This document shows, one piece after another, positions 1 through 62,789 of a DNA stretch of 62,789 bases. This DNA comes from Alistipes sp. GTDB lineage: Bacteria > Bacteroidota > Bacteroidia > Bacteroidales > Rikenellaceae. Position 1 is the stretch's first letter. Every line of letters starts with the position of its first letter. Under the pieces are notes generated by a model, which worked only from the letters and a program-made list of their open reading frames with translations, was not told where the DNA came from and ran no database searches. The stretch covers positions 1-62,789 of the forward strand of contig JAGCMF010000035.1 in assembly GCA_017646625.1 (NCBI GenBank). The letters run 5' to 3'. Both the position numbers and the translations under genes were made by a program.

Positions 1-311
1 AAGGAGACAAAGACAACGCATTACCATTTATGCCCTTTTATGACGTTTTATGCCCTTTGGTACCCAAGAATGAAAAAGGGCAGAAAGGTCAGAAAGGTCA
101 GAAAAGGTAGAGACAGCGAGAACACGCGGACAAGGAGGAAGAGAGAGAACACGCGGGCGAGGAGGAAGACAGAGAACATGCGGGCAAGGAGACAAAGACA
201 ACGCATTACCTTTTATGCCCTTTTATGACGCTTTATGCCCCTTGGTACCCGAGAATGAAAAAGGGCAGAAAGGTCAGAAAAGGTAGAGACAGCGAGAACA
301 CGCGGACGAGG
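1..311. repeat. Two direct copies of a ~180-bp purine-rich repeat
   Basis: The segment starting at 1 recurs at 186 with the same opening (aaggagacaaagacaacgc) and continues with few changes to about 311; the second copy lacks one 9-bp aaaggtcag unit. Each copy contains the words 'atgcccttttatgacg' and 'aagggcagaaaggtcag'. The block carries short open frames rich in Arg and Lys, but these follow from the repeats and have no protein character. It probably continues left of the window. Related words recur in the island at 11.4-11.6 kb. Confidence 0.85.
121..201. repeat. Three tandem 27-bp units inside the left-edge repeat
   Basis: The word aacacgcgg (or aacatgcgg) occurs at 121, 148 and 175, giving three imperfect 27-bp units of the type aacacgcggacaaggaggaa. 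Only one unit start is seen in the second large copy, so the unit number differs between copies, as expected for slippage. Confidence 0.7.
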
Positions 312-364
312 GGACAGACAGACTGCAGAGCAGTCAGCCACCGACACAACAGATGGAAAACAAA

Positions 365-390
365 AAAGGATAACCTTTCGATTATCCTTT
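365..390 (-). terminator. Intrinsic terminator of tRNA-Asp
   Basis: A perfect 9-bp stem (aaaggataa / ttatccttt) with an 8-nt loop is followed on the minus strand by a run of T. It begins 3 nt after the tRNA 3' end. Confidence 0.8.
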
Positions 391-393
391 CTG

Positions 394-467
394 CGGTGCG
401 TAGGGGACTCGAACCCCTGACCCCGTGCGTGACAGGCACGTATTCTAACCAGCTGAACTAACGCACC
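394..467 (-). tRNA. tRNA-Asp (anticodon GTC)
   Basis: On the minus strand the 7-bp acceptor stem pairs GGTGCGT with ACGCACC. The anticodon arm is CGTGC-CTGTCAC-GCACG, which places GTC as the anticodon. The T arm is GGGG-TTCGAGT-CCCC and the discriminator base is G, as usual for Asp tRNAs. The 3' CCA is not encoded and must be added afterwards. The gene stands alone, with a promoter at 517-547 and a terminator just downstream. Confidence 0.96.
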
Positions 468-516
468 AAGATTTTTTAGAACCTTGCAACCGAGTTGTTA
501 TCTCTTGATTGCGATG

Positions 517-547
517 CAAAGGTACTGCATTTTTTTTAATCTGCAAA
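517..547 (-). promoter_or_regulatory. Promoter of tRNA-Asp
   Basis: Minus strand: TTTG (544-547), 19 nt, TACCTTTG (517-524), a full match to the Bacteroidota -33/-7 pattern, about 50 bp before the tRNA. Confidence 0.8.
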
Positions 548-575
548 TTTTTTCACAACTTTTTTTCAAAAAAAA

Positions 576-1112
576 TTACACTTTTTTAAAGAAGGAAAAT
601 TGCACACTACCATAACTTCTTGTTTGCCAAAGGTTTGGATGACCCTCAAAATTCTTGTCTTTAGAGTGCTCAAATATCAAAATTCCATCCTCGGCAAGCA
701 TATTTTTCTCAAACACGAGATTCACGACCTCCTCGCTACCATCCAAATCGTAGGGCGCATCCGAGAAGATAAGATCAAACTGCTTGGTGCAGCTCTTCAA
801 ATAGAGGAATACATTTGCTCGAACAGCATAGAAATTCTCAAACTTGAGCTCGCGGGCAGTACTCTTGATGAAGTTATTATGCACAACATTTACCTCGACA
901 GATGTAACGCTACGTGCTCCACGCGATGCAAACTCATAACTTATAGACCCCGTACCAGAGAATAGGTCGAGAACGTCGAGCTCCTCGAAGTCAACAAGGT
1001 TAACAAGGACATTAAATAGATTCTCCTTGGCGAAGTCCGTAGTTGGACGTGCACGGAGGTTACGAGGTGGCACAATAGTGCGACCCTTATATTTTCCACT
1101 TATTATTCGCAT
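576..1112 (-). CDS. rsmD: 16S rRNA (guanine966-N2)-methyltransferase RsmD
   Basis: 178 residues, the usual size for RsmD, which uses S-adenosylmethionine to methylate G966 of 16S rRNA during 30S maturation. Seen: N-terminal MRIISGKYKGR, then the SAM-binding motif LDLFSGTGS at residues 49-57, and a catalytic-loop motif DAPY at 118-121 where most family members have DPPY. The gene is the last of a three-gene minus-strand group; its start overlaps the end of the DUF3822 gene by 10 bp, so the two are probably co-translated. The DUF3822-rsmD pairing is common in Bacteroidales. Confidence 0.93.
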   Translation of the reverse strand: MRIISGKYKGRTIVPPRNLRARPTTDFAKENLFNVLVNLVDFEELDVLDLFSGTGSISYEFASRGARSVTSVEVNVVHNNFIKSTARELKFENFYAVRANVFLYLKSCTKQFDLIFSDAPYDLDGSEEVVNLVFEKNMLAEDGILIFEHSKDKNFEGHPNLWQTRSYGSVQFSFFKKV

Positions 1113-1684
1113 ACTATACTCCTGAACATTGATCTACACACGCCCTTGAGACGCGACACATCACCCCTCGCGCGCGCGTACATATTATATATATCATACA
1201 CCCTATTCACCGACTCTAAATAGTAGAGGATATCTGCATCACCCTTCACCTCCATGGCCTCGGCAAAACGCAAGCCCGACCTATACACCGCAACATAGAG
1301 AGTATCGCCATACAACGACAGCACGCTACCCTCGACGGGGGGCTCTGCAACAAGCAAGGGTGAGGAGTAAGAGAGGCCACACACAAACTGTCGCGCCACA
1401 TGGTCATGACACTCCGAAGAGATGGCCATGACAGCAACTACGCCATTCACCTCTGTGCTACATACCACGGTCTCATCTATAGCTGGAGCAAGACCCACAG
1501 CACGAAGATGGCATGATGCATCTGAAGCATTAAGCATGGCAGCTGGCACAAGAGTGGTCTTATGTGTACACAGCTCGATAGTGACACCCTCGCGAGATGT
1601 CACGCCACAGGTATCGCGACTTGAAAAAGAGTGTCCACCCGACAGCAGACGGATGGACACCATATTTTTAGTGTGTTGAGTCAT
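1103..1684 (-). CDS. DUF3822 family protein
   Basis: 193 residues, resembling the Bacteroidota DUF3822 family, whose function is unknown to me. Known members have an actin/hexokinase-like fold tendency and sit beside rsmD, as here. The protein has no signal peptide or membrane segment and contains several Cys residues. It starts 2 bp after the upstream membrane-protein gene and overlaps rsmD by 10 bp, so it belongs to one transcription unit. A role connected with RsmD or ribosome maturation is inferred from position only. Confidence 0.75.
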   Translation of the reverse strand: MTQHTKNMVSIRLLSGGHSFSSRDTCGVTSREGVTIELCTHKTTLVPAAMLNASDASCHLRAVGLAPAIDETVVCSTEVNGVVAVMAISSECHDHVARQFVCGLSYSSPLLVAEPPVEGSVLSLYGDTLYVAVYRSGLRFAEAMEVKGDADILYYLESVNRVYDIYNMYARARGDVSRLKGVCRSMFRSIVCE

Positions 1685-1686
1685 AA

Positions 1687-2478
1687 CTACTCATTACCAC
1701 CCCAGTTGCCTGCCTCGTTAGTAGGCTCCTCAAGGCTACCAAATGTTACACCGAAGAACTCAAGATCCATAGGGATAGGATGAGACTCGCCAATCATATA
1801 CTTTGGCTCCTTTGTAACAGTCGCCTTAAGACCATCAGCCTTCATCTTCTTCATATCCTCGTTAGCCTCCGAGTGGTTGATGAAGTACTGGAAGCGGTCG
1901 TTAATCTCATTCCAGAACTCCTGGTTGTAGGTATCAGTATCGATAAACTTGATGAATGGAGCATGGCAACGGATGAGGTGAGTGTGGTAGCTACCAGCCT
2001 CGTATGTTGCAGTGTCGAGCTGGAACTCCTCGGTATTACCAGTGAATGGTATGTAACGGAGGTTGCGAATCTCCTCCTCGTTAAGACGGCATACGCCGAG
2101 GTGGTCATCGAAGATAGTATCGCGGGCAGCAACAGTAACTACACGTTCGTTCTTCCAATTCTTATCCTTACGCAACTCTGCAAGAATCTCTGCATTCTTC
2201 AAGTTGTTCTCATCGTAAATCTGGCTACGGTACTCCATTGTGCCGTTAAGTGCGAAGTCGATAAGGTCGTCCCAGTTAGTAGTGAACTTCTTGTCGGGGT
2301 TAGCATCACGATACGCCTGTACCAACTTGATGATGTACTCCTCCTTCTCGATGACAGCCTGACGACGGTCGTTGAAGTGCTGCTCAAACTGAATGGGTGT
2401 TGCAAGCATTGAGGCAATCCAGTAGATTAGGCCCACAACAGCAGCCAACAGTACTAAAGTAATCGCTGTTTTTTTCAT
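1687..2478 (-). CDS. Conserved hypothetical protein with one N-terminal membrane anchor
   Basis: 263 residues. Residues 4-27 form one hydrophobic segment (AITLVLLAAVVGLIYWIASM) followed by a soluble, charged domain with helical stretches, so it is probably an inner-membrane anchored periplasmic protein. It resembles a hypothetical family common in Bacteroidales that has an N-in, C-out anchor; I do not recognise a catalytic motif. It is the first gene of the rsmD group, separated by 2 bp from the DUF3822 gene. A possible -7 element (TATATTTG, 2517-2524, minus strand) lies upstream. The C-terminus is Gly/Asn rich (NWGGNE). Confidence 0.7.
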   Translation of the reverse strand: MKKTAITLVLLAAVVGLIYWIASMLATPIQFEQHFNDRRQAVIEKEEYIIKLVQAYRDANPDKKFTTNWDDLIDFALNGTMEYRSQIYDENNLKNAEILAELRKDKNWKNERVVTVAARDTIFDDHLGVCRLNEEEIRNLRYIPFTGNTEEFQLDTATYEAGSYHTHLIRCHAPFIKFIDTDTYNQEFWNEINDRFQYFINHSEANEDMKKMKADGLKATVTKEPKYMIGESHPIPMDLEFFGVTFGSLEEPTNEAGNWGGNE

Positions 2479-2539
2479 TTTAATTATTTTATTATTAAGT
2501 TTGTATCGTTATTTAACAAATATAAAATCACGAGGCGCC

Positions 2540-3955
2540 ATGCATAGCACACATATTTCGCATCAAATTTACGCAAAATTATCATTCGACGCAACTTTTA
2601 ACCAAAAAAAAATCATAGAAAAGTTATCAGAATGGCTTGCTGACGACGATTACAGGCGCATATTCCTACTCAATGGCTATGCCGGAACGGGTAAAACAAC
2701 AATAATAGCAGCATTCGTAGCAGCACTCAACGATTTGGGTATCAAAACTATACTCCTTGCACCCACAGGACGTGCCGCAAAGGTGCTATCGCACTACGCG
2801 CATAAGGATGCATATACAATACATAAGCGCATATATCGTGAACGTACATCGGGCGAATTTGAGTCTAAATTCTCTCTCGACTTCAACAAGGAGAAGGGTG
2901 CTGTGTTCATCGTAGACGAGGCATCTATGCTCTCGGCATCAGCAGCAGAGGGCGACATATTCGGCTCGGGAAACCTTCTTGATGACCTTGTGCAGTATGT
3001 ACGTAGCGGCAAGGAGTGCAGGCTGATGTTGGTGGGCGATGATGCACAGCTGCCACCCGTAGGTGACGACTACAGCCCAGCTCTCGACACCGCGACACTG
3101 ACACAATATGCAGATGTGGAGTATGCCACAATGGATGAGGTGGTAAGACAGACACAGGACTCGGGAATACTCTTCAATGCCACGATGATACGCTGCATGC
3201 TCGAGAATAGGATATTCGAGATTCCGCACTTCGACACATCATTCAAGGACTTCCAGAGTCTACAGGGTGGCGAGCTGATAGAGGCACTACAAGAGTGCTA
3301 CGACAGATATGGCAGAGATGAGACGATTGTCATAACACGTTCAAACAAGAGAGCCAACAGATTCAACGATGGCATACGCCGCTACAACCTATCTGCCGAG
3401 GAGGAGATTGAGAGTGGCGACATGCTGATGGTCGTTAAGAACAACTACCACTACGCAGAACGTGACGAACACTCCCCCATGTCATTCGTGGCTAACGGCG
3501 ACGTGGTACGCCTGAAGCGCATACGCCGCTTTGAGGAGTTTTACGGCTTTAGATTCATAGATGCTGTGCTTGAGTTCCCCGACTACGACGACTACACCAT
3601 GGATGTAAAGGTGATGCTCGACACCCTCGCCTCGGAGTCGCCATCACTCACACGCGACCAGAGCCGCGCACTCTTCTACGAGGTGGAGAAGGACTACGAA
3701 GATATTAAGTCGAAGGCAAAGCGTTACCGTGCCATACGCGAGAACCCCCATTTCAACGCCATGCAGGTGAAGTTTGCCTATGCCGTGACATGCCACAAGG
3801 CACAGGGCGGACAGTGGAAGGCGGTATTTATAGACCGTTGTCTCTTTGGCGATGAGGAGATGTCGAAGGATATGTTACGCTGGCTATACACCGCCATAAC
3901 ACGTGCCACAGACCGCCTATATCTGGTCAACTTCGACGATAGATTCTTCGAATAA
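2540..3955 (+). CDS. RecD-like ATP-dependent DNA helicase (AAA family, UvrD_C_2 end)
   Basis: 471 residues from the ATG at 2540. The frame opens upstream at a TTG (2501), but the ATG gives a normal N-terminus. Superfamily 1 helicase: Walker A GYAGTGKTT at about residues 46-54, Walker B VDEASML near 137, VGDDAQLPPV, and a C-terminal motif CHKAQGGQW followed by TAITRATDRLYL, which is the UvrD_C_2 end shared with RecD2 and Pif1/Dda types. It probably unwinds DNA in repair or recombination. There is no RecB or RecC neighbour, so it is not a RecBCD subunit. It is followed by mutS with its own promoter. Confidence 0.88.
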   Translation: MHSTHISHQIYAKLSFDATFNQKKIIEKLSEWLADDDYRRIFLLNGYAGTGKTTIIAAFVAALNDLGIKTILLAPTGRAAKVLSHYAHKDAYTIHKRIYRERTSGEFESKFSLDFNKEKGAVFIVDEASMLSASAAEGDIFGSGNLLDDLVQYVRSGKECRLMLVGDDAQLPPVGDDYSPALDTATLTQYADVEYATMDEVVRQTQDSGILFNATMIRCMLENRIFEIPHFDTSFKDFQSLQGGELIEALQECYDRYGRDETIVITRSNKRANRFNDGIRRYNLSAEEEIESGDMLMVVKNNYHYAERDEHSPMSFVANGDVVRLKRIRRFEEFYGFRFIDAVLEFPDYDDYTMDVKVMLDTLASESPSLTRDQSRALFYEVEKDYEDIKSKAKRYRAIRENPHFNAMQVKFAYAVTCHKAQGGQWKAVFIDRCLFGDEEMSKDMLRWLYTAITRATDRLYLVNFDDRFFE

Positions 3956-3957
3956 AT

Positions 3958-3988
3958 TTTGAATTCTCATTTGCAATGCGTACCTTTG
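3958..3988 (+). promoter_or_regulatory. Promoter of mutS
   Basis: TTTG (3958-3961), 19 nt, TACCTTTG (3981-3988); transcription would start near 3995, about 16 bp before the ATG. The -33 element touches the stop of the helicase gene. Confidence 0.8.
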
Positions 3989-4010
3989 CAAGGATATAGA
4001 TATATGTATA

Positions 4011-6710
4011 ATGAGCCCAAGAGTAAAAAAGGATAATAGCGCCGACAGCGAGAAGACTACAAAGGAGAAAAAGTATGTGGAGACGCCACTGATGAAGCAG
4101 TATTACAACATCAAGGCGATACACCCCGATGCCATACTCCTATTCCGTGTTGGTGACTTCTACGAGACATTCGGTGAGGATGCTATAAAGGCCAGCAGCA
4201 TACTCGGCATAACACTCACACGCCGTGCTAATGGCGCAGCGTCGTATGTCGAGCTTGCGGGATTCCCCTATCATGCCCTCGACACATATATGCCCAAGTT
4301 GGTACGCGCGGGCGAACGTGTGGCCATATGCGAGCAACTCGAAGACCCAAAGATGGTGAAGGGTCTTGTTAAGCGTGGCGTAGTGGAGATGGTGACACCA
4401 GGCATCGTCATGGGCGAGAATCTCGTTGCGGGCAAGGAAAACACATTCCTCTCTTCAATATTCTTTGGCAAGAGCACCACAGGCATCGCCTTCCTCGACC
4501 TATCAACAGGCGAGTTCTATGTCGCCGAGGGTGACGACATATATGTAGATAAGCTCATATCGAATCTACAACCCAAGGAGATTGTTTTTCAGCGTGGCTA
4601 TGAGGAACGCTTCAACGACTCCTTTGGCAGCAAACACTATACATACCGTCTGGATGAGTGGGTGTTCAGCGAGAGTGTTAACCGTGATAAGCTATGCAGA
4701 CAGCTCGGCGTGCAGTCACTCAAGGGCTTTGGCATAGAGACCATGACTGCGGGTATCTCGGCAGCAGGAGCAATACTCTACTACCTCGAGTTCACCGAGC
4801 ATCACAACACAGCACACATATCATCCATACAGCGCATAGACCGCAACGACGCAGTCTGGATTGACCGTTTCACAATACGCAACCTCGAGCTCTTCGCCTC
4901 GAACAGCACGACAGCACGTTGCAGCTTCACCGATACCATAGACCGCACGCTTACACCCATGGGTGGCAGACAGCTACGCCGCTGGGTGGCAATGCCGCTA
5001 CTCGATATAGATAAGATATCGCGTAGGCAGGATGTGGTGGAGAAGATTGTCACGGAGCACGACTTTGCCGAGACGCTACGCGAGCAGATATCGCAGATTG
5101 GCGACCTGGAACGCATAGCCTCGCGCATAGCCACAGAACGTGTAACACCACGTGAGCTTGTGCAGTTGAAGCTATCACTCGGCGCCATTGAGATTATAGG
5201 CGCACTCCTCGAGTCAACAGATAGCGACGCCTTGCACGCCGTAGCCGCAGCCATAGACCCACTGGTAGAGGTACGTAAGAGACTTGAGACGGATATATAC
5301 CCCGACCCGGAGAGTAACCAGATACAGAGGGGTGGCATCATAGCCTCGGGCGTAAATGCCGAGCTTGACGACCTACGCCGCATAGCCCTTCATGGCAAAG
5401 ACTTCTTGCAGCAGCTACAGGAACGTGAGAGCATAGCAACAGGCATACCTTCACTCAAGGTGGCCTTCAACAACGTCTTCGGCTACTACATAGAGGTGCG
5501 CAACACGCACAAGGATAAGGTTCCAGAGTCGTGGATACGCAAGCAGACACTCACAGGTGCTGAACGATATATCACCGCCGAACTCAAGGAGTATGAGCAG
5601 AAGATTATGGGTGCCGAGGCACGCATCCTTGAGATTGAGGCACATATATATGCCGAGATTGTGGCCTTCGTAGCGCGTCACCTTGCAGCACTGCAACGCG
5701 ATGCACGTGCCATTGCCGAGCTCGACTGCCTGCAGTCCATGGCACGCATAGCACATGAGCGCAAGTACGTAAGACCCACCGTCGACGACTCAACAATCAT
5801 CGACATACGCCAGGGCCGACACCCTGTCATCGAGACACTCATGCCCGTGGGTGAGGAGTATATACCCAACGATGTGCGCCTCGACAATGACGACCAGCAG
5901 ATAATAGTTATCACCGGCCCTAACATGTCGGGTAAGTCGGCGATATTACGCCAGACAGCACTCATAGTGCTCATGGCGCAGATAGGCTCATTCGTGCCAG
6001 CACGCGAGGCCCGCATAGGCCTTGTGGATAAGATATTTACACGCGTTGGCGCCTCCGACAACATTGCCGAGGGCGAGTCAACATTCATGGTTGAGATGCT
6101 GGAGTCGGCAAGCATCCTTAATAACATCTCGGAACGCAGCCTTGTGCTGCTGGATGAGATTGGTCGTGGCACAAGCACCTACGATGGCATATCTATAGCA
6201 TGGGCCATGGTAGAGTACCTACACAACAATGCACAGGGTGCCGCCAAGACACTCTTCGCGACACACTACCACGAGCTCAACGAGTTGGAGAATATGCTTC
6301 CACGTGTCAAGAACTACCATGTTACAGTCAAGGAGGTAGAGAAGACCATCGTCTTCCTACGTAAGCTCGTGCGCGGTGGTACGGAGCACTCGTTCGGTAT
6401 ACACGTTGCCCGCATGGCCGGCATGCCACGTTCGGTGGTCACACGTGCCGAGGCTATACTCACAAACCTTGAGAAGGTATATGGCGCAGGCGAGATTGTG
6501 CCATCAGGAGCCATCAAGAGCCGTGGTAAACGACGTGTAGCGGAGTCGGCATTGGAGACAAAAGACAATATACAACTATCTATGTTCCAACTCGATGACC
6601 CTGTTCTCATTGCCATACGCGACAAGATAAAAGACCTCGACATAGACTCACTCACACCCCTCGAGGCACTCAACAAACTTAACGACATCAAGCGCATAGC
6701 AGGAATATAG
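4011..6710 (+). CDS. mutS: DNA mismatch repair protein MutS
   Basis: 899 residues, typical of MutS1. It binds mismatches and small loops and recruits MutL using ATP. Seen: mismatch-reading Phe-X-Glu as F50-Y51-E52 in RVGDFYETFGEDA, connector and lever domains, a clamp region, then the ABC-type ATPase with Walker A GPNMSGKS at 636-643, Walker B VLLDEIGRGTSTYDG, and FATHYHEL. The N-terminal 25 residues are Lys-rich and additional to the E. coli type. The next gene begins 2 bp after the stop. Confidence 0.98.
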   Translation: MSPRVKKDNSADSEKTTKEKKYVETPLMKQYYNIKAIHPDAILLFRVGDFYETFGEDAIKASSILGITLTRRANGAASYVELAGFPYHALDTYMPKLVRAGERVAICEQLEDPKMVKGLVKRGVVEMVTPGIVMGENLVAGKENTFLSSIFFGKSTTGIAFLDLSTGEFYVAEGDDIYVDKLISNLQPKEIVFQRGYEERFNDSFGSKHYTYRLDEWVFSESVNRDKLCRQLGVQSLKGFGIETMTAGISAAGAILYYLEFTEHHNTAHISSIQRIDRNDAVWIDRFTIRNLELFASNSTTARCSFTDTIDRTLTPMGGRQLRRWVAMPLLDIDKISRRQDVVEKIVTEHDFAETLREQISQIGDLERIASRIATERVTPRELVQLKLSLGAIEIIGALLESTDSDALHAVAAAIDPLVEVRKRLETDIYPDPESNQIQRGGIIASGVNAELDDLRRIALHGKDFLQQLQERESIATGIPSLKVAFNNVFGYYIEVRNTHKDKVPESWIRKQTLTGAERYITAELKEYEQKIMGAEARILEIEAHIYAEIVAFVARHLAALQRDARAIAELDCLQSMARIAHERKYVRPTVDDSTIIDIRQGRHPVIETLMPVGEEYIPNDVRLDNDDQQIIVITGPNMSGKSAILRQTALIVLMAQIGSFVPAREARIGLVDKIFTRVGASDNIAEGESTFMVEMLESASILNNISERSLVLLDEIGRGTSTYDGISIAWAMVEYLHNNAQGAAKTLFATHYHELNELENMLPRVKNYHVTVKEVEKTIVFLRKLVRGGTEHSFGIHVARMAGMPRSVVTRAEAILTNLEKVYGAGEIVPSGAIKSRGKRRVAESALETKDNIQLSMFQLDDPVLIAIRDKIKDLDIDSLTPLEALNKLNDIKRIAGI

Positions 6711-6711
6711 G

Positions 6712-7437
6712 ATGACAACACAGGAGCAGTACATAGCACGACTTAAGGAGTTAGTCGAGGCACGTTACGGCAGTAGCATAACGACACAGGAGGAGTGTGA
6801 TGCTCTTGCTGCAGCGGTGACGGAGGCTACAGGCGTGAAGTTCGATGGCAGAGCATACGCCCCACTCTTCCTATCATCAAGCCGAGGCATGGCACCACGC
6901 CCCGTGATACTCTCCGCCCTGGCACGATATATAGGCATGGGCAGCTGGAGTGACTTCTGTGCATCGCGCAATGTCCTACCCGCTGACGACACCGACATAA
7001 TACCCGTCACACGCCCTTGGGGTGTGGTGATACTAACCTGCATAGCCATCATCGTGGTGATAACCGCAGCTATACTGCTACTGCGCAGCAGCAACGAGAC
7101 TATAGAACGTAGACAGCACCACATCGTGGCGGTGGTATCGTCAATCGAGGAGCAGTGGGTTGCTATAACCACCGAGGAGTGCAACGCCATACGTGCATAC
7201 AATAGTAGTGATGACTATGAGAGCATCATAGCCACCTTCATAGCCCAGCACAACAGCACAACAAGGGAGGATATAGCCACCGACCTACGCACAGCCTTTG
7301 CCACAGAGGGCATTGAGGTAAGCAGCATAGAGCTCGACACGGCCACAGAGGAGATAGCCGCGCGCTGCAGTGCGCTGCGCAACATATTGAGCTACGAGCT
7401 ACAGATTGCCGAGGAGGCTACTACAACAGAGCTTTAA
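6712..7437 (+). CDS. Membrane protein with HTH-like N-terminal domain, cotranscribed with mutS
   Basis: 241 residues. Residues 1-88 end in PRPVILSALARYIGMGSW, matching a pattern frequent in Bacteroidota proteins (PR..TL..LA.Y.G..SW.DF) that often stands at the start of putative DNA-binding or signalling proteins. Residues 103-125 (WGVVILTCIAIIVVITAAIL) form one membrane segment, followed by an acidic helical region presumably outside the inner membrane. It begins 2 bp after mutS, so co-transcription is likely. Its last 17 bp overlap the 3' end of the convergent aldehyde dehydrogenase gene. Function unknown; a membrane-tethered regulator is a possibility only. Confidence 0.7.
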   Translation: MTTQEQYIARLKELVEARYGSSITTQEECDALAAAVTEATGVKFDGRAYAPLFLSSSRGMAPRPVILSALARYIGMGSWSDFCASRNVLPADDTDIIPVTRPWGVVILTCIAIIVVITAAILLLRSSNETIERRQHHIVAVVSSIEEQWVAITTEECNAIRAYNSSDDYESIIATFIAQHNSTTREDIATDLRTAFATEGIEVSSIELDTATEEIAARCSALRNILSYELQIAEEATTTEL

Positions 7438-8800
7438 TCCACCTAAATAGTATATAGGGCATATACCTGAATGGCACGTCGATGGTCGTTGGCGTGGTGA
7501 CCACACCACGGCAGTGCGAGAAGGCGTATAGCGACTCACGGCCGTGATAGCGTCCCATGCCCGAGTTACCCACACCACCAAAGGGTAGGTGTTCGTTTGC
7601 CACATGCATGATGGCATCGTTGATGCAGGCACCACCCGATGAGGTGAGGCGCAGCAGGCGCCGTGCAACAGCACGTTTAGCAAAGATATATAGTGCCAGT
7701 GGCTTCTCCCTATCGAGGATGAAGTCGACAGCCTCATCAACACTATCTATGGTTATCATCGGCAACACAGGCCCGAATATCTCACTCTGCATGACGGCAC
7801 TATCGGGCGAGACATCATCGAGCAACGTGGGTTCTATATATCGCTGTGAGGCATCTGTGCCACCTCCCGACACTACCCTTCCATCACTCAAGTATCCCGC
7901 AACACGCCTATAGGCTCTATCCGAGACCATGCGCACATAGTGACTGCTCTGTGCCACATCCTCGCCATGCATCGCACGTACCGACTCTCGCCATGCCTCT
8001 ATAAACCTCTGCTTCACATCGCGGTGTATGAGTAGGTAGTCGGGAGCTACGCATGTCTGACCAGCATTGAGTGTCTTTGCCCACGCAAGACGTCGTGCCG
8101 CAACTTCTATGTCGGCATCCCTATCGACAATCACAGGACTCTTACCTCCGAGCTCCAGGATAACGGGCGTCAGGTGCTCCGCAGCACTACGCATGACCAC
8201 ACGTCCCAACTCGGGCGAGCCAGTGAAGAATATAATATCGAAGCGCTGCTCGAGGAGTGCGCTGTTGACCTCCCTGTTACCCTGCACCACGGCCACATAC
8301 TCCTCGGGGAATACCTCTGCTATGAGCTTGGCAAGCACTGCCGAGACATGAGGTGTGTAGGGCGAGGGCTTAAGCACGGCTGTGCAGCCAGCAGCTATGG
8401 CACCAATAAGAGGGTTGAGAAGCAACTGCACAGGGTAGTTCCATGGTGCGATGATAAGGGCTGTGCCGAGAGGCTCCACCACAACCTTGCTACGCGATGG
8501 CATAAGCTTCATTGGCGTGCGTCGTCGCTGCGGCGCCACCCAACGCTTAAGGTTACGAAGGAAGCTATCTATCTCACCATATAGGATGCTCATCTCCGTT
8601 AGGTACGCCTCTTCGTATGACTTATGCAGGTCGACGTATAACGCCTCCATAATCTCGCCCTCATGGCTCTTGAGTGCACGACGAAGTGTGCGGAGTGCTT
8701 CGAGACGATACTCCACGTCGAGTGTTGCGTGGCTACGGAAGTGTCGTCGCTGCGCCTCTACTATCGCCTTGATATCTGCTATGGGTCTATTCTCTACCAT
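7421..8800 (-). CDS. NAD(P)-dependent aldehyde dehydrogenase, class 3 type
   Basis: 459 residues, the length of the short class 3 aldehyde dehydrogenases (fatty or aromatic aldehyde type). It oxidises aldehydes to acids with NAD(P). Seen: PWNYP at 119-123 with Asn121, FTGSPELG at 192-199, the general base Glu216 in ILELGGKSP and the nucleophile Cys250 in NAGQTCVAPDYL. No signal peptide, so it is cytoplasmic. The C-terminus ends in FRWIKALL. The gene ends inside the last codons of the convergent mutS-linked gene. The substrate cannot be told from the sequence. Confidence 0.93.
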   Translation of the reverse strand: MVENRPIADIKAIVEAQRRHFRSHATLDVEYRLEALRTLRRALKSHEGEIMEALYVDLHKSYEEAYLTEMSILYGEIDSFLRNLKRWVAPQRRRTPMKLMPSRSKVVVEPLGTALIIAPWNYPVQLLLNPLIGAIAAGCTAVLKPSPYTPHVSAVLAKLIAEVFPEEYVAVVQGNREVNSALLEQRFDIIFFTGSPELGRVVMRSAAEHLTPVILELGGKSPVIVDRDADIEVAARRLAWAKTLNAGQTCVAPDYLLIHRDVKQRFIEAWRESVRAMHGEDVAQSSHYVRMVSDRAYRRVAGYLSDGRVVSGGGTDASQRYIEPTLLDDVSPDSAVMQSEIFGPVLPMITIDSVDEAVDFILDREKPLALYIFAKRAVARRLLRLTSSGGACINDAIMHVANEHLPFGGVGNSGMGRYHGRESLYAFSHCRGVVTTPTTIDVPFRYMPYILFRWIKALL

Positions 8801-8880
8801 CGCTGTATTCTCTTATATGGCTATATACAACTATGAAGCCGACAAGCGACTTCATAGTATTTATTATAGTGTGTAGTATT

Positions 8881-9006
8881 AAATTTATTGTCAGAAGTGG
8901 TGAGATGTGGTAGTGGGTCGCAGTCTAACAAAGCGCAGCATACTAAACGTATGTGAGCATTTGGGAGACAAGCCCAATGCCGCAGATTGCCACTTATCAC
9001 ATTAAA
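8881..9006. repeat. Palindromic element copy 1 (divergent)
   Basis: An imperfect inverted repeat of about 125 bp directly after the cysteine desulfidase stop. Core words are gcagtctaacaaagcgcagc, then tactaaacgtatgtgagcat, then acaagccc. Arms pair roughly: aattta / taaatt at the ends and tagtgggtcgcagtct against agacaagcccaatgcc nearer the core. It is the most divergent of the four copies (see 11865, 41812, 55061). It may serve as the 3' structure of the upstream gene. Confidence 0.6.
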
Positions 9007-10314
9007 TTAGTTTTTGGAGGTCATAATGCGAAGTATCATCGCATCAGTCTGTGTCATCGCATCACGACCTATGTCGGTGAGGTTACGTATAGACTTATCT
9101 ACATCATCATCAATGATACCCTCAACGGACTTAACACAGCGGTTGTTCATGGCCATGAGGGCTGATACAACGGCCATAGAGACGCCAGAGGCACACTTCA
9201 TGGCACATGATGGCTTCGCACCGTCGCATATCATACCAGCAAGGTTGGCAATCATATTCTTAACCGCATGAGTTACCTCCTGGTAGTCACCACCCATGAG
9301 GTAGGTGATGCCGCATGATGAGCCTGTGGCAGCAACGACGCAGCCGCAGAGGGCTGATAGACGGCCGAGGCTCTGCTTGATGTATATCACGGTGAGGTGG
9401 CTCAAGATGAGAGCACGCACAGTCTGCTCGTGTGAGGCGCCTGTCTGCTCGGCATATACCACAACGGGGACTGTGGATGTAAGACCCTGGTTACCACTAC
9501 CCGAGTTACTCATAACGGGAATCATGGCACCCGCCATACGTGCGTCACACGCCGCCGTTGTCATACCCACAATCTGGCAGTGGAGGGTGTCACCCATGAT
9601 GTTGCGCTCCGACTCTGAACGCATGAGCTTACCTATGGCATGGCCATAGTTGCCCTTCAACGACTCGTATGCTGCATTCATGTTTAGTCGCTTCGCCTCG
9701 GTGATGAACTCAAGCTCCTCGAGGGGTGCTGTCATGGCGAAGTCCCACACCTGGCGCAGTGTAAGCTCGGGGTCACGGCTCTCGGGAGCAGCATCTGTAG
9801 CACCCTCTGTGGCAGCCTCGACACTGAAGAGTGTCTCGCCACAACGCGAGATATGCACAAAGCGAGTGTGGCCACCCGAGATGATGGCGATGGCACTTGC
9901 ACCACCAGCGAAGACCTCAACCTCTATGTATAGCTTCTCGGTGATGTTGTACTTGAGGTCTACAGATATAGCCTTCTGCTCTATCATCCTCTTACCCTCC
10001 TCTACAGATGCCTCGGTAGCATCCTTGAGCACCTCGAGCTCATACTCCGACTTACCGACGATGGCACCCAATGCCATGGCAATAGGGAGGCCTGTCATGC
10101 CTGTGCCGGGGATACCAACACCCATAGCATTCTTAAGCACATTGGCACTCAAGCGTGCCTCGATACGTTCAGGACGGCAGCCAAGAGTCTCGGTAGCCTT
10201 GGCTACGCACAATGCCACGGCGATAGGCTCTGTACAACCTATTGCTGGGACTATTTCGCGGTTCATAAGGGCGATGATATCTCTACGCGCCTCGGGAGTA
10301 AAGGTATTATTCAT
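9007..10314 (-). CDS. L-cysteine desulfidase family protein (UPF0597, CdsB/CyuA type)
   Basis: 435 residues. The family breaks L-cysteine into pyruvate, ammonia and sulfide with a [4Fe-4S] cluster and resembles the iron-sulfur L-serine dehydratases, so automatic annotation often says 'serine dehydratase alpha'. Seen: AIGCTEPIAVAL with Cys27, GMGVGIPGTGMTG, SNSGSGNQG, and the Cys-rich part SSCGITYLMGGD and MICDGAKPSCAMKC near the C-terminus, which fit cluster ligands. Cytoplasmic. The gene stands alone, with palindromic element copy 1 starting at its stop codon. The cysteine role rather than serine is inferred from the family. Confidence 0.85.
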   Translation of the reverse strand: MNNTFTPEARRDIIALMNREIVPAIGCTEPIAVALCVAKATETLGCRPERIEARLSANVLKNAMGVGIPGTGMTGLPIAMALGAIVGKSEYELEVLKDATEASVEEGKRMIEQKAISVDLKYNITEKLYIEVEVFAGGASAIAIISGGHTRFVHISRCGETLFSVEAATEGATDAAPESRDPELTLRQVWDFAMTAPLEELEFITEAKRLNMNAAYESLKGNYGHAIGKLMRSESERNIMGDTLHCQIVGMTTAACDARMAGAMIPVMSNSGSGNQGLTSTVPVVVYAEQTGASHEQTVRALILSHLTVIYIKQSLGRLSALCGCVVAATGSSCGITYLMGGDYQEVTHAVKNMIANLAGMICDGAKPSCAMKCASGVSMAVVSALMAMNNRCVKSVEGIIDDDVDKSIRNLTDIGRDAMTQTDAMILRIMTSKN

Positions 10315-10448
10315 AGTTATAATTTATTGTTTCGGTTGTTAAATCATACGAAGGTATGAATTTTTGTGCAAACTACAAAATCGACAACTCATTTTTTCGG
10401 GGCACACGGAGTCTAACAGCTATTATTCGGTATTTTTGCACCTCGCAT

Positions 10449-10479
10449 TTTGTTATGACACAGATTTTGCCTATCTTTG
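10449..10479 (+). promoter_or_regulatory. Promoter of deoD
   Basis: TTTG (10449-10452), 19 nt, TATCTTTG (10472-10479). The leader of about 70 nt holds a small hairpin, acccc-cacga-ggggt. Confidence 0.8.
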
Positions 10480-10553
10480 AAGATGATTTACCCCCACGAG
10501 GGGTGGATAGACGACAAAGAGATAGAAGGTAATAACTTAAAAATTTAGATATT

Positions 10554-11267
10554 ATGGCAGGAAAAGTTCCAACTCCACACATCGGAGCAGAGTATGGCGA
10601 AATCGCCGATAAGGTAATCATGGCAGGTGACCCCTTGCGTGCCAAGTTCATGGCCGAGAACTTCCTCGAGAACCCCGTGCAGTACAACAACGTGCGCGGC
10701 ATGCTCGGTTATACAGGTACTTATAAGGGTAAGCGCGTGTCGGTGCAGGGCCACGGCATGGGCATCCCATCTATCGGCATATACTCCTACGAGCTCTTCA
10801 ACTTCTACGACGTGAAGCGCATCATACGTTGTGGCTCGGCAGGCGCCTTCGACCCATCGCTAAACCTCGGTGACGTAGTACTCGGCATGGGCTCATGCAC
10901 AGACTCCAACTACGGCGCACAGTTCAACCTTCCAGGCACATTCTCACCAATTGCCGACTTCGAGTTGCTACGTGCTGCGGCAGCAAAGGCCGAGGAGTTA
11001 GGCATAGGCTACCGTGCGGGTAACATCCTCGCCAGCGACGTATTCTATGGCGACGATGCCGAGAGCTGGAAGCAGTGGCAGAAGATGGGCGTGTTGGCAG
11101 TAGAGATGGAGGCTACAGCCCTCTACATGAATGCTGCACGTGCCGGCAAGAGTGCCCTCTGCATATGCACCATCTCTGATTCGTTGGTACACGGCACAGC
11201 ATGCTCGGCCGAGGAACGCCAGACGTCGTTCACCAACATGATGAAGATAGCCTTCGAGATTATCTAA
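10554..11267 (+). CDS. deoD: Purine-nucleoside phosphorylase DeoD
   Basis: 237 residues, the size of the hexameric bacterial enzyme. It splits purine (deoxy)ribonucleosides with phosphate to base plus (deoxy)ribose 1-phosphate. Seen: [13 protein letters not shown] at the start, the phosphate-binding [23 protein letters not shown] for the ribose, and [10 protein letters not shown] carrying the catalytic Asp of the family. It is a single gene with its own promoter and terminator. Confidence 0.97.
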
Positions 11268-11290
11268 TCATCTCTACAGGCATAGACTAT

Positions 11291-11320
11291 GGGGTTGTCC
11301 TTCGCGGGATAACCCTTTTT
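11291..11320 (+). terminator. Intrinsic terminator of deoD
   Basis: Stem gggttgtcc / ggataaccc (one G-U pair) with a 6-nt loop, followed by TTTTT. Confidence 0.8.
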
Positions 11321-11335
11321 GTTTGTCACAGGTAT

Positions 11336-11387
11336 CACACGCCTACACCCCATGTGACATTGTGACATTGTGACATTGTGACATTTC
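11336..11387. repeat. Left 52-bp inverted repeat of the island
   Basis: It contains four copies of the 9-bp unit TGTGACATT. It matches the reverse complement of 12026-12077 at 49 of 52 positions by my count; the three mismatches are in the outer third. Confidence 0.85.
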
Positions 11388-11392
11388 ATTGT

Positions 11393-11580
11393 CGAGTACC
11401 AAGGGCAGAAGGGTCATAAAAGGTCATAAAAGGTAAGGCGTTGACGCTGACCTTTGTGACCTTTCTGTGTTTAGCGCCAAGGGGCATAAAGTGTCATAAA
11501 AGGGCATAAAAGGTAGGGCATTGACGCGGACTTTGGTTATTACCCTTTTTGCCCCTTATGACCTTACTGACCTTTTCTCT
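11393..11580. repeat. gtcataaaagg-type repeat block
   Basis: Two units of about 80 bp share agtgtcataaaagg/ggcataaaaggtaggg-type words and the ending ggc-ttgacgc. The stretch 11477-11516 is nearly identical to the reverse complement of 206-247 at the left window edge, so both places carry the same repeat family in opposite orientations. Confidence 0.75.
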
Positions 11581-11864
11581 GTATAGTACCACAGCCATAC
11601 AGGTCGTCGATGAGATATACAGCAGATACTATATATATTGTTATATATATAAATATCTTCTAATTATAAGTGAATCTTATAGATTCTATATTATCTATCT
11701 ATAGTAACTATGACAGCACCATGTGGCGCTGCGGTAGAGGGCAGTGGTTAGGGAGTTTAAGGAGTGTAGAGAATTTAGTGAGGAGGCATAACGACATCTA
11801 TAGATAATGTCTATGCTCTCCCTAATCTCCTTAAGTTCGCTGCTCGCCATACCCTCCTAACATA

Positions 11865-11985
11865 AGAAGTGTATAACAAGAGCTAATTCAAGGCTTGCGC
11901 AGCTCGAAAAAGCGGAGTTTACTCAAATGTAAATGAGCATTTTGAGAGCAAGCGTAACGCAGAAGTAGCCTTGTTAGACGCTTCT
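11865..11985. repeat. Palindromic element copy 2
   Basis: Core: aaggcttgcgcagctcgaaa, then aagcggagtttact, then gtaaatgagcattttgag, then agcaagcgtaacg. Outer arms pair as agaagtgtataacaag with cttgttagacgcttct. Same core as copies at 41812 and 55061, but different arm sequence. Confidence 0.75.
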
Positions 11986-12025
11986 GCCGAGTTAGCAGCA
12001 GTAGATACGCCATTATCACAACAAA

Positions 12026-12077
12026 GAAATGTCACAATGTCACAATGTCACAATGTCACAGGGGGTATAGGCATGTG
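12026..12077. repeat. Right 52-bp inverted repeat of the island
   Basis: Reverse-complement partner of 11336-11387, with four ATGTCACA-type units. The enclosed segment is 638 bp. No target-site duplication is evident on either side. Confidence 0.85.
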
Positions 12078-12161
12078 ACACATGAGACATCTTGCGACAC
12101 TACATACAAACTTTTTTTTCATAGATGGCTACACGCACGTAGGTTATTAACAGAATTTTAG

Positions 12162-12169
12162 TATCTTTG
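12162..12169 (+). promoter_or_regulatory. -7 element of the GH84 gene
   Basis: TATCTTTG, with transcription starting near 12176. This excludes the in-frame GTG at 12169 as the start and supports the ATG at 12190. No good -33 element is visible. Confidence 0.65.
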
Positions 12170-12189
12170 TGCGTGTAACCATTAGAATT

Positions 12190-14685
12190 ATGAAAAGAAC
12201 GTTTAAAACTATCCTACTCACTGTTGCCGCAGCACTCTGCACGGTGACAACAAACGCACAGGACCTACAGTCGCAGCGCGGCGAGTCACAGGACCTCGGC
12301 GGCCTATTCGGCCATAAGATAGACCACGGTGGTCTCGTCATCAACCCAACACCCCAGAGCATAACAACCTATGCCACAGAGAGTCTCGACATCACTCATG
12401 GCGTAGCACTCAAGGGCAAGGCCAAGGAGTTCAGCGCCGAGCTCTCATTCCTTAAGCAGAACAAAAAGGGTAAGACCCTCACTATCTCATACGCACATAA
12501 GGGCTTCGCAGCAGACTCGGGCGTAGAGAATAAGTCGGGAGCATATACCCTGGCGATAGACAACAAGGGCATCGCCATCGAGGCATATGACTCTCTTGGC
12601 GCCTTCTACGCAATACAGACATTGCGACAGGTTGTCGAGAGCCCGATATCTACAGAGGGCAGACTCCCCAGCCTACGCATATGCGACTGGCCAGACCTAC
12701 AGTATCGTGGCGTAGTGGAGGGCTTCTATGGCACACCATGGTCACATGAGACACGCCTATCACTCATCGACACCTACGGTCGCTACAAGATGAACTACTA
12801 TGTATATGGTCCAAAGGATGACCCATACCACAGCTCACCATACTGGCGCGAGGAGTACCCCGCAGAGGAGGCTGCCGAGATAAAGGAGCTTGTGGAGGCT
12901 TGTAACCGCAACCGTGTAAACTTCGTGTGGGCAGTACACCCAGGCAAGGATATCAAGTGGGAGGAGTCGGATATTCAGAACCTACTTCGCAAGTTCGAGG
13001 CTATGTATCAGTTGGGCGTACGCGCCTTTGCCGTACACTTCGACGACATCGAGGGTGCGGGCACTAACCCATACTATCAGACCGAGCTTATGAACATCCT
13101 CAACGAGGACTTCGTGAAGGTCAAGGGCGACGTGGCACCACTCATCGTATGCCCCACAGACTACACACGCCTATGGGCAAACCCATCAGAACGTGGTAGC
13201 CTTGTCATCTACGGCAACGAGCTCGACCCATCGGTAGATGTATTCTGGACTGGTGATGCGGTATGTAGCGACATGACACCATCGACAATGGAGTGGATTG
13301 CCACACGCATCAAGCGCCCAGCACTCTTCTGGTGGAACTACCCCGTAACAGACTATGCACGCCACATAATGATGCAGGGCCCCGTATATGGTCTCTCACC
13401 AATACTCACTTCAGAGGAGACACGTGGTCTTGTGAGCAACCCTATGGAGCATGGCGAGGCATCGAAGCTCGCACTATATAGCGTGGCGGACTACACATGG
13501 AACACCGAGGCATACAACCCCATCGATAGCTGGGAACGTGGTCTCGAGAGCCTCGCACCCGAGGTTAAGGAGGCATACCGACTCTTCGCCATACACTCAT
13601 GCGACACCGAGACGGGCTACCGCCGTCACGAGTCGTGGGAGACAGAGACATTCACCATGGCGGAGTATGATGCCGAGAAGGCGGCAACACTACGTGAGGA
13701 GCTCGTGCGCATAGCGGAGGTAGAGGAGCAGATGGCGAGCATGAAGAACAAGGCACTCCTCGCCGAGCTACAGCCATGGCTTGTGGAGCTAACGAAGCTC
13801 GCAACACGCTGCCTTAATGCCCTCGACTGCCTCGAGCTATACCGTGCAGGCGAGTATGAGGCATTCTGGAACCTATATGTTGCCAACATCATGAGTGAGG
13901 CCGACATCGCAGCCTTCGACGCACACCGTGTGGGTACGATGAAGCTACACCCCTTCTACGAACGACTCATGGACGACATGGCGGCGGCATACTTCGAGAG
14001 CCTCACAGGCACCAAGTCATCTACACTCTCGCCCATAGGCACATACATATCACTCGGCGCACCACAGGCAAAGTATATGTTCGACAACGACCCCACAACA
14101 TACTACCACTCTGGTCAGGGACAGCGCACCGACGACTTCGTGGGCGTGGACCTCGGCATCGTGCGCGAGGTGCGCGAGGTACGCATAATCCAGGGCCGTA
14201 ACTCGGTAGACGATGTAGACTACTTCGACCACACCATCGTGGAGTACTCCGTAGATGGCGAGACATGGGAGGCACTCACAGAGCCTCTTAAGGGTGTATA
14301 CGACGTTGTGTGGACAGGTGAGCCCTTCGAGGCACGCTACGTGGGTATCCGCAAGCTCGAGTCCGAGAAGCGCAACTGGCTTGCCATCCGCGCCTTCGAG
14401 ATTAACCCTGTGACACCCGAGGAGTATGGTGCCGACAACAACCCATACACGGCACTTGCCATCGAGGGTAGCACACGCATAACACTCCCCGAGACCACAA
14501 CATCATGTACACTCCTACTCGGCCTGCTGGATGCTGATGCCCGCTACACACTCCTCACAGAGGAGGGTAACATTGTTGGCGAGGGCAACATCACAACATC
14601 ACACCTACACCTTGACACTACAGGTGCAGCATATATAGATATATATGGTGTAGACCGCCTCTTCGAGAGTGTCATCAACAAGTAA
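12190..14685 (+). CDS. Exported GH84 beta-N-acetylglucosaminidase with CBM32-like C-terminus
   Basis: 831 residues. GH84 enzymes remove beta-linked GlcNAc by substrate-assisted catalysis; gut species use them on mucin and host O-GlcNAc glycans. Seen: signal peptide with cut near TNAQ (residues 1-21), an N-terminal GH20b/NAGidase_N-type domain to about 150, the catalytic barrel beginning [24 protein letters not shown], and the catalytic Asp pair D285-D286 in HFDDIEG. A discoidin-type (F5/8, CBM32-like) domain follows at roughly 620-755 ([19 protein letters not shown]). The location is the periplasm or cell surface. dut begins 10 bp downstream, so they are cotranscribed. Confidence 0.94.
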
Positions 14686-14695
14686 AAGAGGTGGT

Positions 14696-15130
14696 ATGAA
14701 GGTACAGATTATAAATAGGTCACGCTTCGAGACGCCCAGCTACGCCACAGCACAGGCTGCGGGCATGGATATACGCGCCAACATAGAGGAGGCGATAACA
14801 CTGCGCCCATTGCAGCGCGCAATAATCCCCACAGGCCTCTATATAGCCCTCCCCGAGGGTCTGGAGGCGCAGATACGCCCACGCAGTGGTCTTGCGGCGA
14901 AGCATGGCATCACGGTGCTCAATGCCCCAGGAACGATAGATGCAGACTACAGAGGTGAGATAGGCGTTATTCTTGTCAACCTCTCAAACGACGACTTTGT
15001 AATCAACCCTGGTGAACGTATAGCACAGATGGTCGTTGCACGCTATGAGAGTGTGGAGTTCGAGGCGGTAGAGGTACTCGACGACACGGCACGTGGCGCT
15101 GGAGGCTTCGGCTCAACAGGCCGTGGATAG
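14696..15130 (+). CDS. dut: dUTP diphosphatase
   Basis: 144 residues from ATG 14696, which is preceded by an aaaagaggtgg ribosome-binding region; the frame runs further upstream into the GH84 gene. The trimeric enzyme hydrolyses dUTP to dUMP and keeps uracil out of DNA. All five dUTPase motifs are visible: [40 protein letters not shown] and the C-terminal GAGGFGSTG lid. Coupling to a glycosidase gene has no obvious metabolic reason. Confidence 0.97.
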
Positions 15131-15154
15131 CCGCCACAAACACCCATAATAGAG

Positions 15155-15197
15155 ATAGGTGTTGCACAAAAAATAGTGCAGCACCTATTTTTTTTTG
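15155..15197 (+). terminator. Intrinsic terminator of dut
   Basis: Stem ataggtgttgcac / gtgcagcacctat with one bulge, followed by nine T. Confidence 0.85.
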
Positions 15198-15205
15198 CTC
15201 GAGCC

Positions 15206-15236
15206 CTTGTATTGTAAAAATTTTATGCTACCTTTG
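15206..15236 (+). promoter_or_regulatory. Promoter of the SPFH operon
   Basis: CTTG (15206-15209), 19 nt, TACCTTTG (15229-15236). It lies directly after the dut terminator. Confidence 0.75.
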
Positions 15237-15313
15237 TGATATCAAAATGATATCATTGCGATAGTCGCACGCGCCAGAAGAGAAAGTATATAACCTTAAA
15301 ATATCAGTGCTTT

Positions 15314-16252
15314 ATGGAGAATTACACATTCAGAGGATTAAGACTTAATGGTTTTGTTGCACTCCTCATTCATGTTGCCCTTATTGCGGGCCTCATCTAC
15401 TCAATAGTAGTGCTTGAAGATAGCGAGCAGACGAACACGCTTGCCATCATAACACTCATTGTATGCGCACTCGGCGCAGGCATCATGACAAAGGGTTACA
15501 AGATGCTCGAGCCTAACGAGTCGCGCGTATTGCTATTCTTTGGTAACTACCGCGGCACACTCTACGACACAGGCTTCTGGTGGGTAAACCCACTCCTCAC
15601 AGCCAAGAGCCTATCGCTACGTGCCCGCAACCTCAACGTAGACCCCATAAAGGTTAATGACAAGGCGGGTAACCCAATACTCATAGGCCTTGTTGTGGTA
15701 TGGCGCATAAACCGTGATGGTGCATACAAGGCTGTATTCGAGATTGATGCCCCAACAGAGCTTGGCACAGGTGGCTCATCAACACGCATGAACGTACTCG
15801 AGAACTTCGTGGCCGTGCAGAGTGACTCGGCACTACGCCAGGTGGCGGGCATGTATGCCTATGACGAGAACTCTAACGACAACACTGCGGAGGTGACACT
15901 TCGTTCGGGTGGCGATGAGATTAACGACCGCCTAACAGAGGAGTTAAGCGAACGTCTCGCAATGGCGGGCATCGAGATTGTGGAGGCTCGCCTCAACTAC
16001 TTGGCATATGCACCAGAGATTGCTGCCGCTATGCTGCGCCGCCAGCAGGCTGACGCCATAATCTCGGCACGCGAGAAGATTGTGGAGGGTGCCGTATCTA
16101 TGGTTAAGATAGCCCTCGAACGCCTCAACGACGAGAATGTAGTGGAGCTCGACGAGGAACGTAAGGCAGCCATGGTGAGCAACCTACTCGTTGTGCTATG
16201 TGCCGATGAGGCAGCACAGCCCGTGGTGAATACAGGCACACTACACAACTAA
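15314..16252 (+). CDS. SPFH/band 7 domain membrane protein
   Basis: 312 residues. Two hydrophobic segments at the N-terminus (about 12-32 and 43-62) are followed by the SPFH domain ([29 protein letters not shown]) and a C-terminal helical region with the coiled ending [24 protein letters not shown] proteins form large membrane-bound oligomers that organise microdomains or guard proteases. First gene of a three-gene group with an Arc-like DNA-binding protein 3 bp downstream; this pairing recurs in other bacteria. Confidence 0.92.
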
Positions 16253-16255
16253 ACT

Positions 16256-16459
16256 ATGGCTACGAAGGAGACCAACACCCGAAGCTTCGTGTTGCGTGTT
16301 GATGGCGACACTATGGATGCCCTCGAGAGGTGGGCAGCCGACGAGTTTCGTTCGGTGAACGGTCAGCTACAATGGATTATAGCCGAGGCACTACGCCGCA
16401 GTGGGCGCAAGCCACGCAAACGTAAAATGGAGGATATAAGCAATGAAGATAAAGAATAG
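16256..16459 (+). CDS. Arc-like ribbon-helix-helix protein
   Basis: 67 residues. The segment RSFVLRVDGDTMDALERWAADEFRSVNGQLQWIIAEALRR has the beta strand plus two helices of the Arc/MetJ fold, followed by a basic tail and an acidic end. Such proteins bind DNA as dimers. It starts 3 bp after the SPFH gene and overlaps the next gene by 17 bp. It may autoregulate the operon, although no toxin-like partner is present, so a toxin-antitoxin label would be wrong. Confidence 0.85.
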   Translation: MATKETNTRSFVLRVDGDTMDALERWAADEFRSVNGQLQWIIAEALRRSGRKPRKRKMEDISNEDKE

Positions 16460-16943
16460 ATATGGATGGCACCTACGCTTTCCTACATTTCGTAGTAAGG
16501 CGATGCGTCGTCTCGGTAAGGACCCTAACGAGTTTAACATGGGTCTCGGGGAGTGGATAATAGTGGCCGGTGTGCTGCTCTTCAACTTCGACATAATCCC
16601 CGCAAGCATACCCTACCATGAGGAGCTTCGTATCATCATGCTTGCCCTCTTTACCCTTGTTGGTGGCTTCGCCATAGTACGTCGTAAGGCACCACGCCGC
16701 CGCTGGACAAACGCCTCATGGGCAACGGGAGTCTTCGCCCTTGTGCTCACTGTATCGCCATGGATACTCTACCACATAGATGAGTTTAGCATGGCCGAGG
16801 CTATAAACATCAACATCATTGCGGGTGTCGCATGGCTGATATTCGTAGGTTGTCTACTACGCCTACGCTACATACGCCGTCGTTCTAAACAGACTATAGC
16901 ACTGCTACGCATGCGCCAAAAGCGCCGCCACGCAGAGTATTAA
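16443..16943 (+). CDS. Membrane protein of the SPFH operon
   Basis: 166 residues with four likely membrane segments (about 34-52, 62-78, 92-110, 122-143) and very basic ends (RRRSKQTIALLRMRQKRRHAEY). I do not recognise a family. Its start overlaps the ribbon-helix-helix gene by 17 bp, so translation is probably coupled. It may work with the SPFH protein in the membrane; this is inferred from the operon only. Confidence 0.75.
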   Translation: MKIKNRYGWHLRFPTFRSKAMRRLGKDPNEFNMGLGEWIIVAGVLLFNFDIIPASIPYHEELRIIMLALFTLVGGFAIVRRKAPRRRWTNASWATGVFALVLTVSPWILYHIDEFSMAEAININIIAGVAWLIFVGCLLRLRYIRRRSKQTIALLRMRQKRRHAEY

Positions 16944-16948
16944 ACAAC

Positions 16949-16981
16949 AAGGGGATAACTATTTTAGCTATCCCCTTATTC
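16949..16981. terminator. Bidirectional intrinsic terminator
   Basis: Stem aaggggata / tatcccctt between convergent genes (16943 and 16986), with T-rich sequence on the plus side and a weak one on the minus side. Confidence 0.7.
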
Positions 16982-16985
16982 AATC

Positions 16986-17468
16986 TCAACTTTTCTCCTC
17001 ATCACTCCATACACTGTAGGGATTACTTCGTAGATGAGAGTTGTAATAACGCTTTATACCTGTCACCTCCTTGCCTATCCACTCTGGGAGGAGGACAGCC
17101 TCATCTACACTACCAAGCTCCACCTCTGCCACAACAAGACCCTCATTGTCGCCCAAGAACTCATCCACCTCGAAGGTGTGACCCTCGAAGTCTATGAGGT
17201 AGCGACACTTATCTATGAGAGCACCCTCACATAGCGGCAGCAGCGCAAGTGCCTCCTTGGCAGAAATCTCATGCTCCCACTCAAAGCGCGAGAGGCCACC
17301 ATCCTTTGAGGGGCCCTTTATCGTCAGCCACGCCCTATCGTCACTCATGCGCACACGCACAGTACGGCTGCCCGAGGCTATATATCCCTGCACGAGGTGC
17401 ATAGAGGTGTGGGCGAGGTTTTTATACTCGCCCACCACCAAAAACTTACGTTCTATCTCCTGTGCCAT
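16986..17468 (-). CDS. CYTH domain protein (inorganic triphosphatase-like)
   Basis: 160 residues, one CYTH domain. The hallmark EIERKFLV is at residues 4-11, with alternating charged beta strands (RTVRVRMSDDRAWLTIKG, RFEWEHEI, CRYLIDF, FEVDEFLGDNEGLVVAEVEL) that line the triphosphate tunnel. Small bacterial members are mostly inorganic triphosphatases that need Mg; a few are adenylyl cyclases. It starts 3 bp after the stop of the exported peptidase gene, so they share a transcript. Without a CHAD domain its physiological substrate is open. Confidence 0.9.
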   Translation of the reverse strand: MAQEIERKFLVVGEYKNLAHTSMHLVQGYIASGSRTVRVRMSDDRAWLTIKGPSKDGGLSRFEWEHEISAKEALALLPLCEGALIDKCRYLIDFEGHTFEVDEFLGDNEGLVVAEVELGSVDEAVLLPEWIGKEVTGIKRYYNSHLRSNPYSVWSDEEKS

Positions 17469-17471
17469 ACA

Positions 17472-18860
17472 CTACTGCTCGTAGGCAAACATAGGATCCC
17501 ACGATGGTAGCATTATAGGCTCCTGCTCAAGCAACTTAAGAGTAGCCTCGGGGATATACTTCTTGTCGACAACGACACGGAACATATACTCCTCGAACCA
17601 CTCATCGGTCATGATGAGGTTACCCTGCCAGCCCGACTTTGGACCCCAGCTATTCTCCACCATCCACTTCGTGGGGTTACCCTCCTCGTCGAGGTCCACG
17701 GCGATGAGTGTCATGGCGTGTGATGAGCCACTTGCGAATGTGCGCACACGCTGCTCCTTGTCCATAGGGAAGTCGACACCCATGAGTGACTCGTAGTCGA
17801 AGTTGTCGATGTCGAGAGTACCCTTGCTCGAGATGAGGTACTTGCCAACGTCGCACGAGAAGTACATAGCGGTGTTATCCTTGATAGATGCTATAGCCAA
17901 CGCCTTAACCTCGTCAATTGGGAGGTTGAGGTATACCCAGTTGTCGCCATCGTAGACGTGACGGTCGTACTCGATCTCATACACCTTATAGTACTCGCGC
18001 GATGGGTCATTCATCACCATCACAAAGTCGTTCTCGAGGTCTATATCACCAAAGTACTCGGCATAGAATGACTGCGGAGTGTACTCACGTGTCTCGATAG
18101 GGTTACCCTGCACATCGTGACGTGTCCATGTGAATGATGTTGGAGGCACGCCATAGGCACGAACGAGCATAGAGTATATCTCTGTGAGCATCTCTGTCTT
18201 ACGTGCCACAGGAGCACGGCGGTCACGCATATTACGCAACTCGAGACCGAACTCACGGAGCTTGAGCTTGATAAGGTTACCCACCTGCGCTGTGTTGTTC
18301 GACTGATAGTTCTCGGGCATCACCTCCGCTGGCACCACGCCATACTTCATCACGAGGTTTGAGACGCCAGTGAACTGACCACCATCACTCAACGGGTTCT
18401 TGAAGAGCCACTCAACCTGACGATCCTCCATTGGTAGGTGCTTGGTGTCGATGACAGCCTGCAAGAAGAGATTACACTTCTCGAGCTGGTCATAGAAGAA
18501 GAGGTAGTTCTGCGAGAACTCCAACGATGGGAGGTCGAGGTCGTCAATCATCTTTGCGCGTAGCACGTTGAGGCCTGTAAAGAGCCAGCAGCGACCCGAC
18601 TGGTGCTGGTCTGTGATGCCACGTGTCTTTACTCTATGCGAGAAGTGGGTATCTATCATCGCGAGGTTATCGGCATTCACCGCAAGCTCGGCGATAGGGT
18701 TCTGTGCCAAGGCATTGCGTGCTGCTCTCTCCGCTGCGCTGTTTGTCTGTCCTGTGCGTATCTGAGTCATCATCTCTGGGGTGATGCCACCCTTATCCTG
18801 CTGTGCATGAAGCACACCTACGGCCATGAGTGCTATGGCCAATGTTACCAATCTCTTCAT
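17472..18860 (-). CDS. Exported C1B cysteine peptidase (aminopeptidase C / bleomycin hydrolase type)
   Basis: 462 residues from ATG 18860. The frame extends upstream but the -7 element at 18904 places the transcript start near 18897. The start gives a signal peptide MKRLVTLAIALMAVGVLHAQ, so the enzyme acts in the periplasm or outside, unlike the cytosolic PepC. Catalytic Cys lies in HQSGRCWLFTG, His in GSSHAMTLIAVDLD and Asn in VENSWGPKSG. Such enzymes trim N-terminal residues from peptides. It is followed by the CYTH gene. Confidence 0.92.
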   Translation of the reverse strand: MKRLVTLAIALMAVGVLHAQQDKGGITPEMMTQIRTGQTNSAAERAARNALAQNPIAELAVNADNLAMIDTHFSHRVKTRGITDQHQSGRCWLFTGLNVLRAKMIDDLDLPSLEFSQNYLFFYDQLEKCNLFLQAVIDTKHLPMEDRQVEWLFKNPLSDGGQFTGVSNLVMKYGVVPAEVMPENYQSNNTAQVGNLIKLKLREFGLELRNMRDRRAPVARKTEMLTEIYSMLVRAYGVPPTSFTWTRHDVQGNPIETREYTPQSFYAEYFGDIDLENDFVMVMNDPSREYYKVYEIEYDRHVYDGDNWVYLNLPIDEVKALAIASIKDNTAMYFSCDVGKYLISSKGTLDIDNFDYESLMGVDFPMDKEQRVRTFASGSSHAMTLIAVDLDEEGNPTKWMVENSWGPKSGWQGNLIMTDEWFEEYMFRVVVDKKYIPEATLKLLEQEPIMLPSWDPMFAYEQ

Positions 18861-18903
18861 ATTACTATTATTTGTTAGTTTCACTACAATAAGCTGGTGA
18901 ATG

Positions 18904-18911
18904 CAAAGATA
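18904..18911 (-). promoter_or_regulatory. -7 element of the peptidase/CYTH unit
   Basis: Minus strand TATCTTTG, about 44 bp before the chosen ATG; a TTTG at 18936-18939 is a few bases too far upstream for an ideal -33. Confidence 0.55.
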
Positions 18912-18987
18912 CGAAAATTGTAGGATAAGAACTAACAAAGAGGGTTATTTTTTTGCTTCACACACCCAGAACACCTACACCAGCCCA

Positions 18988-20181
18988 TCAGTCGTCGGAG
19001 CCAAGCACCCTACTCCTCTTATATACGAAGAGGGTGTAGAGGGCTATGAGCAGCGTGACGATGCCATTTACAAGGAAGGCGTGTGTGGGCGACGAGTGCT
19101 TGAAGAGCATGTTCGTGAGGTCTAGGATCAGAGGCGCAAGGAGTATGGCGAGGTAGTTAACGGCCATGACAATGGATAGGGCAAGCGTAGAGAGGCGTGG
19201 AGGTGCGTTTGTAGCAGCCTTATCATATATAATAGGTTGCATTACGCCATAGCCAAGGCCCGTGAGCATGGCACCCACAGAGAGTGTTAGGAGTGAGGGG
19301 TGCGACAGCGACATGATTAGTAGTCCCACAGCCATGACAACAAGAGACCACAGGTTGGTGGCACTACCCAGCAGCGCTATGATGCGGTTGAGGATGAATC
19401 CTGGGAGCATGATGGCAAGGAAGAAGAGGGATATGATGAGTCCCGACTTGGTGCTTCCCATGCCCACCTCGGCAGCCAGGTACGAGGTGTTGAAGGTAAC
19501 AACCAACGAGCAGTATGTTATGGCAAAGTAAAAGAGCATAAGGCCCACGATGACACCACCATTGAGTCGTGACTGGCGGTTCTGCGCCCCCGAGGGAGGC
19601 TCGGGCGAGGGCTTGGTGTGCGTAAGTGCCGGCACAAGGATGAGGGTCACAGCAGGCAGTAGGTATACGGCAAAGGCGAAGTGCCACTCCATGTCGGCAA
19701 GGATGCCCACAAGGGATGTGGCGAGCACCAGCGTGAGGTTGTTCACAGCAGAGCTTATACCGAGCTGCTTAACACGGCTATCTCCGGTGAAGTAGTCGAC
19801 GATAAAGCCCGTGGATAGCGGTATTATTATACCAGCACCTATGCCCATGACACCACCGAGGATGATGAGTTCCATGAGACTACGCGAGAGGAGCATGCCC
19901 ACACCACTCAACAGGAAGATGGCGGTGCCGAGCACAAGTAGCCTTATCTTGTTACCACGCACCGACCAGCGACCCGACAGCAGCATGAATGGTATTATGA
20001 GCATCGAGGGCAGCGACTCGAGCATCTCCACCTCCAGCTCACTCGCATGCGGGAATATGGTGTCTAACTTGTCGAGTATAGGCGATATCGCGAGTCCTGG
20101 CAGCGACACCACTGCCGATATAGACCATATGGCCACCACAGCCACAAGGGGCATCATACCCTTACCAGTTTCAATCTTCAT
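18988..20181 (-). CDS. Major facilitator superfamily transporter
   Basis: 397 residues from the ATG at 20181; the longer frame opens at a GTG. Twelve hydrophobic segments are visible, split by a Pro/Ser-rich loop (HTKPSPEPPSGAQNRQ) after the sixth. The loop between segments 2 and 3 has the MFS-like GRWSVRGNKIRLL. The sequence is typical of a drug/sugar-efflux-like inner-membrane transporter, but the substrate is not predictable. Lone gene, divergent from glyA. Confidence 0.85.
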   Translation of the reverse strand: MKIETGKGMMPLVAVVAIWSISAVVSLPGLAISPILDKLDTIFPHASELEVEMLESLPSMLIIPFMLLSGRWSVRGNKIRLLVLGTAIFLLSGVGMLLSRSLMELIILGGVMGIGAGIIIPLSTGFIVDYFTGDSRVKQLGISSAVNNLTLVLATSLVGILADMEWHFAFAVYLLPAVTLILVPALTHTKPSPEPPSGAQNRQSRLNGGVIVGLMLFYFAITYCSLVVTFNTSYLAAEVGMGSTKSGLIISLFFLAIMLPGFILNRIIALLGSATNLWSLVVMAVGLLIMSLSHPSLLTLSVGAMLTGLGYGVMQPIIYDKAATNAPPRLSTLALSIVMAVNYLAILLAPLILDLTNMLFKHSSPTHAFLVNGIVTLLIALYTLFVYKRSRVLGSDD

Positions 20182-20271
20182 AGACGTAGCGTTTTTAGCC
20201 TCCACCGAACAATATACATACCAACCTGATGTGCATAGATGAGATAGAGAGACTATTTTACAGAATTATAT

Positions 20272-20303
20272 TTTGATTTTTAAATTTTATTTTTATATCT
20301 TTG
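20272..20303 (+). promoter_or_regulatory. Promoter of glyA
   Basis: TTTG (20272-20275), 20 nt, TATCTTTG (20296-20303). Confidence 0.78.
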
Positions 20304-20346
20304 TTCGATGGATTAATGATTAAAACCTAAAAACCACATAACTACA

Positions 20347-21627
20347 ATGAACAAGGATTTACAGATTTTTGACTTGATCGCCGAGGAGCGCGCACGTCAG
20401 ATGAAGGGCATAGAGCTTATCGCTTCGGAGAACTTCGTAAGCGACCAGGTGATGGCAGCCATGGGCTCTGTATGCACAAACAAATATGCTGAAGGTTATC
20501 CTGCAGCACGCTACTATGGCGGTTGCGAGGTGGTAGATAAGATTGAGAACCTCGCTATAGAACGCATCTGCAAGCTCTACGGCGCGGAGTATGCAAACGT
20601 GCAGCCACACTCTGGCGCACAGGCTAACATGGCAGTGTTCTTCGCCTGCCTCAAACCAGGTGACACATTCATGGGTCTCGACCTCTCGCACGGCGGCCAC
20701 CTATCACACGGCTCACCAGTAAATATGTCGGGTATGTACTTCAACGCCGTAGCCTACAGACTTAAGGAGGAGACTGGTAACATCGACTACGACGAGATGG
20801 AGGCATTGGCTCTCGAGCACAAGCCAAAGCTCATCGTGGGTGGTGCATCAGCATTCTCACGCGAGTGGGACTACAAGCGCATGCGCGAGATAGCAGATAA
20901 GGTAGGTGCAATACTTCTTGTCGACATGGCCCACACAGCAGGTCTCATCGCAGCTGGCCTTCTCGACAACCCAGTGAAGTATGCTCACATCGTGACATCT
21001 ACAACACACAAGACCCTCCGTGGTCCACGTGGCGGTATCATCCTTATGGGCAAGGACTTCGACAACCCATGGGGCTATACAACACCAAAGGGTGTGGTTA
21101 AGAAGATGTCGCAGATATTGAACTCTGCAGTCTTCCCAGGCATCCAGGGTGGTCCACTCGAGCACGTCATAGCAGCAAAGGCCGTAGCATTTGGCGAGGC
21201 ACTCACAGAGGAGTATCGCGACTACCAGAAGCAGGTGCTCAAGAACTCACAGGCATTGGCCGAGGCACTCACAAAGCGTGGCTACAAGATCGTCTCTGGC
21301 GGTACCGATAACCACCTCATGCTTGTTGACCTACGCACAAAGTTCCCAGAGCTCACAGGTAAGCTTGCGGAGAAGTGCCTCGTAGCTGCCGACATCACAA
21401 CAAACAAGAACATGGTGCCTTTCGACTCACGCACCCCATTCACAACATCGGGCTTGCGCTTCGGTACTCCAGCCATCACATCACGTGGCGTTAAGGAGGA
21501 TAAGATGGACTACATCGCCGAGCTCATCGACCGTGTACTCTCTGACCCAGAGAACGAGGAGAACATCGCAGCTGTACGCAAGGATGTGAACGCTATGATG
21601 TCGGAGTATCCTCTCTTTGCATGGTAG
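20347..21627 (+). CDS. glyA: Serine hydroxymethyltransferase
   Basis: 426 residues, normal for SHMT. The PLP enzyme interconverts serine and glycine with tetrahydrofolate and supplies one-carbon units. Seen: [52 protein letters not shown], and the PLP lysine in [15 protein letters not shown]. Strong promoter upstream; a small lipoprotein gene follows after 51 bp without an intervening terminator. Confidence 0.98.
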
Positions 21628-21678
21628 TGAAGCACCCAAATAGGAAAGAACAGACTAACCTTATATAAACTTTATACT

Positions 21679-21933
21679 ATGAAAAAGTTATTCATAATAA
21701 TGGCGTTTGCAGGCGTTATGGCAGCTTGCGGCGGTGAGGGTAAGAAGCAGGCAGCTGATGAGGCAGAGAAGTCACTTGCGGAGCAGATTATTGAGGCAAG
21801 AGCTAATGGTGACGATGAGCAGCTTGGTTTACTCATGGTTCAATTCTACGAGCTTCCCCAAGCGGAGCAGGATGAAATAATGAGTGAGCTTGCCGAGTAT
21901 GAGGCTGTATTGTATGGCCCAGAGGCGGGTTGA
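21679..21933 (+). CDS. Small lipoprotein
   Basis: 84 residues. Residues 1-16 form a lipoprotein signal peptide with lipobox MAAC and lipidated Cys17 (GGEGKK follows). The remainder is acidic and helical with many Glu and Gln. No family recognised. It lies between glyA and an intrinsic terminator and may be read through from glyA. Confidence 0.72.
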   Translation: MKKLFIIMAFAGVMAACGGEGKKQAADEAEKSLAEQIIEARANGDDEQLGLLMVQFYELPQAEQDEIMSELAEYEAVLYGPEAG

Positions 21934-21953
21934 TTTGTGACCTACACTAAAGC

Positions 21954-21992
21954 ATGGGGTTGTCCACAGGTTGGGCGACCCCATATTTTTTC
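21954..21992 (+). terminator. Intrinsic terminator after glyA and the small lipoprotein
   Basis: Stem atggggttgtcc / gggcgaccccat with G-U pairs, followed by six T. Confidence 0.82.
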
Positions 21993-22106
21993 TTCGCCCC
22001 TCCCCCGACACAAGGGTTAAATACCGCCAGAACGTCTAAAAATGAGCATTACGGCGAAATTTTGAGAAAAGAGACCGCACACCACCCCACTTTTCAGGCA
22101 TAAATG

Positions 22107-22137
22107 TTGGCAGAACGAAAATTTTAACGTAAATTTG
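22107..22137 (+). promoter_or_regulatory. Promoter of gyrA
   Basis: TTG (22107-22109), 20 nt, TAAATTTG (22130-22137), leaving a leader of about 70 nt. Confidence 0.65.
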
Positions 22138-22214
22138 CGAGTCTATATATGAATATATATAGGCTACGGACATGGGTCCACCCAACGAAGGAACGAAATA
22201 TAACATTTTGAGAT

Positions 22215-24782
22215 ATGAGTGAAGAGTTAAACAACGTAGGTACTACCGGCCGTATAGTGCAGGTAAACCTTGAAGAGCAGATGAAGTCGGCATACATCGA
22301 CTACTCAATGTCGGTGATTGTGTCGCGTGCACTGCCCGATGTGCGTGACGGTCTAAAGCCCGTACACCGTCGTATCCTCTACGATATGTCGGCAGAGCTC
22401 AACCTATACTCTGACAAGCCAACACGTAAGAGTGCACGTATCGTCGGTGATGTGCTCGGTAAGTTCCACCCACACGGCGATAGCTCGGTATACGAGGCTA
22501 TGGTGCGTATGGCACAGGACTGGGCTATGCGCTACCCTTTGGTTGAGGGTCAGGGTAACTTCGGTTCTATGGACGGCGACTCGGCAGCGGCAATGCGTTA
22601 CACCGAGGCACGCATGCAGAAGATTACTGACGAGGTGATGGCCGACATCGACAAGGAGACAATCGACTGGGGCATGAACTTTGACGACACGTTGAAGGAA
22701 CCCACAGTGCTTCCCACAAAGATTCCATTGCTTCTTGTCAACGGTGCAAGCGGTATCGCCGTTGGTATGGCAACAAACATGGCACCACACAACCTCGGCG
22801 AGGTGGTGGATGCCTGCTGCGCATATATCGACAACCCAGAGTGCGAGTGCGAGGAACTCCTCGACTACGTCAAGGGCCCCGACTTCCCTACTGGAGGTAT
22901 CATATATGGCTACGAGGGTGTCAAGGAGGCGCTGCTCACAGGTCGTGGTAGAGTGGTCATGCGTGCCAAGACAGAGATTGAGCACACAGCCTCTGGTCGC
23001 GAGTGCATCGTCATCACCGAGATACCATACATGGTCAACAAGGCCGAGATGATTAAGCGCATCGCCGACCTCATCAACGAGAAGAAGATCGACGGCATAT
23101 CATACATCAACGATGAGTCGGACCGTCAGGGATTGCGCATAGTGATAATCCTCAAGCAGGATGCCGTGGCCAACGTGGTGCTCAACACACTATACAAGAA
23201 TACGCCACTGCAGTCATCATTTGCGGTTAACAACATCGCACTTGTCAATGGCCGCCCACAGCTGCTCAACCTTCGTGACCTCATACGCCACTTCGTAGAC
23301 CACCGTCACGACGTGATTATTCGTCGTTCGCGCTACGACCTGCAGAAGGCCGAGGAACGTCTTCACATAGTCAAGGGTCTGCTCATCGCGCAGGACAACA
23401 TCGACGAGGTGGTGCACATCATCCGTTCATCGAAGACCGGCGACGAGGCACGCACACGTCTTCAGGAACGCTTCGGATTAAGCGAGCTACAGACATCTGC
23501 AATCCTCGAGATGCGCCTACGTCAGCTCACAGGACTACAGCGTGAGCAGCTCGAGAATGAGCATGCCGAGCTTGTTAAGACCATCGACTACCTCAACGCT
23601 GTGCTTGCGAATGTCGATATGCAGATGCAGATAATCAAGGATGAGCTACTCGAGATGAAGGAGAAGTATGGCGACGAACGTCGTTCAGAGATAATCTACT
23701 CATCCGAGGAGTTTAACCCCGAGGACTTCTATGCTGATGACGACATGGTAATCACAATCTCGCATATGGGCTACATCAAGCGTACGCCACTTGCCGAGTA
23801 CCGCACACAGAACCGTGGTGGTAAGGGTGCCAAGGGTAGCGCAACACGCGACGAGGACTTCATTGAGCACATCTACGTGGCATCAATGCACAACACGATG
23901 ATGTTCTTCACGGAGATGGGTCGCTGCTATTGGCTCAAGGTATACCAGATACCCGAGGGCACACGTTCATCGAAGGGCCGCGCAATACAGAACGTCATAC
24001 AGATTGATCCAGGCGATAAGGTACGTGCATACATCAACGTCAAGAACCTCAACGACAAGGACTTTGTAGAGAACAACTACCTTGTGATGTGTACAAAGCG
24101 TGGTATTGTCAAGAAGACAACCCTCGAGGCATATTCACGTCCACGTACTAACGGTGTCAATGCAATCGTTATTAGAGAGGGAGACCAGCTCTTGGAGGTT
24201 AAGCTCACCAGCGGCAATGCCGAGGTTATGATTGCCACACGCGAGGGTCGTGCCATCCGCTTCAATGAGTCTACAGTACGCCCTATGGGCCGTGTAAGCT
24301 CGGGCGTGAGAGCCATCTCTATTGAGGATAACAACGAGGTTATCGGCATGATAGCCATCGAGCCAGAGTCGAAGGAGGATGTACTCGTACTCTCGGAGAA
24401 TGGTTACGGTAAGCGTACTGACCTCGACGAGTACCGCGTAACAAACCGTGGTGGTAAGGGTGTCAAGACTATTAACATCACCGAGAAGACTGGTCAGTTG
24501 ATATCTATCCAGGCCGTTACCGACGATAACGACCTTATGATCATCAACCGTTCGGGTCTCACAATACGCACCTCCGCAGACCAGATTCGCGTTGCTGGCC
24601 GCGCAACACAGGGTGTTAAGGTTATAGACCTCCGCGAGGGTGACTCTATCGCCTCTGTGACCGCCGTGCCAAAGACCGAGGAGGATGAGGCAGATGCAAC
24701 AATCATCGCTAATGGTGAGGGTACTGAAGGGGGCGCAGAGGTAGCCGAGACTACGGAGGCAACAACACAGAGTAACGAATAA
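22215..24782 (+). CDS. gyrA: DNA gyrase subunit A
   Basis: 855 residues. With GyrB it introduces negative supercoils using ATP. Seen: catalytic Tyr129 in [10 protein letters not shown], the quinolone-binding region [15 protein letters not shown] with Ser90 (E. coli Ser83) and Glu94 (E. coli Asp87), and a C-terminal beta-pinwheel with GyrA-box-like QNRGGKG and a second TNRGGKG copy. These identify GyrA rather than ParC. The tail is acidic. The TPR gene follows after 23 bp. Ser90 is the susceptible-type residue; Glu at 94 may be the lineage norm. Confidence 0.97.
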
Positions 24783-24805
24783 TTTAACTATAACAATTTT
24801 TCACT

Positions 24806-26161
24806 ATGAAGAAGGTTTTATTTTTGGCTGTTGCAATGCTGATGTTCGCATTGCCCGCCGCAAATGCACAGAAGGTTAACACCAGCTCGGAGGTTGCAAA
24901 GCTCGAGAAGGCTGATGCTGCCGTATTGGATGCAAAGAAGGGTCTCAAGGCTGCCACATGGATTGCACGTGGTAATGCCTACACTAACGCCTTTATAGCG
25001 CCTACAAAGGAGCTTGGTCGTGGTGTACCCGAGCAGATGCTCATGATGAATGTTGGTCGTCCAGAGGGCGCCATCCAGGCAGAGTTTATGGGTGCGCCAG
25101 CCATCGTTTACCAGTATGAGTACGTAGACGTATACGTAGTTAACGGTATGATCGAGGGTTGGAATCAGAAGAAGGCTATTAAGGATAACGTAGCAGAGAT
25201 TGCTATCGAGTCATTCGCAAAGGCTTACGAGCTTGACCCAAAGCAGGCATCAAAGATCTCGGCTGGTTGTGCTAACCTCGCTAACGCCTTGGTGCAGCAG
25301 GGTGAGGCCCTCAACAACTTGGGCAAGGTAAGCGAGGCATCACGCGCTTTCGAGCTCGCATACAACGCACAGTGCATAGTTCCAGAGTTCGAGGAGGATG
25401 GTGGCAACCTCTTTAACGCCGGTTTGCTCATGACAATGCACGCATCAACACTCCAGGGCGAGGAGGCTATCGCAGCATTCAAGAAGGGTGAGGAGATTTT
25501 CACACGTGCTCTCGAGGCTGGCTACGATGATGGCGCTGGCAACATCTACTACTTCCTCTTCCACTGCTACTATGGCCAGAAGGATGTAAACCGCGACGAG
25601 TACCTCGCAAAGGCGAAGGAGACATTGCTCACAGGTATCAAACTATACCCCAAGAACAACACTATCCTCGATGGTCTCATGCAGCTCTACACTGCAGAGG
25701 AGGGTGTAGGTGATCCAGCAGAGCTCACAGCAATGATTGAGACATCGCTTGCTGATGATCCTACAAACTACGACTTGTGGTTTGGCCGTGGCCGTGTATA
25801 CAACGCGTTGAAGAACTACGACGAGTGTATCAAGTCATTCGAGAAGTGTGTTGAGTTGCGTCCTGATGAGTTCGAGTCTAACTTCTACACTGGCTACTTC
25901 ATCATCGAGAAGGCTAATGCACAGGTTGAGGCGTTGAACAGCAATGCCGGCTTGACATACGACGAGTATGAGGCTGAAAACGCAAAGATTAACCTCATCT
26001 ACGCAGAGGCTATTCCATGGTTAGAGAAGGCTCACACGATCAACCCTACTGATGGCGCTACTATCGAGTACCTCAACTCACTATGCTTCCGTCTACGTGA
26101 CATGGATGGCATGATGGATAAGTACAACAAGTACCACGAGCTATACATGCAGATGCGATAA
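24806..26161 (+). CDS. Exported TPR-repeat protein
   Basis: 451 residues with signal peptide MKKVLFLAVAMLMFALPAANAQ (cut after residue 21 or so). The mature part is helical with several tetratricopeptide-like repeats, for example YDLWFGRGRVYNALKNYDECIKSF around residues 312-336 and AIPWLEKAHTINPTDGATI near the end. TPRs scaffold protein contacts; here that would be in the periplasm. It lies 23 bp after gyrA and is followed by a strong terminator, so it probably shares the gyrA transcript. No enzyme motif. Confidence 0.85.
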   Translation: MKKVLFLAVAMLMFALPAANAQKVNTSSEVAKLEKADAAVLDAKKGLKAATWIARGNAYTNAFIAPTKELGRGVPEQMLMMNVGRPEGAIQAEFMGAPAIVYQYEYVDVYVVNGMIEGWNQKKAIKDNVAEIAIESFAKAYELDPKQASKISAGCANLANALVQQGEALNNLGKVSEASRAFELAYNAQCIVPEFEEDGGNLFNAGLLMTMHASTLQGEEAIAAFKKGEEIFTRALEAGYDDGAGNIYYFLFHCYYGQKDVNRDEYLAKAKETLLTGIKLYPKNNTILDGLMQLYTAEEGVGDPAELTAMIETSLADDPTNYDLWFGRGRVYNALKNYDECIKSFEKCVELRPDEFESNFYTGYFIIEKANAQVEALNSNAGLTYDEYEAENAKINLIYAEAIPWLEKAHTINPTDGATIEYLNSLCFRLRDMDGMMDKYNKYHELYMQMR

Positions 26162-26184
26162 TAAAGATATGTTTTAATAGCAGA

Positions 26185-26222
26185 GGGGATGACTAATTTG
26201 TTTTAGTCATCCCCATTTTTTT
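26185..26222 (+). terminator. Intrinsic terminator after gyrA-TPR
   Basis: A perfect 11-bp stem ggggatgacta / tagtcatcccc with an 8-nt loop and seven or more T. Confidence 0.9.
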
Positions 26223-26260
26223 GTCTGGCACTTGAATGATAATATGCTTTTTGTGGTACC

Positions 26261-27216
26261 CTACCACGGATACTTACCACCACGAATAATCATCTTACGC
26301 AACGGGCACTCATCACACCGACCACGCCTACAGTACTCCACAGAGAGCTGAATAACACCCTGGCTCTCGAAGGCTGAATGGATGGCGAAGATGTCGAAGC
26401 CCCAGAGTTTAGTGTATCTATTCTCCTCGCCAGGTAGATCATAAAGAAGCTCCATAGCGCGCATATTATAGTCGTCCGTCTGCTCGATATAGTCGTGGGT
26501 GTAGATGAAAGGTATCAAGACGTTTACCGCCATCTTTGTTGCCAGCACCTGGCTTAAAAAGATGAAGTATCTCTTGTTGGCAAGGCCTGATAGTAGTTCA
26601 ACCCAATAGTCGGAGGTGGGTGCAGAGAACATGAAATATGCGAACTTACCACTGTTATTGAGCAGCGAGTCGTTACTTATACAGTTGCGATGGTAGCATG
26701 CGGCGAGCTGCACAAGACGCAGCGTATGTTCACAATATCCATAGTTTGCGCTAAACGACCACTCGTGTGCCGACATAGGCACGATGTTATATTTGCACGA
26801 CAGACGTCTAAACTCGCGCCTCAACATCTCTATATAGTCATCATCCTCGGGCAACAGATCAAGAAGGCCTGCGCTACCGAGCATTATAGCCTCAAGATTT
26901 GTCACAGACCTCTTCTCGCGCAACAGCATATGCACATTGACGATAGAGGCATAGCGTTCTGCTGCGTCACCATTGTTGGCATCGCAGAGAAAACGTAGTA
27001 GCAGAACGTGTAGCGTCTGCAGTCAGTCGCCGTAGTAATGGTCACAGATACGCCATATGGCTGCACTCTTACGCTGCAAGCGTTCTACGACGAGATCTAT
27101 GAGCACCGATTCGCGAGAGGCTGGCGATAGCAACTTCATAAGATGGGGACAAATGAGGTCTACATTAGGATTGTAGAAGACATCACTACCAACATTATCG
27201 CGCATAACATAACGTG
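26261..27216 (-). pseudogene. DUF2851 family protein, 5'-truncated with an in-frame TGA
   Basis: Reading the minus strand in one frame from 27216 gives a continuous DUF2851-like sequence broken only by TGA at 27023-27025. Before it stands VERLQRKSAAIWRICDHYYGD, after it LQTLHVLLLRFLCDANNGD, and family members normally have GDW at this place, so the stop looks like TGG changed to TGA. The C-terminal part (IMLGSAGLL, QLSVEYCRRGRCDECPL) is intact. The N-terminal half of the family, roughly 170 residues, is missing; the homology begins right after the stop of the upstream MIP18-type gene. Two separate lesions point to a dead gene. Confidence 0.82.
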
Positions 27217-27546
27217 TTATAAAAGGTTCAGTTCAAGGAGTGCCTCCTCCGACATCATCGACTTATCCCACTGTGGCTCGAAGGTGAGTGTTATGTTTAC
27301 CTTCTCCACACCCGGCACCTTGCTCACCTCGCGATGTATATCCTCAAGGAGCATATCCGCCATAGGACAATTAGGGGCTGTAAGGGTCATAATGATATCA
27401 GCAGTACCTGTAGGGTCATAGTTAATCTCATATATAAGACCGAGGTCGTAGATGTTAACAGGGATCTCGGGGTCGTATATATTCTTAAGCGTAAGAACAA
27501 TGTTCTTCTCTACAGCAAGAATCTCTTCGGGTGTCATCATTACCAT
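27217..27546 (-). CDS. MIP18/DUF59 family iron-sulfur assembly protein (SufT-like)
   Basis: 109 residues. The sequence IYDPEIPVNIYDLGLIYEI and MTLTAPNCPMADML, with a single conserved Cys, is the MIP18/DUF59 signature, found in SufT and PaaD proteins that help mature iron-sulfur proteins. Start overlaps the stop of sufE by 1 bp, so the two are translationally coupled and probably act in the same pathway. Methionines at positions 1, 3 and 4 make the exact start uncertain. Confidence 0.9.
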   Translation of the reverse strand: MVMMTPEEILAVEKNIVLTLKNIYDPEIPVNIYDLGLIYEINYDPTGTADIIMTLTAPNCPMADMLLEDIHREVSKVPGVEKVNITLTFEPQWDKSMMSEEALLELNLL

Positions 27547-27971
27547 TATTGGTTTACCGTTTGTGTGAAAACTAATGCATCGAGTTTCATCTGTGCTACC
27601 ATGGCACGCAGACCATTGCTACGTGTGGGTGATAGGTTCTCGCCGAGACCTATAGCATCGATGAAGTAGAGGTCCATGTCTGCGGCCTCCTGTGGTGTGC
27701 GACCATTCATAACCCTCACAAGGAGTGATATGATGCCCTTGGTGATTATAGCATCGCTATCTGCCGTATACGACATCCTACCATCACGTAGCTCCGAGGC
27801 TACCCACACACGCGACTGGCAACCCTCAATGAGGTACTTCTCCGTGCGCTTGCTCTCATCAATAGCGGGCAACGAATCACTCAAGCTGATAAGGTAATCA
27901 TACTTATCGAGCCAATCATCGAACATCGAGAACTCCTCGATTATAGCATCCTGTATATTATCGTTTTTCAT
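27546..27971 (-). CDS. sufE: Cysteine desulfuration protein SufE
   Basis: 141 residues. SufE takes persulfide sulfur from the desulfurase SufS and passes it to the SufBCD scaffold. The acceptor Cys is in EGCQSRVWV (residues 49-57), and the family ending GLGENLSPTRSNGL is present. It is coupled to the MIP18-type gene. SufS and SufBCD are not in this window. No Suf regulator site recognised. Confidence 0.93.
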   Translation of the reverse strand: MKNDNIQDAIIEEFSMFDDWLDKYDYLISLSDSLPAIDESKRTEKYLIEGCQSRVWVASELRDGRMSYTADSDAIITKGIISLLVRVMNGRTPQEAADMDLYFIDAIGLGENLSPTRSNGLRAMVAQMKLDALVFTQTVNQ

Positions 27972-27992
27972 ATATCTTTATTATTACATTAT

Positions 27993-29618
27993 CTATCTTG
28001 CGCTCTCAACAACCTCTATCATAGGACGTGCCTCGGAGGCCCAGGGCTGCGTGATGCCCATGATATAGGATATTGTGGGGGCAACCTCAACAATGCTTAC
28101 ACCACGGCCAACATGCTGTGGAGCAAGAGCCGCGCCATAGATTATAAGAGGCACACGCCTATCGTAGTTATATCCTGCGTGCGACGTTGAACGGTAGTCA
28201 CGACTCTCAACCATCCAGCCAGGCATGAAATCTATGACCACATCTCCAGAACGTGTCGCATGGAACGACTGCTGCATAAGATACTGACGTCCCTCACCAT
28301 AGCCTATATTACGCAACGACGTAGCAGAGATGGCAGTAGCAACACCTCGCAACTGCAAAAGGAATACAGCAACCTCCTCGCGTATGGTAGCTATGTCGAG
28401 ATGCTTGGCGTGCAACACCGCATGATTGAGGTATATGGCATTGTTTGCAAAGCCCAACACATAGGTATCCGAGCCATAGCGAGCACCCAAAAAGGCATTC
28501 ACTATAACCTCCATCTGGCGATGATTAAACCTCTCTCGTTCCCCACCCCCAACAGGATTATATGATGGTGCTGTGCCATGTGCCGAGGTTAGCACCACAA
28601 CAACATCATCGTGGTTATCAACCTGCGCATATAGGTATACGAGGAAGTCGGCAATATCTGCGTCAAGCCTATAGAGCATATCCTCATACTCAATAGACTC
28701 GGGGCCATAGTTCTCGACAATATAGCGTGCTGGGTCGAGAGATATGTTGAGTACATCGGGCACCTCATCACTACCAAGGCCCTCCTGTGCAATGGCCTGT
28801 GCAGCAAACTTCAGGAGCATGGTATTTCCAGATGGCGTATAACACATCTGCTCATATAGCGTCTCGCCATGCTTCAGCTCAACATCTGTAATGAGCTTTG
28901 TAGTACGACCTTTGATACCCTCAACCACAGCAACCTCACTATTATGATAGCGCATGACATCGCCAATAGGCTCCCAGCGACCAAGGCTATATAGAGCATT
29001 GCCGCCCTCACTATTATATCTCTCTACCCATGCAGGTAGCGAATTTAGATATGCTGCTGACGTCGTCCAATATGTCTTATTCTTCTCCACCCAATATGCC
29101 ACACCCGACTTACCATTAAGTGTTATTGCCGAAAGGGGATCAACGGCAACGGTAATCTGCTTACTACGACCATCGGCATATAGCATCATGTCGCCAAGCG
29201 TAGGCGCTGTCAAGCGATGTGGCGAGCAACAGATGGCACCCGTGCTGAATGGCACAGGATGCGACTTACTATCGGCAATGAGGCTTACTATCGAGGAGTC
29301 TACGTGGCTCCACCATCTTGCACCAATCACACCATGGACAGTGGGATGTGCTCCTGTGGCGAAGGTAGCAAGACCCGCAGGCGTAGAGGTATTGGCATAG
29401 TCATAGTAGGCATCGTCACAAACAACACCTCCATCCAATAGTCGTCTAAAGCCTCCTGGCTGGAAGTTATCGGCATAGCGCACCATATCCTCGGCACGCA
29501 TACTGCCAACAACAATGTTCACAACAAGGCGTGGTGCTCCTGCCGAGACATCACACAACGATAGGACTATAGCAACAAGGAGTAGAACTCCATGGGTAAA
29601 AATCTTTCTCATACTCAT
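27993..29618 (-). CDS. Exported alkaline-phosphatase-fold protein, metal ligands mostly lost
   Basis: 541 residues from ATG 29618. The -7 element TAACTTTG (29628-29635, minus) rules out the ATG at 29630; 29612 is also possible. Signal peptide, then the fold of PafA-like type I phosphodiesterases: VVNIVVGSMRAEDM, NTSTPAGLATFATGAHP, SLDPARYIVENYGPESIEYED, VVLTSAHGTAPS, NYDRRVPLIIYG. In active enzymes the metal ligands would be Asp (VVDQMR), Asp and His (TDYVGH), Asp-His (DHG) and a last His. Here they read Gly, Arg, Glu, Ala-His and Arg. Only the candidate Thr nucleophile and one His remain, so this is probably a non-catalytic relative. Confidence 0.85.
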   Translation of the reverse strand: MSMRKIFTHGVLLLVAIVLSLCDVSAGAPRLVVNIVVGSMRAEDMVRYADNFQPGGFRRLLDGGVVCDDAYYDYANTSTPAGLATFATGAHPTVHGVIGARWWSHVDSSIVSLIADSKSHPVPFSTGAICCSPHRLTAPTLGDMMLYADGRSKQITVAVDPLSAITLNGKSGVAYWVEKNKTYWTTSAAYLNSLPAWVERYNSEGGNALYSLGRWEPIGDVMRYHNSEVAVVEGIKGRTTKLITDVELKHGETLYEQMCYTPSGNTMLLKFAAQAIAQEGLGSDEVPDVLNISLDPARYIVENYGPESIEYEDMLYRLDADIADFLVYLYAQVDNHDDVVVVLTSAHGTAPSYNPVGGGERERFNHRQMEVIVNAFLGARYGSDTYVLGFANNAIYLNHAVLHAKHLDIATIREEVAVFLLQLRGVATAISATSLRNIGYGEGRQYLMQQSFHATRSGDVVIDFMPGWMVESRDYRSTSHAGYNYDRRVPLIIYGAALAPQHVGRGVSIVEVAPTISYIMGITQPWASEARPMIEVVESAR

Positions 29619-29632
29619 AAAACGACGCAAAG

Positions 29633-30601
29633 TTACAAATTTATTTGTAACATCTGCTCGAATATGGCTCTTTCTTCACTTAAATCGACACCCGAAATGC
29701 TATTTATGGCCTCCAGCTGACGACGACAGAATGTGCGATGCTGCTCACTTGCTGGATTTGTGGGTCTATGTCTCGATGCAGCAACAATCTGCTCCACCCT
29801 ATGCATCACCCCACGCGCCTCACCAGAGAGTGCTGCGTCAAAGAATTTCTGGGCTACATACTCTATAGCCTGGGGCGTGGGGTGCACCATATCCTCGCAA
29901 TAGAATCTATAGTCACGTAGGTCGTCGATAAGAATCTCATACGCAGGGAAGTATGACACCCTTGCAGCATGATGTCTGCACACCATCTCCACAGCGACAC
30001 GCAGCAACGACTTGCTCAAGGCGTTATCCTCCAAACCCTCACCCACATGTCGCACAGGACTAACAGTGAAGAGCACGCGGCATGGCGCAAGCGCCACGAT
30101 ATGCTCCAACAGCGCAACGCACTCCTCGAGGCCCAACAACTCGCGTCTAAACATTCGTGCTGGGACCTTATGGCAGTTAGCCACAACAGCACCACTATCC
30201 ACATGTCTATATACCCATGCTGTACCCAACGTAACGATAAGCATATCGGCATGTTGCAGTGCCCGAGCACCTCTACGTAGCGCCTCATTCATCACCTCTA
30301 CAGCCTCATCAACAGTAGCACCCGACACTGAAGAGTGAAAATCGAAGTGCACATACCTGTCGTTGACCATTATAAGTGACTCGGGAGCAACCTCACAACC
30401 CGACACCATGAGGTCCATGGAACGAGCAATGGAGGCGGGATTAAAGAGTATGCCCGTAGGAGCAGTTGTTACCTTGAAGTGGCGTTCTGAAAGCTTTGAT
30501 GCTATGTTTGTTGCGAAGCACGAGCCCAACGACATGATGCTATCGTCATACCCCATAGGCTGCTGCCACGACTTGATATCTATCTCTGTGCGAAACTTCA
30601 T
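29633..30601 (-). CDS. GSCFA family protein
   Basis: 322 residues from ATG 30601. The family-naming motif GSCFA is in IMSLGSCFATNIA, and TLGTAWVYR and the late Asp-His-like EDMVHPTPQAIEYVA resemble SGNH-type hydrolases, so an esterase or acyl-hydrolase role is plausible but unproven. No signal peptide. A minus-strand -7 element (TATCTTTG, 30614-30621) overlaps the upstream ATG at 30616, so the later start is preferred; the leader would be very short. The downstream phosphatase-fold gene follows closely. Confidence 0.85.
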   Translation of the reverse strand: MKFRTEIDIKSWQQPMGYDDSIMSLGSCFATNIASKLSERHFKVTTAPTGILFNPASIARSMDLMVSGCEVAPESLIMVNDRYVHFDFHSSVSGATVDEAVEVMNEALRRGARALQHADMLIVTLGTAWVYRHVDSGAVVANCHKVPARMFRRELLGLEECVALLEHIVALAPCRVLFTVSPVRHVGEGLEDNALSKSLLRVAVEMVCRHHAARVSYFPAYEILIDDLRDYRFYCEDMVHPTPQAIEYVAQKFFDAALSGEARGVMHRVEQIVAASRHRPTNPASEQHRTFCRRQLEAINSISGVDLSEERAIFEQMLQINL

Positions 30602-30613
30602 ACTCTTTTTTTG

Positions 30614-30651
30614 CAAAGATAACTAATGAATAGAAAAAATAAGTATCTTTG
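30614..30651. promoter_or_regulatory. Divergent promoters between GSCFA gene and luxS
   Basis: Minus-strand TATCTTTG at 30614-30621 faces the GSCFA gene; plus-strand TATCTTTG at 30644-30651 faces luxS, 22 bp before its ATG. Clear -33 elements are not visible for either. Confidence 0.6.
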
Positions 30652-30672
30652 CGCTATAAATTAATTTAGATT

Positions 30673-31185
30673 ATGAAGAAAAATATCGTTTCATCGTTCG
30701 ATGTTGACCATCGCACACTTGATGCAGGACTATATCTGCGTTCAGTATATACTATCACTGATGATTACCAGGTGCGTTCGTGGGACCTCCGCTTCCGTGC
30801 TCCAATGGCGCATGCACCACTCGGCTCGGGCGAGGTACACACCATCGAGCACCTCATGGCATACTACCTACGCCTTGACGAGAAGATTGGCGCAAGCATC
30901 GTCTCATTCTGTCCCATGGGTTGCAAGACAGGCTTCTACCTCTCGACAATGCAGAATGTAGAGGCTGATGACATACGCAATGCTCTGGCAAAGGTCTACA
31001 AAGAGGTATTCCCTCTCACCTCATCAAGCGACATCGTCGGTCTCAACGAGATACAGTGCGGTAACCCAGGCCTCTACGCCATAGACTCAACAAATGCCGC
31101 CATGGCAGAGTATATGCGCACACTCTTCACCGCAGATGAGGCTGCAGCACTTGGCATAGGTAACGTCTACGAAAAGTGGTGGTAG
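30673..31185 (+). CDS. luxS: S-ribosylhomocysteine lyase LuxS
   Basis: 170 residues. It cleaves S-ribosylhomocysteine to homocysteine and DPD, the precursor of autoinducer 2. Metal ligands H56 and H60 are in HTIEH, the third ligand C129 in IQCGNP and the catalytic Cys84 in PMGCKTGFYL. mtnN begins 1 bp after the stop, so the two steps of S-adenosylhomocysteine recycling are encoded together. Confidence 0.97.
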   Translation: MKKNIVSSFDVDHRTLDAGLYLRSVYTITDDYQVRSWDLRFRAPMAHAPLGSGEVHTIEHLMAYYLRLDEKIGASIVSFCPMGCKTGFYLSTMQNVEADDIRNALAKVYKEVFPLTSSSDIVGLNEIQCGNPGLYAIDSTNAAMAEYMRTLFTADEAAALGIGNVYEKWW

Positions 31186-31186
31186 T

Positions 31187-31777
31187 ATGAGAGTACTTAT
31201 CTGCGCCCCTACATCGCGCGAATACCGCGCCATGCGCTATGCTCTTGACCACGCAACATCCCTAAACCACAACTACGAGCTGGTAGAGGTGGGCATAGGC
31301 AAGGCACTATCATCAGCAGGCGTAGCACGCGCCTTGACACTCGCCACAGAGCCCTACGACATGCTCGCCGTTGTAGGCTTTGCTGCCGCAGCACATGGTC
31401 GTAAGCAGGGAGAGATAGTAATGCCTAACCGTGCAATACACCACGACGCAATCATCCCTGATGGCTTCTGCCCAGAGATTACCGATCCACGCGCTTTGCG
31501 TGGCACCGATCCAGAGACAGTATTCACTGGCGACTCGTTCGTGAATGCCGACATCATAGCCGACATAAAGCGTCGTTTCAACACCGACTGCGGACTCTTC
31601 GACATGGAGATTGCTGCGATATGCCAGGTTGCAGAGCTGTACGACAATATTCCCGTTGTTGCTGTTAAGTATGTGTCAGATGTACCCGAGGATGGTCACT
31701 CGGAGCACTCATACGACGCCTTTGCTGACGCACACTCCGACTTCACTCCCCTACTACTTAAGCTCGAGGAGTTGTAG
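31187..31777 (+). CDS. mtnN: 5'-methylthioadenosine/S-adenosylhomocysteine nucleosidase
   Basis: 196 residues, shorter than E. coli MtnN (about 230). It removes adenine from S-adenosylhomocysteine, feeding LuxS, and from methylthioadenosine. The phosphorylase-superfamily fold is visible with VVGFAAAAHGRKQGEIV, the purine/ribose-binding Glu in GLFDMEIAAICQVA and VKYVSDVPEDGHSEHS with the catalytic Asp. Futalosine-type substrates (MqnB) cannot be excluded, but the luxS neighbour argues for SAH. Confidence 0.87.
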   Translation: MRVLICAPTSREYRAMRYALDHATSLNHNYELVEVGIGKALSSAGVARALTLATEPYDMLAVVGFAAAAHGRKQGEIVMPNRAIHHDAIIPDGFCPEITDPRALRGTDPETVFTGDSFVNADIIADIKRRFNTDCGLFDMEIAAICQVAELYDNIPVVAVKYVSDVPEDGHSEHSYDAFADAHSDFTPLLLKLEEL

Positions 31778-31793
31778 AGAGAACAAGAAAACA

Positions 31794-31828
31794 AAAAAGT
31801 GGTTGTCCCCCTTGGACAGCCACTTTTT
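31794..31828 (+). terminator. Intrinsic terminator of luxS-mtnN
   Basis: Stem aaaaagtggttgtcc / ggacagccacttttt with one G-U pair and a 5-nt loop. Confidence 0.85.
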
Positions 31829-31872
31829 ACTTATTACCCCTATTATTAGAAGTTGAACAACAAGAGTTTATT

Positions 31873-32304
31873 TTAGTCAACTTCTATTTGTACACACTCT
31901 ATACCCACCTTGCGTAGCAACTCTATACCCTCATCGGAACGATATGGGTCGGCGTATACTACACGCTTGATACCCGCCTGAATGATTAACTTGGCGCACT
32001 CTATGCATGGCGAGGCAGTGACATAGAGAGTCGAGCCATCGCAGTTATTAGCACTCTTGGCAACCTTCGTGATAGCATTAGCCTCGGCATGAAGAACATA
32101 GGGTTTCGTCTTACCCATATCGTCCTCACATATATTCTCAAAGCCCGCTGGTGTACCGTTATAGCCATCAGAGATAATCATCTTATCCTTAACCAACAGA
32201 GCACCCACCTTGCGACGTACGCAGTATGAGTTCTCGGCCCACACGCGCGCCATCTGTAAGTAACGAATATCAAACTGACGCTGCTTTGACTCCTTATATC
32301 CCAT
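31873..32304 (-). CDS. dCMP deaminase family protein (ComEB type)
   Basis: 143 residues. Zinc-dependent cytidine-deaminase fold: VLHAEANAI carries the first Zn ligand and the proton-shuttle Glu, and SPCIECAKL the two Cys ligands. The N-terminal YLQMARVWAENSYCVRRKVGALLV and CEDDMG insert match dCMP deaminases, which make dUMP for thymidylate. It lies 120 bp downstream of secA on the same strand. No ComEA or ComEC is adjacent. Confidence 0.9.
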   Translation of the reverse strand: MGYKESKQRQFDIRYLQMARVWAENSYCVRRKVGALLVKDKMIISDGYNGTPAGFENICEDDMGKTKPYVLHAEANAITKVAKSANNCDGSTLYVTASPCIECAKLIIQAGIKRVVYADPYRSDEGIELLRKVGIECVQIEVD

Positions 32305-32424
32305 AACGCCTTATATATAATGTTCAATGCGCTACAATAGCACAAAATAGGATCTCTTGGAAGAAGGGGGCAGAGGTGAATATAGATAACTCACATAGCC
32401 CCTTATCACAAGAAATTATAGTTT

Positions 32425-35400
32425 TTACATCTTACCGTGACAATGCTTATACTTCTTACCCGAGCCACAAGGACATGGATCATTACGACCCACACTCTTA
32501 TCCACCTTGATTGGGGCAGTCTTACCCCTCTCACCCTGGCCAGCATTTGCTGCTGCTGCCATGCGCGATGCCTGGAGCTTGTTTACATCAATCTTCGACT
32601 TCTGCTCACGTGCATTCTGCATAGACTCGGGGTTGTTCTCACGAACGGGGAGGTATGACTTGTTGATGATGGCCAACACGTCGCGGTTGATATCCTCGAG
32701 CATCTTCGAGAAGAGCTGGAACGACTCTAGCTTGTAGATGAGGAGTGGATCCTTCTGCTCGTATGTAGCATTCTGGACACTCTGGCGGAGGTCATCCATC
32801 TCGCGTAGGTGCTCACGCCATGCGTCATCGATAGTAGTGAAGAGTGCAACTTTGGCAAATACACGATATATCTCTGCACAATCTGTATCCTTACACTTCT
32901 GCAACTCAACAGGTATAGAGTAACGAAGACGACCATCCGTGAATGGGAAGGCGATACGCTTGTTTGCCATATCGTCACCATGAGCCTCGAAAATCTTCGC
33001 CATAGTAGGACGCACAATGTCGGCGATGGCCTTCGACTTACGGTCGTAGAGAGCTGTAAGGTCAGCAACAATAGAGTCGATAATCTCCTTTGGCTTCATA
33101 GCATTGTACTGCTCCTCAAGAAGTGTTGTGTCGAGAGCAACCTCGCGCATGAGGTCGAACTTAAACTCCTCGAATGAGCATCCCTCGTGCGCCTCCACAA
33201 ACTTGATAGCATAGTCGCAACGTAGGTTGTTCAAGTCGATATCTATACGTTCGCCATATAGGGCGTGACGACGACGTGTGTATATAACCTCACGCTGTGA
33301 GTTCATAACATCATCATACTCCAACAGGCGCTTACGAACACCAAAGTGGTTCTCCTCAACCTTCTTCTGCGCACGTTCAATAGCCTTTGTCATCATACCA
33401 GCCTGGATAACCTCACCCTCCTGGATACCCATCTTGTCCATGAGTGAGGCTATGCGGTCAGAGCCAAAGAGGCGCATAAGCTTATCCTCCAACGATACGA
33501 AGAACTGTGATGAACCAGGGTCACCCTGACGTCCTGCACGACCACGTAGCTGACGGTCTACACGGCGGCTCTCATGACGTTCTGTGCCGATGATAGCAAG
33601 ACCACCACGTTCCTTAACCTCGGGTGTTAGCTTGATATCGGTACCACGACCCGCCATGTTTGTTGCGATGGTAACCTGACCACTGCGACCCGCCTCGGCA
33701 ACAATCTGCGCCTCGAGCTGATGCTGCTTCGCATTGAGCACATTGTGCTTGATGCCACGAAGCTTAAGCATACGGCTCAACAACTCCGAGATTTCAACCG
33801 ATGTAGTACCCACCAACACAGGACGTCCCTCGGCAACGAGCTTCTCAATCTCCGCGATAACAGCGTTATACTTCTCTCTCTCGGTCTTATAGACAAGGTC
33901 CTGGCGGTCATCACGGATGACATCCTTGTTTGTTGGGATGACAACGACATCGAGCTTATAGATGCTCCAGAACTCCGACGACTCGGTCTCGGCAGTACCT
34001 GTCATACCCGCAAGCTTGTGGTACATACGGAAGTAGTTCTGCAGGGTGATGGTTGCAAATGTCTGCGTAGCATCCTCCACCTTGACATTCTCCTTCGCCT
34101 CGATAGCCTGATGAAGACCATCCGAGTAACGACGACCCTCCATGATACGACCTGTCTGCTCGTCTACAATCTTTACCTTATTGTCGATGAGCACATACTC
34201 GACCTCCTTCTCGAACATGAAGTATGCCTTGAGGAGCTGGTTCATGGTGTGTACACGTTCCGCCTTGATAGAGTATTCCGAGAGCAACTCATCCTTACGC
34301 TGTGCACGTTCCTCGTGTGATAGTGCTGCATCATGCTCAAGCTCGGCAATGCGTGCGCCGATATCTGGAAGCACGAAGAAACCCTCCTCGTTGAAGCGGC
34401 GTGATGCCACCTCATGACCCTTATCCGTAAGAATCAACGAGTTCATCTTCTCATCGTGAACAACGAAGTTATCGTCAGTGATCTCGTGCATACGTCTCTC
34501 GTTATCCTGCATATAGATGTTCTCGGTCTTCTGCAACAACACCTTAACACCTGGCTCCGAGAGGAACTTGATAAGCGCCTTATACTTTGGCATCGCCTTG
34601 TGAGCACGCAGCAGGAGCTTACCTGCCTCCTCGTGGTTACCCTCATTGAAGAGACGCTTGGCCTCGGCAACATCCGACGACGACATCTTGCTCTGCAAGT
34701 CGTAGATATACTTTGCTGATGGCTGGAACTCCGCGAAGAGCTGGTCACCACCCTTTGGCACAGGACCAGAGATGATAAGTGGTGTACGTGCATCGTCAAT
34801 AAGCACAGAGTCGACCTCATCGACAATTGCAAAGTGGTGCTTGCGCTGCACAAGGTCCTTGGGTGCTGATGCCATGTTATCACGCAGGTAGTCGAAGCCA
34901 AACTCGTTATTCGTACCGAAGGTGATATCTGCATTATATGCGCGTCTACGTTCCTCGGAGTTAGGGCGCGTATTATCTATACATGCCACAGAGAGACCAT
35001 GGAACTGATACATAGGACCCATCCACTCGGCATCACGACGTGCGAGGTAGTCGTTTACAGTCACCACATGAACACCCTTATGTGCAAGGGCATTAAGGAA
35101 TACAGGGAGTGTGGCAACAAGTGTCTTACCCTCACCCGTAGCCATCTCGGCGATACGACCCTTGTGGAGCACTACACCACCAAAGAGCTGCACATCGTAG
35201 TGTACCATATCCCACTTGATGACATTACCACCAGCAGTCCACTGGCTGCTATATATAGCCTTGTCATCCTCCACGCGCACAAGATCCTGGCGTTCTGCCG
35301 CAAGGTTACGGTCAAAGTCGTTCGCAGTAACCACAACCTCGTCATTCTCGGCAAAGCGACGCGCCGTATCCTTCATTATGGCGAAGGCCTCGGGGAGAAT

Positions 35401-35724
35401 CTCCTCGAGCTTCTCCTCAATCTTCTGGTCTATGCGCTTTGTTGTGTCGTCTATATCCTTCGATATACGTTCCTTATCCTTCAGCGATGTCTCGGGACGT
35501 TCGAGCAACTCCTTATTCTTCACTATCAAGGCCTCATCATCGGCGATATAGTCGGCGATAGACTTGCTCAACGCCGCAGAACGTGCACGCAACTCATCGT
35601 TGGTGAGTGCCGAGATTGATGGGTAGATAGCCTTTATCTTCTCAACGTAGGGGATAATCTCCTTACGATCCTTATCGGCCTTCGAGCCGAAGAACAACTT
35701 AATAACTTTTGATAAAATATCCAT
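32425..35724 (-). CDS. secA: Preprotein translocase ATPase SecA
   Basis: 1099 residues, in the long range usual for Bacteroidota SecA. It drives unfolded preproteins through SecYEG. Seen: Walker [61 protein letters not shown], and the C-terminal zinc motif [14 protein letters not shown] that contacts SecB and phospholipid. An extended segment with [20 protein letters not shown] around residues 350-380 is typical of this phylum. Single gene with promoter at 35810; the deaminase gene may share its transcript. Confidence 0.98.
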
Positions 35725-35809
35725 ATCTATAGTTTTATTTTTTCATCATACAACCATGTTGCCACATATCATAGCCTCCTCTACGTATAGCAACAATACG
35801 CATAACGCG

Positions 35810-35817
35810 CAAAGATA
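35810..35817 (-). promoter_or_regulatory. -7 element of secA
   Basis: Minus-strand TATCTTTG about 85 bp before the secA start. Confidence 0.55.
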
Positions 35818-35914
35818 CAATTTTTTTCGCTAACATCAACATTATGATCATGCTTTTTACCCACACACCTCGCATAATTTAGCTATTTACAACACATCGA
35901 ACATCAATATACCC

Positions 35915-35960
35915 CTAAAAAAGAGATATGGGTGCCACAACAGCCGTTGCAACACCCATA
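35915..35960 (-). terminator. Intrinsic terminator of the outer-membrane protein gene
   Basis: Outer stem atgggtg / cacccat and inner stem caac / gttg, followed on the minus strand by a T-rich run (35916-35922 complement). It lies 26 bp after the stop. Confidence 0.72.
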
Positions 35961-35985
35961 ATTCATCATCCGACTACCGTCTCTA

Positions 35986-38937
35986 TTAATGCATCATTGG
36001 TGGACGGCCACCAGCAAATGGGCGTCTACCAGCACCCGAGGTGACATCCATGCCGTAGTCACTTGGATTCTGCGAACCATTCTTACCGAAGAAGCGGAGG
36101 TTATAGTTGAACTGAACGGTGAAGTAGCGACCAACAACGCTATTCCATGCATTCTGTGTATAACCACTACCCACGGTGCGAGCAAAGGCTGCATTCTGGT
36201 TCAACAGGTCGTTGACACCCACAAGCACCTCACCCTGCTGATTCTTAAAGAGCTTCTTACCGAGGTATATGTTACAGATGAGGTAGTCCTCGTTATAGTC
36301 GTTCGTAAAGCCTATATACTGGTTGTAGTTGACGGCAGCGGTGAGAGTAAAGCCCTGCCAGAATACCCACTTAAGAGTTCCCGATGCTGCATGGTTAAAG
36401 TACTGGTTCTTCGTACCTCGCGTAGCCAACGACTGACGAGCATCGTTATATGAGCCATTCCACTCGAGGGTGAAGTCGATATTCTCCGAGATATTACTAC
36501 CCAAAGAGACCTTGGCATCGTAGCTCATGTTGCTTGTGAAGTTGAGCTCATCGTTAATCATAGATGGAGTACGCGACCAACCTACACCAGCAGAGAGGTT
36601 AAGATTACACTTGATAGGGCTAATAGGGAAGCCATAGCTTATGTGAGTACGTAGATTGCGATATCCATTCATATTCTCATATGTAGAGTACTGCAATGGG
36701 TTATATTCCTGACCATCAATGATGATAGTATCTGGGTTGTAAGATATAGACTGACCGATGTAGTCCTGCGTAAACTGCGCCATAAACATCCACATGAAGG
36801 TGCGACCCTTCTCGATATTCGAACGCACATAGTGGAAGTTGATACGGTGGTTGTATGCCGACTTAAGAAGTGGGTTACCCTTGCTCAAGTACTGTGCATT
36901 CGACACATCGTAGATATCCTGAAGATTGCGAACATCGGGGTTCTGCGTGTATGAGCTTACAAAGAGACGTATCGAATTCTGTGGATTGAAGGCGACATTA
37001 GCCATCATGAAGTATGTCACATGGTCATAGCCACGCTTAATATCCTCGCCCTTAACTAGGCCATCGAGCACCGAGTGCTGGTAGTATACATTGGCGATGA
37101 AGGTGTTTCTATCCTTGGCATAGCGGAAGCCAGGACCTACCCTATGCTCCATGCTCACGCTATTTGTAAGCGACGAGAGTGATGGGTCGGGAGTAAGGCC
37201 CGCAGTAGAGAAATCACTACCTGTGATAAAGGCAGTCTTCTTGATATCCTGATCCTCGTAGTCGAAGCGATACTGGATGCTTACCTGTGCATTAGGCGCC
37301 ACAGGCTCGGTATATGTGAAGTTAGCATTTACATCCGTCTCCGACTGTGGCGCTGTAGATGCAACATAGCGCAACTCGGGATAGTACAACGCCGCCTCGG
37401 CATCGTACATAGTAGAGAGTGTAGAGAAGCTATTTGTCCACGACTTGGGCGTGTTACGTATCGAGTAACGACCATCAACAGTGATAGTACGACCTGGCTT
37501 ACCGAGTTTCACACGATACTGCAAGAACTCGCTAAAGCGCAACGCACGCGATGAACCCTGCGAACCATTAAAGAGCATATCATACTCCAAGCCCTTGCTC
37601 TCGGCAGTCTCGCCATACTGCTCGCCATACTGCTGGCTATAGGGGTCGTTACCCTGGAAGCTGAAGTTCGTACGCGACATAAGCGACATATTGTCGTTAA
37701 TCTTCCAGTCGAGGCGTAGGTTGAGACGATGGTTGAAGTTATGAGTCTCCGACTCACCCTCCTGGATGAGGTAGTCGTTAGGAGATGGTGACTCGTACCA
37801 CTTCTCCAAGAGACTCTTATTGCGAGTATTTGTGTCGTTAAAGAAGTATGAGCCATTGAGCTTCACCTTCTCGCCCTCGCCCCAAGTATCAGAATACTGA
37901 AGGCCTATAGAGCCTACGCGGGCAACACCACTCTGTGGGCGCACCATATACTGGCCTACACCACGACCACGACCCATGCCACCTTGGCCACCACCTGTCA
38001 CACCGAGGATATCCTCGAACGAGAAGTTCTGCTGGTTGACGTTGTTAAAAAGACCTATGACAGAGATACGGCTTGAGCCATGGAAGATGTTTACATTACC
38101 ACCCACGTTATACTTATGGTGAGATGTCACATCCGACAGCGTGGGATTATATTGTTCAGTATTATCAAAGCCCAGCTCCGTAGGTGAGCCGTCGATATCT
38201 GGCTGATATCCATAGCCGCCATATACCTTACCGAAGACACCCTGACGCATATGCGAGTGTGTGACGATGTTGATAGCCTTGTAGCCCTCACCATCATCCA
38301 TACCCGAGAACTCGGCATTATCCGAGAGCTTGTTAAAGACCTCGATACGATCTACAGCCTGTGCTGGAAGCGAGTTAAGAGCCGTAGAGACATCCTCGCC
38401 AAAGAACTCCTTGCCGTCAACAAAGATGCGTCTCACCTGCTCACCCTGCGCCTCTACCGAGCCGTTAGAGATTGTGATACCGGGCATCTTACGCAACAGA
38501 CCCTCAACATCGGCATCTGCAGCCACCCTAAATGCCGATGCATTGTATGCTACAGTATCGCCATTCTGCGACGTACGCAAAGCCTGCACCTCCTTAACAA
38601 CAGCCTCAATAGCCACAGCCTCGGGCTGCAACTCCAGAGTACCAAGGTCTACGTTTGCACCAACACGAACACTATGTGTCTGCGTAGCATAGCCGATGAA
38701 TGTGATGTTTACATCATACTCACCTGCCGCAAGGCCTGTAACGGTGATGGCACCCTCGGCACCAGACACCGAGTGACGACGGCTATCATTAGCCTTGTTC
38801 ACGACCTCCATGATGGCACCTATGATACCCTCCTTGGTCTCTGCATCGACAATCTTTGCCGATATCTTCGCCGACTGCGCCATGAGAGGCAACGACAAGC
38901 AAAGCATAACGATAATTGCTAATACTCTTTTCATCAT
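35986..38937 (-). CDS. Outer-membrane beta-barrel protein with CarboxypepD-like and plug domains
   Basis: 983 residues from the ATG at 38937 (38934 equally good); the frame extends to 39048, but that would start inside the predicted operator. Signal peptide MMKRVLAIIVMLCLSLPLMAQ, then a CarboxypepD_reg-like domain (KIVDAETKEGIIGAIMEVV, GEYDVNITFIGY), a TonB-plug-like part (RKMPGITISNGSVEAQGEQV, DGKEFFGEDVSTALNSLPAQ) and a long C-terminal beta barrel of the OMP_b-brl_3 kind. The end is Gly/Arg/Pro rich. No SusD neighbour, so it is not a SusCD pair. Preceded by paired LytTR-type boxes and by the His-rich gene. Confidence 0.9.
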   Translation of the reverse strand: MMKRVLAIIVMLCLSLPLMAQSAKISAKIVDAETKEGIIGAIMEVVNKANDSRRHSVSGAEGAITVTGLAAGEYDVNITFIGYATQTHSVRVGANVDLGTLELQPEAVAIEAVVKEVQALRTSQNGDTVAYNASAFRVAADADVEGLLRKMPGITISNGSVEAQGEQVRRIFVDGKEFFGEDVSTALNSLPAQAVDRIEVFNKLSDNAEFSGMDDGEGYKAINIVTHSHMRQGVFGKVYGGYGYQPDIDGSPTELGFDNTEQYNPTLSDVTSHHKYNVGGNVNIFHGSSRISVIGLFNNVNQQNFSFEDILGVTGGGQGGMGRGRGVGQYMVRPQSGVARVGSIGLQYSDTWGEGEKVKLNGSYFFNDTNTRNKSLLEKWYESPSPNDYLIQEGESETHNFNHRLNLRLDWKINDNMSLMSRTNFSFQGNDPYSQQYGEQYGETAESKGLEYDMLFNGSQGSSRALRFSEFLQYRVKLGKPGRTITVDGRYSIRNTPKSWTNSFSTLSTMYDAEAALYYPELRYVASTAPQSETDVNANFTYTEPVAPNAQVSIQYRFDYEDQDIKKTAFITGSDFSTAGLTPDPSLSSLTNSVSMEHRVGPGFRYAKDRNTFIANVYYQHSVLDGLVKGEDIKRGYDHVTYFMMANVAFNPQNSIRLFVSSYTQNPDVRNLQDIYDVSNAQYLSKGNPLLKSAYNHRINFHYVRSNIEKGRTFMWMFMAQFTQDYIGQSISYNPDTIIIDGQEYNPLQYSTYENMNGYRNLRTHISYGFPISPIKCNLNLSAGVGWSRTPSMINDELNFTSNMSYDAKVSLGSNISENIDFTLEWNGSYNDARQSLATRGTKNQYFNHAASGTLKWVFWQGFTLTAAVNYNQYIGFTNDYNEDYLICNIYLGKKLFKNQQGEVLVGVNDLLNQNAAFARTVGSGYTQNAWNSVVGRYFTVQFNYNLRFFGKNGSQNPSDYGMDVTSGAGRRPFAGGRPPMMH

Positions 38938-38974
38938 ATAATAGTTTTTTATTTTCATTGCACTTTTCGCTGCG

Positions 38975-38982
38975 CGAAAGTA
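38975..38982 (-). promoter_or_regulatory. -7 element of the outer-membrane protein gene
   Basis: Minus-strand TACTTTCG (one base off TAnnTTTG), start near 38968. No -33 TTTG at the right distance, as expected for an activated promoter. Confidence 0.5.
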
Positions 38983-39018
38983 ATATTTTAAATTGACATA
39001 TGCTACACAACGGCGGTG

Positions 39019-39048
39019 AAATGACAAAAAAGGGGGGTCAACCGACAT
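39019..39048 (-). promoter_or_regulatory. Paired LytTR-type boxes upstream of the outer-membrane protein gene
   Basis: Minus strand ATGTCGGTT (39048-39040), 12 bp, TTGTCATTT (39027-39019). The repeat distance is 21 bp, that is two DNA turns, which is the arrangement bound by LytTR-domain dimers. The proximal box ends 37 bp before the -7 element. Confidence 0.6.
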
Positions 39049-39102
39049 CCTCTATAATATAAAAGATTGAGTTGGGATGCTTGACACCCCAACTCATAAT
39101 CT

Positions 39103-39504
39103 CTAACGGCGGCCTGGAGGTGGAGGAGGCATACCAGGACCGTGTGGTCTGTCATCTCCATGAGAGCCGTGTGGTCCACTATGATGCTTACCTCCGTGGT
39201 GACCATCATGGCGATCATGGTGCTTACCATGAGGATGACCATGAGGGCGTGGCTTTGGTGGGCGCGGGCCCCTTCTATCCCTGCCATGGTGGCAGTCACC
39301 CTTGCCGTGGGGGCGACACTCAAAGGCGCAATAACCACAACCTCGGCCATTGTCACGTGGCGCACGAACATCTACAACAACGAAGCCATTATCGCCACCA
39401 ATACCGAATGATATGCCTACGGGACGACGTAGACCATCATTTGCCGAAGCACTGCCCACTGCTACTACAGAAAGCACAAGGGCTAAAAACATAATCTTTC
39501 TCAT
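39103..39504 (-). CDS. Exported His/Pro/Gly-rich protein
   Basis: 133 residues. Signal peptide MRKIMFLALVLSVVAVGSASA, then a short beta-type part (GISFGIGGDNGFVVVDV) with two Cys (GCGYCAFEC has three), and a tail from about residue 63 with 16 His, many Pro, Gly, Lys and Asp, ending GPGMPPPPPGRR. The tail can bind divalent metals such as Zn, Ni or Cu; that is a composition argument, not a family match. Preceded by LytTR-type boxes; 55 bp separate it from the outer-membrane gene's operator. Confidence 0.8.
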   Translation of the reverse strand: MRKIMFLALVLSVVAVGSASANDGLRRPVGISFGIGGDNGFVVVDVRAPRDNGRGCGYCAFECRPHGKGDCHHGRDRRGPRPPKPRPHGHPHGKHHDRHDGHHGGKHHSGPHGSHGDDRPHGPGMPPPPPGRR

Positions 39505-39543
39505 AGTCGTAAAATTTTAGGGTTGTAACTCTGTTTCCTGTTA

Positions 39544-39551
39544 CAAAGTTA
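39544..39551 (-). promoter_or_regulatory. -7 element of the His-rich protein gene
   Basis: Minus-strand TAACTTTG, start near 39537. It lies within a 10-bp inverted repeat (ggttgtaact / agttacaacc, 39514-39556) that may fold in the leader. No -33 element is seen. Confidence 0.55.
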
Positions 39552-39588
39552 CAACCCCAAGACGCGGTCTAATACTACACCCGCCACC

Positions 39589-39618
39589 AAACGACAATTT
39601 GCTACGGTGAAGCGACAA
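39589..39618 (-). promoter_or_regulatory. Paired LytTR-type boxes upstream of the His-rich gene
   Basis: Minus strand TTGTCGCTT (39618-39610), 12 bp, TTGTCGTTT (39597-39589), 21-bp repeat distance. The flanking word TTCACC is also repeated at 21 bp. The proximal box ends 38 bp before the -7 element. Located directly after the stop codon of the LytTR regulator gene. Confidence 0.65.
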
Positions 39619-40389
39619 TTAGACAAGGTGAACAGACTGAAGCCACTGCTTGAATTCTGGAACTCGGGCCTTCGAGATGATTATTCTCTCGGGTGTATCT
39701 ATACTTAAGTTTAGTGCCAGACGACTACCAAACCACACTGCTATATCCTTCACAGCCCTACGCGAGACTATAAACTGCCTATTTGCCCTGAAGAAACGAT
39801 CCGTGGGCAGCTGCTGGCTGAGAGCCTCGAGAGTCTTATCCACAGGATAACTATCACCCGTAAGTGTTGTCACGCTGACCTTCTCGGCAGAGGTATAGAA
39901 GAATGCCACATCGTCGATGCCCACAGGGATAATCTTATCCTTATACCTCACAAGCAGGGTCTGCACCCCACTCTGCACATCGGCAACCATGCGCGCCCTA
40001 TTCTGCCTCTGCGTGCCACGTTCAGCATCCGTGAGACGTTGCAGTTTATCCAGAGCACGCTGCAAATCCACCTCCTTAAAGGGTTTTAATAGGTAGTCTA
40101 TGCTATTTACCTTAAACGCCTCGAGGGCATACTGGTCGTAGGCCGTAGTAAAGATGATAGGTATATCTATATCGACACTCTGGAATATACGAAACGAGTC
40201 GCCATCAGCAAGATGGATATCCATAAATACAATATCGGCATCCACATCCTGACCAAAGAAGACTATAGACTCCTCTACGGACTCCAAGATAGCCACAACC
40301 TCCACATCGGGGATAAGCGACACCAGCATGCTACGCAGGTTAACAGCGGCAGCGGTCTCGTCCTCAACAATAACAACTCTCTTCATCAC
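39619..40389 (-). CDS. LytTR-family response regulator
   Basis: 256 residues. Receiver domain at 1-120: acidic pocket EDE near residue 11, phospho-acceptor Asp in DIVFMDIHLADG, Thr in IIFTTAYDQY and Lys in LLKPFKEVD. LytTR DNA-binding domain at about 150-250: VRYKDKIIPVGIDDVAFFYTS, RANRQFIVSRRAVKDI. It probably activates envelope genes. It overlaps the sensor kinase gene by 4 bp (ATGA), the standard coupling for such pairs. Likely targets are the two genes downstream, which carry paired boxes. Confidence 0.94.
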   Translation of the reverse strand: MMKRVVIVEDETAAAVNLRSMLVSLIPDVEVVAILESVEESIVFFGQDVDADIVFMDIHLADGDSFRIFQSVDIDIPIIFTTAYDQYALEAFKVNSIDYLLKPFKEVDLQRALDKLQRLTDAERGTQRQNRARMVADVQSGVQTLLVRYKDKIIPVGIDDVAFFYTSAEKVSVTTLTGDSYPVDKTLEALSQQLPTDRFFRANRQFIVSRRAVKDIAVWFGSRLALNLSIDTPERIIISKARVPEFKQWLQSVHLV

Positions 40390-41732
40390 TTAACATCAGG
40401 CATTTCAAGAGGAAGACGCACAACAAAGCGTTCCGCCTCATCAATAATCTCTATATCGCGCCCCGCAATGATATGCCAACGGTTACGCAGGTTATCAAGG
40501 CCAATGCCCGTAGATGGTTCAACATCGAGCTTCGGATGCTTCGGATTCTCAATCTCGAGCATGCCATCGACAGTGCGTATCGCGACATGTAATGGGTTCT
40601 TCGACGTGATGCTATTGTGCTTAACAGCATTGCCCAGGAGTGGTTGCAACGAGAGTGCCGGCAGCCTCCACAACGCATACTTATCATCTATATCGAAGTC
40701 GAAGAATAGCTTATCTGCATAGCGTATCTTGAAGAGGTAGGCATATGCCTCGGCAAAGGCTATCTCATCGCGTAGTGTCGTAGTGCCACTCTGCCCATTC
40801 TGTATTATATAGCGGAAGGTGTAGGAGAGCTGATCTATATACTCCAACGCACGTCTCTCATCCCCCTCCCTAACAAGCATAGCCAACGAGTTAAGCGAGT
40901 TGAAGAAGAAGTGTGGGTTTATCTGACCGACGAGCATATTATAGCGTGTCGACAAGTTCTCCGTCTTGAGCCTCTCGTTCTCCACCTCCATGGTCTGACG
41001 CTGACGCATAAGCATATATATACGCGCATAGAGGAGTGTCACAACAAGCATGAAGAGACACTTGGTGAGCACTATGAGGTATACGTTGTTATGTGGCTCG
41101 GCCTGGAAGAAGAAGACGATGCGCATGAAGCCATCACGGAACGACATGACGGGAGCAAAGTATATGCCCACAACAGAGATGAGCAAGACGATGAGCAGAC
41201 GACGTACAAACACCCTATTCGTATAGTTACCACTACGTGGCAAAATAGTGAGCAGCATCAATAGCACAAAGGAGATAAGGGCATAGTATACTATCTGCCA
41301 CACGAACTCCACGGTGCGACTTGGTCGGTCGTAGAGGGCATCAAAGTCGTAACTCTCGCCATTACGCATCTGCACATCATCCAGGCGCTTATGAGCACCC
41401 TGCATATACGAGGCATCACGACGATCCGAAGAGCTATCACGCGTAGTGAAGTGCAGATGGTCGCCATCGAGGAGCTTCATAGAACGCACCTGCCATGCAG
41501 ATACATATATACTATCCTGCGCGGCACAGTCGCACACTATGTAACCGTGCATGTCGGGCGAGAGGTGAAGAGTGCCGCTGTTGTGTTCATACTCCGCTTC
41601 ATCCTCATTACCTCGTTGATTCATACCATGCTCGGTTATTATCGGCACAAGGAGGTATGAGAAGTTCACAACGAGACTCAATACCACAGCAATAAGTGCG
41701 TGTAGAACTATGTTGCTCTTTTTCTTCATCAC
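40386..41732 (-). CDS. LytS-like sensor histidine kinase
   Basis: 448 residues. An N-terminal membrane helix (about 9-31), an extracytoplasmic region of about 110 residues with few family features, then four further membrane helices (about 143-240), a coiled linker, and the His_kinase domain with phospho-accepting His in GQINPHFFFNSLNSLAMLV. The ATP site includes LGNAVKHNS and TGIGLDNLRNRW. It would sense an envelope signal and phosphorylate the LytTR regulator encoded next. Palindromic element copy 3 lies upstream of its start. Confidence 0.92.
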   Translation of the reverse strand: MMKKKSNIVLHALIAVVLSLVVNFSYLLVPIITEHGMNQRGNEDEAEYEHNSGTLHLSPDMHGYIVCDCAAQDSIYVSAWQVRSMKLLDGDHLHFTTRDSSSDRRDASYMQGAHKRLDDVQMRNGESYDFDALYDRPSRTVEFVWQIVYYALISFVLLMLLTILPRSGNYTNRVFVRRLLIVLLISVVGIYFAPVMSFRDGFMRIVFFFQAEPHNNVYLIVLTKCLFMLVVTLLYARIYMLMRQRQTMEVENERLKTENLSTRYNMLVGQINPHFFFNSLNSLAMLVREGDERRALEYIDQLSYTFRYIIQNGQSGTTTLRDEIAFAEAYAYLFKIRYADKLFFDFDIDDKYALWRLPALSLQPLLGNAVKHNSITSKNPLHVAIRTVDGMLEIENPKHPKLDVEPSTGIGLDNLRNRWHIIAGRDIEIIDEAERFVVRLPLEMPDVK

Positions 41733-41811
41733 GATAGGTTATTTCTTAATAGTTCTTGACGTCTTTGATGTTAGAAGGTTGGCAGATACTTTCACTCGGC
41801 GAATGTCGAGA

Positions 41812-41939
41812 CGATGAGGTTGAATAAAAAGATTTATTTTTAGGCTTACGAAGCTCGAAAAACCGCAGTTTACTTGGCGTAAATGAGGATTTTGAGGGCG
41901 AGTATAACGACAAAATAGACTTTTTAGTCAGCCTCATTG
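41812..41939. repeat. Palindromic element copy 3
   Basis: Core: aggcttacgaagctcgaaaa, accgcagtttact, gtaaatgaggattttgaggg, cgagtataacgacaaaa. Outer arms pair as gatgaggttgaataaaaaga with tctttttagtcagcctcatt-type sequence. The small open frame through it (Ser-Lys-Leu-Arg-Phe-Phe) is a by-product of the repeat. It sits between the kinase start and the 3' end of the hexapeptide gene. Confidence 0.75.
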
Positions 41940-41986
41940 ATGAGAGAATTCGTTAGGGGCAGTAGATACCACCTTATAACTTCAAA

Positions 41987-42511
41987 TTACTCGTACCAAG
42001 AGGCATATGTACGATAGTCACGTGCCGTGCGCTTGATGATCTCCTCACGCTGCTCGGGGGTGACATCCTTAACCTTCTTGGCGGGCACACCTGCATAGAC
42101 AGAGTTAGGCTCAAGCTTCTGGTTAGAGAGGACAAGAGCATTTGCTGCCACGATGCATCCTGTGCCAACAACAGCATTGTCGAGGATTGTAGCACCCATG
42201 CCGATAAGGCAGTCATCCTCGATGACAGCACCATGGATAACGGCATTATGACCTACAGAGACATAGTTGCCTATGTGTGTCTGCGATGGGTTCTTCGAGC
42301 CATCATATAGGGTGTGGATAACAACACCATCCTGTATATTTGAGTGGTTACCGATGGTGATAGCATTTACATCGCCACGGAGCACTGCATTATACCATAT
42401 AGAGCAGTTCTCGCCAATCTTTACATTACCGATGATTGCGGCATTCTCCGCAAGCCATGTGTCATTACCAATCTCGGGCGTATAGCCACGTACTTCTCTA
42501 ATAAGTGCCAT
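41987..42511 (-). CDS. Gamma-carbonic-anhydrase-like hexapeptide protein
   Basis: 174 residues, left-handed beta-helix built of hexapeptide repeats (IGENCSIWYNAVLRGDV, ITIGNHSNIQDGVVIH, IGNYVSVGHNAVIHGAVI). His residues in GVVIHTL and VGHNAVIHG fit the zinc site of gamma carbonic anhydrases (YrdA/PaaY group). Activity differs among members, so carbonic anhydrase function is not certain. It is the last gene of a six-gene minus-strand operon, 17 bp after mazG. Confidence 0.92.
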   Translation of the reverse strand: MALIREVRGYTPEIGNDTWLAENAAIIGNVKIGENCSIWYNAVLRGDVNAITIGNHSNIQDGVVIHTLYDGSKNPSQTHIGNYVSVGHNAVIHGAVIEDDCLIGMGATILDNAVVGTGCIVAANALVLSNQKLEPNSVYAGVPAKKVKDVTPEQREEIIKRTARDYRTYASWYE

Positions 42512-42528
42512 ATCTATAAAATTTTATA

Positions 42529-43311
42529 TTACTTCTCCATTCTCTTCGCCTCATCCCAATATGAGTCCATCTCGGCAAGCGTCATCTCACGAAGCGACTT
42601 ACCATGCTCCTCGGCACGCTGCTCGAGGTGGTTGAAGCGACGTATAAACTTCTTATTTGTGCGTTCCAATGCTCCCTCGGGATCTATGCCATAGAGGCGA
42701 CAAGCATTGATAAGAGCAAAGAAGAGATCACCCATCTCATCCGTGAGACGTTCCTTATTCTTCGCCTCGAGCTCCGCATCTACCTCCATAAGCTCCTCCT
42801 TGACCTTTGCCCACACATCCTCCTTATGTTCCCAGTCGAAGCCTGTGGCGGCAGCCTTCTCGCCGATACGGAAAGCCTTGACCATAGCAGGTAGTGACAC
42901 TGGCACGCCACCAAGAGTGCCACTCTTACGCGACTTCTTGCGTAGCTTCAGAGCCTCCCAATTCTGCTTGACCTCCTCGGGGGTGTCTGCATGAATGTCG
43001 CCATAGACATGTGGATGGCGATAGATGAGCTTATCGCACACGCCATTAGCAACATCGGTATAGTTAAAAGCACCCGCCTCGTCGCCAAGCTTCGAGTAGA
43101 AGACAACATGCAAGAGCAGGTCACCAAGTTCCTCCTTGATGCCCTCCATATTCTTATCTGTGATAGCATCTGCAAGCTCGTAGGTCTCCTCTATAGTGTT
43201 ATTGCGCAACGTGTCGAAGGTCTGCTCCCTATCCCAGGGGCACTCGGCACGCAGCTTATCCATGACATCCAAAAGTCGGGTTGTTGCCTTCTCGGCATCC
43301 TCTCTAATCAT
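42529..43311 (-). CDS. mazG: Nucleoside triphosphate pyrophosphohydrolase MazG
   Basis: 260 residues with two MazG folds. CPWDREQTFDTLRNNTIEETYELADAI carries the EExxE metal motif of the first; KEELGDLLLHVVF follows. The second fold has LTDEMGDLFFALINACR. It hydrolyses NTPs to NMP and pyrophosphate, cleaning up non-canonical nucleotides. Between the DPM-like glycosyltransferase (4 bp) and the hexapeptide gene. No MazEF toxin pair here. Confidence 0.95.
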   Translation of the reverse strand: MIREDAEKATTRLLDVMDKLRAECPWDREQTFDTLRNNTIEETYELADAITDKNMEGIKEELGDLLLHVVFYSKLGDEAGAFNYTDVANGVCDKLIYRHPHVYGDIHADTPEEVKQNWEALKLRKKSRKSGTLGGVPVSLPAMVKAFRIGEKAAATGFDWEHKEDVWAKVKEELMEVDAELEAKNKERLTDEMGDLFFALINACRLYGIDPEGALERTNKKFIRRFNHLEQRAEEHGKSLREMTLAEMDSYWDEAKRMEK

Positions 43312-43315
43312 ATAT

Positions 43316-44038
43316 TTAAGTTCTATTTTTACGTTTAATCTTTCTCAACGGCAACTTAAGCACTCCGAAGAATGCCTCGCCAAAGATGCCTGACGACATC
43401 TTTGATGTTCCAGCCTCGCGGTCGATGAATATGATAGAGACCTCGCCGATGCTGAAGCCGAGGCGCCATGCCGAGTACTTCATCTCTATCTGGAAACCAT
43501 AGCCATTCATCTTTATACGGTCGAAGTCGATAGCCTCGAGCACCTCACGACGGTAGGCGACGAAGCCTGCCGTAGCATCGAAGACAGGCATACGCGTGAT
43601 GATGCGCACATACTTCGATGCGAAGTACGACATCAGGAGTCTGCCCATAGGCCAGTTTACTACATTCACTCCCTTCGAGTAGCGGGAGCCTATAGCGACA
43701 TCCTTATGCTCGAGCATAGCATCGAGGCGTGGCAGATCATCAGGGTTATGCGAGAAGTCGCAGTCCATCTCAAAGATACGGTCGTAGCCATGCTCAAGAG
43801 CATACTTAAAACCCGCTATATAGGCCGTGCCGAGACCGAGCTTGCCCTCACGCTGAATCATATGCAGACGATTGGGATAACACTCCTGCTGCTCGCGCAC
43901 AAGTCCTGCAGTGCCATCGGGCGAGCCATCATCGACGATGAGCAACTCGAAGCCCTGGGGCATAGCCATAAGGCGCTGAATCATACTTACGACATTCTCC
44001 TTCTCGTTATATGTAGGTATAATAATTAGTCGTCTCAT
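43316..44038 (-). CDS. Polyprenol-phosphate glycosyltransferase (DPM1-like, GT2)
   Basis: 240 residues. GT2 fold with IIPTYNEKENV, the nucleotide-sugar site LLIVDDGSPDGTAGL, DCDFSHNPDD and the late GYGFQIEMKYSAWRLGF / REAGTSKMS, the pattern of dolichol/polyprenol-phosphate mannose synthases. It would load a sugar onto a lipid carrier for protein or surface glycosylation. No C-terminal membrane helices, so it is the soluble type. Its start overlaps the stop of the next GT2 by 1 bp. Confidence 0.9.
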   Translation of the reverse strand: MRRLIIIPTYNEKENVVSMIQRLMAMPQGFELLIVDDGSPDGTAGLVREQQECYPNRLHMIQREGKLGLGTAYIAGFKYALEHGYDRIFEMDCDFSHNPDDLPRLDAMLEHKDVAIGSRYSKGVNVVNWPMGRLLMSYFASKYVRIITRMPVFDATAGFVAYRREVLEAIDFDRIKMNGYGFQIEMKYSAWRLGFSIGEVSIIFIDREAGTSKMSSGIFGEAFFGVLKLPLRKIKRKNRT

Positions 44039-45039
44039 TATATCATTGTTTTAAAGCGGCGCATGCCACAAAGATAACGCACAACAATAGAGAAGCGGTA
44101 TATACCCTTAACCTTTTTACGTCTCACCACAGCCCTACGCTTTGCAGCAAGCATCTTATGCCATGCTATGAATCTTCCCCATGCACGCACTATGGCCCAC
44201 GCCTTATGTGGGTGCATCGTCATAAGATAACCAAATGCTTCGGCCATATCTGTCATGGGGCGCACAACGGCGACAACAGCACGCTGCAGAGGCGATGAGC
44301 ACTTATACAACATAGCAAGGTTATTGCGATGGTTGAGGTATATCTTATGCGACGACGGAGGTAGCGTGCCTCCACCGAGATGGTAGACCACAGCACGTGG
44401 CTCAACGACAATACGCCAGCCCGCAAGCTGCATACGCCACTGAAGGTCTATCTCCTCCATATGTGCAAAGAAATCCTCATCGAGGCCTCCCAGAGCCTCG
44501 TATACCTCCCTACGGCAGCACATAGCAGCACCACTCGCCCAGAAGATATCACGTCTACTATCGTATTGTCCCTCATCCCTCTCCACCTTCGACATTATGC
44601 GACCACGACAAAAGGGATAGCCCAAGTAGTCGATAAAACCACCAGCAGCACCCGCATACTCAAACATATCGCGCTGACCATCAGCCAGAAGCTTGGGGGC
44701 AACGACTGCGACATCCGCCTCACCATCAAGAACCTCAACGAGTGGCTGCCACCACCCTTCGGTAACCTCCACATCGGAGTTAAGGAGCAGCACATACTCC
44801 GTGGTCATCTCGCTAATTGCTCGGTTATAGCCACCAGCAAAGCCATAGTTCCTATCGAGGCGTATGACACGCACGTCGGGGTAGTTGATACGTAGCCATG
44901 CTAACGAATCGTCCGTGGAGCCATTGTCCGCAACGACAACCTCCGCATCGCCTGTCGTGTGTGCCACGACACTTGGGAGGTAGCGTTCCAGATGATGACG
45001 CCCGTTCCAATTAAGTATCACTACACCGAGTCTTGCCAT
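44038..45039 (-). CDS. GT2 glycosyltransferase (rhamnosyltransferase-like)
   Basis: 333 residues. VVILNWNGRHHLERYLPSV, the donor site VVADNGSTDDSL, the DXD-like NSDVEV, and HMEEIDLQWRMQLAGWRIV with the acceptor-side acidic pair. Such enzymes add sugars to surface polysaccharides or LPS. The C-terminal 90 residues are very basic and may touch the membrane. Lies 3 bp after rsmI and is coupled to the DPM-like gene. Donor and acceptor are unknown. Confidence 0.9.
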   Translation of the reverse strand: MARLGVVILNWNGRHHLERYLPSVVAHTTGDAEVVVADNGSTDDSLAWLRINYPDVRVIRLDRNYGFAGGYNRAISEMTTEYVLLLNSDVEVTEGWWQPLVEVLDGEADVAVVAPKLLADGQRDMFEYAGAAGGFIDYLGYPFCRGRIMSKVERDEGQYDSRRDIFWASGAAMCCRREVYEALGGLDEDFFAHMEEIDLQWRMQLAGWRIVVEPRAVVYHLGGGTLPPSSHKIYLNHRNNLAMLYKCSSPLQRAVVAVVRPMTDMAEAFGYLMTMHPHKAWAIVRAWGRFIAWHKMLAAKRRAVVRRKKVKGIYRFSIVVRYLCGMRRFKTMI

Positions 45040-45042
45040 AGC

Positions 45043-45759
45043 CTACTCCTCATCACTGTCCGACTCCTCGGCCTCGCCACCACGCTTGGGGTCGTAACCC
45101 TCAACAACGATAACAAACTCGCCCTTTGGCTCATGAGCCTTAAAGTGAGCAATAGCCTCGGCAACAGTGCCACGCACCGTCTCCTCAAACTTCTTGGTTA
45201 TCTCCCTCACTACAGCCACACGGCGTTCCTCGCCAAAGGTCTCGGCGAGCTGCTCGAGGCACTTAACAACACGATATGGCGACTCATACAGCACCAATGT
45301 GCGAGGCTCTGTAGCGAGCTCCGCAAGGCGCTTCATGCGACCCTTCTTCTGTGGCAAGAAGCCCTCGAAGCAGAACCTATCACAGGGGAAGCCACTCTGC
45401 ACAACTGCGGGGATGAGTGCCGTAGCACCTGGAAGCGTGACGACCTCTATGCCCTCCTCCACGCACTTGCGCACAAGCAGGAAGCCTGGGTCCGAGATGC
45501 CTGGTGTACCAGCATCCGACACAAGAGCCACATCACGACCAGCTGCTATAGACTCGGCCACACGACCAACCGTGGCATGCTCGTTAAACTTATGGTGCGA
45601 GTGCATAGGTTTCTCTATGCCGAGGTGGCGCAACAGGTGTGACGTCGTGCGCGTATCCTCCGCAAGGATGAAGTCTACAGACTTAAGCACGTTTATCGCC
45701 CTCAATGTGATATCCTCAAGATTACCGATGGGCGTAGGTACTACATATAGCTTTGCCAT
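45043..45759 (-). CDS. rsmI: 16S rRNA (cytidine1402-2'-O)-methyltransferase RsmI
   Basis: 238 residues. It methylates the ribose of C1402 in the 16S decoding centre using SAM. Tetrapyrrole-methylase fold: LYVVPTPIGNLEDITLRAINVL, ILAEDTRTTSHLL, LVSDAGTPGISDPG and YESPYRVVKCLEQL. The C-terminus ends in a short acidic tail (EEESDSDEE-like). It is 1 bp from the acidic gene upstream, second gene of the operon. Confidence 0.97.
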   Translation of the reverse strand: MAKLYVVPTPIGNLEDITLRAINVLKSVDFILAEDTRTTSHLLRHLGIEKPMHSHHKFNEHATVGRVAESIAAGRDVALVSDAGTPGISDPGFLLVRKCVEEGIEVVTLPGATALIPAVVQSGFPCDRFCFEGFLPQKKGRMKRLAELATEPRTLVLYESPYRVVKCLEQLAETFGEERRVAVVREITKKFEETVRGTVAEAIAHFKAHEPKGEFVIVVEGYDPKRGGEAEESDSDEE

Positions 45760-45760
45760 A

Positions 45761-46765
45761 CTATGCTAACTTACGTTCAAGGAGTGACACCAAGAGCTTT
45801 GCACCCTCCGAGTCGGGATTCCAGCGGAAATTCTCCACTATATATATCATGCACTCATCGAGGTCGTCGAACTCGTTGAGTGTGTCTATTGTATCTTCAT
45901 ACCTCGCAGCATCGCCACCAAAGAGGTCACGTATCATAAGGAACTTATCATTCAGGCCTATAGCCTTACGAAGGTCAGCTATACGGTTAAAGGCGGTTGT
46001 GGGAGCATCGTCACCCGCCATCTTATCAGCAAGTGTCACCACCGTGCCAGCAAGCACATCGCCGATACGCCGTGGTGGCTCTGCGGCATCCACTCCCTGC
46101 GCAACAGGGGCAGTTGCCACAACCTCTTCCTTAACGGCTGGTGCCACCTCAACAGGCGTTGCTTTAACAGGCTCCTGCACCTTCACAACATCACGCTTTG
46201 GAGCATCGTTATATAGCGAGATCATCCTACGACTCGACTTTGAGGCTACGGGGATGTCGTCTAAATCAAAGAGACCACCACCTGGTGTCGTCTCTGCCCT
46301 CTGCTCCTCATTAACCCTCTCCTGTGGCTCTACGTCAACAGCAGTCTCAACAGCCGACGCCGCAGCACCATCCTCCGCAGGCACCGCCTCAACGATAATA
46401 TCATCAGTAGCACTATCTGCTACCTCCAACGGCTCTGCGACAACCTCCTCTACCGCGGGGAGAGAGGCATCATCATCCGTGAGACCCAAGAGGGCATCTA
46501 TATCGAGGGCATCGTCGAAGTCATCGACAACATCGCGCACAACATCTACGATGGGCACAACGGGCTGAAAAGTCTCAACACTCTCAACCGCAGCGTCATC
46601 ACTCGAGCTCTCACCCTCATCGACATTGAGGAATGCATCGTAAAGACGACGAAGCTCCTCGAGCACCAAATCGCGTTCCAGGCGTGATATACTATTAGTG
46701 TCACGCCAGTCATCAACAATACTCTTTATGCGCGACAATCTATCCTCTATCTTGTTTAGTCCCAT
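45761..46765 (-). CDS. Acidic hypothetical protein with conserved C-terminal domain
   Basis: 334 residues. The N-terminal 60 residues are helical (NKIEDRLSRIKSIVDDWRDT), the middle (about 60-235) is a low-complexity acidic/Ala/Val-rich linker, and the last 100 residues form a compact domain (AFNRIADLRKAIGLNDKFLM, RDLFGGDAARYEDTID, YIVENFRWNPDSEGAKLL) recurrent in Bacteroidales proteins of unknown function. No membrane segment. It leads the six-gene operon behind a full promoter; a link with RsmI is only positional. Confidence 0.8.
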   Translation of the reverse strand: MGLNKIEDRLSRIKSIVDDWRDTNSISRLERDLVLEELRRLYDAFLNVDEGESSSDDAAVESVETFQPVVPIVDVVRDVVDDFDDALDIDALLGLTDDDASLPAVEEVVAEPLEVADSATDDIIVEAVPAEDGAAASAVETAVDVEPQERVNEEQRAETTPGGGLFDLDDIPVASKSSRRMISLYNDAPKRDVVKVQEPVKATPVEVAPAVKEEVVATAPVAQGVDAAEPPRRIGDVLAGTVVTLADKMAGDDAPTTAFNRIADLRKAIGLNDKFLMIRDLFGGDAARYEDTIDTLNEFDDLDECMIYIVENFRWNPDSEGAKLLVSLLERKLA

Positions 46766-46799
46766 ATCTCGTATGTTAATATATGTATATACAACGTAC

Positions 46800-46831
46800 C
46801 AAAGGTAAGAAAAAAAAGTCGAAGCAACAAA
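46800..46831 (-). promoter_or_regulatory. Promoter of the six-gene rsmI-mazG operon
   Basis: Minus strand: TTTG (46828-46831), 20 nt, TACCTTTG (46800-46807). Confidence 0.75.
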
Positions 46832-46843
46832 ATATAGATAAAA

Positions 46844-46876
46844 AAACTGCCCGACCCCATAGGAATCGAGCAGTTG
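46844..46876 (-). terminator. Intrinsic terminator of the fimbrillin-like gene
   Basis: Minus-strand stem aactgctcga / tcgggcagtt (one mismatch) followed by TTTTTTT; it separates this unit from the operon downstream. Confidence 0.82.
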
Positions 46877-46896
46877 TGCACAATATTGGAATATGA

Positions 46897-48456
46897 TTAT
46901 TTATACTTCAACTCGAAGTCACAAACATAGATTCGTGAGGCCACTCTATAAGTGGCGCTATTATGATTAATTGACACATACCTAACGCCTGTCGAGAGAC
47001 TCAAATCAGTGGTAACAGTTGACCATGACGCGTTCGAATCCGTACTATTGGTTCCAATCAACTCCAACTCTTTCGCTGACGATGACGATGTTGTATTAGA
47101 TGAAGTAGCACCAACATATAACTTTGCCTTTTGCTTACTTGGGCTGAGTGTTGAAACATAATACTTTGCCTTTATTATAGCCGTAGTATTGATATTTGCT
47201 GGAGCATAATAACCTGGACTTGCAATCCAACCAGTTGAACTTCCTGCAAGTCCACCTTCGTGAATATTCATCAACTTCTCTTCAATTCCAGCTCCGCCAT
47301 TACGCTTCCAACCTGCAGCGTCCACAGAGTCATTTGTACTCTGATAGAACTGGAATTTATATGGCAAACCTGTAATCTGGACTGACTGCGCAGCACTCTT
47401 GTACATCGCGCCATCCTTGGTCTTGATATAGGCCTCAACACTCTTGGCACCCCATGACGACACTGTAACATTGCCCATAGAGAAGCTCTTTGATGCCTTA
47501 TCAATAGTAGCAACATACTCCTTGCCATCTACGATAAAGCCAGCCTCTACAACCATAGCACTCTGGATGTTAGCATATGTAGAGGATACACCCTCAAAGT
47601 AGATTACATTGTTTGCACAGCTATTGGCAGTAGCGCTATCGCCATCAACATAGTAGCTATACGATGTCTTGGGAACACCAAGTGTCACAACAGGCATAGA
47701 CCACTCAATATCTACACGTGTAGTAGTGCCCTTCGCGAAGACCTTACCGTTATATGCCTTTGAGCATACGTTACCCTGGGCATCTGTGAGGCTTACAACA
47801 TAACCATCTGTCATATCGAGGTCAGCAGGCAACGAGAAGAAGAAGCCCTCAACAGCGGGATTCTCAACAACAAGAGCCTCAACGCCCTCCGTAGCAGAGG
47901 TTACGCCATCAACAAAGTTATATGTGAACACCGATGGAACAGCCTCACCATTGTATGCCTTAAACTCCGCCTTTGCAAGCGCCTCAACACCGCTAACAGC
48001 GACATGAAGGAGTGAATTTGCTGGAGTAAAGTTCATATCTATAGCACCACGCTGTGCATTCTCTGCCTTTGCAACAAGGATAGCGGCGTCATCACCCGAC
48101 TGTGTAGCAAGGTTGAACGACACCACACCAGCCTCGATAGTCGTAGCGGGGTATACGGCGTAGTATGTATCAACATCAGCAACAAGAGCACCCTCGCCAG
48201 TGAAACGAACATTGGTGTCACCAGCCTCTGTGGCGTTAAGCGTTGCTGACGCACCAGCTACAGAGCAAAGCGTAACAGCATCACCAGCCTCCCACTTAAC
48301 ATCTGTAAACTTCTCACCCTCAACAGTGACACGTGTCTCATCAACACTAATAGAGGCTACAATGTTAATACCATTCTCAACATTTGCAGGCATCTGCTCC
48401 TTGGCACAACCCACAACGGCAGCCATAGCCGCCAAAGCCATAAAAATCTTCTTCAT
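46897..48456 (-). CDS. Fimbrillin-like surface lipoprotein
   Basis: 519 residues. Lipoprotein signal peptide with lipobox VVGC and Cys17. The mature part starts like Bacteroidales fimbrillin-type proteins (INIVASISVDETRVTVEGEKFTDVKWEAGDAVTL, YYAVYPATT), an immunoglobulin-like pilus-subunit pattern. The C-terminal half is a different beta-rich domain ending RVASRIYVCDFELKYK, perhaps a ligand-binding module. A surface adhesin or pilus-tip role is inferred. The 44-residue peptide gene ends 26 bp upstream, so both share a promoter. Confidence 0.78.
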   Translation of the reverse strand: MKKIFMALAAMAAVVGCAKEQMPANVENGINIVASISVDETRVTVEGEKFTDVKWEAGDAVTLCSVAGASATLNATEAGDTNVRFTGEGALVADVDTYYAVYPATTIEAGVVSFNLATQSGDDAAILVAKAENAQRGAIDMNFTPANSLLHVAVSGVEALAKAEFKAYNGEAVPSVFTYNFVDGVTSATEGVEALVVENPAVEGFFFSLPADLDMTDGYVVSLTDAQGNVCSKAYNGKVFAKGTTTRVDIEWSMPVVTLGVPKTSYSYYVDGDSATANSCANNVIYFEGVSSTYANIQSAMVVEAGFIVDGKEYVATIDKASKSFSMGNVTVSSWGAKSVEAYIKTKDGAMYKSAAQSVQITGLPYKFQFYQSTNDSVDAAGWKRNGGAGIEEKLMNIHEGGLAGSSTGWIASPGYYAPANINTTAIIKAKYYVSTLSPSKQKAKLYVGATSSNTTSSSSAKELELIGTNSTDSNASWSTVTTDLSLSTGVRYVSINHNSATYRVASRIYVCDFELKYK

Positions 48457-48482
48457 AGTCTTAAAAGTGAATTGTTCAAAAG

Positions 48483-48617
48483 TTAATCCATCTCGGAGCC
48501 ATTACCTCCATCACCATAGTCGCCATTGTCGACGATACCCGACAAAGCAAAGCCCTTCTCTACAACAACCTCAATAACCTCAACAGAGGGCGCTGTATAA
48601 AACATCTTCATCATCAT
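48483..48617 (-). CDS. 44-residue peptide upstream of the fimbrillin-like gene
   Basis: Starts ATG at 48617 (or in-frame ATGs at 48614 and 48611). Sequence begins MMMKMFYTAPSVEVIEVVVE, continues KGFALSGI and ends in a Gly/Asp/Asn-rich acidic tail to GSEMD. No signal peptide. Short Bacteroidales proteins of this shape (aromatic-Thr-x-Pro near the start, Val/Glu middle, Ser-Gly, acidic end) are common next to surface-protein genes, but their function is not known to me. It has the promoter; the lipoprotein gene follows after 26 bp. Confidence 0.72.
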   Translation of the reverse strand: MMMKMFYTAPSVEVIEVVVEKGFALSGIVDNGDYGDGGNGSEMD

Positions 48618-48696
48618 AAATATATTTTTAAAAATCTTATCTAACTCCTCCTAAATAATAATCACGTAGTGATACTACGCCACAATTTAAGCGCGG

Positions 48697-48726
48697 CAAA
48701 GGTAATATATTTTTTTTCGTATCAAA
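48697..48726 (-). promoter_or_regulatory. Promoter of the peptide/fimbrillin-like unit
   Basis: Minus strand TTTG (48723-48726), 18 nt, TACCTTTG (48697-48704); leader about 75 nt. Confidence 0.7.
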
Positions 48727-48777
48727 GCAGATTTCAACAAACACCCATTTTTTCACCGCAGAAATATAAACACCCAT

Positions 48778-48818
48778 AAAAAATAAAGGTATCCAACAAG
48801 CATTTATTGGATACCCTT
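48778..48818 (-). terminator. Intrinsic terminator of purA
   Basis: Perfect 9-bp stem ggtatccaa / ttggatacc, T-rich on the minus strand; 33 bp after the purA stop. Confidence 0.85.
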
Positions 48819-48850
48819 ATTAGGTTTGAAGATGTTTATACTCACCGATA

Positions 48851-50134
48851 TTAGAAAATCTGCTTACGGATGATTGTCTGCTCGCGATCAGGACCTACAG
48901 AGACAACAGCAACCTCCGTGCGTGTAAGCTCCTCAACCTTGCGGATATATGCCTTGGCATTCTCGGGCAACTCATCATAGCTCTTAACAGCTGTGATATC
49001 CTCCTGCCAGCCATCAACCTCCACATACTCGGCCTCAACACGTTCCAACTGCGCAATAGTAGATGGCACATAGTCGATAGCCTCGCCATCGAGCTTATAG
49101 CCTGTGCATATACGAATCTTCTCCATGCCAGAGAGCACATCGAAGAGCATCAAGGCGAGGTAGTTGATACCACTTATGCGACGCACATGGTTCAAAACAA
49201 CAGTGTCGAGCCAACCAACACGACGAGGACGACCTGTAACGGTGCCATACTCGTGACCACGTTCGCGGATGTAATCTGCACGTTCGTCGAACAACTCTGT
49301 AGGGAATGGACCCTCACCAACACGTGTTGTATAGGCCTTGGCAACACCCATAACATTGTCTACGTAGCGTGGCGCAAGACCTGTATTTACAGGAACACTT
49401 GCTGCCGTAGGGCTCGATGATGTAACAAATGGATATGTACCATGGTCGATGCAGAGCATTACACCCTGTGCACCCTCGAACAACACCTTCTTACCCTCCT
49501 CAACAAGACGGTTCAGGAGCACCGACGTATCACAAATCATATGGCGATACTTCTCGCCATAGGCAAGATACTGATTATAGATAGTGTCGAAGTCGCAAGG
49601 CTCCATACCGAGGGCCTGAAGCTCTATATTCTTCTGTGCCAAGGCATCCTTAAGACGTTCTGCGAAGTACTCCTTATCGAGAAGGTCACCCATACGGATG
49701 CCAACACGACTATACTTGTCAGTATACGCAGGACCGATACCCTTCTTTGTCGTGCCAATCTGACGACCACCCTTAAGTGCCTCATAGGCACCATCGAGCA
49801 TAGCGTGGTAAGGCATTACGCACGCAGCACGATCCGAGATGTAGAGTTTATAGTCGGTGATGCCAGCAGCATGAAGTCTACCAAGCTCCTCATCCAAAGA
49901 GGCTGGGTTGATGACCATGCCATTGGCCATAACATTTATGATATGTGGGTTGAAGACACCCGATGGTATAGACTGCAAGGCGAACTTCTTGCCATCGAAA
50001 ACAATGGTATGACCAGCATTGTTACCACCCTGATGGCGAACTACAACGTCAGCACCTCCAGCATAGAAGTCGGTAATTTTACCCTTACCCTCATCGCCCC
50101 ATTGAGCTCCGACAACAACCAATGTGTTACTCAT
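48851..50134 (-). CDS. purA: Adenylosuccinate synthetase
   Basis: 427 residues. It joins IMP and aspartate with GTP, the first step from IMP to AMP. Seen: P-loop QWGDEGKGKITDFY, RHQGGNNAGHTIV, GTTKKGIGPAYTDK, LFEGAQGVMLCIDHGTYP and TGRPRRVGWLD. Its own promoter and terminator make it monocistronic. Full length, no oddities. Confidence 0.98.
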   Translation of the reverse strand: MSNTLVVVGAQWGDEGKGKITDFYAGGADVVVRHQGGNNAGHTIVFDGKKFALQSIPSGVFNPHIINVMANGMVINPASLDEELGRLHAAGITDYKLYISDRAACVMPYHAMLDGAYEALKGGRQIGTTKKGIGPAYTDKYSRVGIRMGDLLDKEYFAERLKDALAQKNIELQALGMEPCDFDTIYNQYLAYGEKYRHMICDTSVLLNRLVEEGKKVLFEGAQGVMLCIDHGTYPFVTSSSPTAASVPVNTGLAPRYVDNVMGVAKAYTTRVGEGPFPTELFDERADYIRERGHEYGTVTGRPRRVGWLDTVVLNHVRRISGINYLALMLFDVLSGMEKIRICTGYKLDGEAIDYVPSTIAQLERVEAEYVEVDGWQEDITAVKSYDELPENAKAYIRKVEELTRTEVAVVSVGPDREQTIIRKQIF

Positions 50135-50185
50135 AATATATCGATTTTTTAATCCCCCTCATGCGGGGGCATAGTTTTACGCCTA

Positions 50186-50193
50186 CAAAAGTA
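50186..50193 (-). promoter_or_regulatory. -7 element of purA
   Basis: Minus-strand TACTTTTG (TAnnTTTG), about 50 bp before the purA start; the -33 is weak. Confidence 0.55.
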
Positions 50194-50275
50194 GTAAAAT
50201 TTCTATTACAACACCTCTGTAAGCGTGGGAAAGTTATCAACAGATTGTCAAAATTACGATTTTCAGACCCCTCGC

Positions 50276-51532
50276 CTACTTCTGCGGCCTATTTATGACG
50301 TGCTCCATAACGATTACGGCGATGACACCCATAGCAAAACCATTGCCAACAAGAGGCTCGATGACCGCAGGCACGATGCCTCGAGGCATAAGCTGGAAGA
50401 GCATAGCAAGCATCAAAGGCAGACCTATGGTGAGACCATCAGCAAAGTTGCTAACCGACTTGGTGCTATGCAACATCTCGAAAGAGGCCGCCAACTGCGT
50501 ACCCATCAAGAAGAGTAGTATCACACCTATTACAGGATTGGGGATATTTGTCAGCCACCACACCACATCGGGGCAGAAGGCACACAAGAAGAGAAGCACC
50601 GTAGCAGGGATAAGGGCATGGCGTGAGGCACAGCCCGTAGAGGCTACAACTCCAGGGCTCATAGAGTAGTTCACAGGGCCTAAAACACCCATACATCCTG
50701 CAACGACATTCATAACACCCGTGATACGCACACCACGACGCAGGCGACCCTCCATACCATCAACACCAAGCATACCACCCAACGACTCGATAGAGCCTAT
50801 ATCGTTGATGACAAGAGCAACATAGCATATGAAGAAGGCTACGATAAGACTCCAGTCGATACTAAAGTTCGAGAGAAAGAGACCACGTAGCGAGGCCGAC
50901 GTATCAGCAGATGATGGCGAGGCGAAGAGTGAGAAGTACGCCACACTACCCACAACAAGGGCTATAGGTATAACAAGGCTCTTGGCAACACCACGCAGCC
51001 TACGGTTAAGGATAACCATCACAGGACATCCAACAACAGCGAAGATAAGGCCAAAGATATTCTGCGCCTCACTGGCACCATTAGGAAATACGAGGCCTCG
51101 AATGACAGGCGTTAGAGTAAAGGCGATGAGCATGAGTATCACCACGACGATGCGCGGAGTAAAGAGTCGCTGCACCCTACGCATCACACCACCCACAGAG
51201 AGGAGTGCCACGAGCAGACCACCAATGGCTATAGAGCTATATATAGCCTCGACATCGGCATTTGCACCCAACGACGACATCACACCCACAAGGAGTACTG
51301 CTGCAGGACCCACAACGATGGGCATACGGTGACCAAAGAGCACCTGCACAAGACCTGCAAGACCCATAACGGCGAATAGACGTTGCGAGTAGAAGAGCTT
51401 ATCGGCAGGTGAGCCCTGCGCAACGAAGACACTGGTGCTCACAACGGCAATAGATAGAATAAACCATTGTAGAGCATATAGTATCATCTGCCTTAAAGGC
51501 AGAGGGTCATTTACATTATATTTTAAATTCAT
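50276..51532 (-). CDS. NCS2-family purine/xanthine/uracil permease
   Basis: 418 residues with 12-14 hydrophobic segments. The NCS2 pattern is visible: PLPLRQMILYALQWFI, VGPAAVLLVGVMSSLG, NDIGSIESLGGMLG and GPVNYSMSPGVVASTGCASRHA. It carries nucleobases with protons into the cell. A guanine-deaminase-like gene lies 43 bp upstream on the same strand, which suggests purine bases as substrate. Confidence 0.9.
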   Translation of the reverse strand: MNLKYNVNDPLPLRQMILYALQWFILSIAVVSTSVFVAQGSPADKLFYSQRLFAVMGLAGLVQVLFGHRMPIVVGPAAVLLVGVMSSLGANADVEAIYSSIAIGGLLVALLSVGGVMRRVQRLFTPRIVVVILMLIAFTLTPVIRGLVFPNGASEAQNIFGLIFAVVGCPVMVILNRRLRGVAKSLVIPIALVVGSVAYFSLFASPSSADTSASLRGLFLSNFSIDWSLIVAFFICYVALVINDIGSIESLGGMLGVDGMEGRLRRGVRITGVMNVVAGCMGVLGPVNYSMSPGVVASTGCASRHALIPATVLLFLCAFCPDVVWWLTNIPNPVIGVILLFLMGTQLAASFEMLHSTKSVSNFADGLTIGLPLMLAMLFQLMPRGIVPAVIEPLVGNGFAMGVIAVIVMEHVINRPQK

Positions 51533-51575
51533 AGTTAGCAGTTATAGCCTTAATTTAGTTTTAACAGCGTAGCCA

Positions 51576-52094
51576 CTAATACTCCACCTTATCGACCTTA
51601 TCGGCCCAGCGACGGAATGCACCCAGCGCCTCATTGCGCATGAAGTGTTCACAGTGTATAGACCTATCGTCATAGTCGAGGCGCAGCTGGTCGTAGATAA
51701 ACGAATCGTCGAAATCTATAGCTGCGGCATCACGCTTCGTATTGGCGTAGCATATACGTTCTATGCCCGCCCAATAGAGTGCACTCAAGCACATGGGGCA
51801 CGGCTCGCACGATGTGTATACCGTACATCCAGAGAGGTCGAAGGTACCCAGCGCCTGGCAGGCGTTACGTATAGCCACAACCTCGGCATGTGCCGTAGGA
51901 TCATTGTTAGGCACCACGCGATTTGCACCCTTTGATATAAGCTTTCCATCACGAACAATGACAGCGCCAAAAGGACCACCACCCTCCTCGATATTTATCA
52001 CGGATAGATCTATGGCCATCTGCATGAACCTTCTGTCATCTTCACTGAAGTCCATCTTCTCGGGCAATCCATTTTGTTTATCAAATTCCATCAT
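51576..52094 (-). CDS. Guanine-deaminase-like nucleoside/base deaminase
   Basis: 172 residues. CDA fold with DPTAHAEVVAIRNACQ (Zn His and catalytic Glu) and TSCEPCPMCLSALYWAGI (two Cys). GGGPFGAVIV near the start and DAAAIDFDDSFIYDQL towards the end match Bacillus-type guanine deaminases (domain-swapped GuaD) better than TadA. It would turn guanine to xanthine. Together with the adjacent NCS2 permease it forms a plausible purine-base salvage unit. A TATATTTG at 52121-52128 (minus) may be the -7. Confidence 0.82.
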   Translation of the reverse strand: MMEFDKQNGLPEKMDFSEDDRRFMQMAIDLSVINIEEGGGPFGAVIVRDGKLISKGANRVVPNNDPTAHAEVVAIRNACQALGTFDLSGCTVYTSCEPCPMCLSALYWAGIERICYANTKRDAAAIDFDDSFIYDQLRLDYDDRSIHCEHFMRNEALGAFRRWADKVDKVEY

Positions 52095-52136
52095 ATATCT
52101 TAAGAGTAAGATTAATCAAGCAAATATAGAAAAACT

Positions 52137-53720
52137 CTACTTAACAACGTCATTTTCCGTGCCAACGGTCATAAATATGTTGTTCGAGGAGTTATATATA
52201 GGAGTGCTGACGCCCATAAAACCGAGCACCGAGTGGAAGACATGGTAGTGACCTACAGCATCGAAGGATTTATACGACACATCCTCCGATGTCCAGACAA
52301 TGAATGGTATATCTATCTGCTCGCTGGGGGCCAGAGCAAGCGGCATGCCATGCATATAGAGGCCTCCCTCGCCTAATGACTCTCCATGGTCAGAAACATA
52401 TATCATAGCGCAACGTCTATCCTCCACACCTCGTAACACCTCGATAACAGAGTGTAGCAGATAGTCGGTATAGAGTATCGTATTGTCATATGCATTGACA
52501 AGACTCTCATGATCAGCCTTCGACATCTCGACAGTGGTACACACAGGACTAAACACCTCGAACTCCGAAGGATACTTCTTATAGTACGTAGGGCCATGGC
52601 TCGTAGAGGTATGAAGCACTATTAGCAGCTTATCGGCCTCCGACGCCGCTATCTCCTCATCGAGACCCGCAAGTAAGATGCCATCGTACGACATATCGGC
52701 ATCAGCATACCTATCCTTTATATCCTGCGCCTTGAGGTAGCTATCAACCTTGAGGCTTGGCTCACCCCAGTTTGTCGTACGCCACGACACATATACACCG
52801 GCACGAGACAGATAGCTTGGTAACGACTCATACAACTCGTCGCTTGGTGCATGGCTCAATATCGCCTCGACACCCGCCGTTGTATATGTCGCCGAGGCAC
52901 TCGCCTCAAATATCGTCACACCATCACTCTCGAGAAGTGGATTCGTGATACGTTCGTAGCCATAAAGCGAGAAGTTGGCACTGCGTGCCGACTCGCCGAT
53001 GACAAGCACCACAACATCGCGCGACGCAGAGATAGAATCTACAGCGGGCAACAACACTGCCTCACGCCCCGCGGCACATTGCTGGTTGGCATAGCGCACA
53101 GAGTTTACCACATACGACCAGGGCAGGATAAGGCTTCCTATGACAGGGGCGTTGCGGTCTATCCACAGCACACTACCCATATTTACTAACGCCAGAGTGA
53201 TGATTCCGAGAATAGAGCATAGCATGCTCACAGCAAAGCGACGCATCTTACCGTAGTTCACCTTACGACATAGCAGCCACACCGAGGGCATGACACCAAG
53301 AAGAAGAGTATAGAGAACAGCACCTATGGAGAAGTAGCTCGAGGCCTCGGAGTATTGCGTATTGAAGATATTACCCATCATCTCGCGCGTGAGAAGCACC
53401 TCATAGCTATTTATGAAGTATAGCGCTATAGCATTGCCAAGCATAAACAGAGATATGAGCACCCTGCCTACCGTGCGCATGGCATAAAGCATGATGCCAT
53501 ATATCATAAAGTTAGCAACGAGGAGTAGTATAATAAAACTACATAGGATAAGCGCCATATGCCAGCCACCCTCCGTAGCAGCAACAACGGCACTGAACAA
53601 TGGCACATGGAAGGCCACAAGCGTATATATGCTCATGATTGCCGCCACCAGCATACCATCAAGAGGCTTACGCCAGCGCGAAACAAACCATCTCTTAAGA
53701 CCTAATCTACTCTTCTCCAT
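52137..53720 (-). CDS. Phosphoethanolamine transferase (EptA/sulfatase-fold)
   Basis: 527 residues. Five N-terminal membrane helices (to about 190), then the periplasmic sulfatase-fold domain: VVLVIGESARSANFSLYGY, a Thr-rich nucleophile region ASATYTTAGVEAIL, HTSTSHGPTYYKKYPSEF and YVSDHGESLGEGGLYMHGMP. It transfers phosphoethanolamine from phosphatidylethanolamine to lipid A or another glycan, altering surface charge and peptide resistance. Its first 19 bp overlap the end of the PHP gene, so the two proteins are likely made together. Confidence 0.92.
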   Translation of the reverse strand: MEKSRLGLKRWFVSRWRKPLDGMLVAAIMSIYTLVAFHVPLFSAVVAATEGGWHMALILCSFIILLLVANFMIYGIMLYAMRTVGRVLISLFMLGNAIALYFINSYEVLLTREMMGNIFNTQYSEASSYFSIGAVLYTLLLGVMPSVWLLCRKVNYGKMRRFAVSMLCSILGIITLALVNMGSVLWIDRNAPVIGSLILPWSYVVNSVRYANQQCAAGREAVLLPAVDSISASRDVVVLVIGESARSANFSLYGYERITNPLLESDGVTIFEASASATYTTAGVEAILSHAPSDELYESLPSYLSRAGVYVSWRTTNWGEPSLKVDSYLKAQDIKDRYADADMSYDGILLAGLDEEIAASEADKLLIVLHTSTSHGPTYYKKYPSEFEVFSPVCTTVEMSKADHESLVNAYDNTILYTDYLLHSVIEVLRGVEDRRCAMIYVSDHGESLGEGGLYMHGMPLALAPSEQIDIPFIVWTSEDVSYKSFDAVGHYHVFHSVLGFMGVSTPIYNSSNNIFMTVGTENDVVK

Positions 53721-54931
53721 CTGCCTATAAGTTTAATATACAACATCACTACACCTGCCACCACAAAGAGCAAGGCAAGGTTATATAGCACCGTACATAG
53801 CGTGTTTACCTGATAGAATGTCACATCAAAGGGTGACGACTGCTTGGTCGCATCATAACGAGCAAAGGCGTTAGACATGATTATAAGGCTATCGGGATAC
53901 GAGACCACGATACGAGCATATGCATCATCCTCACGCATTCTATAACCAATGCTATCACTATCCGCAACTCGCCCTAACAGCGTGTGGCCAGCGCCTATAA
54001 CACGGAGTGTCTCAGCAGGGGCTGTGAGGGTCATATATATTGTGTCGCCCTTGATACCGACACTGCGCACCATAGGTAGACTCATGTTGCGTTCCCTCTT
54101 CACCTCCGCATCACCATCGCCATAGTCCGGCACACTCACCGAGTAGTAGCAGCCACTCTTAAGAACATCGAGGAGTGCCTCGTCAGAGACCTCCGACATG
54201 GCCATATAGCTACAACGCGTAGCTATACAGTGTGATTTATCAGGATAATGCAGGTCATCGCCCATAATACCAAAGCAGTAACGACCCGCAGTGAGAGCAT
54301 GATCCCAATCCTCATTTTCGAGGTAATCACGTGCTCCAGTAAGCTCCATAATACGATAGTTGGATAGCTTCTGCAGGCGCGAGGGCGTAAGAATAGGCGT
54401 GCGCGTAGGGTGGTTAAGCTGCAACACCTCGCACTGCGTAGCAAGGGTGTTCAACTGCCACTGCAACTGCGACGTAAAGAGTGGCACAAGAGCATCAAAC
54501 GCCATCACCTCTCGAGCCCCTATGACATGTTTATGAAAACCGCGCAAATTGAAGCCATGTTCGTAGATTGGCACACGACACTGTTGAGAGGCTGGGTAGG
54601 GCGTAATCTCATTATGGTTAGATATGCCTACAACATCGTAACCAAAATCCTCATAGCGAGATAATACATCCTCGGGCCAGTAATCACACTCGTTAAGTAA
54701 GCCTTCAACACGTGTGTGAGTATGGAGGCTGACCCTACGCCATGACATGGTACTATCCAGAGTGCCATATGGATTGTATATATCGGCACCCGAGAATGGT
54801 GCAGGGGGGGCAAAGTCGTAGATGGGTGATATGCTTGTGGCAAGAATCAACAACAGGCATACAAATAGCAACGTGGTAAGCACACCACGCACCACACGCC
54901 ACATCCTATATTTTACTCCATTTCTATGCAT
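53702..54931 (-). CDS. Membrane-anchored PHP-domain protein
   Basis: 409 residues. One N-terminal membrane helix (about 11-31), an outer domain with PHP-like motifs SLHTHTRVEGLL, VVGISNHNEITPY, LQLNHPTRTPI and GDDLHYPD, and a second helix near the C-terminus (about 375-398). PHP domains bind two or three metals and hydrolyse phosphoesters; here the domain would lie in the periplasm, unlike the usual cytoplasmic PHP enzymes. It precedes and overlaps the phosphoethanolamine transferase gene, so a role with phospho-modified lipids is likely but inferred. A TATCTTTG at 54956-54963 (minus) may be its -7. Confidence 0.8.
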   Translation of the reverse strand: MHRNGVKYRMWRVVRGVLTTLLFVCLLLILATSISPIYDFAPPAPFSGADIYNPYGTLDSTMSWRRVSLHTHTRVEGLLNECDYWPEDVLSRYEDFGYDVVGISNHNEITPYPASQQCRVPIYEHGFNLRGFHKHVIGAREVMAFDALVPLFTSQLQWQLNTLATQCEVLQLNHPTRTPILTPSRLQKLSNYRIMELTGARDYLENEDWDHALTAGRYCFGIMGDDLHYPDKSHCIATRCSYMAMSEVSDEALLDVLKSGCYYSVSVPDYGDGDAEVKRERNMSLPMVRSVGIKGDTIYMTLTAPAETLRVIGAGHTLLGRVADSDSIGYRMREDDAYARIVVSYPDSLIIMSNAFARYDATKQSSPFDVTFYQVNTLCTVLYNLALLFVVAGVVMLYIKLIGRWRRVD

Positions 54932-55060
54932 ACAATATCAGTGTAACATCTGCCACAAAGATAAGACATAATATCCTATTTTAAAAATTTTGAGTCACAA
55001 TAGTATAAAAAGAGAGGGCTGACTATAAAGTAACATAGCCAGCCCCCCCCATAAACATTA

Positions 55061-55180
55061 GAGAGTGAATAAAAAGATGTAGTTTTAGGCTTGCGAAGCC
55101 CGAAAAAGCGGAGTTTACTAATCGTAAATGAGCATTTTGAGGGCAAGCGTAACGACAAAATACACTTCTTATTCACTCTC
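55061..55180. repeat. Palindromic element copy 4
   Basis: Perfect terminal inverted arms gagagtgaataa (55061-55072) and ttattcactctc (55169-55180). Core: aggcttgcgaagcccgaaaa, agcggagtttact, gtaaatgagcattttgaggg, caagcgtaacgacaaaa, with an inner hairpin tttac-taatc-gtaaa. It lies 27 bp after the 3' end of the permease gene. A small open frame through it is a by-product of the repeat. Confidence 0.8.
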
Positions 55181-55207
55181 TCACATTAGAACATGTAGCA
55201 ACAACAG

Positions 55208-56671
55208 CTACCTCTTCGCCTCCCACTCGAATGGCTCGAACTCGGCATCCGCAGCCCTCCATGATGGCTTGCGCATCGCGTAGATGATAAATGGTATGCC
55301 GACAAAGAGTACGGCGCCAACGATGAGCACTATGTACCACACGGCGTTGCTGCCTATAGATATCTGCGATGGTGGTATGAAGCTCAATACAAAGGCCAAG
55401 AGTGAGCCGCAGAAGCCAAGACCCGCAAGCACCCACATAAGCACATTACCTCGAGCACCAAGACGGAATGGACGGTCATAAGTGGGGAGTTTATAACGAA
55501 GGGTGATGGCCGCAGCAAACATCATCATATACATAATTAGGTATAGGAGCACTGTGAGCTGCGATAGAATCTGATAGAAGGCCTGCACAGAGGGCATAAC
55601 AACGAAGAGTAGACCGAGGATGGTTACGATGACACCCTGAACAAGGAGAATATTACGCTGCACACCCTGACTGTTGGTCTTCTGGAAGAAGGGCGGTAGG
55701 TAGCCAGCACGTCCCACAGCAAAGATACCCTTCGAAGGACCAGCAACCCATGTGAGTACTCCCGCGAGGACACCAAAGACAAGGGCTATGGCGATAACGG
55801 AGCCCATCCACGACATATGTATGTATTGGAAGTAGTTGTCAAAACCGATGAGGAGTGTCTGCGTGAGACTTATATCCTTCGCAGGAACTACAATACCGAG
55901 AGAGAAGGTGCCAAGGATGAAGATGATGACGGTGACAAGCGAGCCTATGATGATGGCACGCGGGTAGTTACGCTTCGGGTTCTCCACATCCATCACATGT
56001 ATACCCATCATCTCCATACCAGCATAGAAGAGGAAGATGCTGCTCGCCAAGACAAGGTTATTGAAGTTGGTAAGGTCAGGGAAGAAACTCTCCTTCATGT
56101 TTAGGTTGTTCTGACCACCAGAGGCGAGATATATGATGGCAAGAATGATGAGTAGGGCAGCTGGTATGATGGTGCCTATGATACCACCCCACTTACTCAC
56201 CTTACCTACCCAGCCGAGACCACGCAACGATATGAACGTAGCAATCCAATATATAGCCAACACGACGATAAGCGTGAAGAGCCTATTCGAGGCGAGTGCC
56301 TCGTCAGCCACAGCATCTGTGCCTATGAAGGCGATGCTCACAGCACCAAATGTCAACACCGTAGGGTACCATATGGTGGATTGTATCCACTGCAACCATA
56401 TAGCAAGGAAGCCAGCACGCGCACCAAAGGCCTCGCCCACCCAGCGAAATACGCCGCCCTGCTTCGTGGAGAACATGGCAGCAAGCTCTGCGGCAACCAT
56501 AGCCGTAGGGATAAGGAATACGATGGCGGCAAAGAGATAGTAAAAAGCAGAGGCAGGACCATATATCGCCTCTGTTGCTAAACCTCGAAGGCTCACCACA
56601 GCAGTAACATTCATGATAGCCAACGTCATCACACTCAGACGAAAGCCATTAGATTTAGTATTTGTCTGCAT
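55208..56671 (-). CDS. APC-superfamily amino acid permease (GadC-like)
   Basis: 487 residues from ATG 56671; the frame runs 13 codons further upstream. About 12 membrane segments. LSVMTLAIMNVTAVVSLRGLATEAIYGPASAFYYLF, STKQGGVFRWVGEAFGARAGFLAIWLQW and PKRNYPRAIIIGSLV resemble the glutamate:GABA antiporter group. It exchanges amino acids across the inner membrane. No decarboxylase or glutaminase gene is adjacent, so the substrate pair is uncertain. Confidence 0.88.
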   Translation of the reverse strand: MQTNTKSNGFRLSVMTLAIMNVTAVVSLRGLATEAIYGPASAFYYLFAAIVFLIPTAMVAAELAAMFSTKQGGVFRWVGEAFGARAGFLAIWLQWIQSTIWYPTVLTFGAVSIAFIGTDAVADEALASNRLFTLIVVLAIYWIATFISLRGLGWVGKVSKWGGIIGTIIPAALLIILAIIYLASGGQNNLNMKESFFPDLTNFNNLVLASSIFLFYAGMEMMGIHVMDVENPKRNYPRAIIIGSLVTVIIFILGTFSLGIVVPAKDISLTQTLLIGFDNYFQYIHMSWMGSVIAIALVFGVLAGVLTWVAGPSKGIFAVGRAGYLPPFFQKTNSQGVQRNILLVQGVIVTILGLLFVVMPSVQAFYQILSQLTVLLYLIMYMMMFAAAITLRYKLPTYDRPFRLGARGNVLMWVLAGLGFCGSLLAFVLSFIPPSQISIGSNAVWYIVLIVGAVLFVGIPFIIYAMRKPSWRAADAEFEPFEWEAKR

Positions 56672-56805
56672 AAGAACAACTATTTTATAATTCTTTAGTG
56701 AGCTATGCAACTTTAATGCCCAACGATTTTTTATTTATCTCACTTGAGAAAAGAGAGGTGTCCGACATCAACAGACATCGGACACCACTCACACCTTTAA
56801 TCAAC

Positions 56806-57957
56806 TCAACGGCAATAGCCATAACGCAGATACCAATCAGACGGCTCACCCTCTTTAGTGTAATCGATAATGAGCCTATCAGAGCTGAATCCTACAACCA
56901 TACATCTCGCCTTTTTACCATTATCCCACTCAAACAACACTTCGCAACTCGAGGCATAGTAGCTCCACTTACCATTTATTATATACTCTGTTTTTGGATC
57001 GACGGGCGATTCACAGTATGCAAACGTTCCATCACCGTTTAATGTCATCCTGATAGAGGTACCACCAACAATAAGATGTCCTGGGACAATCCATCTGCCA
57101 ATTACATTACTCCAATCAGCATCATAGCGAACATACAAATCACAATCCCAATCTCCAACTATACTCTGCGCTACACTCTCTGCGTCGAAACTCTTGCACT
57201 CCGCAATCATCTTATCGACTATAAGCCCTGCCGATACATCCTCAGCGATCCTATCAAAGGCTCTATAAACTGCACGATAGACATTCTCTTCATTCGTCTG
57301 CCACTCTATTGCCATGATACCATCGCCTAAAGCGAGCAATTTAGCATTAACACCAGACATTGTGTTCTGCTCTGCACCTTCCATACTGATAGTCAATGTA
57401 GACATAGCCCTATTATAGGACCATGCACCATTATCTGACGCGCAGGTAAAGTCACTACTATCAATGGTATAGTAGAGCAACTCTCCATCGGCATAAAATT
57501 TCAATACTGGTTCAAAGTTATCAGCCCATGCCTCGCCACCAAAGTCGTAGAGTATCTCAGATGCCAACTCATCATTGTAGCACGCCATAGTCTCAAGCCC
57601 CCACCAATCTGTACGTAGAAGAGTATTTACGACATCACTCTGCGCAAAATTTCCATAGGAGACTATGAGTTCATTAAATTTATCTGTATATGACTGCAGC
57701 TCCGCAGGGTAAGTAGTGGAAGTATCATCTTTATCAGTCACATCTCGATTAACCTCCCTGTTATTTTCACATGACGTTAGTAGCGCGGCTACTGCCATCA
57801 CAACTAAAAATATTTGTTGCATAGTGCTCATGTTTTTATAATTCATTAGCCCAATATTGGAATCAGAATCCGCATTTTTTACATCTGATTGTTCTTGTTC
57901 ACATGAATAAATTAATGGGAAAACCATTAAAAGCAAAATACTGTAATTTTTTTTCAT
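56806..57957 (-). CDS. Lipoprotein with two consecutive lipoprotein signal peptides
   Basis: 383 residues as an open frame. Residues 1-18 are a lipoprotein signal (LIYSC, Cys19). After 23 residues a second one begins at Met43 or Met46: MQQIFLVVMAVAALLTSC with Cys63. The mature domain (about 80-383) has no recognised family; it contains Trp-rich beta strands (GDWDCDLYVRYDADW, GKWSYYASSCEVLFEWDNGK). The functional start may be the ATG at 57831 or 57822, the first signal being either a remnant or a short upstream gene fused in frame. Probable -7 TAACTTTG at 58037-58044 (minus). Confidence 0.68.
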   Translation of the reverse strand: MKKNYSILLLMVFPLIYSCEQEQSDVKNADSDSNIGLMNYKNMSTMQQIFLVVMAVAALLTSCENNREVNRDVTDKDDTSTTYPAELQSYTDKFNELIVSYGNFAQSDVVNTLLRTDWWGLETMACYNDELASEILYDFGGEAWADNFEPVLKFYADGELLYYTIDSSDFTCASDNGAWSYNRAMSTLTISMEGAEQNTMSGVNAKLLALGDGIMAIEWQTNEENVYRAVYRAFDRIAEDVSAGLIVDKMIAECKSFDAESVAQSIVGDWDCDLYVRYDADWSNVIGRWIVPGHLIVGGTSIRMTLNGDGTFAYCESPVDPKTEYIINGKWSYYASSCEVLFEWDNGKKARCMVVGFSSDRLIIDYTKEGEPSDWYLRYGYCR

Positions 57958-58225
57958 AGTACTAATATTTAATATTTAACCTTAATTGTATATAACAGGC
58001 GACAAAATATAGAATACTACTCGTTATCTCTCTTCGCAAAGTTATAAAAAAAAAAAAAATAAATTTCCAAATTAAAGAGTATTTTATTCTTTTCATGCCG
58101 TTATATTATAATTATATATTCAACGCATGGTCTCAAAAGTTAAAATATAGGTGGCTTATACATATAAAATACAATATCTATAATTTTTACTTATACCAAA
58201 ATAAAATAAAAGAATGGGAAAACTA
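57958..58225. other. AT-rich intergenic region
   Basis: Between divergent genes. It contains a run of about 14 A (58046-58059), the -7 of the lipoprotein gene and an AT-rich upstream region for rubrerythrin. No gene or RNA structure recognised. Confidence 0.6.
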
Positions 58226-58255
58226 TTGTAAATAACAAAATAACTATTAACTTTG
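58226..58255 (+). promoter_or_regulatory. Promoter of the rubrerythrin gene
   Basis: TTG (58226-58228), 19 nt, TAACTTTG (58248-58255); about 60 nt leader. Confidence 0.65.
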
Positions 58256-58317
58256 CAACAGGAAAAAGGAAATAAACTAAATAAAACTAATAATAAACCT
58301 AATAAACTTAAGAGAGT

Positions 58318-58854
58318 ATGAAAGATTTGAAAGGAACGAAGACAGAGAAGAATTTGTGGGAGGCATTCGCAGGTGAGAGCCAGGCTCGCAACAAGTATAC
58401 TTACTTCGCATCAAAGGCAAAGAAGGACGGTTACGTTCAGATTGCAAAGATCTTCGAGGAGACTGCTGCTAACGAGAAGGAGCACGCAGAGATATGGTTC
58501 AAGCTCCTCAACGGCATTGGCTCAACAGCCGAGAACCTTAAGGCTGCTGCCGAAGGTGAGAACTACGAGTGGACTGACATGTACGATCAGATGGCAAAGG
58601 ATGCTCGCGAGGAGGGCTTCGACCACATCGCATTCCTCTTCGACCAGGTAGGTAAGATTGAGAAGGAGCACGAGGAGCGCTACCGCAAGCTCTTGGCTAA
58701 CGTTGAGGGTGGCCTCGTATTCTCACGCGATGGTGACATGATCTGGCAGTGCTCTAACTGCGGTCACATCCAGGTGGGCAAGAAGGCTCCAGAGGTATGC
58801 CCTGTATGTGTTCACCCACAGGCTTACTTCCAGATTAAGGCCGAGAACTATTAA
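58318..58854 (+). CDS. rbr: Rubrerythrin
   Basis: 178 residues. A ferritin-like four-helix domain with ligands of the diiron centre (Glu in [40 protein letters not shown]) followed by a rubredoxin domain ([20 protein letters not shown]). It reduces hydrogen peroxide in anaerobes. Leucine-poor, Lys/Glu-rich and well-adapted codons suggest high expression. Cytoplasmic; single gene with a terminator. Confidence 0.97.
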
Positions 58855-58868
58855 TAGTTAGACCATAG

Positions 58869-58905
58869 AAGGGCTGTCCAACATATGCTGGGCAGTCCTT
58901 TGTTG
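58869..58905 (+). terminator. Intrinsic terminator of rubrerythrin
   Basis: Stem aagggctgtcc / gggcagtcctt with two non-Watson-Crick pairs; short T tract. Confidence 0.65.
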
Positions 58906-58955
58906 TATAATGTGGTCAGCACGATTATTGTAATAAGATATAACAACACCATTGC

Positions 58956-59735
58956 ATGATGAACATACTCCCTATAGTAGCAATACCATTCCTCGGCACA
59001 GCACTGGGAGCCGCTACGGTGCTCATGACACGCAACAATGTGTCACAGAGGTTGCACAACATGCTCCTGGGCTTCGCTGCAGGCGTAATGGTGGCAGCCT
59101 CGGTATGGTCACTCATAATGCCATCTATAGAGCTCGCTGAACATATGGGAAGGATGAGTTGGGTACCAGCGGCCGTGGGCATAATCCTCGGCATGCTCTT
59201 TCTCCTGGCTCTCGACAGCCTTGTGCCACACATGCACCCTGGCGGTGATACAGCAGAGGGACCTCACACACAACTCGGCAAGCGACATATGCTAATGCTT
59301 GCCGTGACGCTGCACAACATCCCAGAGGGTATGGCTGTGGGTGCTGTCATCGCAGGTGCTATGACAGGTAGCTCGGGAATAACTGCTGCGGCAGCACTCG
59401 CACTTGCCGTAGGTATGGCAATACAGAACATCCCAGAAGGAGCAATAATCTCACTACCGCTACGTGGCGATGGCATGTCACGACGTCGAGCATTCGGCTA
59501 CGGAACACTCTCGGGAGTAGTAGAGCCCATATCGGCACTTATAATGATACTCCTCTTTGAGCACATAGCCCCAGCACTACCCTACCTGCTATCATTCTCC
59601 GCGGGCGCGATGCTCTACGTGGTTGTCGAGGAACTTATCCCCGAGACACAGCAAGGTAAGCACTCCGACATGGGTACCATAGCCTTCGCCATAGGCTTTG
59701 TCATAATGATGGTTCTCGACATCGCCCTCGGATAG
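58956..59735 (+). CDS. ZIP-family divalent metal transporter
   Basis: 259 residues, eight membrane segments. The two ZIP signature helices are HNIPEGMAVGAVIAG and QNIPEGAIISLPL, which carry the binuclear metal site. A short His-containing loop (HMHPGGDTAEGPHTQ) lies between segments 3 and 4. Imports Zn or Fe, possibly others. Start at 58956 or 58959. Own terminator downstream. Confidence 0.93.
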   Translation: MMNILPIVAIPFLGTALGAATVLMTRNNVSQRLHNMLLGFAAGVMVAASVWSLIMPSIELAEHMGRMSWVPAAVGIILGMLFLLALDSLVPHMHPGGDTAEGPHTQLGKRHMLMLAVTLHNIPEGMAVGAVIAGAMTGSSGITAAAALALAVGMAIQNIPEGAIISLPLRGDGMSRRRAFGYGTLSGVVEPISALIMILLFEHIAPALPYLLSFSAGAMLYVVVEELIPETQQGKHSDMGTIAFAIGFVIMMVLDIALG

Positions 59736-59756
59736 GCAACGACAATAACACAATAG

Positions 59757-59795
59757 AGAGGTCTCCCAAATGAGAGGGATGGCCTCATTTTTTTC
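59757..59795 (+). terminator. Intrinsic terminator of the ZIP gene
   Basis: Imperfect stem gaggtctccc / gggatggcctc followed by seven T. Confidence 0.65.
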
Positions 59796-59824
59796 GTTAT
59801 ACGGGCAAAAAGTAGGCATCACTA

Positions 59825-59855
59825 TTGTATCATTACCAATATTTTCTTATATTTG
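59825..59855 (+). promoter_or_regulatory. Promoter of the TPR-CHAT gene
   Basis: TTG (59825-59827), 20 nt, TATATTTG (59848-59855); leader about 80 nt. Confidence 0.6.
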
Positions 59856-59939
59856 CGATAAGATAGGCATGGCCGCCATGCCAACACGCAGTACCCTTCC
59901 CCCTGTACTACGATAAATACAACACGAACAATTTACATT

Positions 59940-62789
59940 ATGAGGCTTACAAGGATAGTTATTGCTATATTATGCGTAATGATCACAAGCATAGTATCAC
60001 TACCAGCACAGATTGTGACAAGTAGCGACAGCCTGGACATATGCCCCGACGACTGCGAGCAGTGTGCCCGTGCAAATGAGCTGTACGACGCCATTGTTGT
60101 GGACCTCATAGACGAGAAGGTTAACGAGGATATACGCGAGTATATACTTAATACGGACTTAAGGCACGTGAAGGACTTTGCATGGAACTATGCGAATATG
60201 CTCGGGGCATCCTATATATCATTGAGTGACTACGACGCAGAGGTGGTGTCGATAACTATGCTCACCATGTTTCACCGCCTAATAACATCGTGCGACCTTA
60301 TCACATCAATGGGAGGGGGAAGAGAGTATAACATCCTCGAATATTGGTTAGATAACTTCTCATACAAGGGCAGTTCCGCACTATTGCCAAGCATCTTAAT
60401 AGAGACTATTACGATGCTCAACACCTACGAATTTCATGTGCAGAACAACATAGTGCCACAGGAATATTTCTACAATGGATTACGCACATTCATCGAGGAG
60501 GTGGCCTATGGCGATAGCCGATATATGAATCAGCTGATGCCCGAGTATGAAGAGACACTGAATAGGCTTCTTACCATCTTCGAGGAGTATGTTCCCGACG
60601 GCATGATTTATGACTTCGTAGTGTCACATAGCTTTCCAACATGCATTTCATTTATTGAGCTAGCGCAGCCATACGGATTGAATGTATTACACTTTTATGA
60701 CCGCAAACTCGCAAACCTTTTCATAGAGAATCTTGAAGACCTTCTACTATTCTTCCAGTTCAACATGCCAGGGATCTTAAATAACGAAACAACTAAAAAT
60801 CTACGATTCCTATCACTGGCTATGGATCGAGGCGATGACTATAATGCTACCATAGAGAGGGTAAACACAAAGATATGGGGCGCACAGGGTGCTATACGTA
60901 ATACTTATAACCGTGCGGTAAGCATAAACATTGACAAACTGAAGTTAGAGTACATAGAGTACCAAGAGAGTCTTATCGAGAAGGGGTACGAGTTTGCATA
61001 CTACTCGCCTATTATGTATCCTGGCGATATTGCTGAGGAGGATTACGATGTATTCTACGAATATTGCTCAAAGACATGTAGGCTCCTGGGCGAAATGTGG
61101 AAGGCATGTAAGGGTGCTGGAGACACAAAAATTCTAGAACAGAACATAGCAGCGATAGGAGACTTTTTCAACGTGGAGTATATCGAGTCATACACACTCA
61201 CCCTATCATTCTGCCTCTATCATGTAGATACGCTTGTAGCACTTACAACCATTGAGAACTGCCTACCTGTTGTCGAGGCAGCACAGGAGATAATGGGACT
61301 TCCACAGATGCCCAAGGTAGCAGCCATGTACTACAGCCTTGGCAACTATGGTCTTGCGGACAACATAACGAGGTTTGTGCTTCTACGCAACATCCCGCTA
61401 TTCGTGGAAGATACCACCCATGAATACCAAAACGATATTGCGACATACATTCTCGACACATTAGATGCCCTAACACTCTCCACAACCGACTACTCTGCCA
61501 TAATTTCGGAGTACTGCGACAGGGTTGCCCCAATCATAGGCAACATTAGCAGTTCTAACTTTGGAGAAGATTATCAGCAGCAGCAGATATATCTCAACAT
61601 TGAACGTGCGCAACTACTATTACACATCGGCGAGTATGACAGAGCATTAGAGCTGGCAGAGGCAATACAAGAGAGCATAAAGAGGAGCAAATTCTCAAAG
61701 GATAATAAGAGATACCTCAATGCTCTGGTAAGCAACATGTTGATGATATATTACTACGACAATGGCAACTATGAAGAGTTCATTGAACACTACCACAACA
61801 TTGAACCATTTGTTGAGGATAACTCTCTTATACTCGACCTGGAGAACCTATCGACCATCACCTATTCAGCATCACAGGTGGGCGACATAAGACTCATGGG
61901 CGAGAGTGCAGAGGCATACATCGAGGAGATGCGTAGTAGCATAACAAACACCATGTTCAACCTACGAGGCGAAGCTCGCCAGATGTATTGGGATAACTGG
62001 TCGCAGAGTGGTAGCAAGCTTATAGATGCATACTACTCAACATCAACCGTTGAAGACAACCCACTTATCAGCGCCATCTACGACTGGAACCTTATGTGTA
62101 AGGGTGTACTACTCACAGCAAGCAACATCTTCGACTATAGACTTCAGCACCATGAAAATAGCGAGGTACGCGACCTTTACGAACAGTACAAGCTATACGC
62201 CATGGAGCTCGACAGAAGTTCATCCCTCAATACAAACATTGGCGAGGTGATGATTATGCAAGATGATGCTCGAATGATGGAGGAGGCGTTGCTCACAATC
62301 CTACGTAACGAGTTTAACGAGGATGCATATGGCCAGCTCGCAGTATCATGGCAGGATGTACGGGAGGCGCTACCAGAAAATGGTGTTGCCATAGAGTTCA
62401 TGCGCATAGATAGTGAGGCGAGTGGCGGTGCGAAGTATGTGGCCCTTGTGCTACGTAAGGAGTGGCAGAGTCCAAGGCTTGTTGAGGTGTGTAGCGAGGA
62501 GGCTCTTGCGCCATACATATCACTCGATAGACGCACAAACCTAACCCTATATAATAGCGTAAAGTCGAAAAGATTGTATGAGATAGTATGGGGCAATGTA
62601 GATGAATATCTAACGCCTAACGACATCGTCTACTACTCTACAGATGGTCTTCTACATCAGACTAACCCCGAGTCTATGCGTGTGGCAGATAGCGATGCTA
62701 AACTATATGCTGATGACCTCTACGACCTGCGTCGTGTGTCGTCAACACGCGAGATAGCCCTCGAGCATCGCGATGCAGACTATACTCGT
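59940..62789 (+). CDS. Exported TPR-CHAT domain protein (3' part beyond the window)
   Basis: 950 codons are open to the window edge. Signal peptide MRLTRIVIAILCVMITSIVS with a cut near LPAQ; three Cys follow (CPDDCEQC). Residues about 60-780 are all-helical with TPR-like repeats (QIYLNIERAQLLLHIGEYDR, LMIYYYDNGNYEEFIEHYHN). From about 800 a CHAT caspase-like domain begins: SWQDVREALPENGVAIEFMR, KYVALVLRK, then IVYYSTDGLLHQTNPESM near 895-912 and RRVSSTREI. The catalytic His-Cys pair of CHAT domains lies further on and is not covered. It would be a protease acting outside the cytoplasm. Confidence 0.87.
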   Translation, partial: MRLTRIVIAILCVMITSIVSLPAQIVTSSDSLDICPDDCEQCARANELYDAIVVDLIDEKVNEDIREYILNTDLRHVKDFAWNYANMLGASYISLSDYDAEVVSITMLTMFHRLITSCDLITSMGGGREYNILEYWLDNFSYKGSSALLPSILIETITMLNTYEFHVQNNIVPQEYFYNGLRTFIEEVAYGDSRYMNQLMPEYEETLNRLLTIFEEYVPDGMIYDFVVSHSFPTCISFIELAQPYGLNVLHFYDRKLANLFIENLEDLLLFFQFNMPGILNNETTKNLRFLSLAMDRGDDYNATIERVNTKIWGAQGAIRNTYNRAVSINIDKLKLEYIEYQESLIEKGYEFAYYSPIMYPGDIAEEDYDVFYEYCSKTCRLLGEMWKACKGAGDTKILEQNIAAIGDFFNVEYIESYTLTLSFCLYHVDTLVALTTIENCLPVVEAAQEIMGLPQMPKVAAMYYSLGNYGLADNITRFVLLRNIPLFVEDTTHEYQNDIATYILDTLDALTLSTTDYSAIISEYCDRVAPIIGNISSSNFGEDYQQQQIYLNIERAQLLLHIGEYDRALELAEAIQESIKRSKFSKDNKRYLNALVSNMLMIYYYDNGNYEEFIEHYHNIEPFVEDNSLILDLENLSTITYSASQVGDIRLMGESAEAYIEEMRSSITNTMFNLRGEARQMYWDNWSQSGSKLIDAYYSTSTVEDNPLISAIYDWNLMCKGVLLTASNIFDYRLQHHENSEVRDLYEQYKLYAMELDRSSSLNTNIGEVMIMQDDARMMEEALLTILRNEFNEDAYGQLAVSWQDVREALPENGVAIEFMRIDSEASGGAKYVALVLRKEWQSPRLVEVCSEEALAPYISLDRRTNLTLYNSVKSKRLYEIVWGNVDEYLTPNDIVYYSTDGLLHQTNPESMRVADSDAKLYADDLYDLRRVSSTREIALEHRDADYTR

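Follow-up and report, generated by a model that had tools for sequence, protein, structure and literature searches.

Conserved direct-repeat arrays and a Rho-like kinase domain at a LytS/LytTR-type two-component locus of Alistipes

Genes and half-sites of the locus

The DNA examined comprises positions 1-62,789 of the forward strand of contig JAGCMF010000035.1 from Alistipes sp. (GCA_017646625.1). This whole 62.8 kb stretch is called the window here, and the window's own genome as scanned amounts to 1.87 Mb. The locus lies on the minus strand. Its LytS-type sensor histidine kinase (40386..41732; 448 aa, four predicted TM helices) matched PF06580 at E 6.7e-22 in a profile search, and PF06580 is present in 36 of 36 kinase orthologues. 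The interval between TM1 and TM2 of the kinase holds a putative sensor domain of the Rho-like RNA-binding (cold-shock/OB) type (41418..41579), predicted to be extracytoplasmic. The TGA stop codon of the kinase shares one base with the ATG of the response regulator (39619..40386), which combines a receiver and a LytTR DNA-binding domain (PF04397, E 2.4e-19; PF00072, E 8.7e-11). A small exported His-rich protein (39103..39504; 133 aa with 16 His and, judged by eye, a signal peptide) is followed by an outer-membrane beta-barrel protein with OMP_b-brl_3 (PF14905) and CarboxypepD_reg domains. The earlier note had correctly named the latter a CarboxypepD-type barrel, but its extent needed correction, the coding sequence being 35986-38937. 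The locus thus unites what defines a LytTR-type two-component system, namely a receiver plus LytTR regulator, a co-encoded PF06580 kinase and candidate direct-repeat operators ~21-22 bp apart upstream of target promoters.

Re-reading of the letters placed four boxes, all on the minus strand, exactly where the earlier note had put them. On the His-rich side these are TTGTCGCTT (39610-39618) and TTGTCGTTT (39589-39597), and on the barrel side TTGTCATTT (39019-39027) and ATGTCGGTT (39040-39048). Three of the four begin with TTGTC as claimed, but ATGTCGGTT starts with A. The spacing of 21 bp start to start held for both pairs, and a TTTG -33 is indeed missing at both window promoters. The box, written as TTGTCnnTT, is a real site that nevertheless covers just the left portion of an 11-bp half-site, GKCGNTTSACC. 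Upstream of the His-rich gene, where a pair had been described, the half-sites number three: GTCTGTTCACC (39627..39637), which lies within the final codons of the regulator gene; GTCGCTTCACC (39606..39616), which overlaps the box at 39610-39618; and the proximal GTCGTTTGGTG (39585..39595), whose end is 33 bp from the -7 element TAACTTTG (39544..39551). The barrel-protein gene is preceded by a distal half-site, GTCGGTTGACC (39036..39046), and a proximal one, GTCATTTCACC (39015..39025), the latter ending 32 bp from the -7 element TACTTTCG (38975..38982), a TTCG variant.

Conservation, geometry and background frequency of the arrays

Pairs were scored with models trained on other relatives, with the 99th percentile of shuffles as the cut-off. 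Conservation of the box pairs in the upstream regions of relatives, proposed as a check in the earlier note, was borne out: 45 of the 46 barrel-gene promoters scored were above the cut-off, all 45 with a pair at exactly 21 bp, and these included 20 of 20 close relatives (the window among them) and 25 of 26 distant ones. Regions after the regulator gene were above the cut-off in 50 of 61 loci (close 19/29, distant 31/32). For the 10 close loci whose best post-regulator pair was not at 21 bp, no small exported gene starts in the 340 bp that follow the regulator stop codon; on two of these contigs the sequence runs out after 275 and 415 bp. Of the 19 close post-regulator matches, two (L058 and L062) may be chance pairs, since their spacings are 22 and 28 bp and the target gene is absent from these loci. 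In G041 the small His/Cys-rich gene is located elsewhere, and an array lies upstream of it there too (L189). The position relative to the promoter was equally regular. In 93 of 96 regions, a TAnnTTTG-type -7 element followed 31-33 bp after the end of the last half-site, a distance that letter shuffles gave in 1.5-1.8%, and a -33 TTTG was present in 1 of 95 regions.

The genome scan proposed in the earlier note gave different answers for the two versions of the site. At two mismatches (N12), the original box was not enriched in the own genome (25 matches vs 21 for the control), an outcome that would have gone against the earlier note, and is too short as written; the exact form TTGTCNNTT-N11-13-TTGTCNNTT occurred once, against 0 for the reversed control. 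With the corrected half-site the pair was commoner than its control, so that this check, like that of conservation, favours the earlier note's reading. GKCGNTTSACC-N10-GKCGNTTSACC with up to three mismatches gave 6 matches in the own genome vs 2 for the reversed control, three of them in the window and three upstream of genes whose orthologues have the site in some relatives. With up to two mismatches, a scan of 14 congeners gave 34 matches vs 5 for the control, with no pattern match in G074 and G060, where the regulator is present. Within the window, a weight matrix whose training set excluded the sites of the window itself (threshold 16, both strands, 62.8 kb) found 3 overlapping pairs at 21 bp, every one in the two arrays, and 2 pairs altogether at the remaining spacings from 12 to 40.

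Could the shared spacing be chance, or be imposed by terminators or coding sequence? Of 45 pre-barrel promoters, 23 have a perfect inverted repeat (7 bp or longer) whose right arm overlaps the distal half-site, and one window half-site sits in regulator codons. No such inverted repeat was found in the other 22, however, and almost all scored promoters keep the spacing and the -7 distance exactly. Recurrence upstream of unlinked genes and the reversed-pattern and shuffle controls speak against it as well. This explanation is already contradicted by the observations, and we give it practically no weight.

Predicted regulon and candidate mechanism

Similar arrays also lie at unlinked genes: upstream of an ECF sigma factor gene, of a lipoprotein gene accompanied by a porin-like one, and of a gene for a small exported protein; orthology of the lipoprotein, sigma factor and small exported protein genes was confirmed by tblastn. 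For the sigma factor gene, 42 of 70 upstream regions were above the shuffle 99th percentile with a 21/22 bp spacing, including 29 of the 30 closest, and 27 of 40 distant congeners had no 21/22-bp pair above threshold. Upstream of the kinase gene, no pair was found in any of 51 regions (300 bp from the called start), one of which, L070, is not true upstream sequence as the called start lies inside the gene. By that criterion the kinase-regulator operon does not regulate itself as part of the regulon. Judged from sequence, the single direct regulon claimed in the earlier note would keep the His-rich and barrel genes as predicted targets and gain a wider set, but would lose the kinase-regulator operon.

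Computation established the parts of the locus, their geometry and its conservation; it also showed that, in some relatives, arrays recur at the same unlinked genes, and that the putative sensor domain is homologous to that of Rho. From this we infer that the locus very probably encodes a two-component system of LytS/LytTR type with direct, activating control over a regulon of cell-envelope genes. A signal would be received via the Rho-like domain outside the inner membrane, and the kinase would then phosphorylate the regulator. The adjacent regulator would bind arrays of two or three direct GKCGNTTSACC half-sites, whose spacing of 21 bp, or two helical turns, would place the bound molecules on one face of the DNA. 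With its last half-site 31-33 bp from the -7 element, bound regulator would replace the contact that is missing in promoters without a -33 TTTG, so that control would be by activation. The predicted targets in the own genome are the His-rich exported protein, the barrel protein, the lipoprotein and porin-like gene, the small exported protein and the ECF sigma factor gene.

The arrays might be LytTR operators with another LytTR regulator of the genome as main or shared binder, in which case the adjacent pair would not control all targets. The own genome does have four LytTR genes, three besides the locus regulator. Across 121 genomes of the genus, the locus regulator has a strong match (E<=1e-82) in 110 and a weaker one (1e-31 to 1e-65) in 9 more. 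Among the 11 genomes without a strong match, six had no pattern match and five (80-85% complete) had 1-4 each, 13 in total vs 7 for the control; in G008, G026, G035, G044 and G107, which belong to these 11, a 21-bp pair upstream of the sigma gene exceeds the threshold. The genomes with arrays and no strong regulator match are, however, incomplete (80-88%), and the arrays adjoin the locus regulator in most fetched loci. Moreover, G001, G002 and G015 have a single regulator of this type at E<=1e-30 (more distant LytTR genes are possible), yet pairs are present in their loci, before the barrel gene in L070, after the regulator in L080 and at both places in L071. We therefore regard a different main or shared binder as unlikely.

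Slightly less probable still is that an unrelated transcription factor reads the arrays, or that they are mainly repressive, with the LytTR neighbourhood incidental. Binding by the adjacent regulator is a prediction, and the array upstream of the sigma-factor gene lies near a sigma54-like element, with no -7 element at the usual distance. Repressor sites usually overlap the promoter, though, whereas these arrays end 31-33 bp upstream of the -7 element. Published LytTR operators, in the passages of PMC6193735 drawn on here, have 9-bp repeats with gaps of mostly 12 bp, placed mostly 10-11 bp before the -35, and those of Bacteroides have 11-bp repeats with 11-bp gaps. The Alistipes geometry, in which direct repeats spaced 21-22 bp are placed shortly before the -33/-35 region, is the activator layout described there.

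Direct activation by the adjacent regulator would mean that a two-component system spread across a common gut genus has an operator defined by sequence, spacing and position, together with a predicted regulon. It would also be an indication that the published LytTR activator geometry extends to Bacteroidota promoters that lack the -33 element. Among the papers matched for Alistipes with LytTR, none concerned such a system, as judged by titles and abstract openings.

The kinase sensor domain and comparison with known systems

Profile comparisons and a predicted fold show the kinase domain family to be a homologue of Rho's RNA-binding cold-shock domain. PF07497 was found at E<=0.01 in 33 of 36 kinase orthologues (best 6e-11), the window kinase itself being below the curated cut-off (20.9 bits vs 27; 24.4 bits, also below, in a six-frame genome scan). 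A PDB search with the domain alignment gave Rho as the best 13 of 16 matches (top 3.1e-8), the remaining three having E 0.19 to 1, and the domain profile aligned with the genome's own Rho at an HHalign probability of 97.8. The domain is predicted to have the OB/cold-shock fold, and all 50 matches listed by Foldseek were Rho. All 36 aligned orthologues have an aromatic residue or His at the equivalents of Rho F62, F64 and Y80, which are nucleobase-stacking positions, and 35 of the 36 have Ser at the Asp78 equivalent.

It is conceivable, if rather improbable, that Alistipes relocated the Rho RNA-binding domain outside the inner membrane as a ligand-binding kinase sensor with its stacking residues kept. 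The ligand of such a system would be nucleic acid or nucleotides outside the cytoplasm, or some other compound with a planar ring, and the response would be envelope remodelling and induction of the ECF sigma factor. If so, the direct question is what the domain binds. A quite plausible alternative is that the domain serves as a structural or dimerisation scaffold, with sensing of the signal left to the membrane helices or to a partner (the small exported protein, for example). In L114, L124, L128, L129 and L130, related kinases next to related regulators have a short loop in place of the domain (confirmed for L114 and L124, and based on the N-terminal stretch for L128-L130), and 21-bp pairs are kept near the operon in L128, L129 and L130. 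The aromatic or His residues retained at the stacking positions, on the other hand, would not be required of a mere scaffold. Among the literature matches listed, none described a Rho-type or cold-shock domain that serves a kinase as its extracytoplasmic sensor, and the best match concerns other systems.

The small exported protein of the window falls outside the LTXXQ/Spy/DUF4890 group; neither it nor its counterpart in the close relative L046 had a Pfam match. In distant congeners, the small partner matched DUF4890 in 4 of 4 scanned, over the curated cut-off in two, and Metal_resist and LTXXQ each gave one sub-threshold match. Metal or envelope stress as the signal, a guess in the earlier note, gains a little from these matches and from the sigma-factor and outer-membrane targets, and we keep it as a guess.

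A further comparison is with LytTR Regulatory Systems (LRS). In Bacteroides thetaiotaomicron and B. ovatus, LRS-like operons have repeats 11 bp before a promoter with TATCTTTG, and LRS regulators are described in the same passages of PMC6193735 as lacking a receiver domain, partnered by a membrane inhibitor and encoded in autoregulated operons. The Alistipes direct repeats are likewise placed shortly upstream of the promoter. The Alistipes regulator is not an LRS regulator as described there, since it has a receiver and its partner is a kinase rather than a membrane inhibitor; nor does the operon share the autoregulation feature, with a pair in 0 of 51 kinase upstream regions. The kinase domain resembles the N-terminal RNA-binding domain of Rho (PF07497) in its sequence profile, in its predicted fold and in the aromatic positions that serve nucleobase stacking in Rho. 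It differs in lying between kinase TM1 and TM2, predicted to be outside the inner membrane, in having no Rho ATPase part and in the mostly Ser equivalent of Asp78.

The Cpx and Zra envelope and metal stress systems, CpxAR-CpxP and ZraSR-ZraP, pair a two-component system with a small exported protein. The Alistipes system is similarly linked to a small exported protein, with predicted sigma-factor and envelope targets, but it has a regulator family, an operator and a kinase sensor unrelated to theirs, and the window's small protein matches no Pfam family. LytS/LytTR two-component systems include those of the BtsSR, YpdAB, ComDE and AgrCA kind. With these the Alistipes system shares a multi-TM PF06580 kinase, a receiver plus LytTR regulator and direct repeats that lie upstream of the promoter at a spacing of about two helical turns; it is set apart from them by the half-site GKCGNTTSACC, the predicted envelope and ECF sigma targets and the predicted extracytoplasmic Rho-like domain of its kinase.

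Paired half-sites in the LytTR cluster

The cluster lies on the minus strand and its genes follow one another in the order kinase, regulator, His-rich exported protein and barrel protein. The LytS-type kinase (40386-41732, PF06580) and the receiver-LytTR regulator (39619-40386) precede an exported protein of 133 residues, 16 of them His (39103-39504), and an outer-membrane barrel protein with a CarboxypepD_reg domain (35986-38937, PF14905). The genome that contains the window measures 1.87 Mb. The mechanical open reading frame of the barrel gene, 35986-39048, extends upstream through the gene's own promoter and operator; the signal-peptide start is at 38937.

The earlier note had proposed two pairs of TTGTCnnTT boxes, 21 bp apart, as operators of this system. 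All four boxes are present on the minus strand where it placed them, and both pairs are spaced by 21 bp; three begin with TTGTC as described, and the fourth has ATGTC instead. The same pattern did not serve as a genome-wide model, as TTGTCnnTT-N12-TTGTCnnTT showed no enrichment at 2 mismatches (25 matches versus 21 in the control). We dropped it and used instead an 11-bp half-site learned from relatives, GKCGNTTSACC, whose left seven bases plus two upstream make up the original box. Three half-sites make up the window array before the His-rich gene; the first of them falls within the final codons of the regulator, so that operator and gene end interlock at 39619-39637. In many distant congeners (e.g. 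loci L065, L071 and L072) the regulator stop TAG itself overlaps the first half-site (TTAGTCGTTTCACC).

Of 121 congeneric genomes, 119 have a regulator match at E<=1e-30, strong (E<=1e-82) in 110 and weaker in nine. A wider scan listed at least 80 named loci for the regulator; 29 of the first 30 belong to Alistipes, Tidjanibacter or other Rikenellaceae, mostly as MAGs, which makes Alistipes the probable genus of the window. Sixty regulator loci, mostly top-ranked, were fetched from these 119 genomes, 28 from close and 32 from more distant relatives. With the window included, 52 of 61 loci have a barrel gene downstream of the regulator, in most cases separated from it by a small exported gene. 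Half-site models built from the close loci were tested on the distant ones and vice versa, with the 99th percentile of dinucleotide shuffles as threshold. Scoring before the barrel gene covered the 46 of 61 loci in which this gene was found and lay beyond 350 bp from the regulator stop; nine close and six distant loci, with no barrel gene or one nearer than that, were left unscored. The box pairs proved conserved here, with pairs above threshold in 45 of the 46 loci (close 20/20, distant 25/26), each of the 45 with a spacing of exactly 21 bp.

Immediately past the regulator gene, pairs passed the threshold in 19/29 close and 31/32 distant loci. The spacing of the distant pairs is 21 bp in 25 cases and 22 bp in 6. 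In the close group the best pair is at 21 bp in 19/29 loci, of which 17 pass; L058 (22 bp) and L062 (28 bp) also pass, but in loci without a target, and may be chance matches. Ten close loci have their best pair at a spacing other than 21 bp; two of their contigs end early, and none has a small exported gene starting in the first 340 bp past the regulator stop. In two of the ten, L053 and L061, such a gene begins 345 and 460 bp past the stop, beyond the scanned region. Outside the family, a Parabacteroides goldsteinii locus (L136) has a pair, GTTTTTTCACC/GGCGATTCACC, at 22 bp and about 35 bp after the stop of a 50%-identical regulator, so use of the half-site may extend beyond the family.

The kinase and regulator had also been counted as members of their own direct regulon. 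No pair was found within 300 bp upstream of the kinase gene in any of 51 regions (0/51), and we rejected both this membership and autoregulation of the kinase-regulator operon.

Predicted targets elsewhere in the genome

A scan of the window's genome for the pair at up to 3 mismatches gave 6 matches versus 2 in the control. The three sites outside the window lie before a lipoprotein gene with a porin-like gene behind it, the gene of an ECF sigma factor (PF04542), and a gene for a small exported protein; the lipoprotein and porin-like gene were called by eye, and neither these two nor the small exported protein has a Pfam match. In 14 congeners, hand-picked for completeness and spread, up to 2 mismatches gave 34 matches versus 5 in the control, with no pattern match in two of them (G074 and G060). 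The 14 congener sites outside the cluster were all fetched: four lie before ECF sigma orthologues, three before a lipoprotein, three before a small exported protein, one before a relocated His/Cys-rich protein, one before a thioredoxin-like protein (L190), and two (L194 and L195) have no recognisable target. The distance from the second half-site, or from the position of a third, to the -7 element is 32-33 bp for the lipoprotein, small exported and His/Cys-rich targets. The thioredoxin-like gene departs from this geometry, with TATGTTTG only 22 bp after the second half-site, and at the five sigma-gene sites the -7 element is not at the 32-33 bp distance of the other unlinked targets.

From the 110 genomes with the sigma gene we took 70 upstream regions, 30 best-ranked and 40 lower-ranked. 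A pair at 21 or 22 bp exceeded the shuffle 99th percentile in 42 of the 70 (29/30 closest, 13/40 more distant). The array is followed by a sigma54-promoter-like element, TGGCA-N6-TTG[C/T], in 26 of 37 aligned upstreams. Where it occurs, in L197 (3149-3417) and the L210-L236 upstreams, the sigma54-like element lies between the array and the sigma gene and is followed by a TTTG/TATCTTGC-type promoter. The sigma54 reading at first looked unlikely because RpoN was not found in the window's assembly, which is 90.7% complete. All 27 of 27 relatives have RpoN, so its absence is probably an assembly gap, and the element may be a sigma54 promoter. LytTR regulators are not known to carry an AAA+ domain, which bears on how the array and the sigma54-like element might combine.

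Eleven genomes lack a strong regulator match. Six of them have no pattern match, and the other five, all incomplete, have 1-4 each (13 versus 7 in the control). The 21-bp pair before the sigma gene is kept in five of the eleven (G008, G026, G035, G044 and G107). Two of the six without a pattern match have a pair there by weight matrix, G107 at 21 bp and G085 at 18 bp. The regulator gene of G009 is probably fragmented, because the matches in that genome resemble cluster-type sites. The sites are thus not cleanly missing from these eleven genomes, and this counts against the regulon reading, as do three other LytTR genes in the window's genome.

A Rho-like domain in the sensor kinase

The LytS-type kinase contains, at 41418-41579 on the minus strand, a predicted extracytoplasmic domain of the Rho RNA-binding (cold-shock) type. 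Its nucleobase-stacking positions remain aromatic or His in 36/36 aligned orthologues. In five related kinases (L114, L124, L128, L129 and L130) a short loop replaces the domain. Because three of these, L128, L129 and L130, keep 21-bp pairs near the operon, the comparison suggests gain or loss of the sensor with retention of the operator.

In an order-wide search for the Rho-like sensor, 69 of 246 other genomes matched at E<=1e-10 besides the window's kinase; this sample held only two other genomes of the family, and absence of the domain from kinases outside the genus is thus only partly covered. Twenty-nine of these matches were examined as loci; motif or visual inspection identified 28 of them as Rho proteins, and L292, a 681-aa frame, was not classed by motif. 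The remaining 40 are open frames of 405-669 aa.

In each of four distant congeners scanned, the small partner matched DUF4890, twice above the curated cut-off; Metal_resist and LTXXQ each gave one match below threshold. Of the candidate roles, a response to envelope or metal stress is the most likely, given these matches, the sigma factor and the outer-membrane targets.

Promoter geometry and comparison with known LytTR sites

Distances were measured from where the last half-site ends to an element of TAnnTTTG type with at least 5/6 letters, using plain letter shuffles as control, and the count covers the 96 of 107 regions with a pair score above 15. The -7 element lies 31-33 bp from the last half-site in 48/51 regions after the regulator gene (letter shuffles 1.8%) and in 45/45 before the barrel gene (1.5%). 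TTTG occurs at the -33 position in 0/50 regions after the regulator gene and 1/45 before the barrel gene.

In 23 of the 45 pre-barrel promoters (e.g. L064-L071, L075, L094 and L095) a perfect inverted repeat reaches with its right arm into the distal half-site, and T-rich sequence mostly comes next. Given this overlap and the sequence that mostly follows, the stretch may double as small-gene terminator and operator in these relatives. In the window, a hairpin at 39069-39095 is separate from the operator.

Published LytTR sites (PMC6193735) are 9-bp repeats, mostly with 12-bp gaps and mostly 10-11 bp before the -35 element; in Bacteroides both repeats and gaps measure 11 bp, and a TATCTTTG promoter follows. 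The published layout is matched by the repeat and promoter geometry found here. As LytTR sites go, the operators are ordinary and well conserved, and the unusual part of the system is its sensor.
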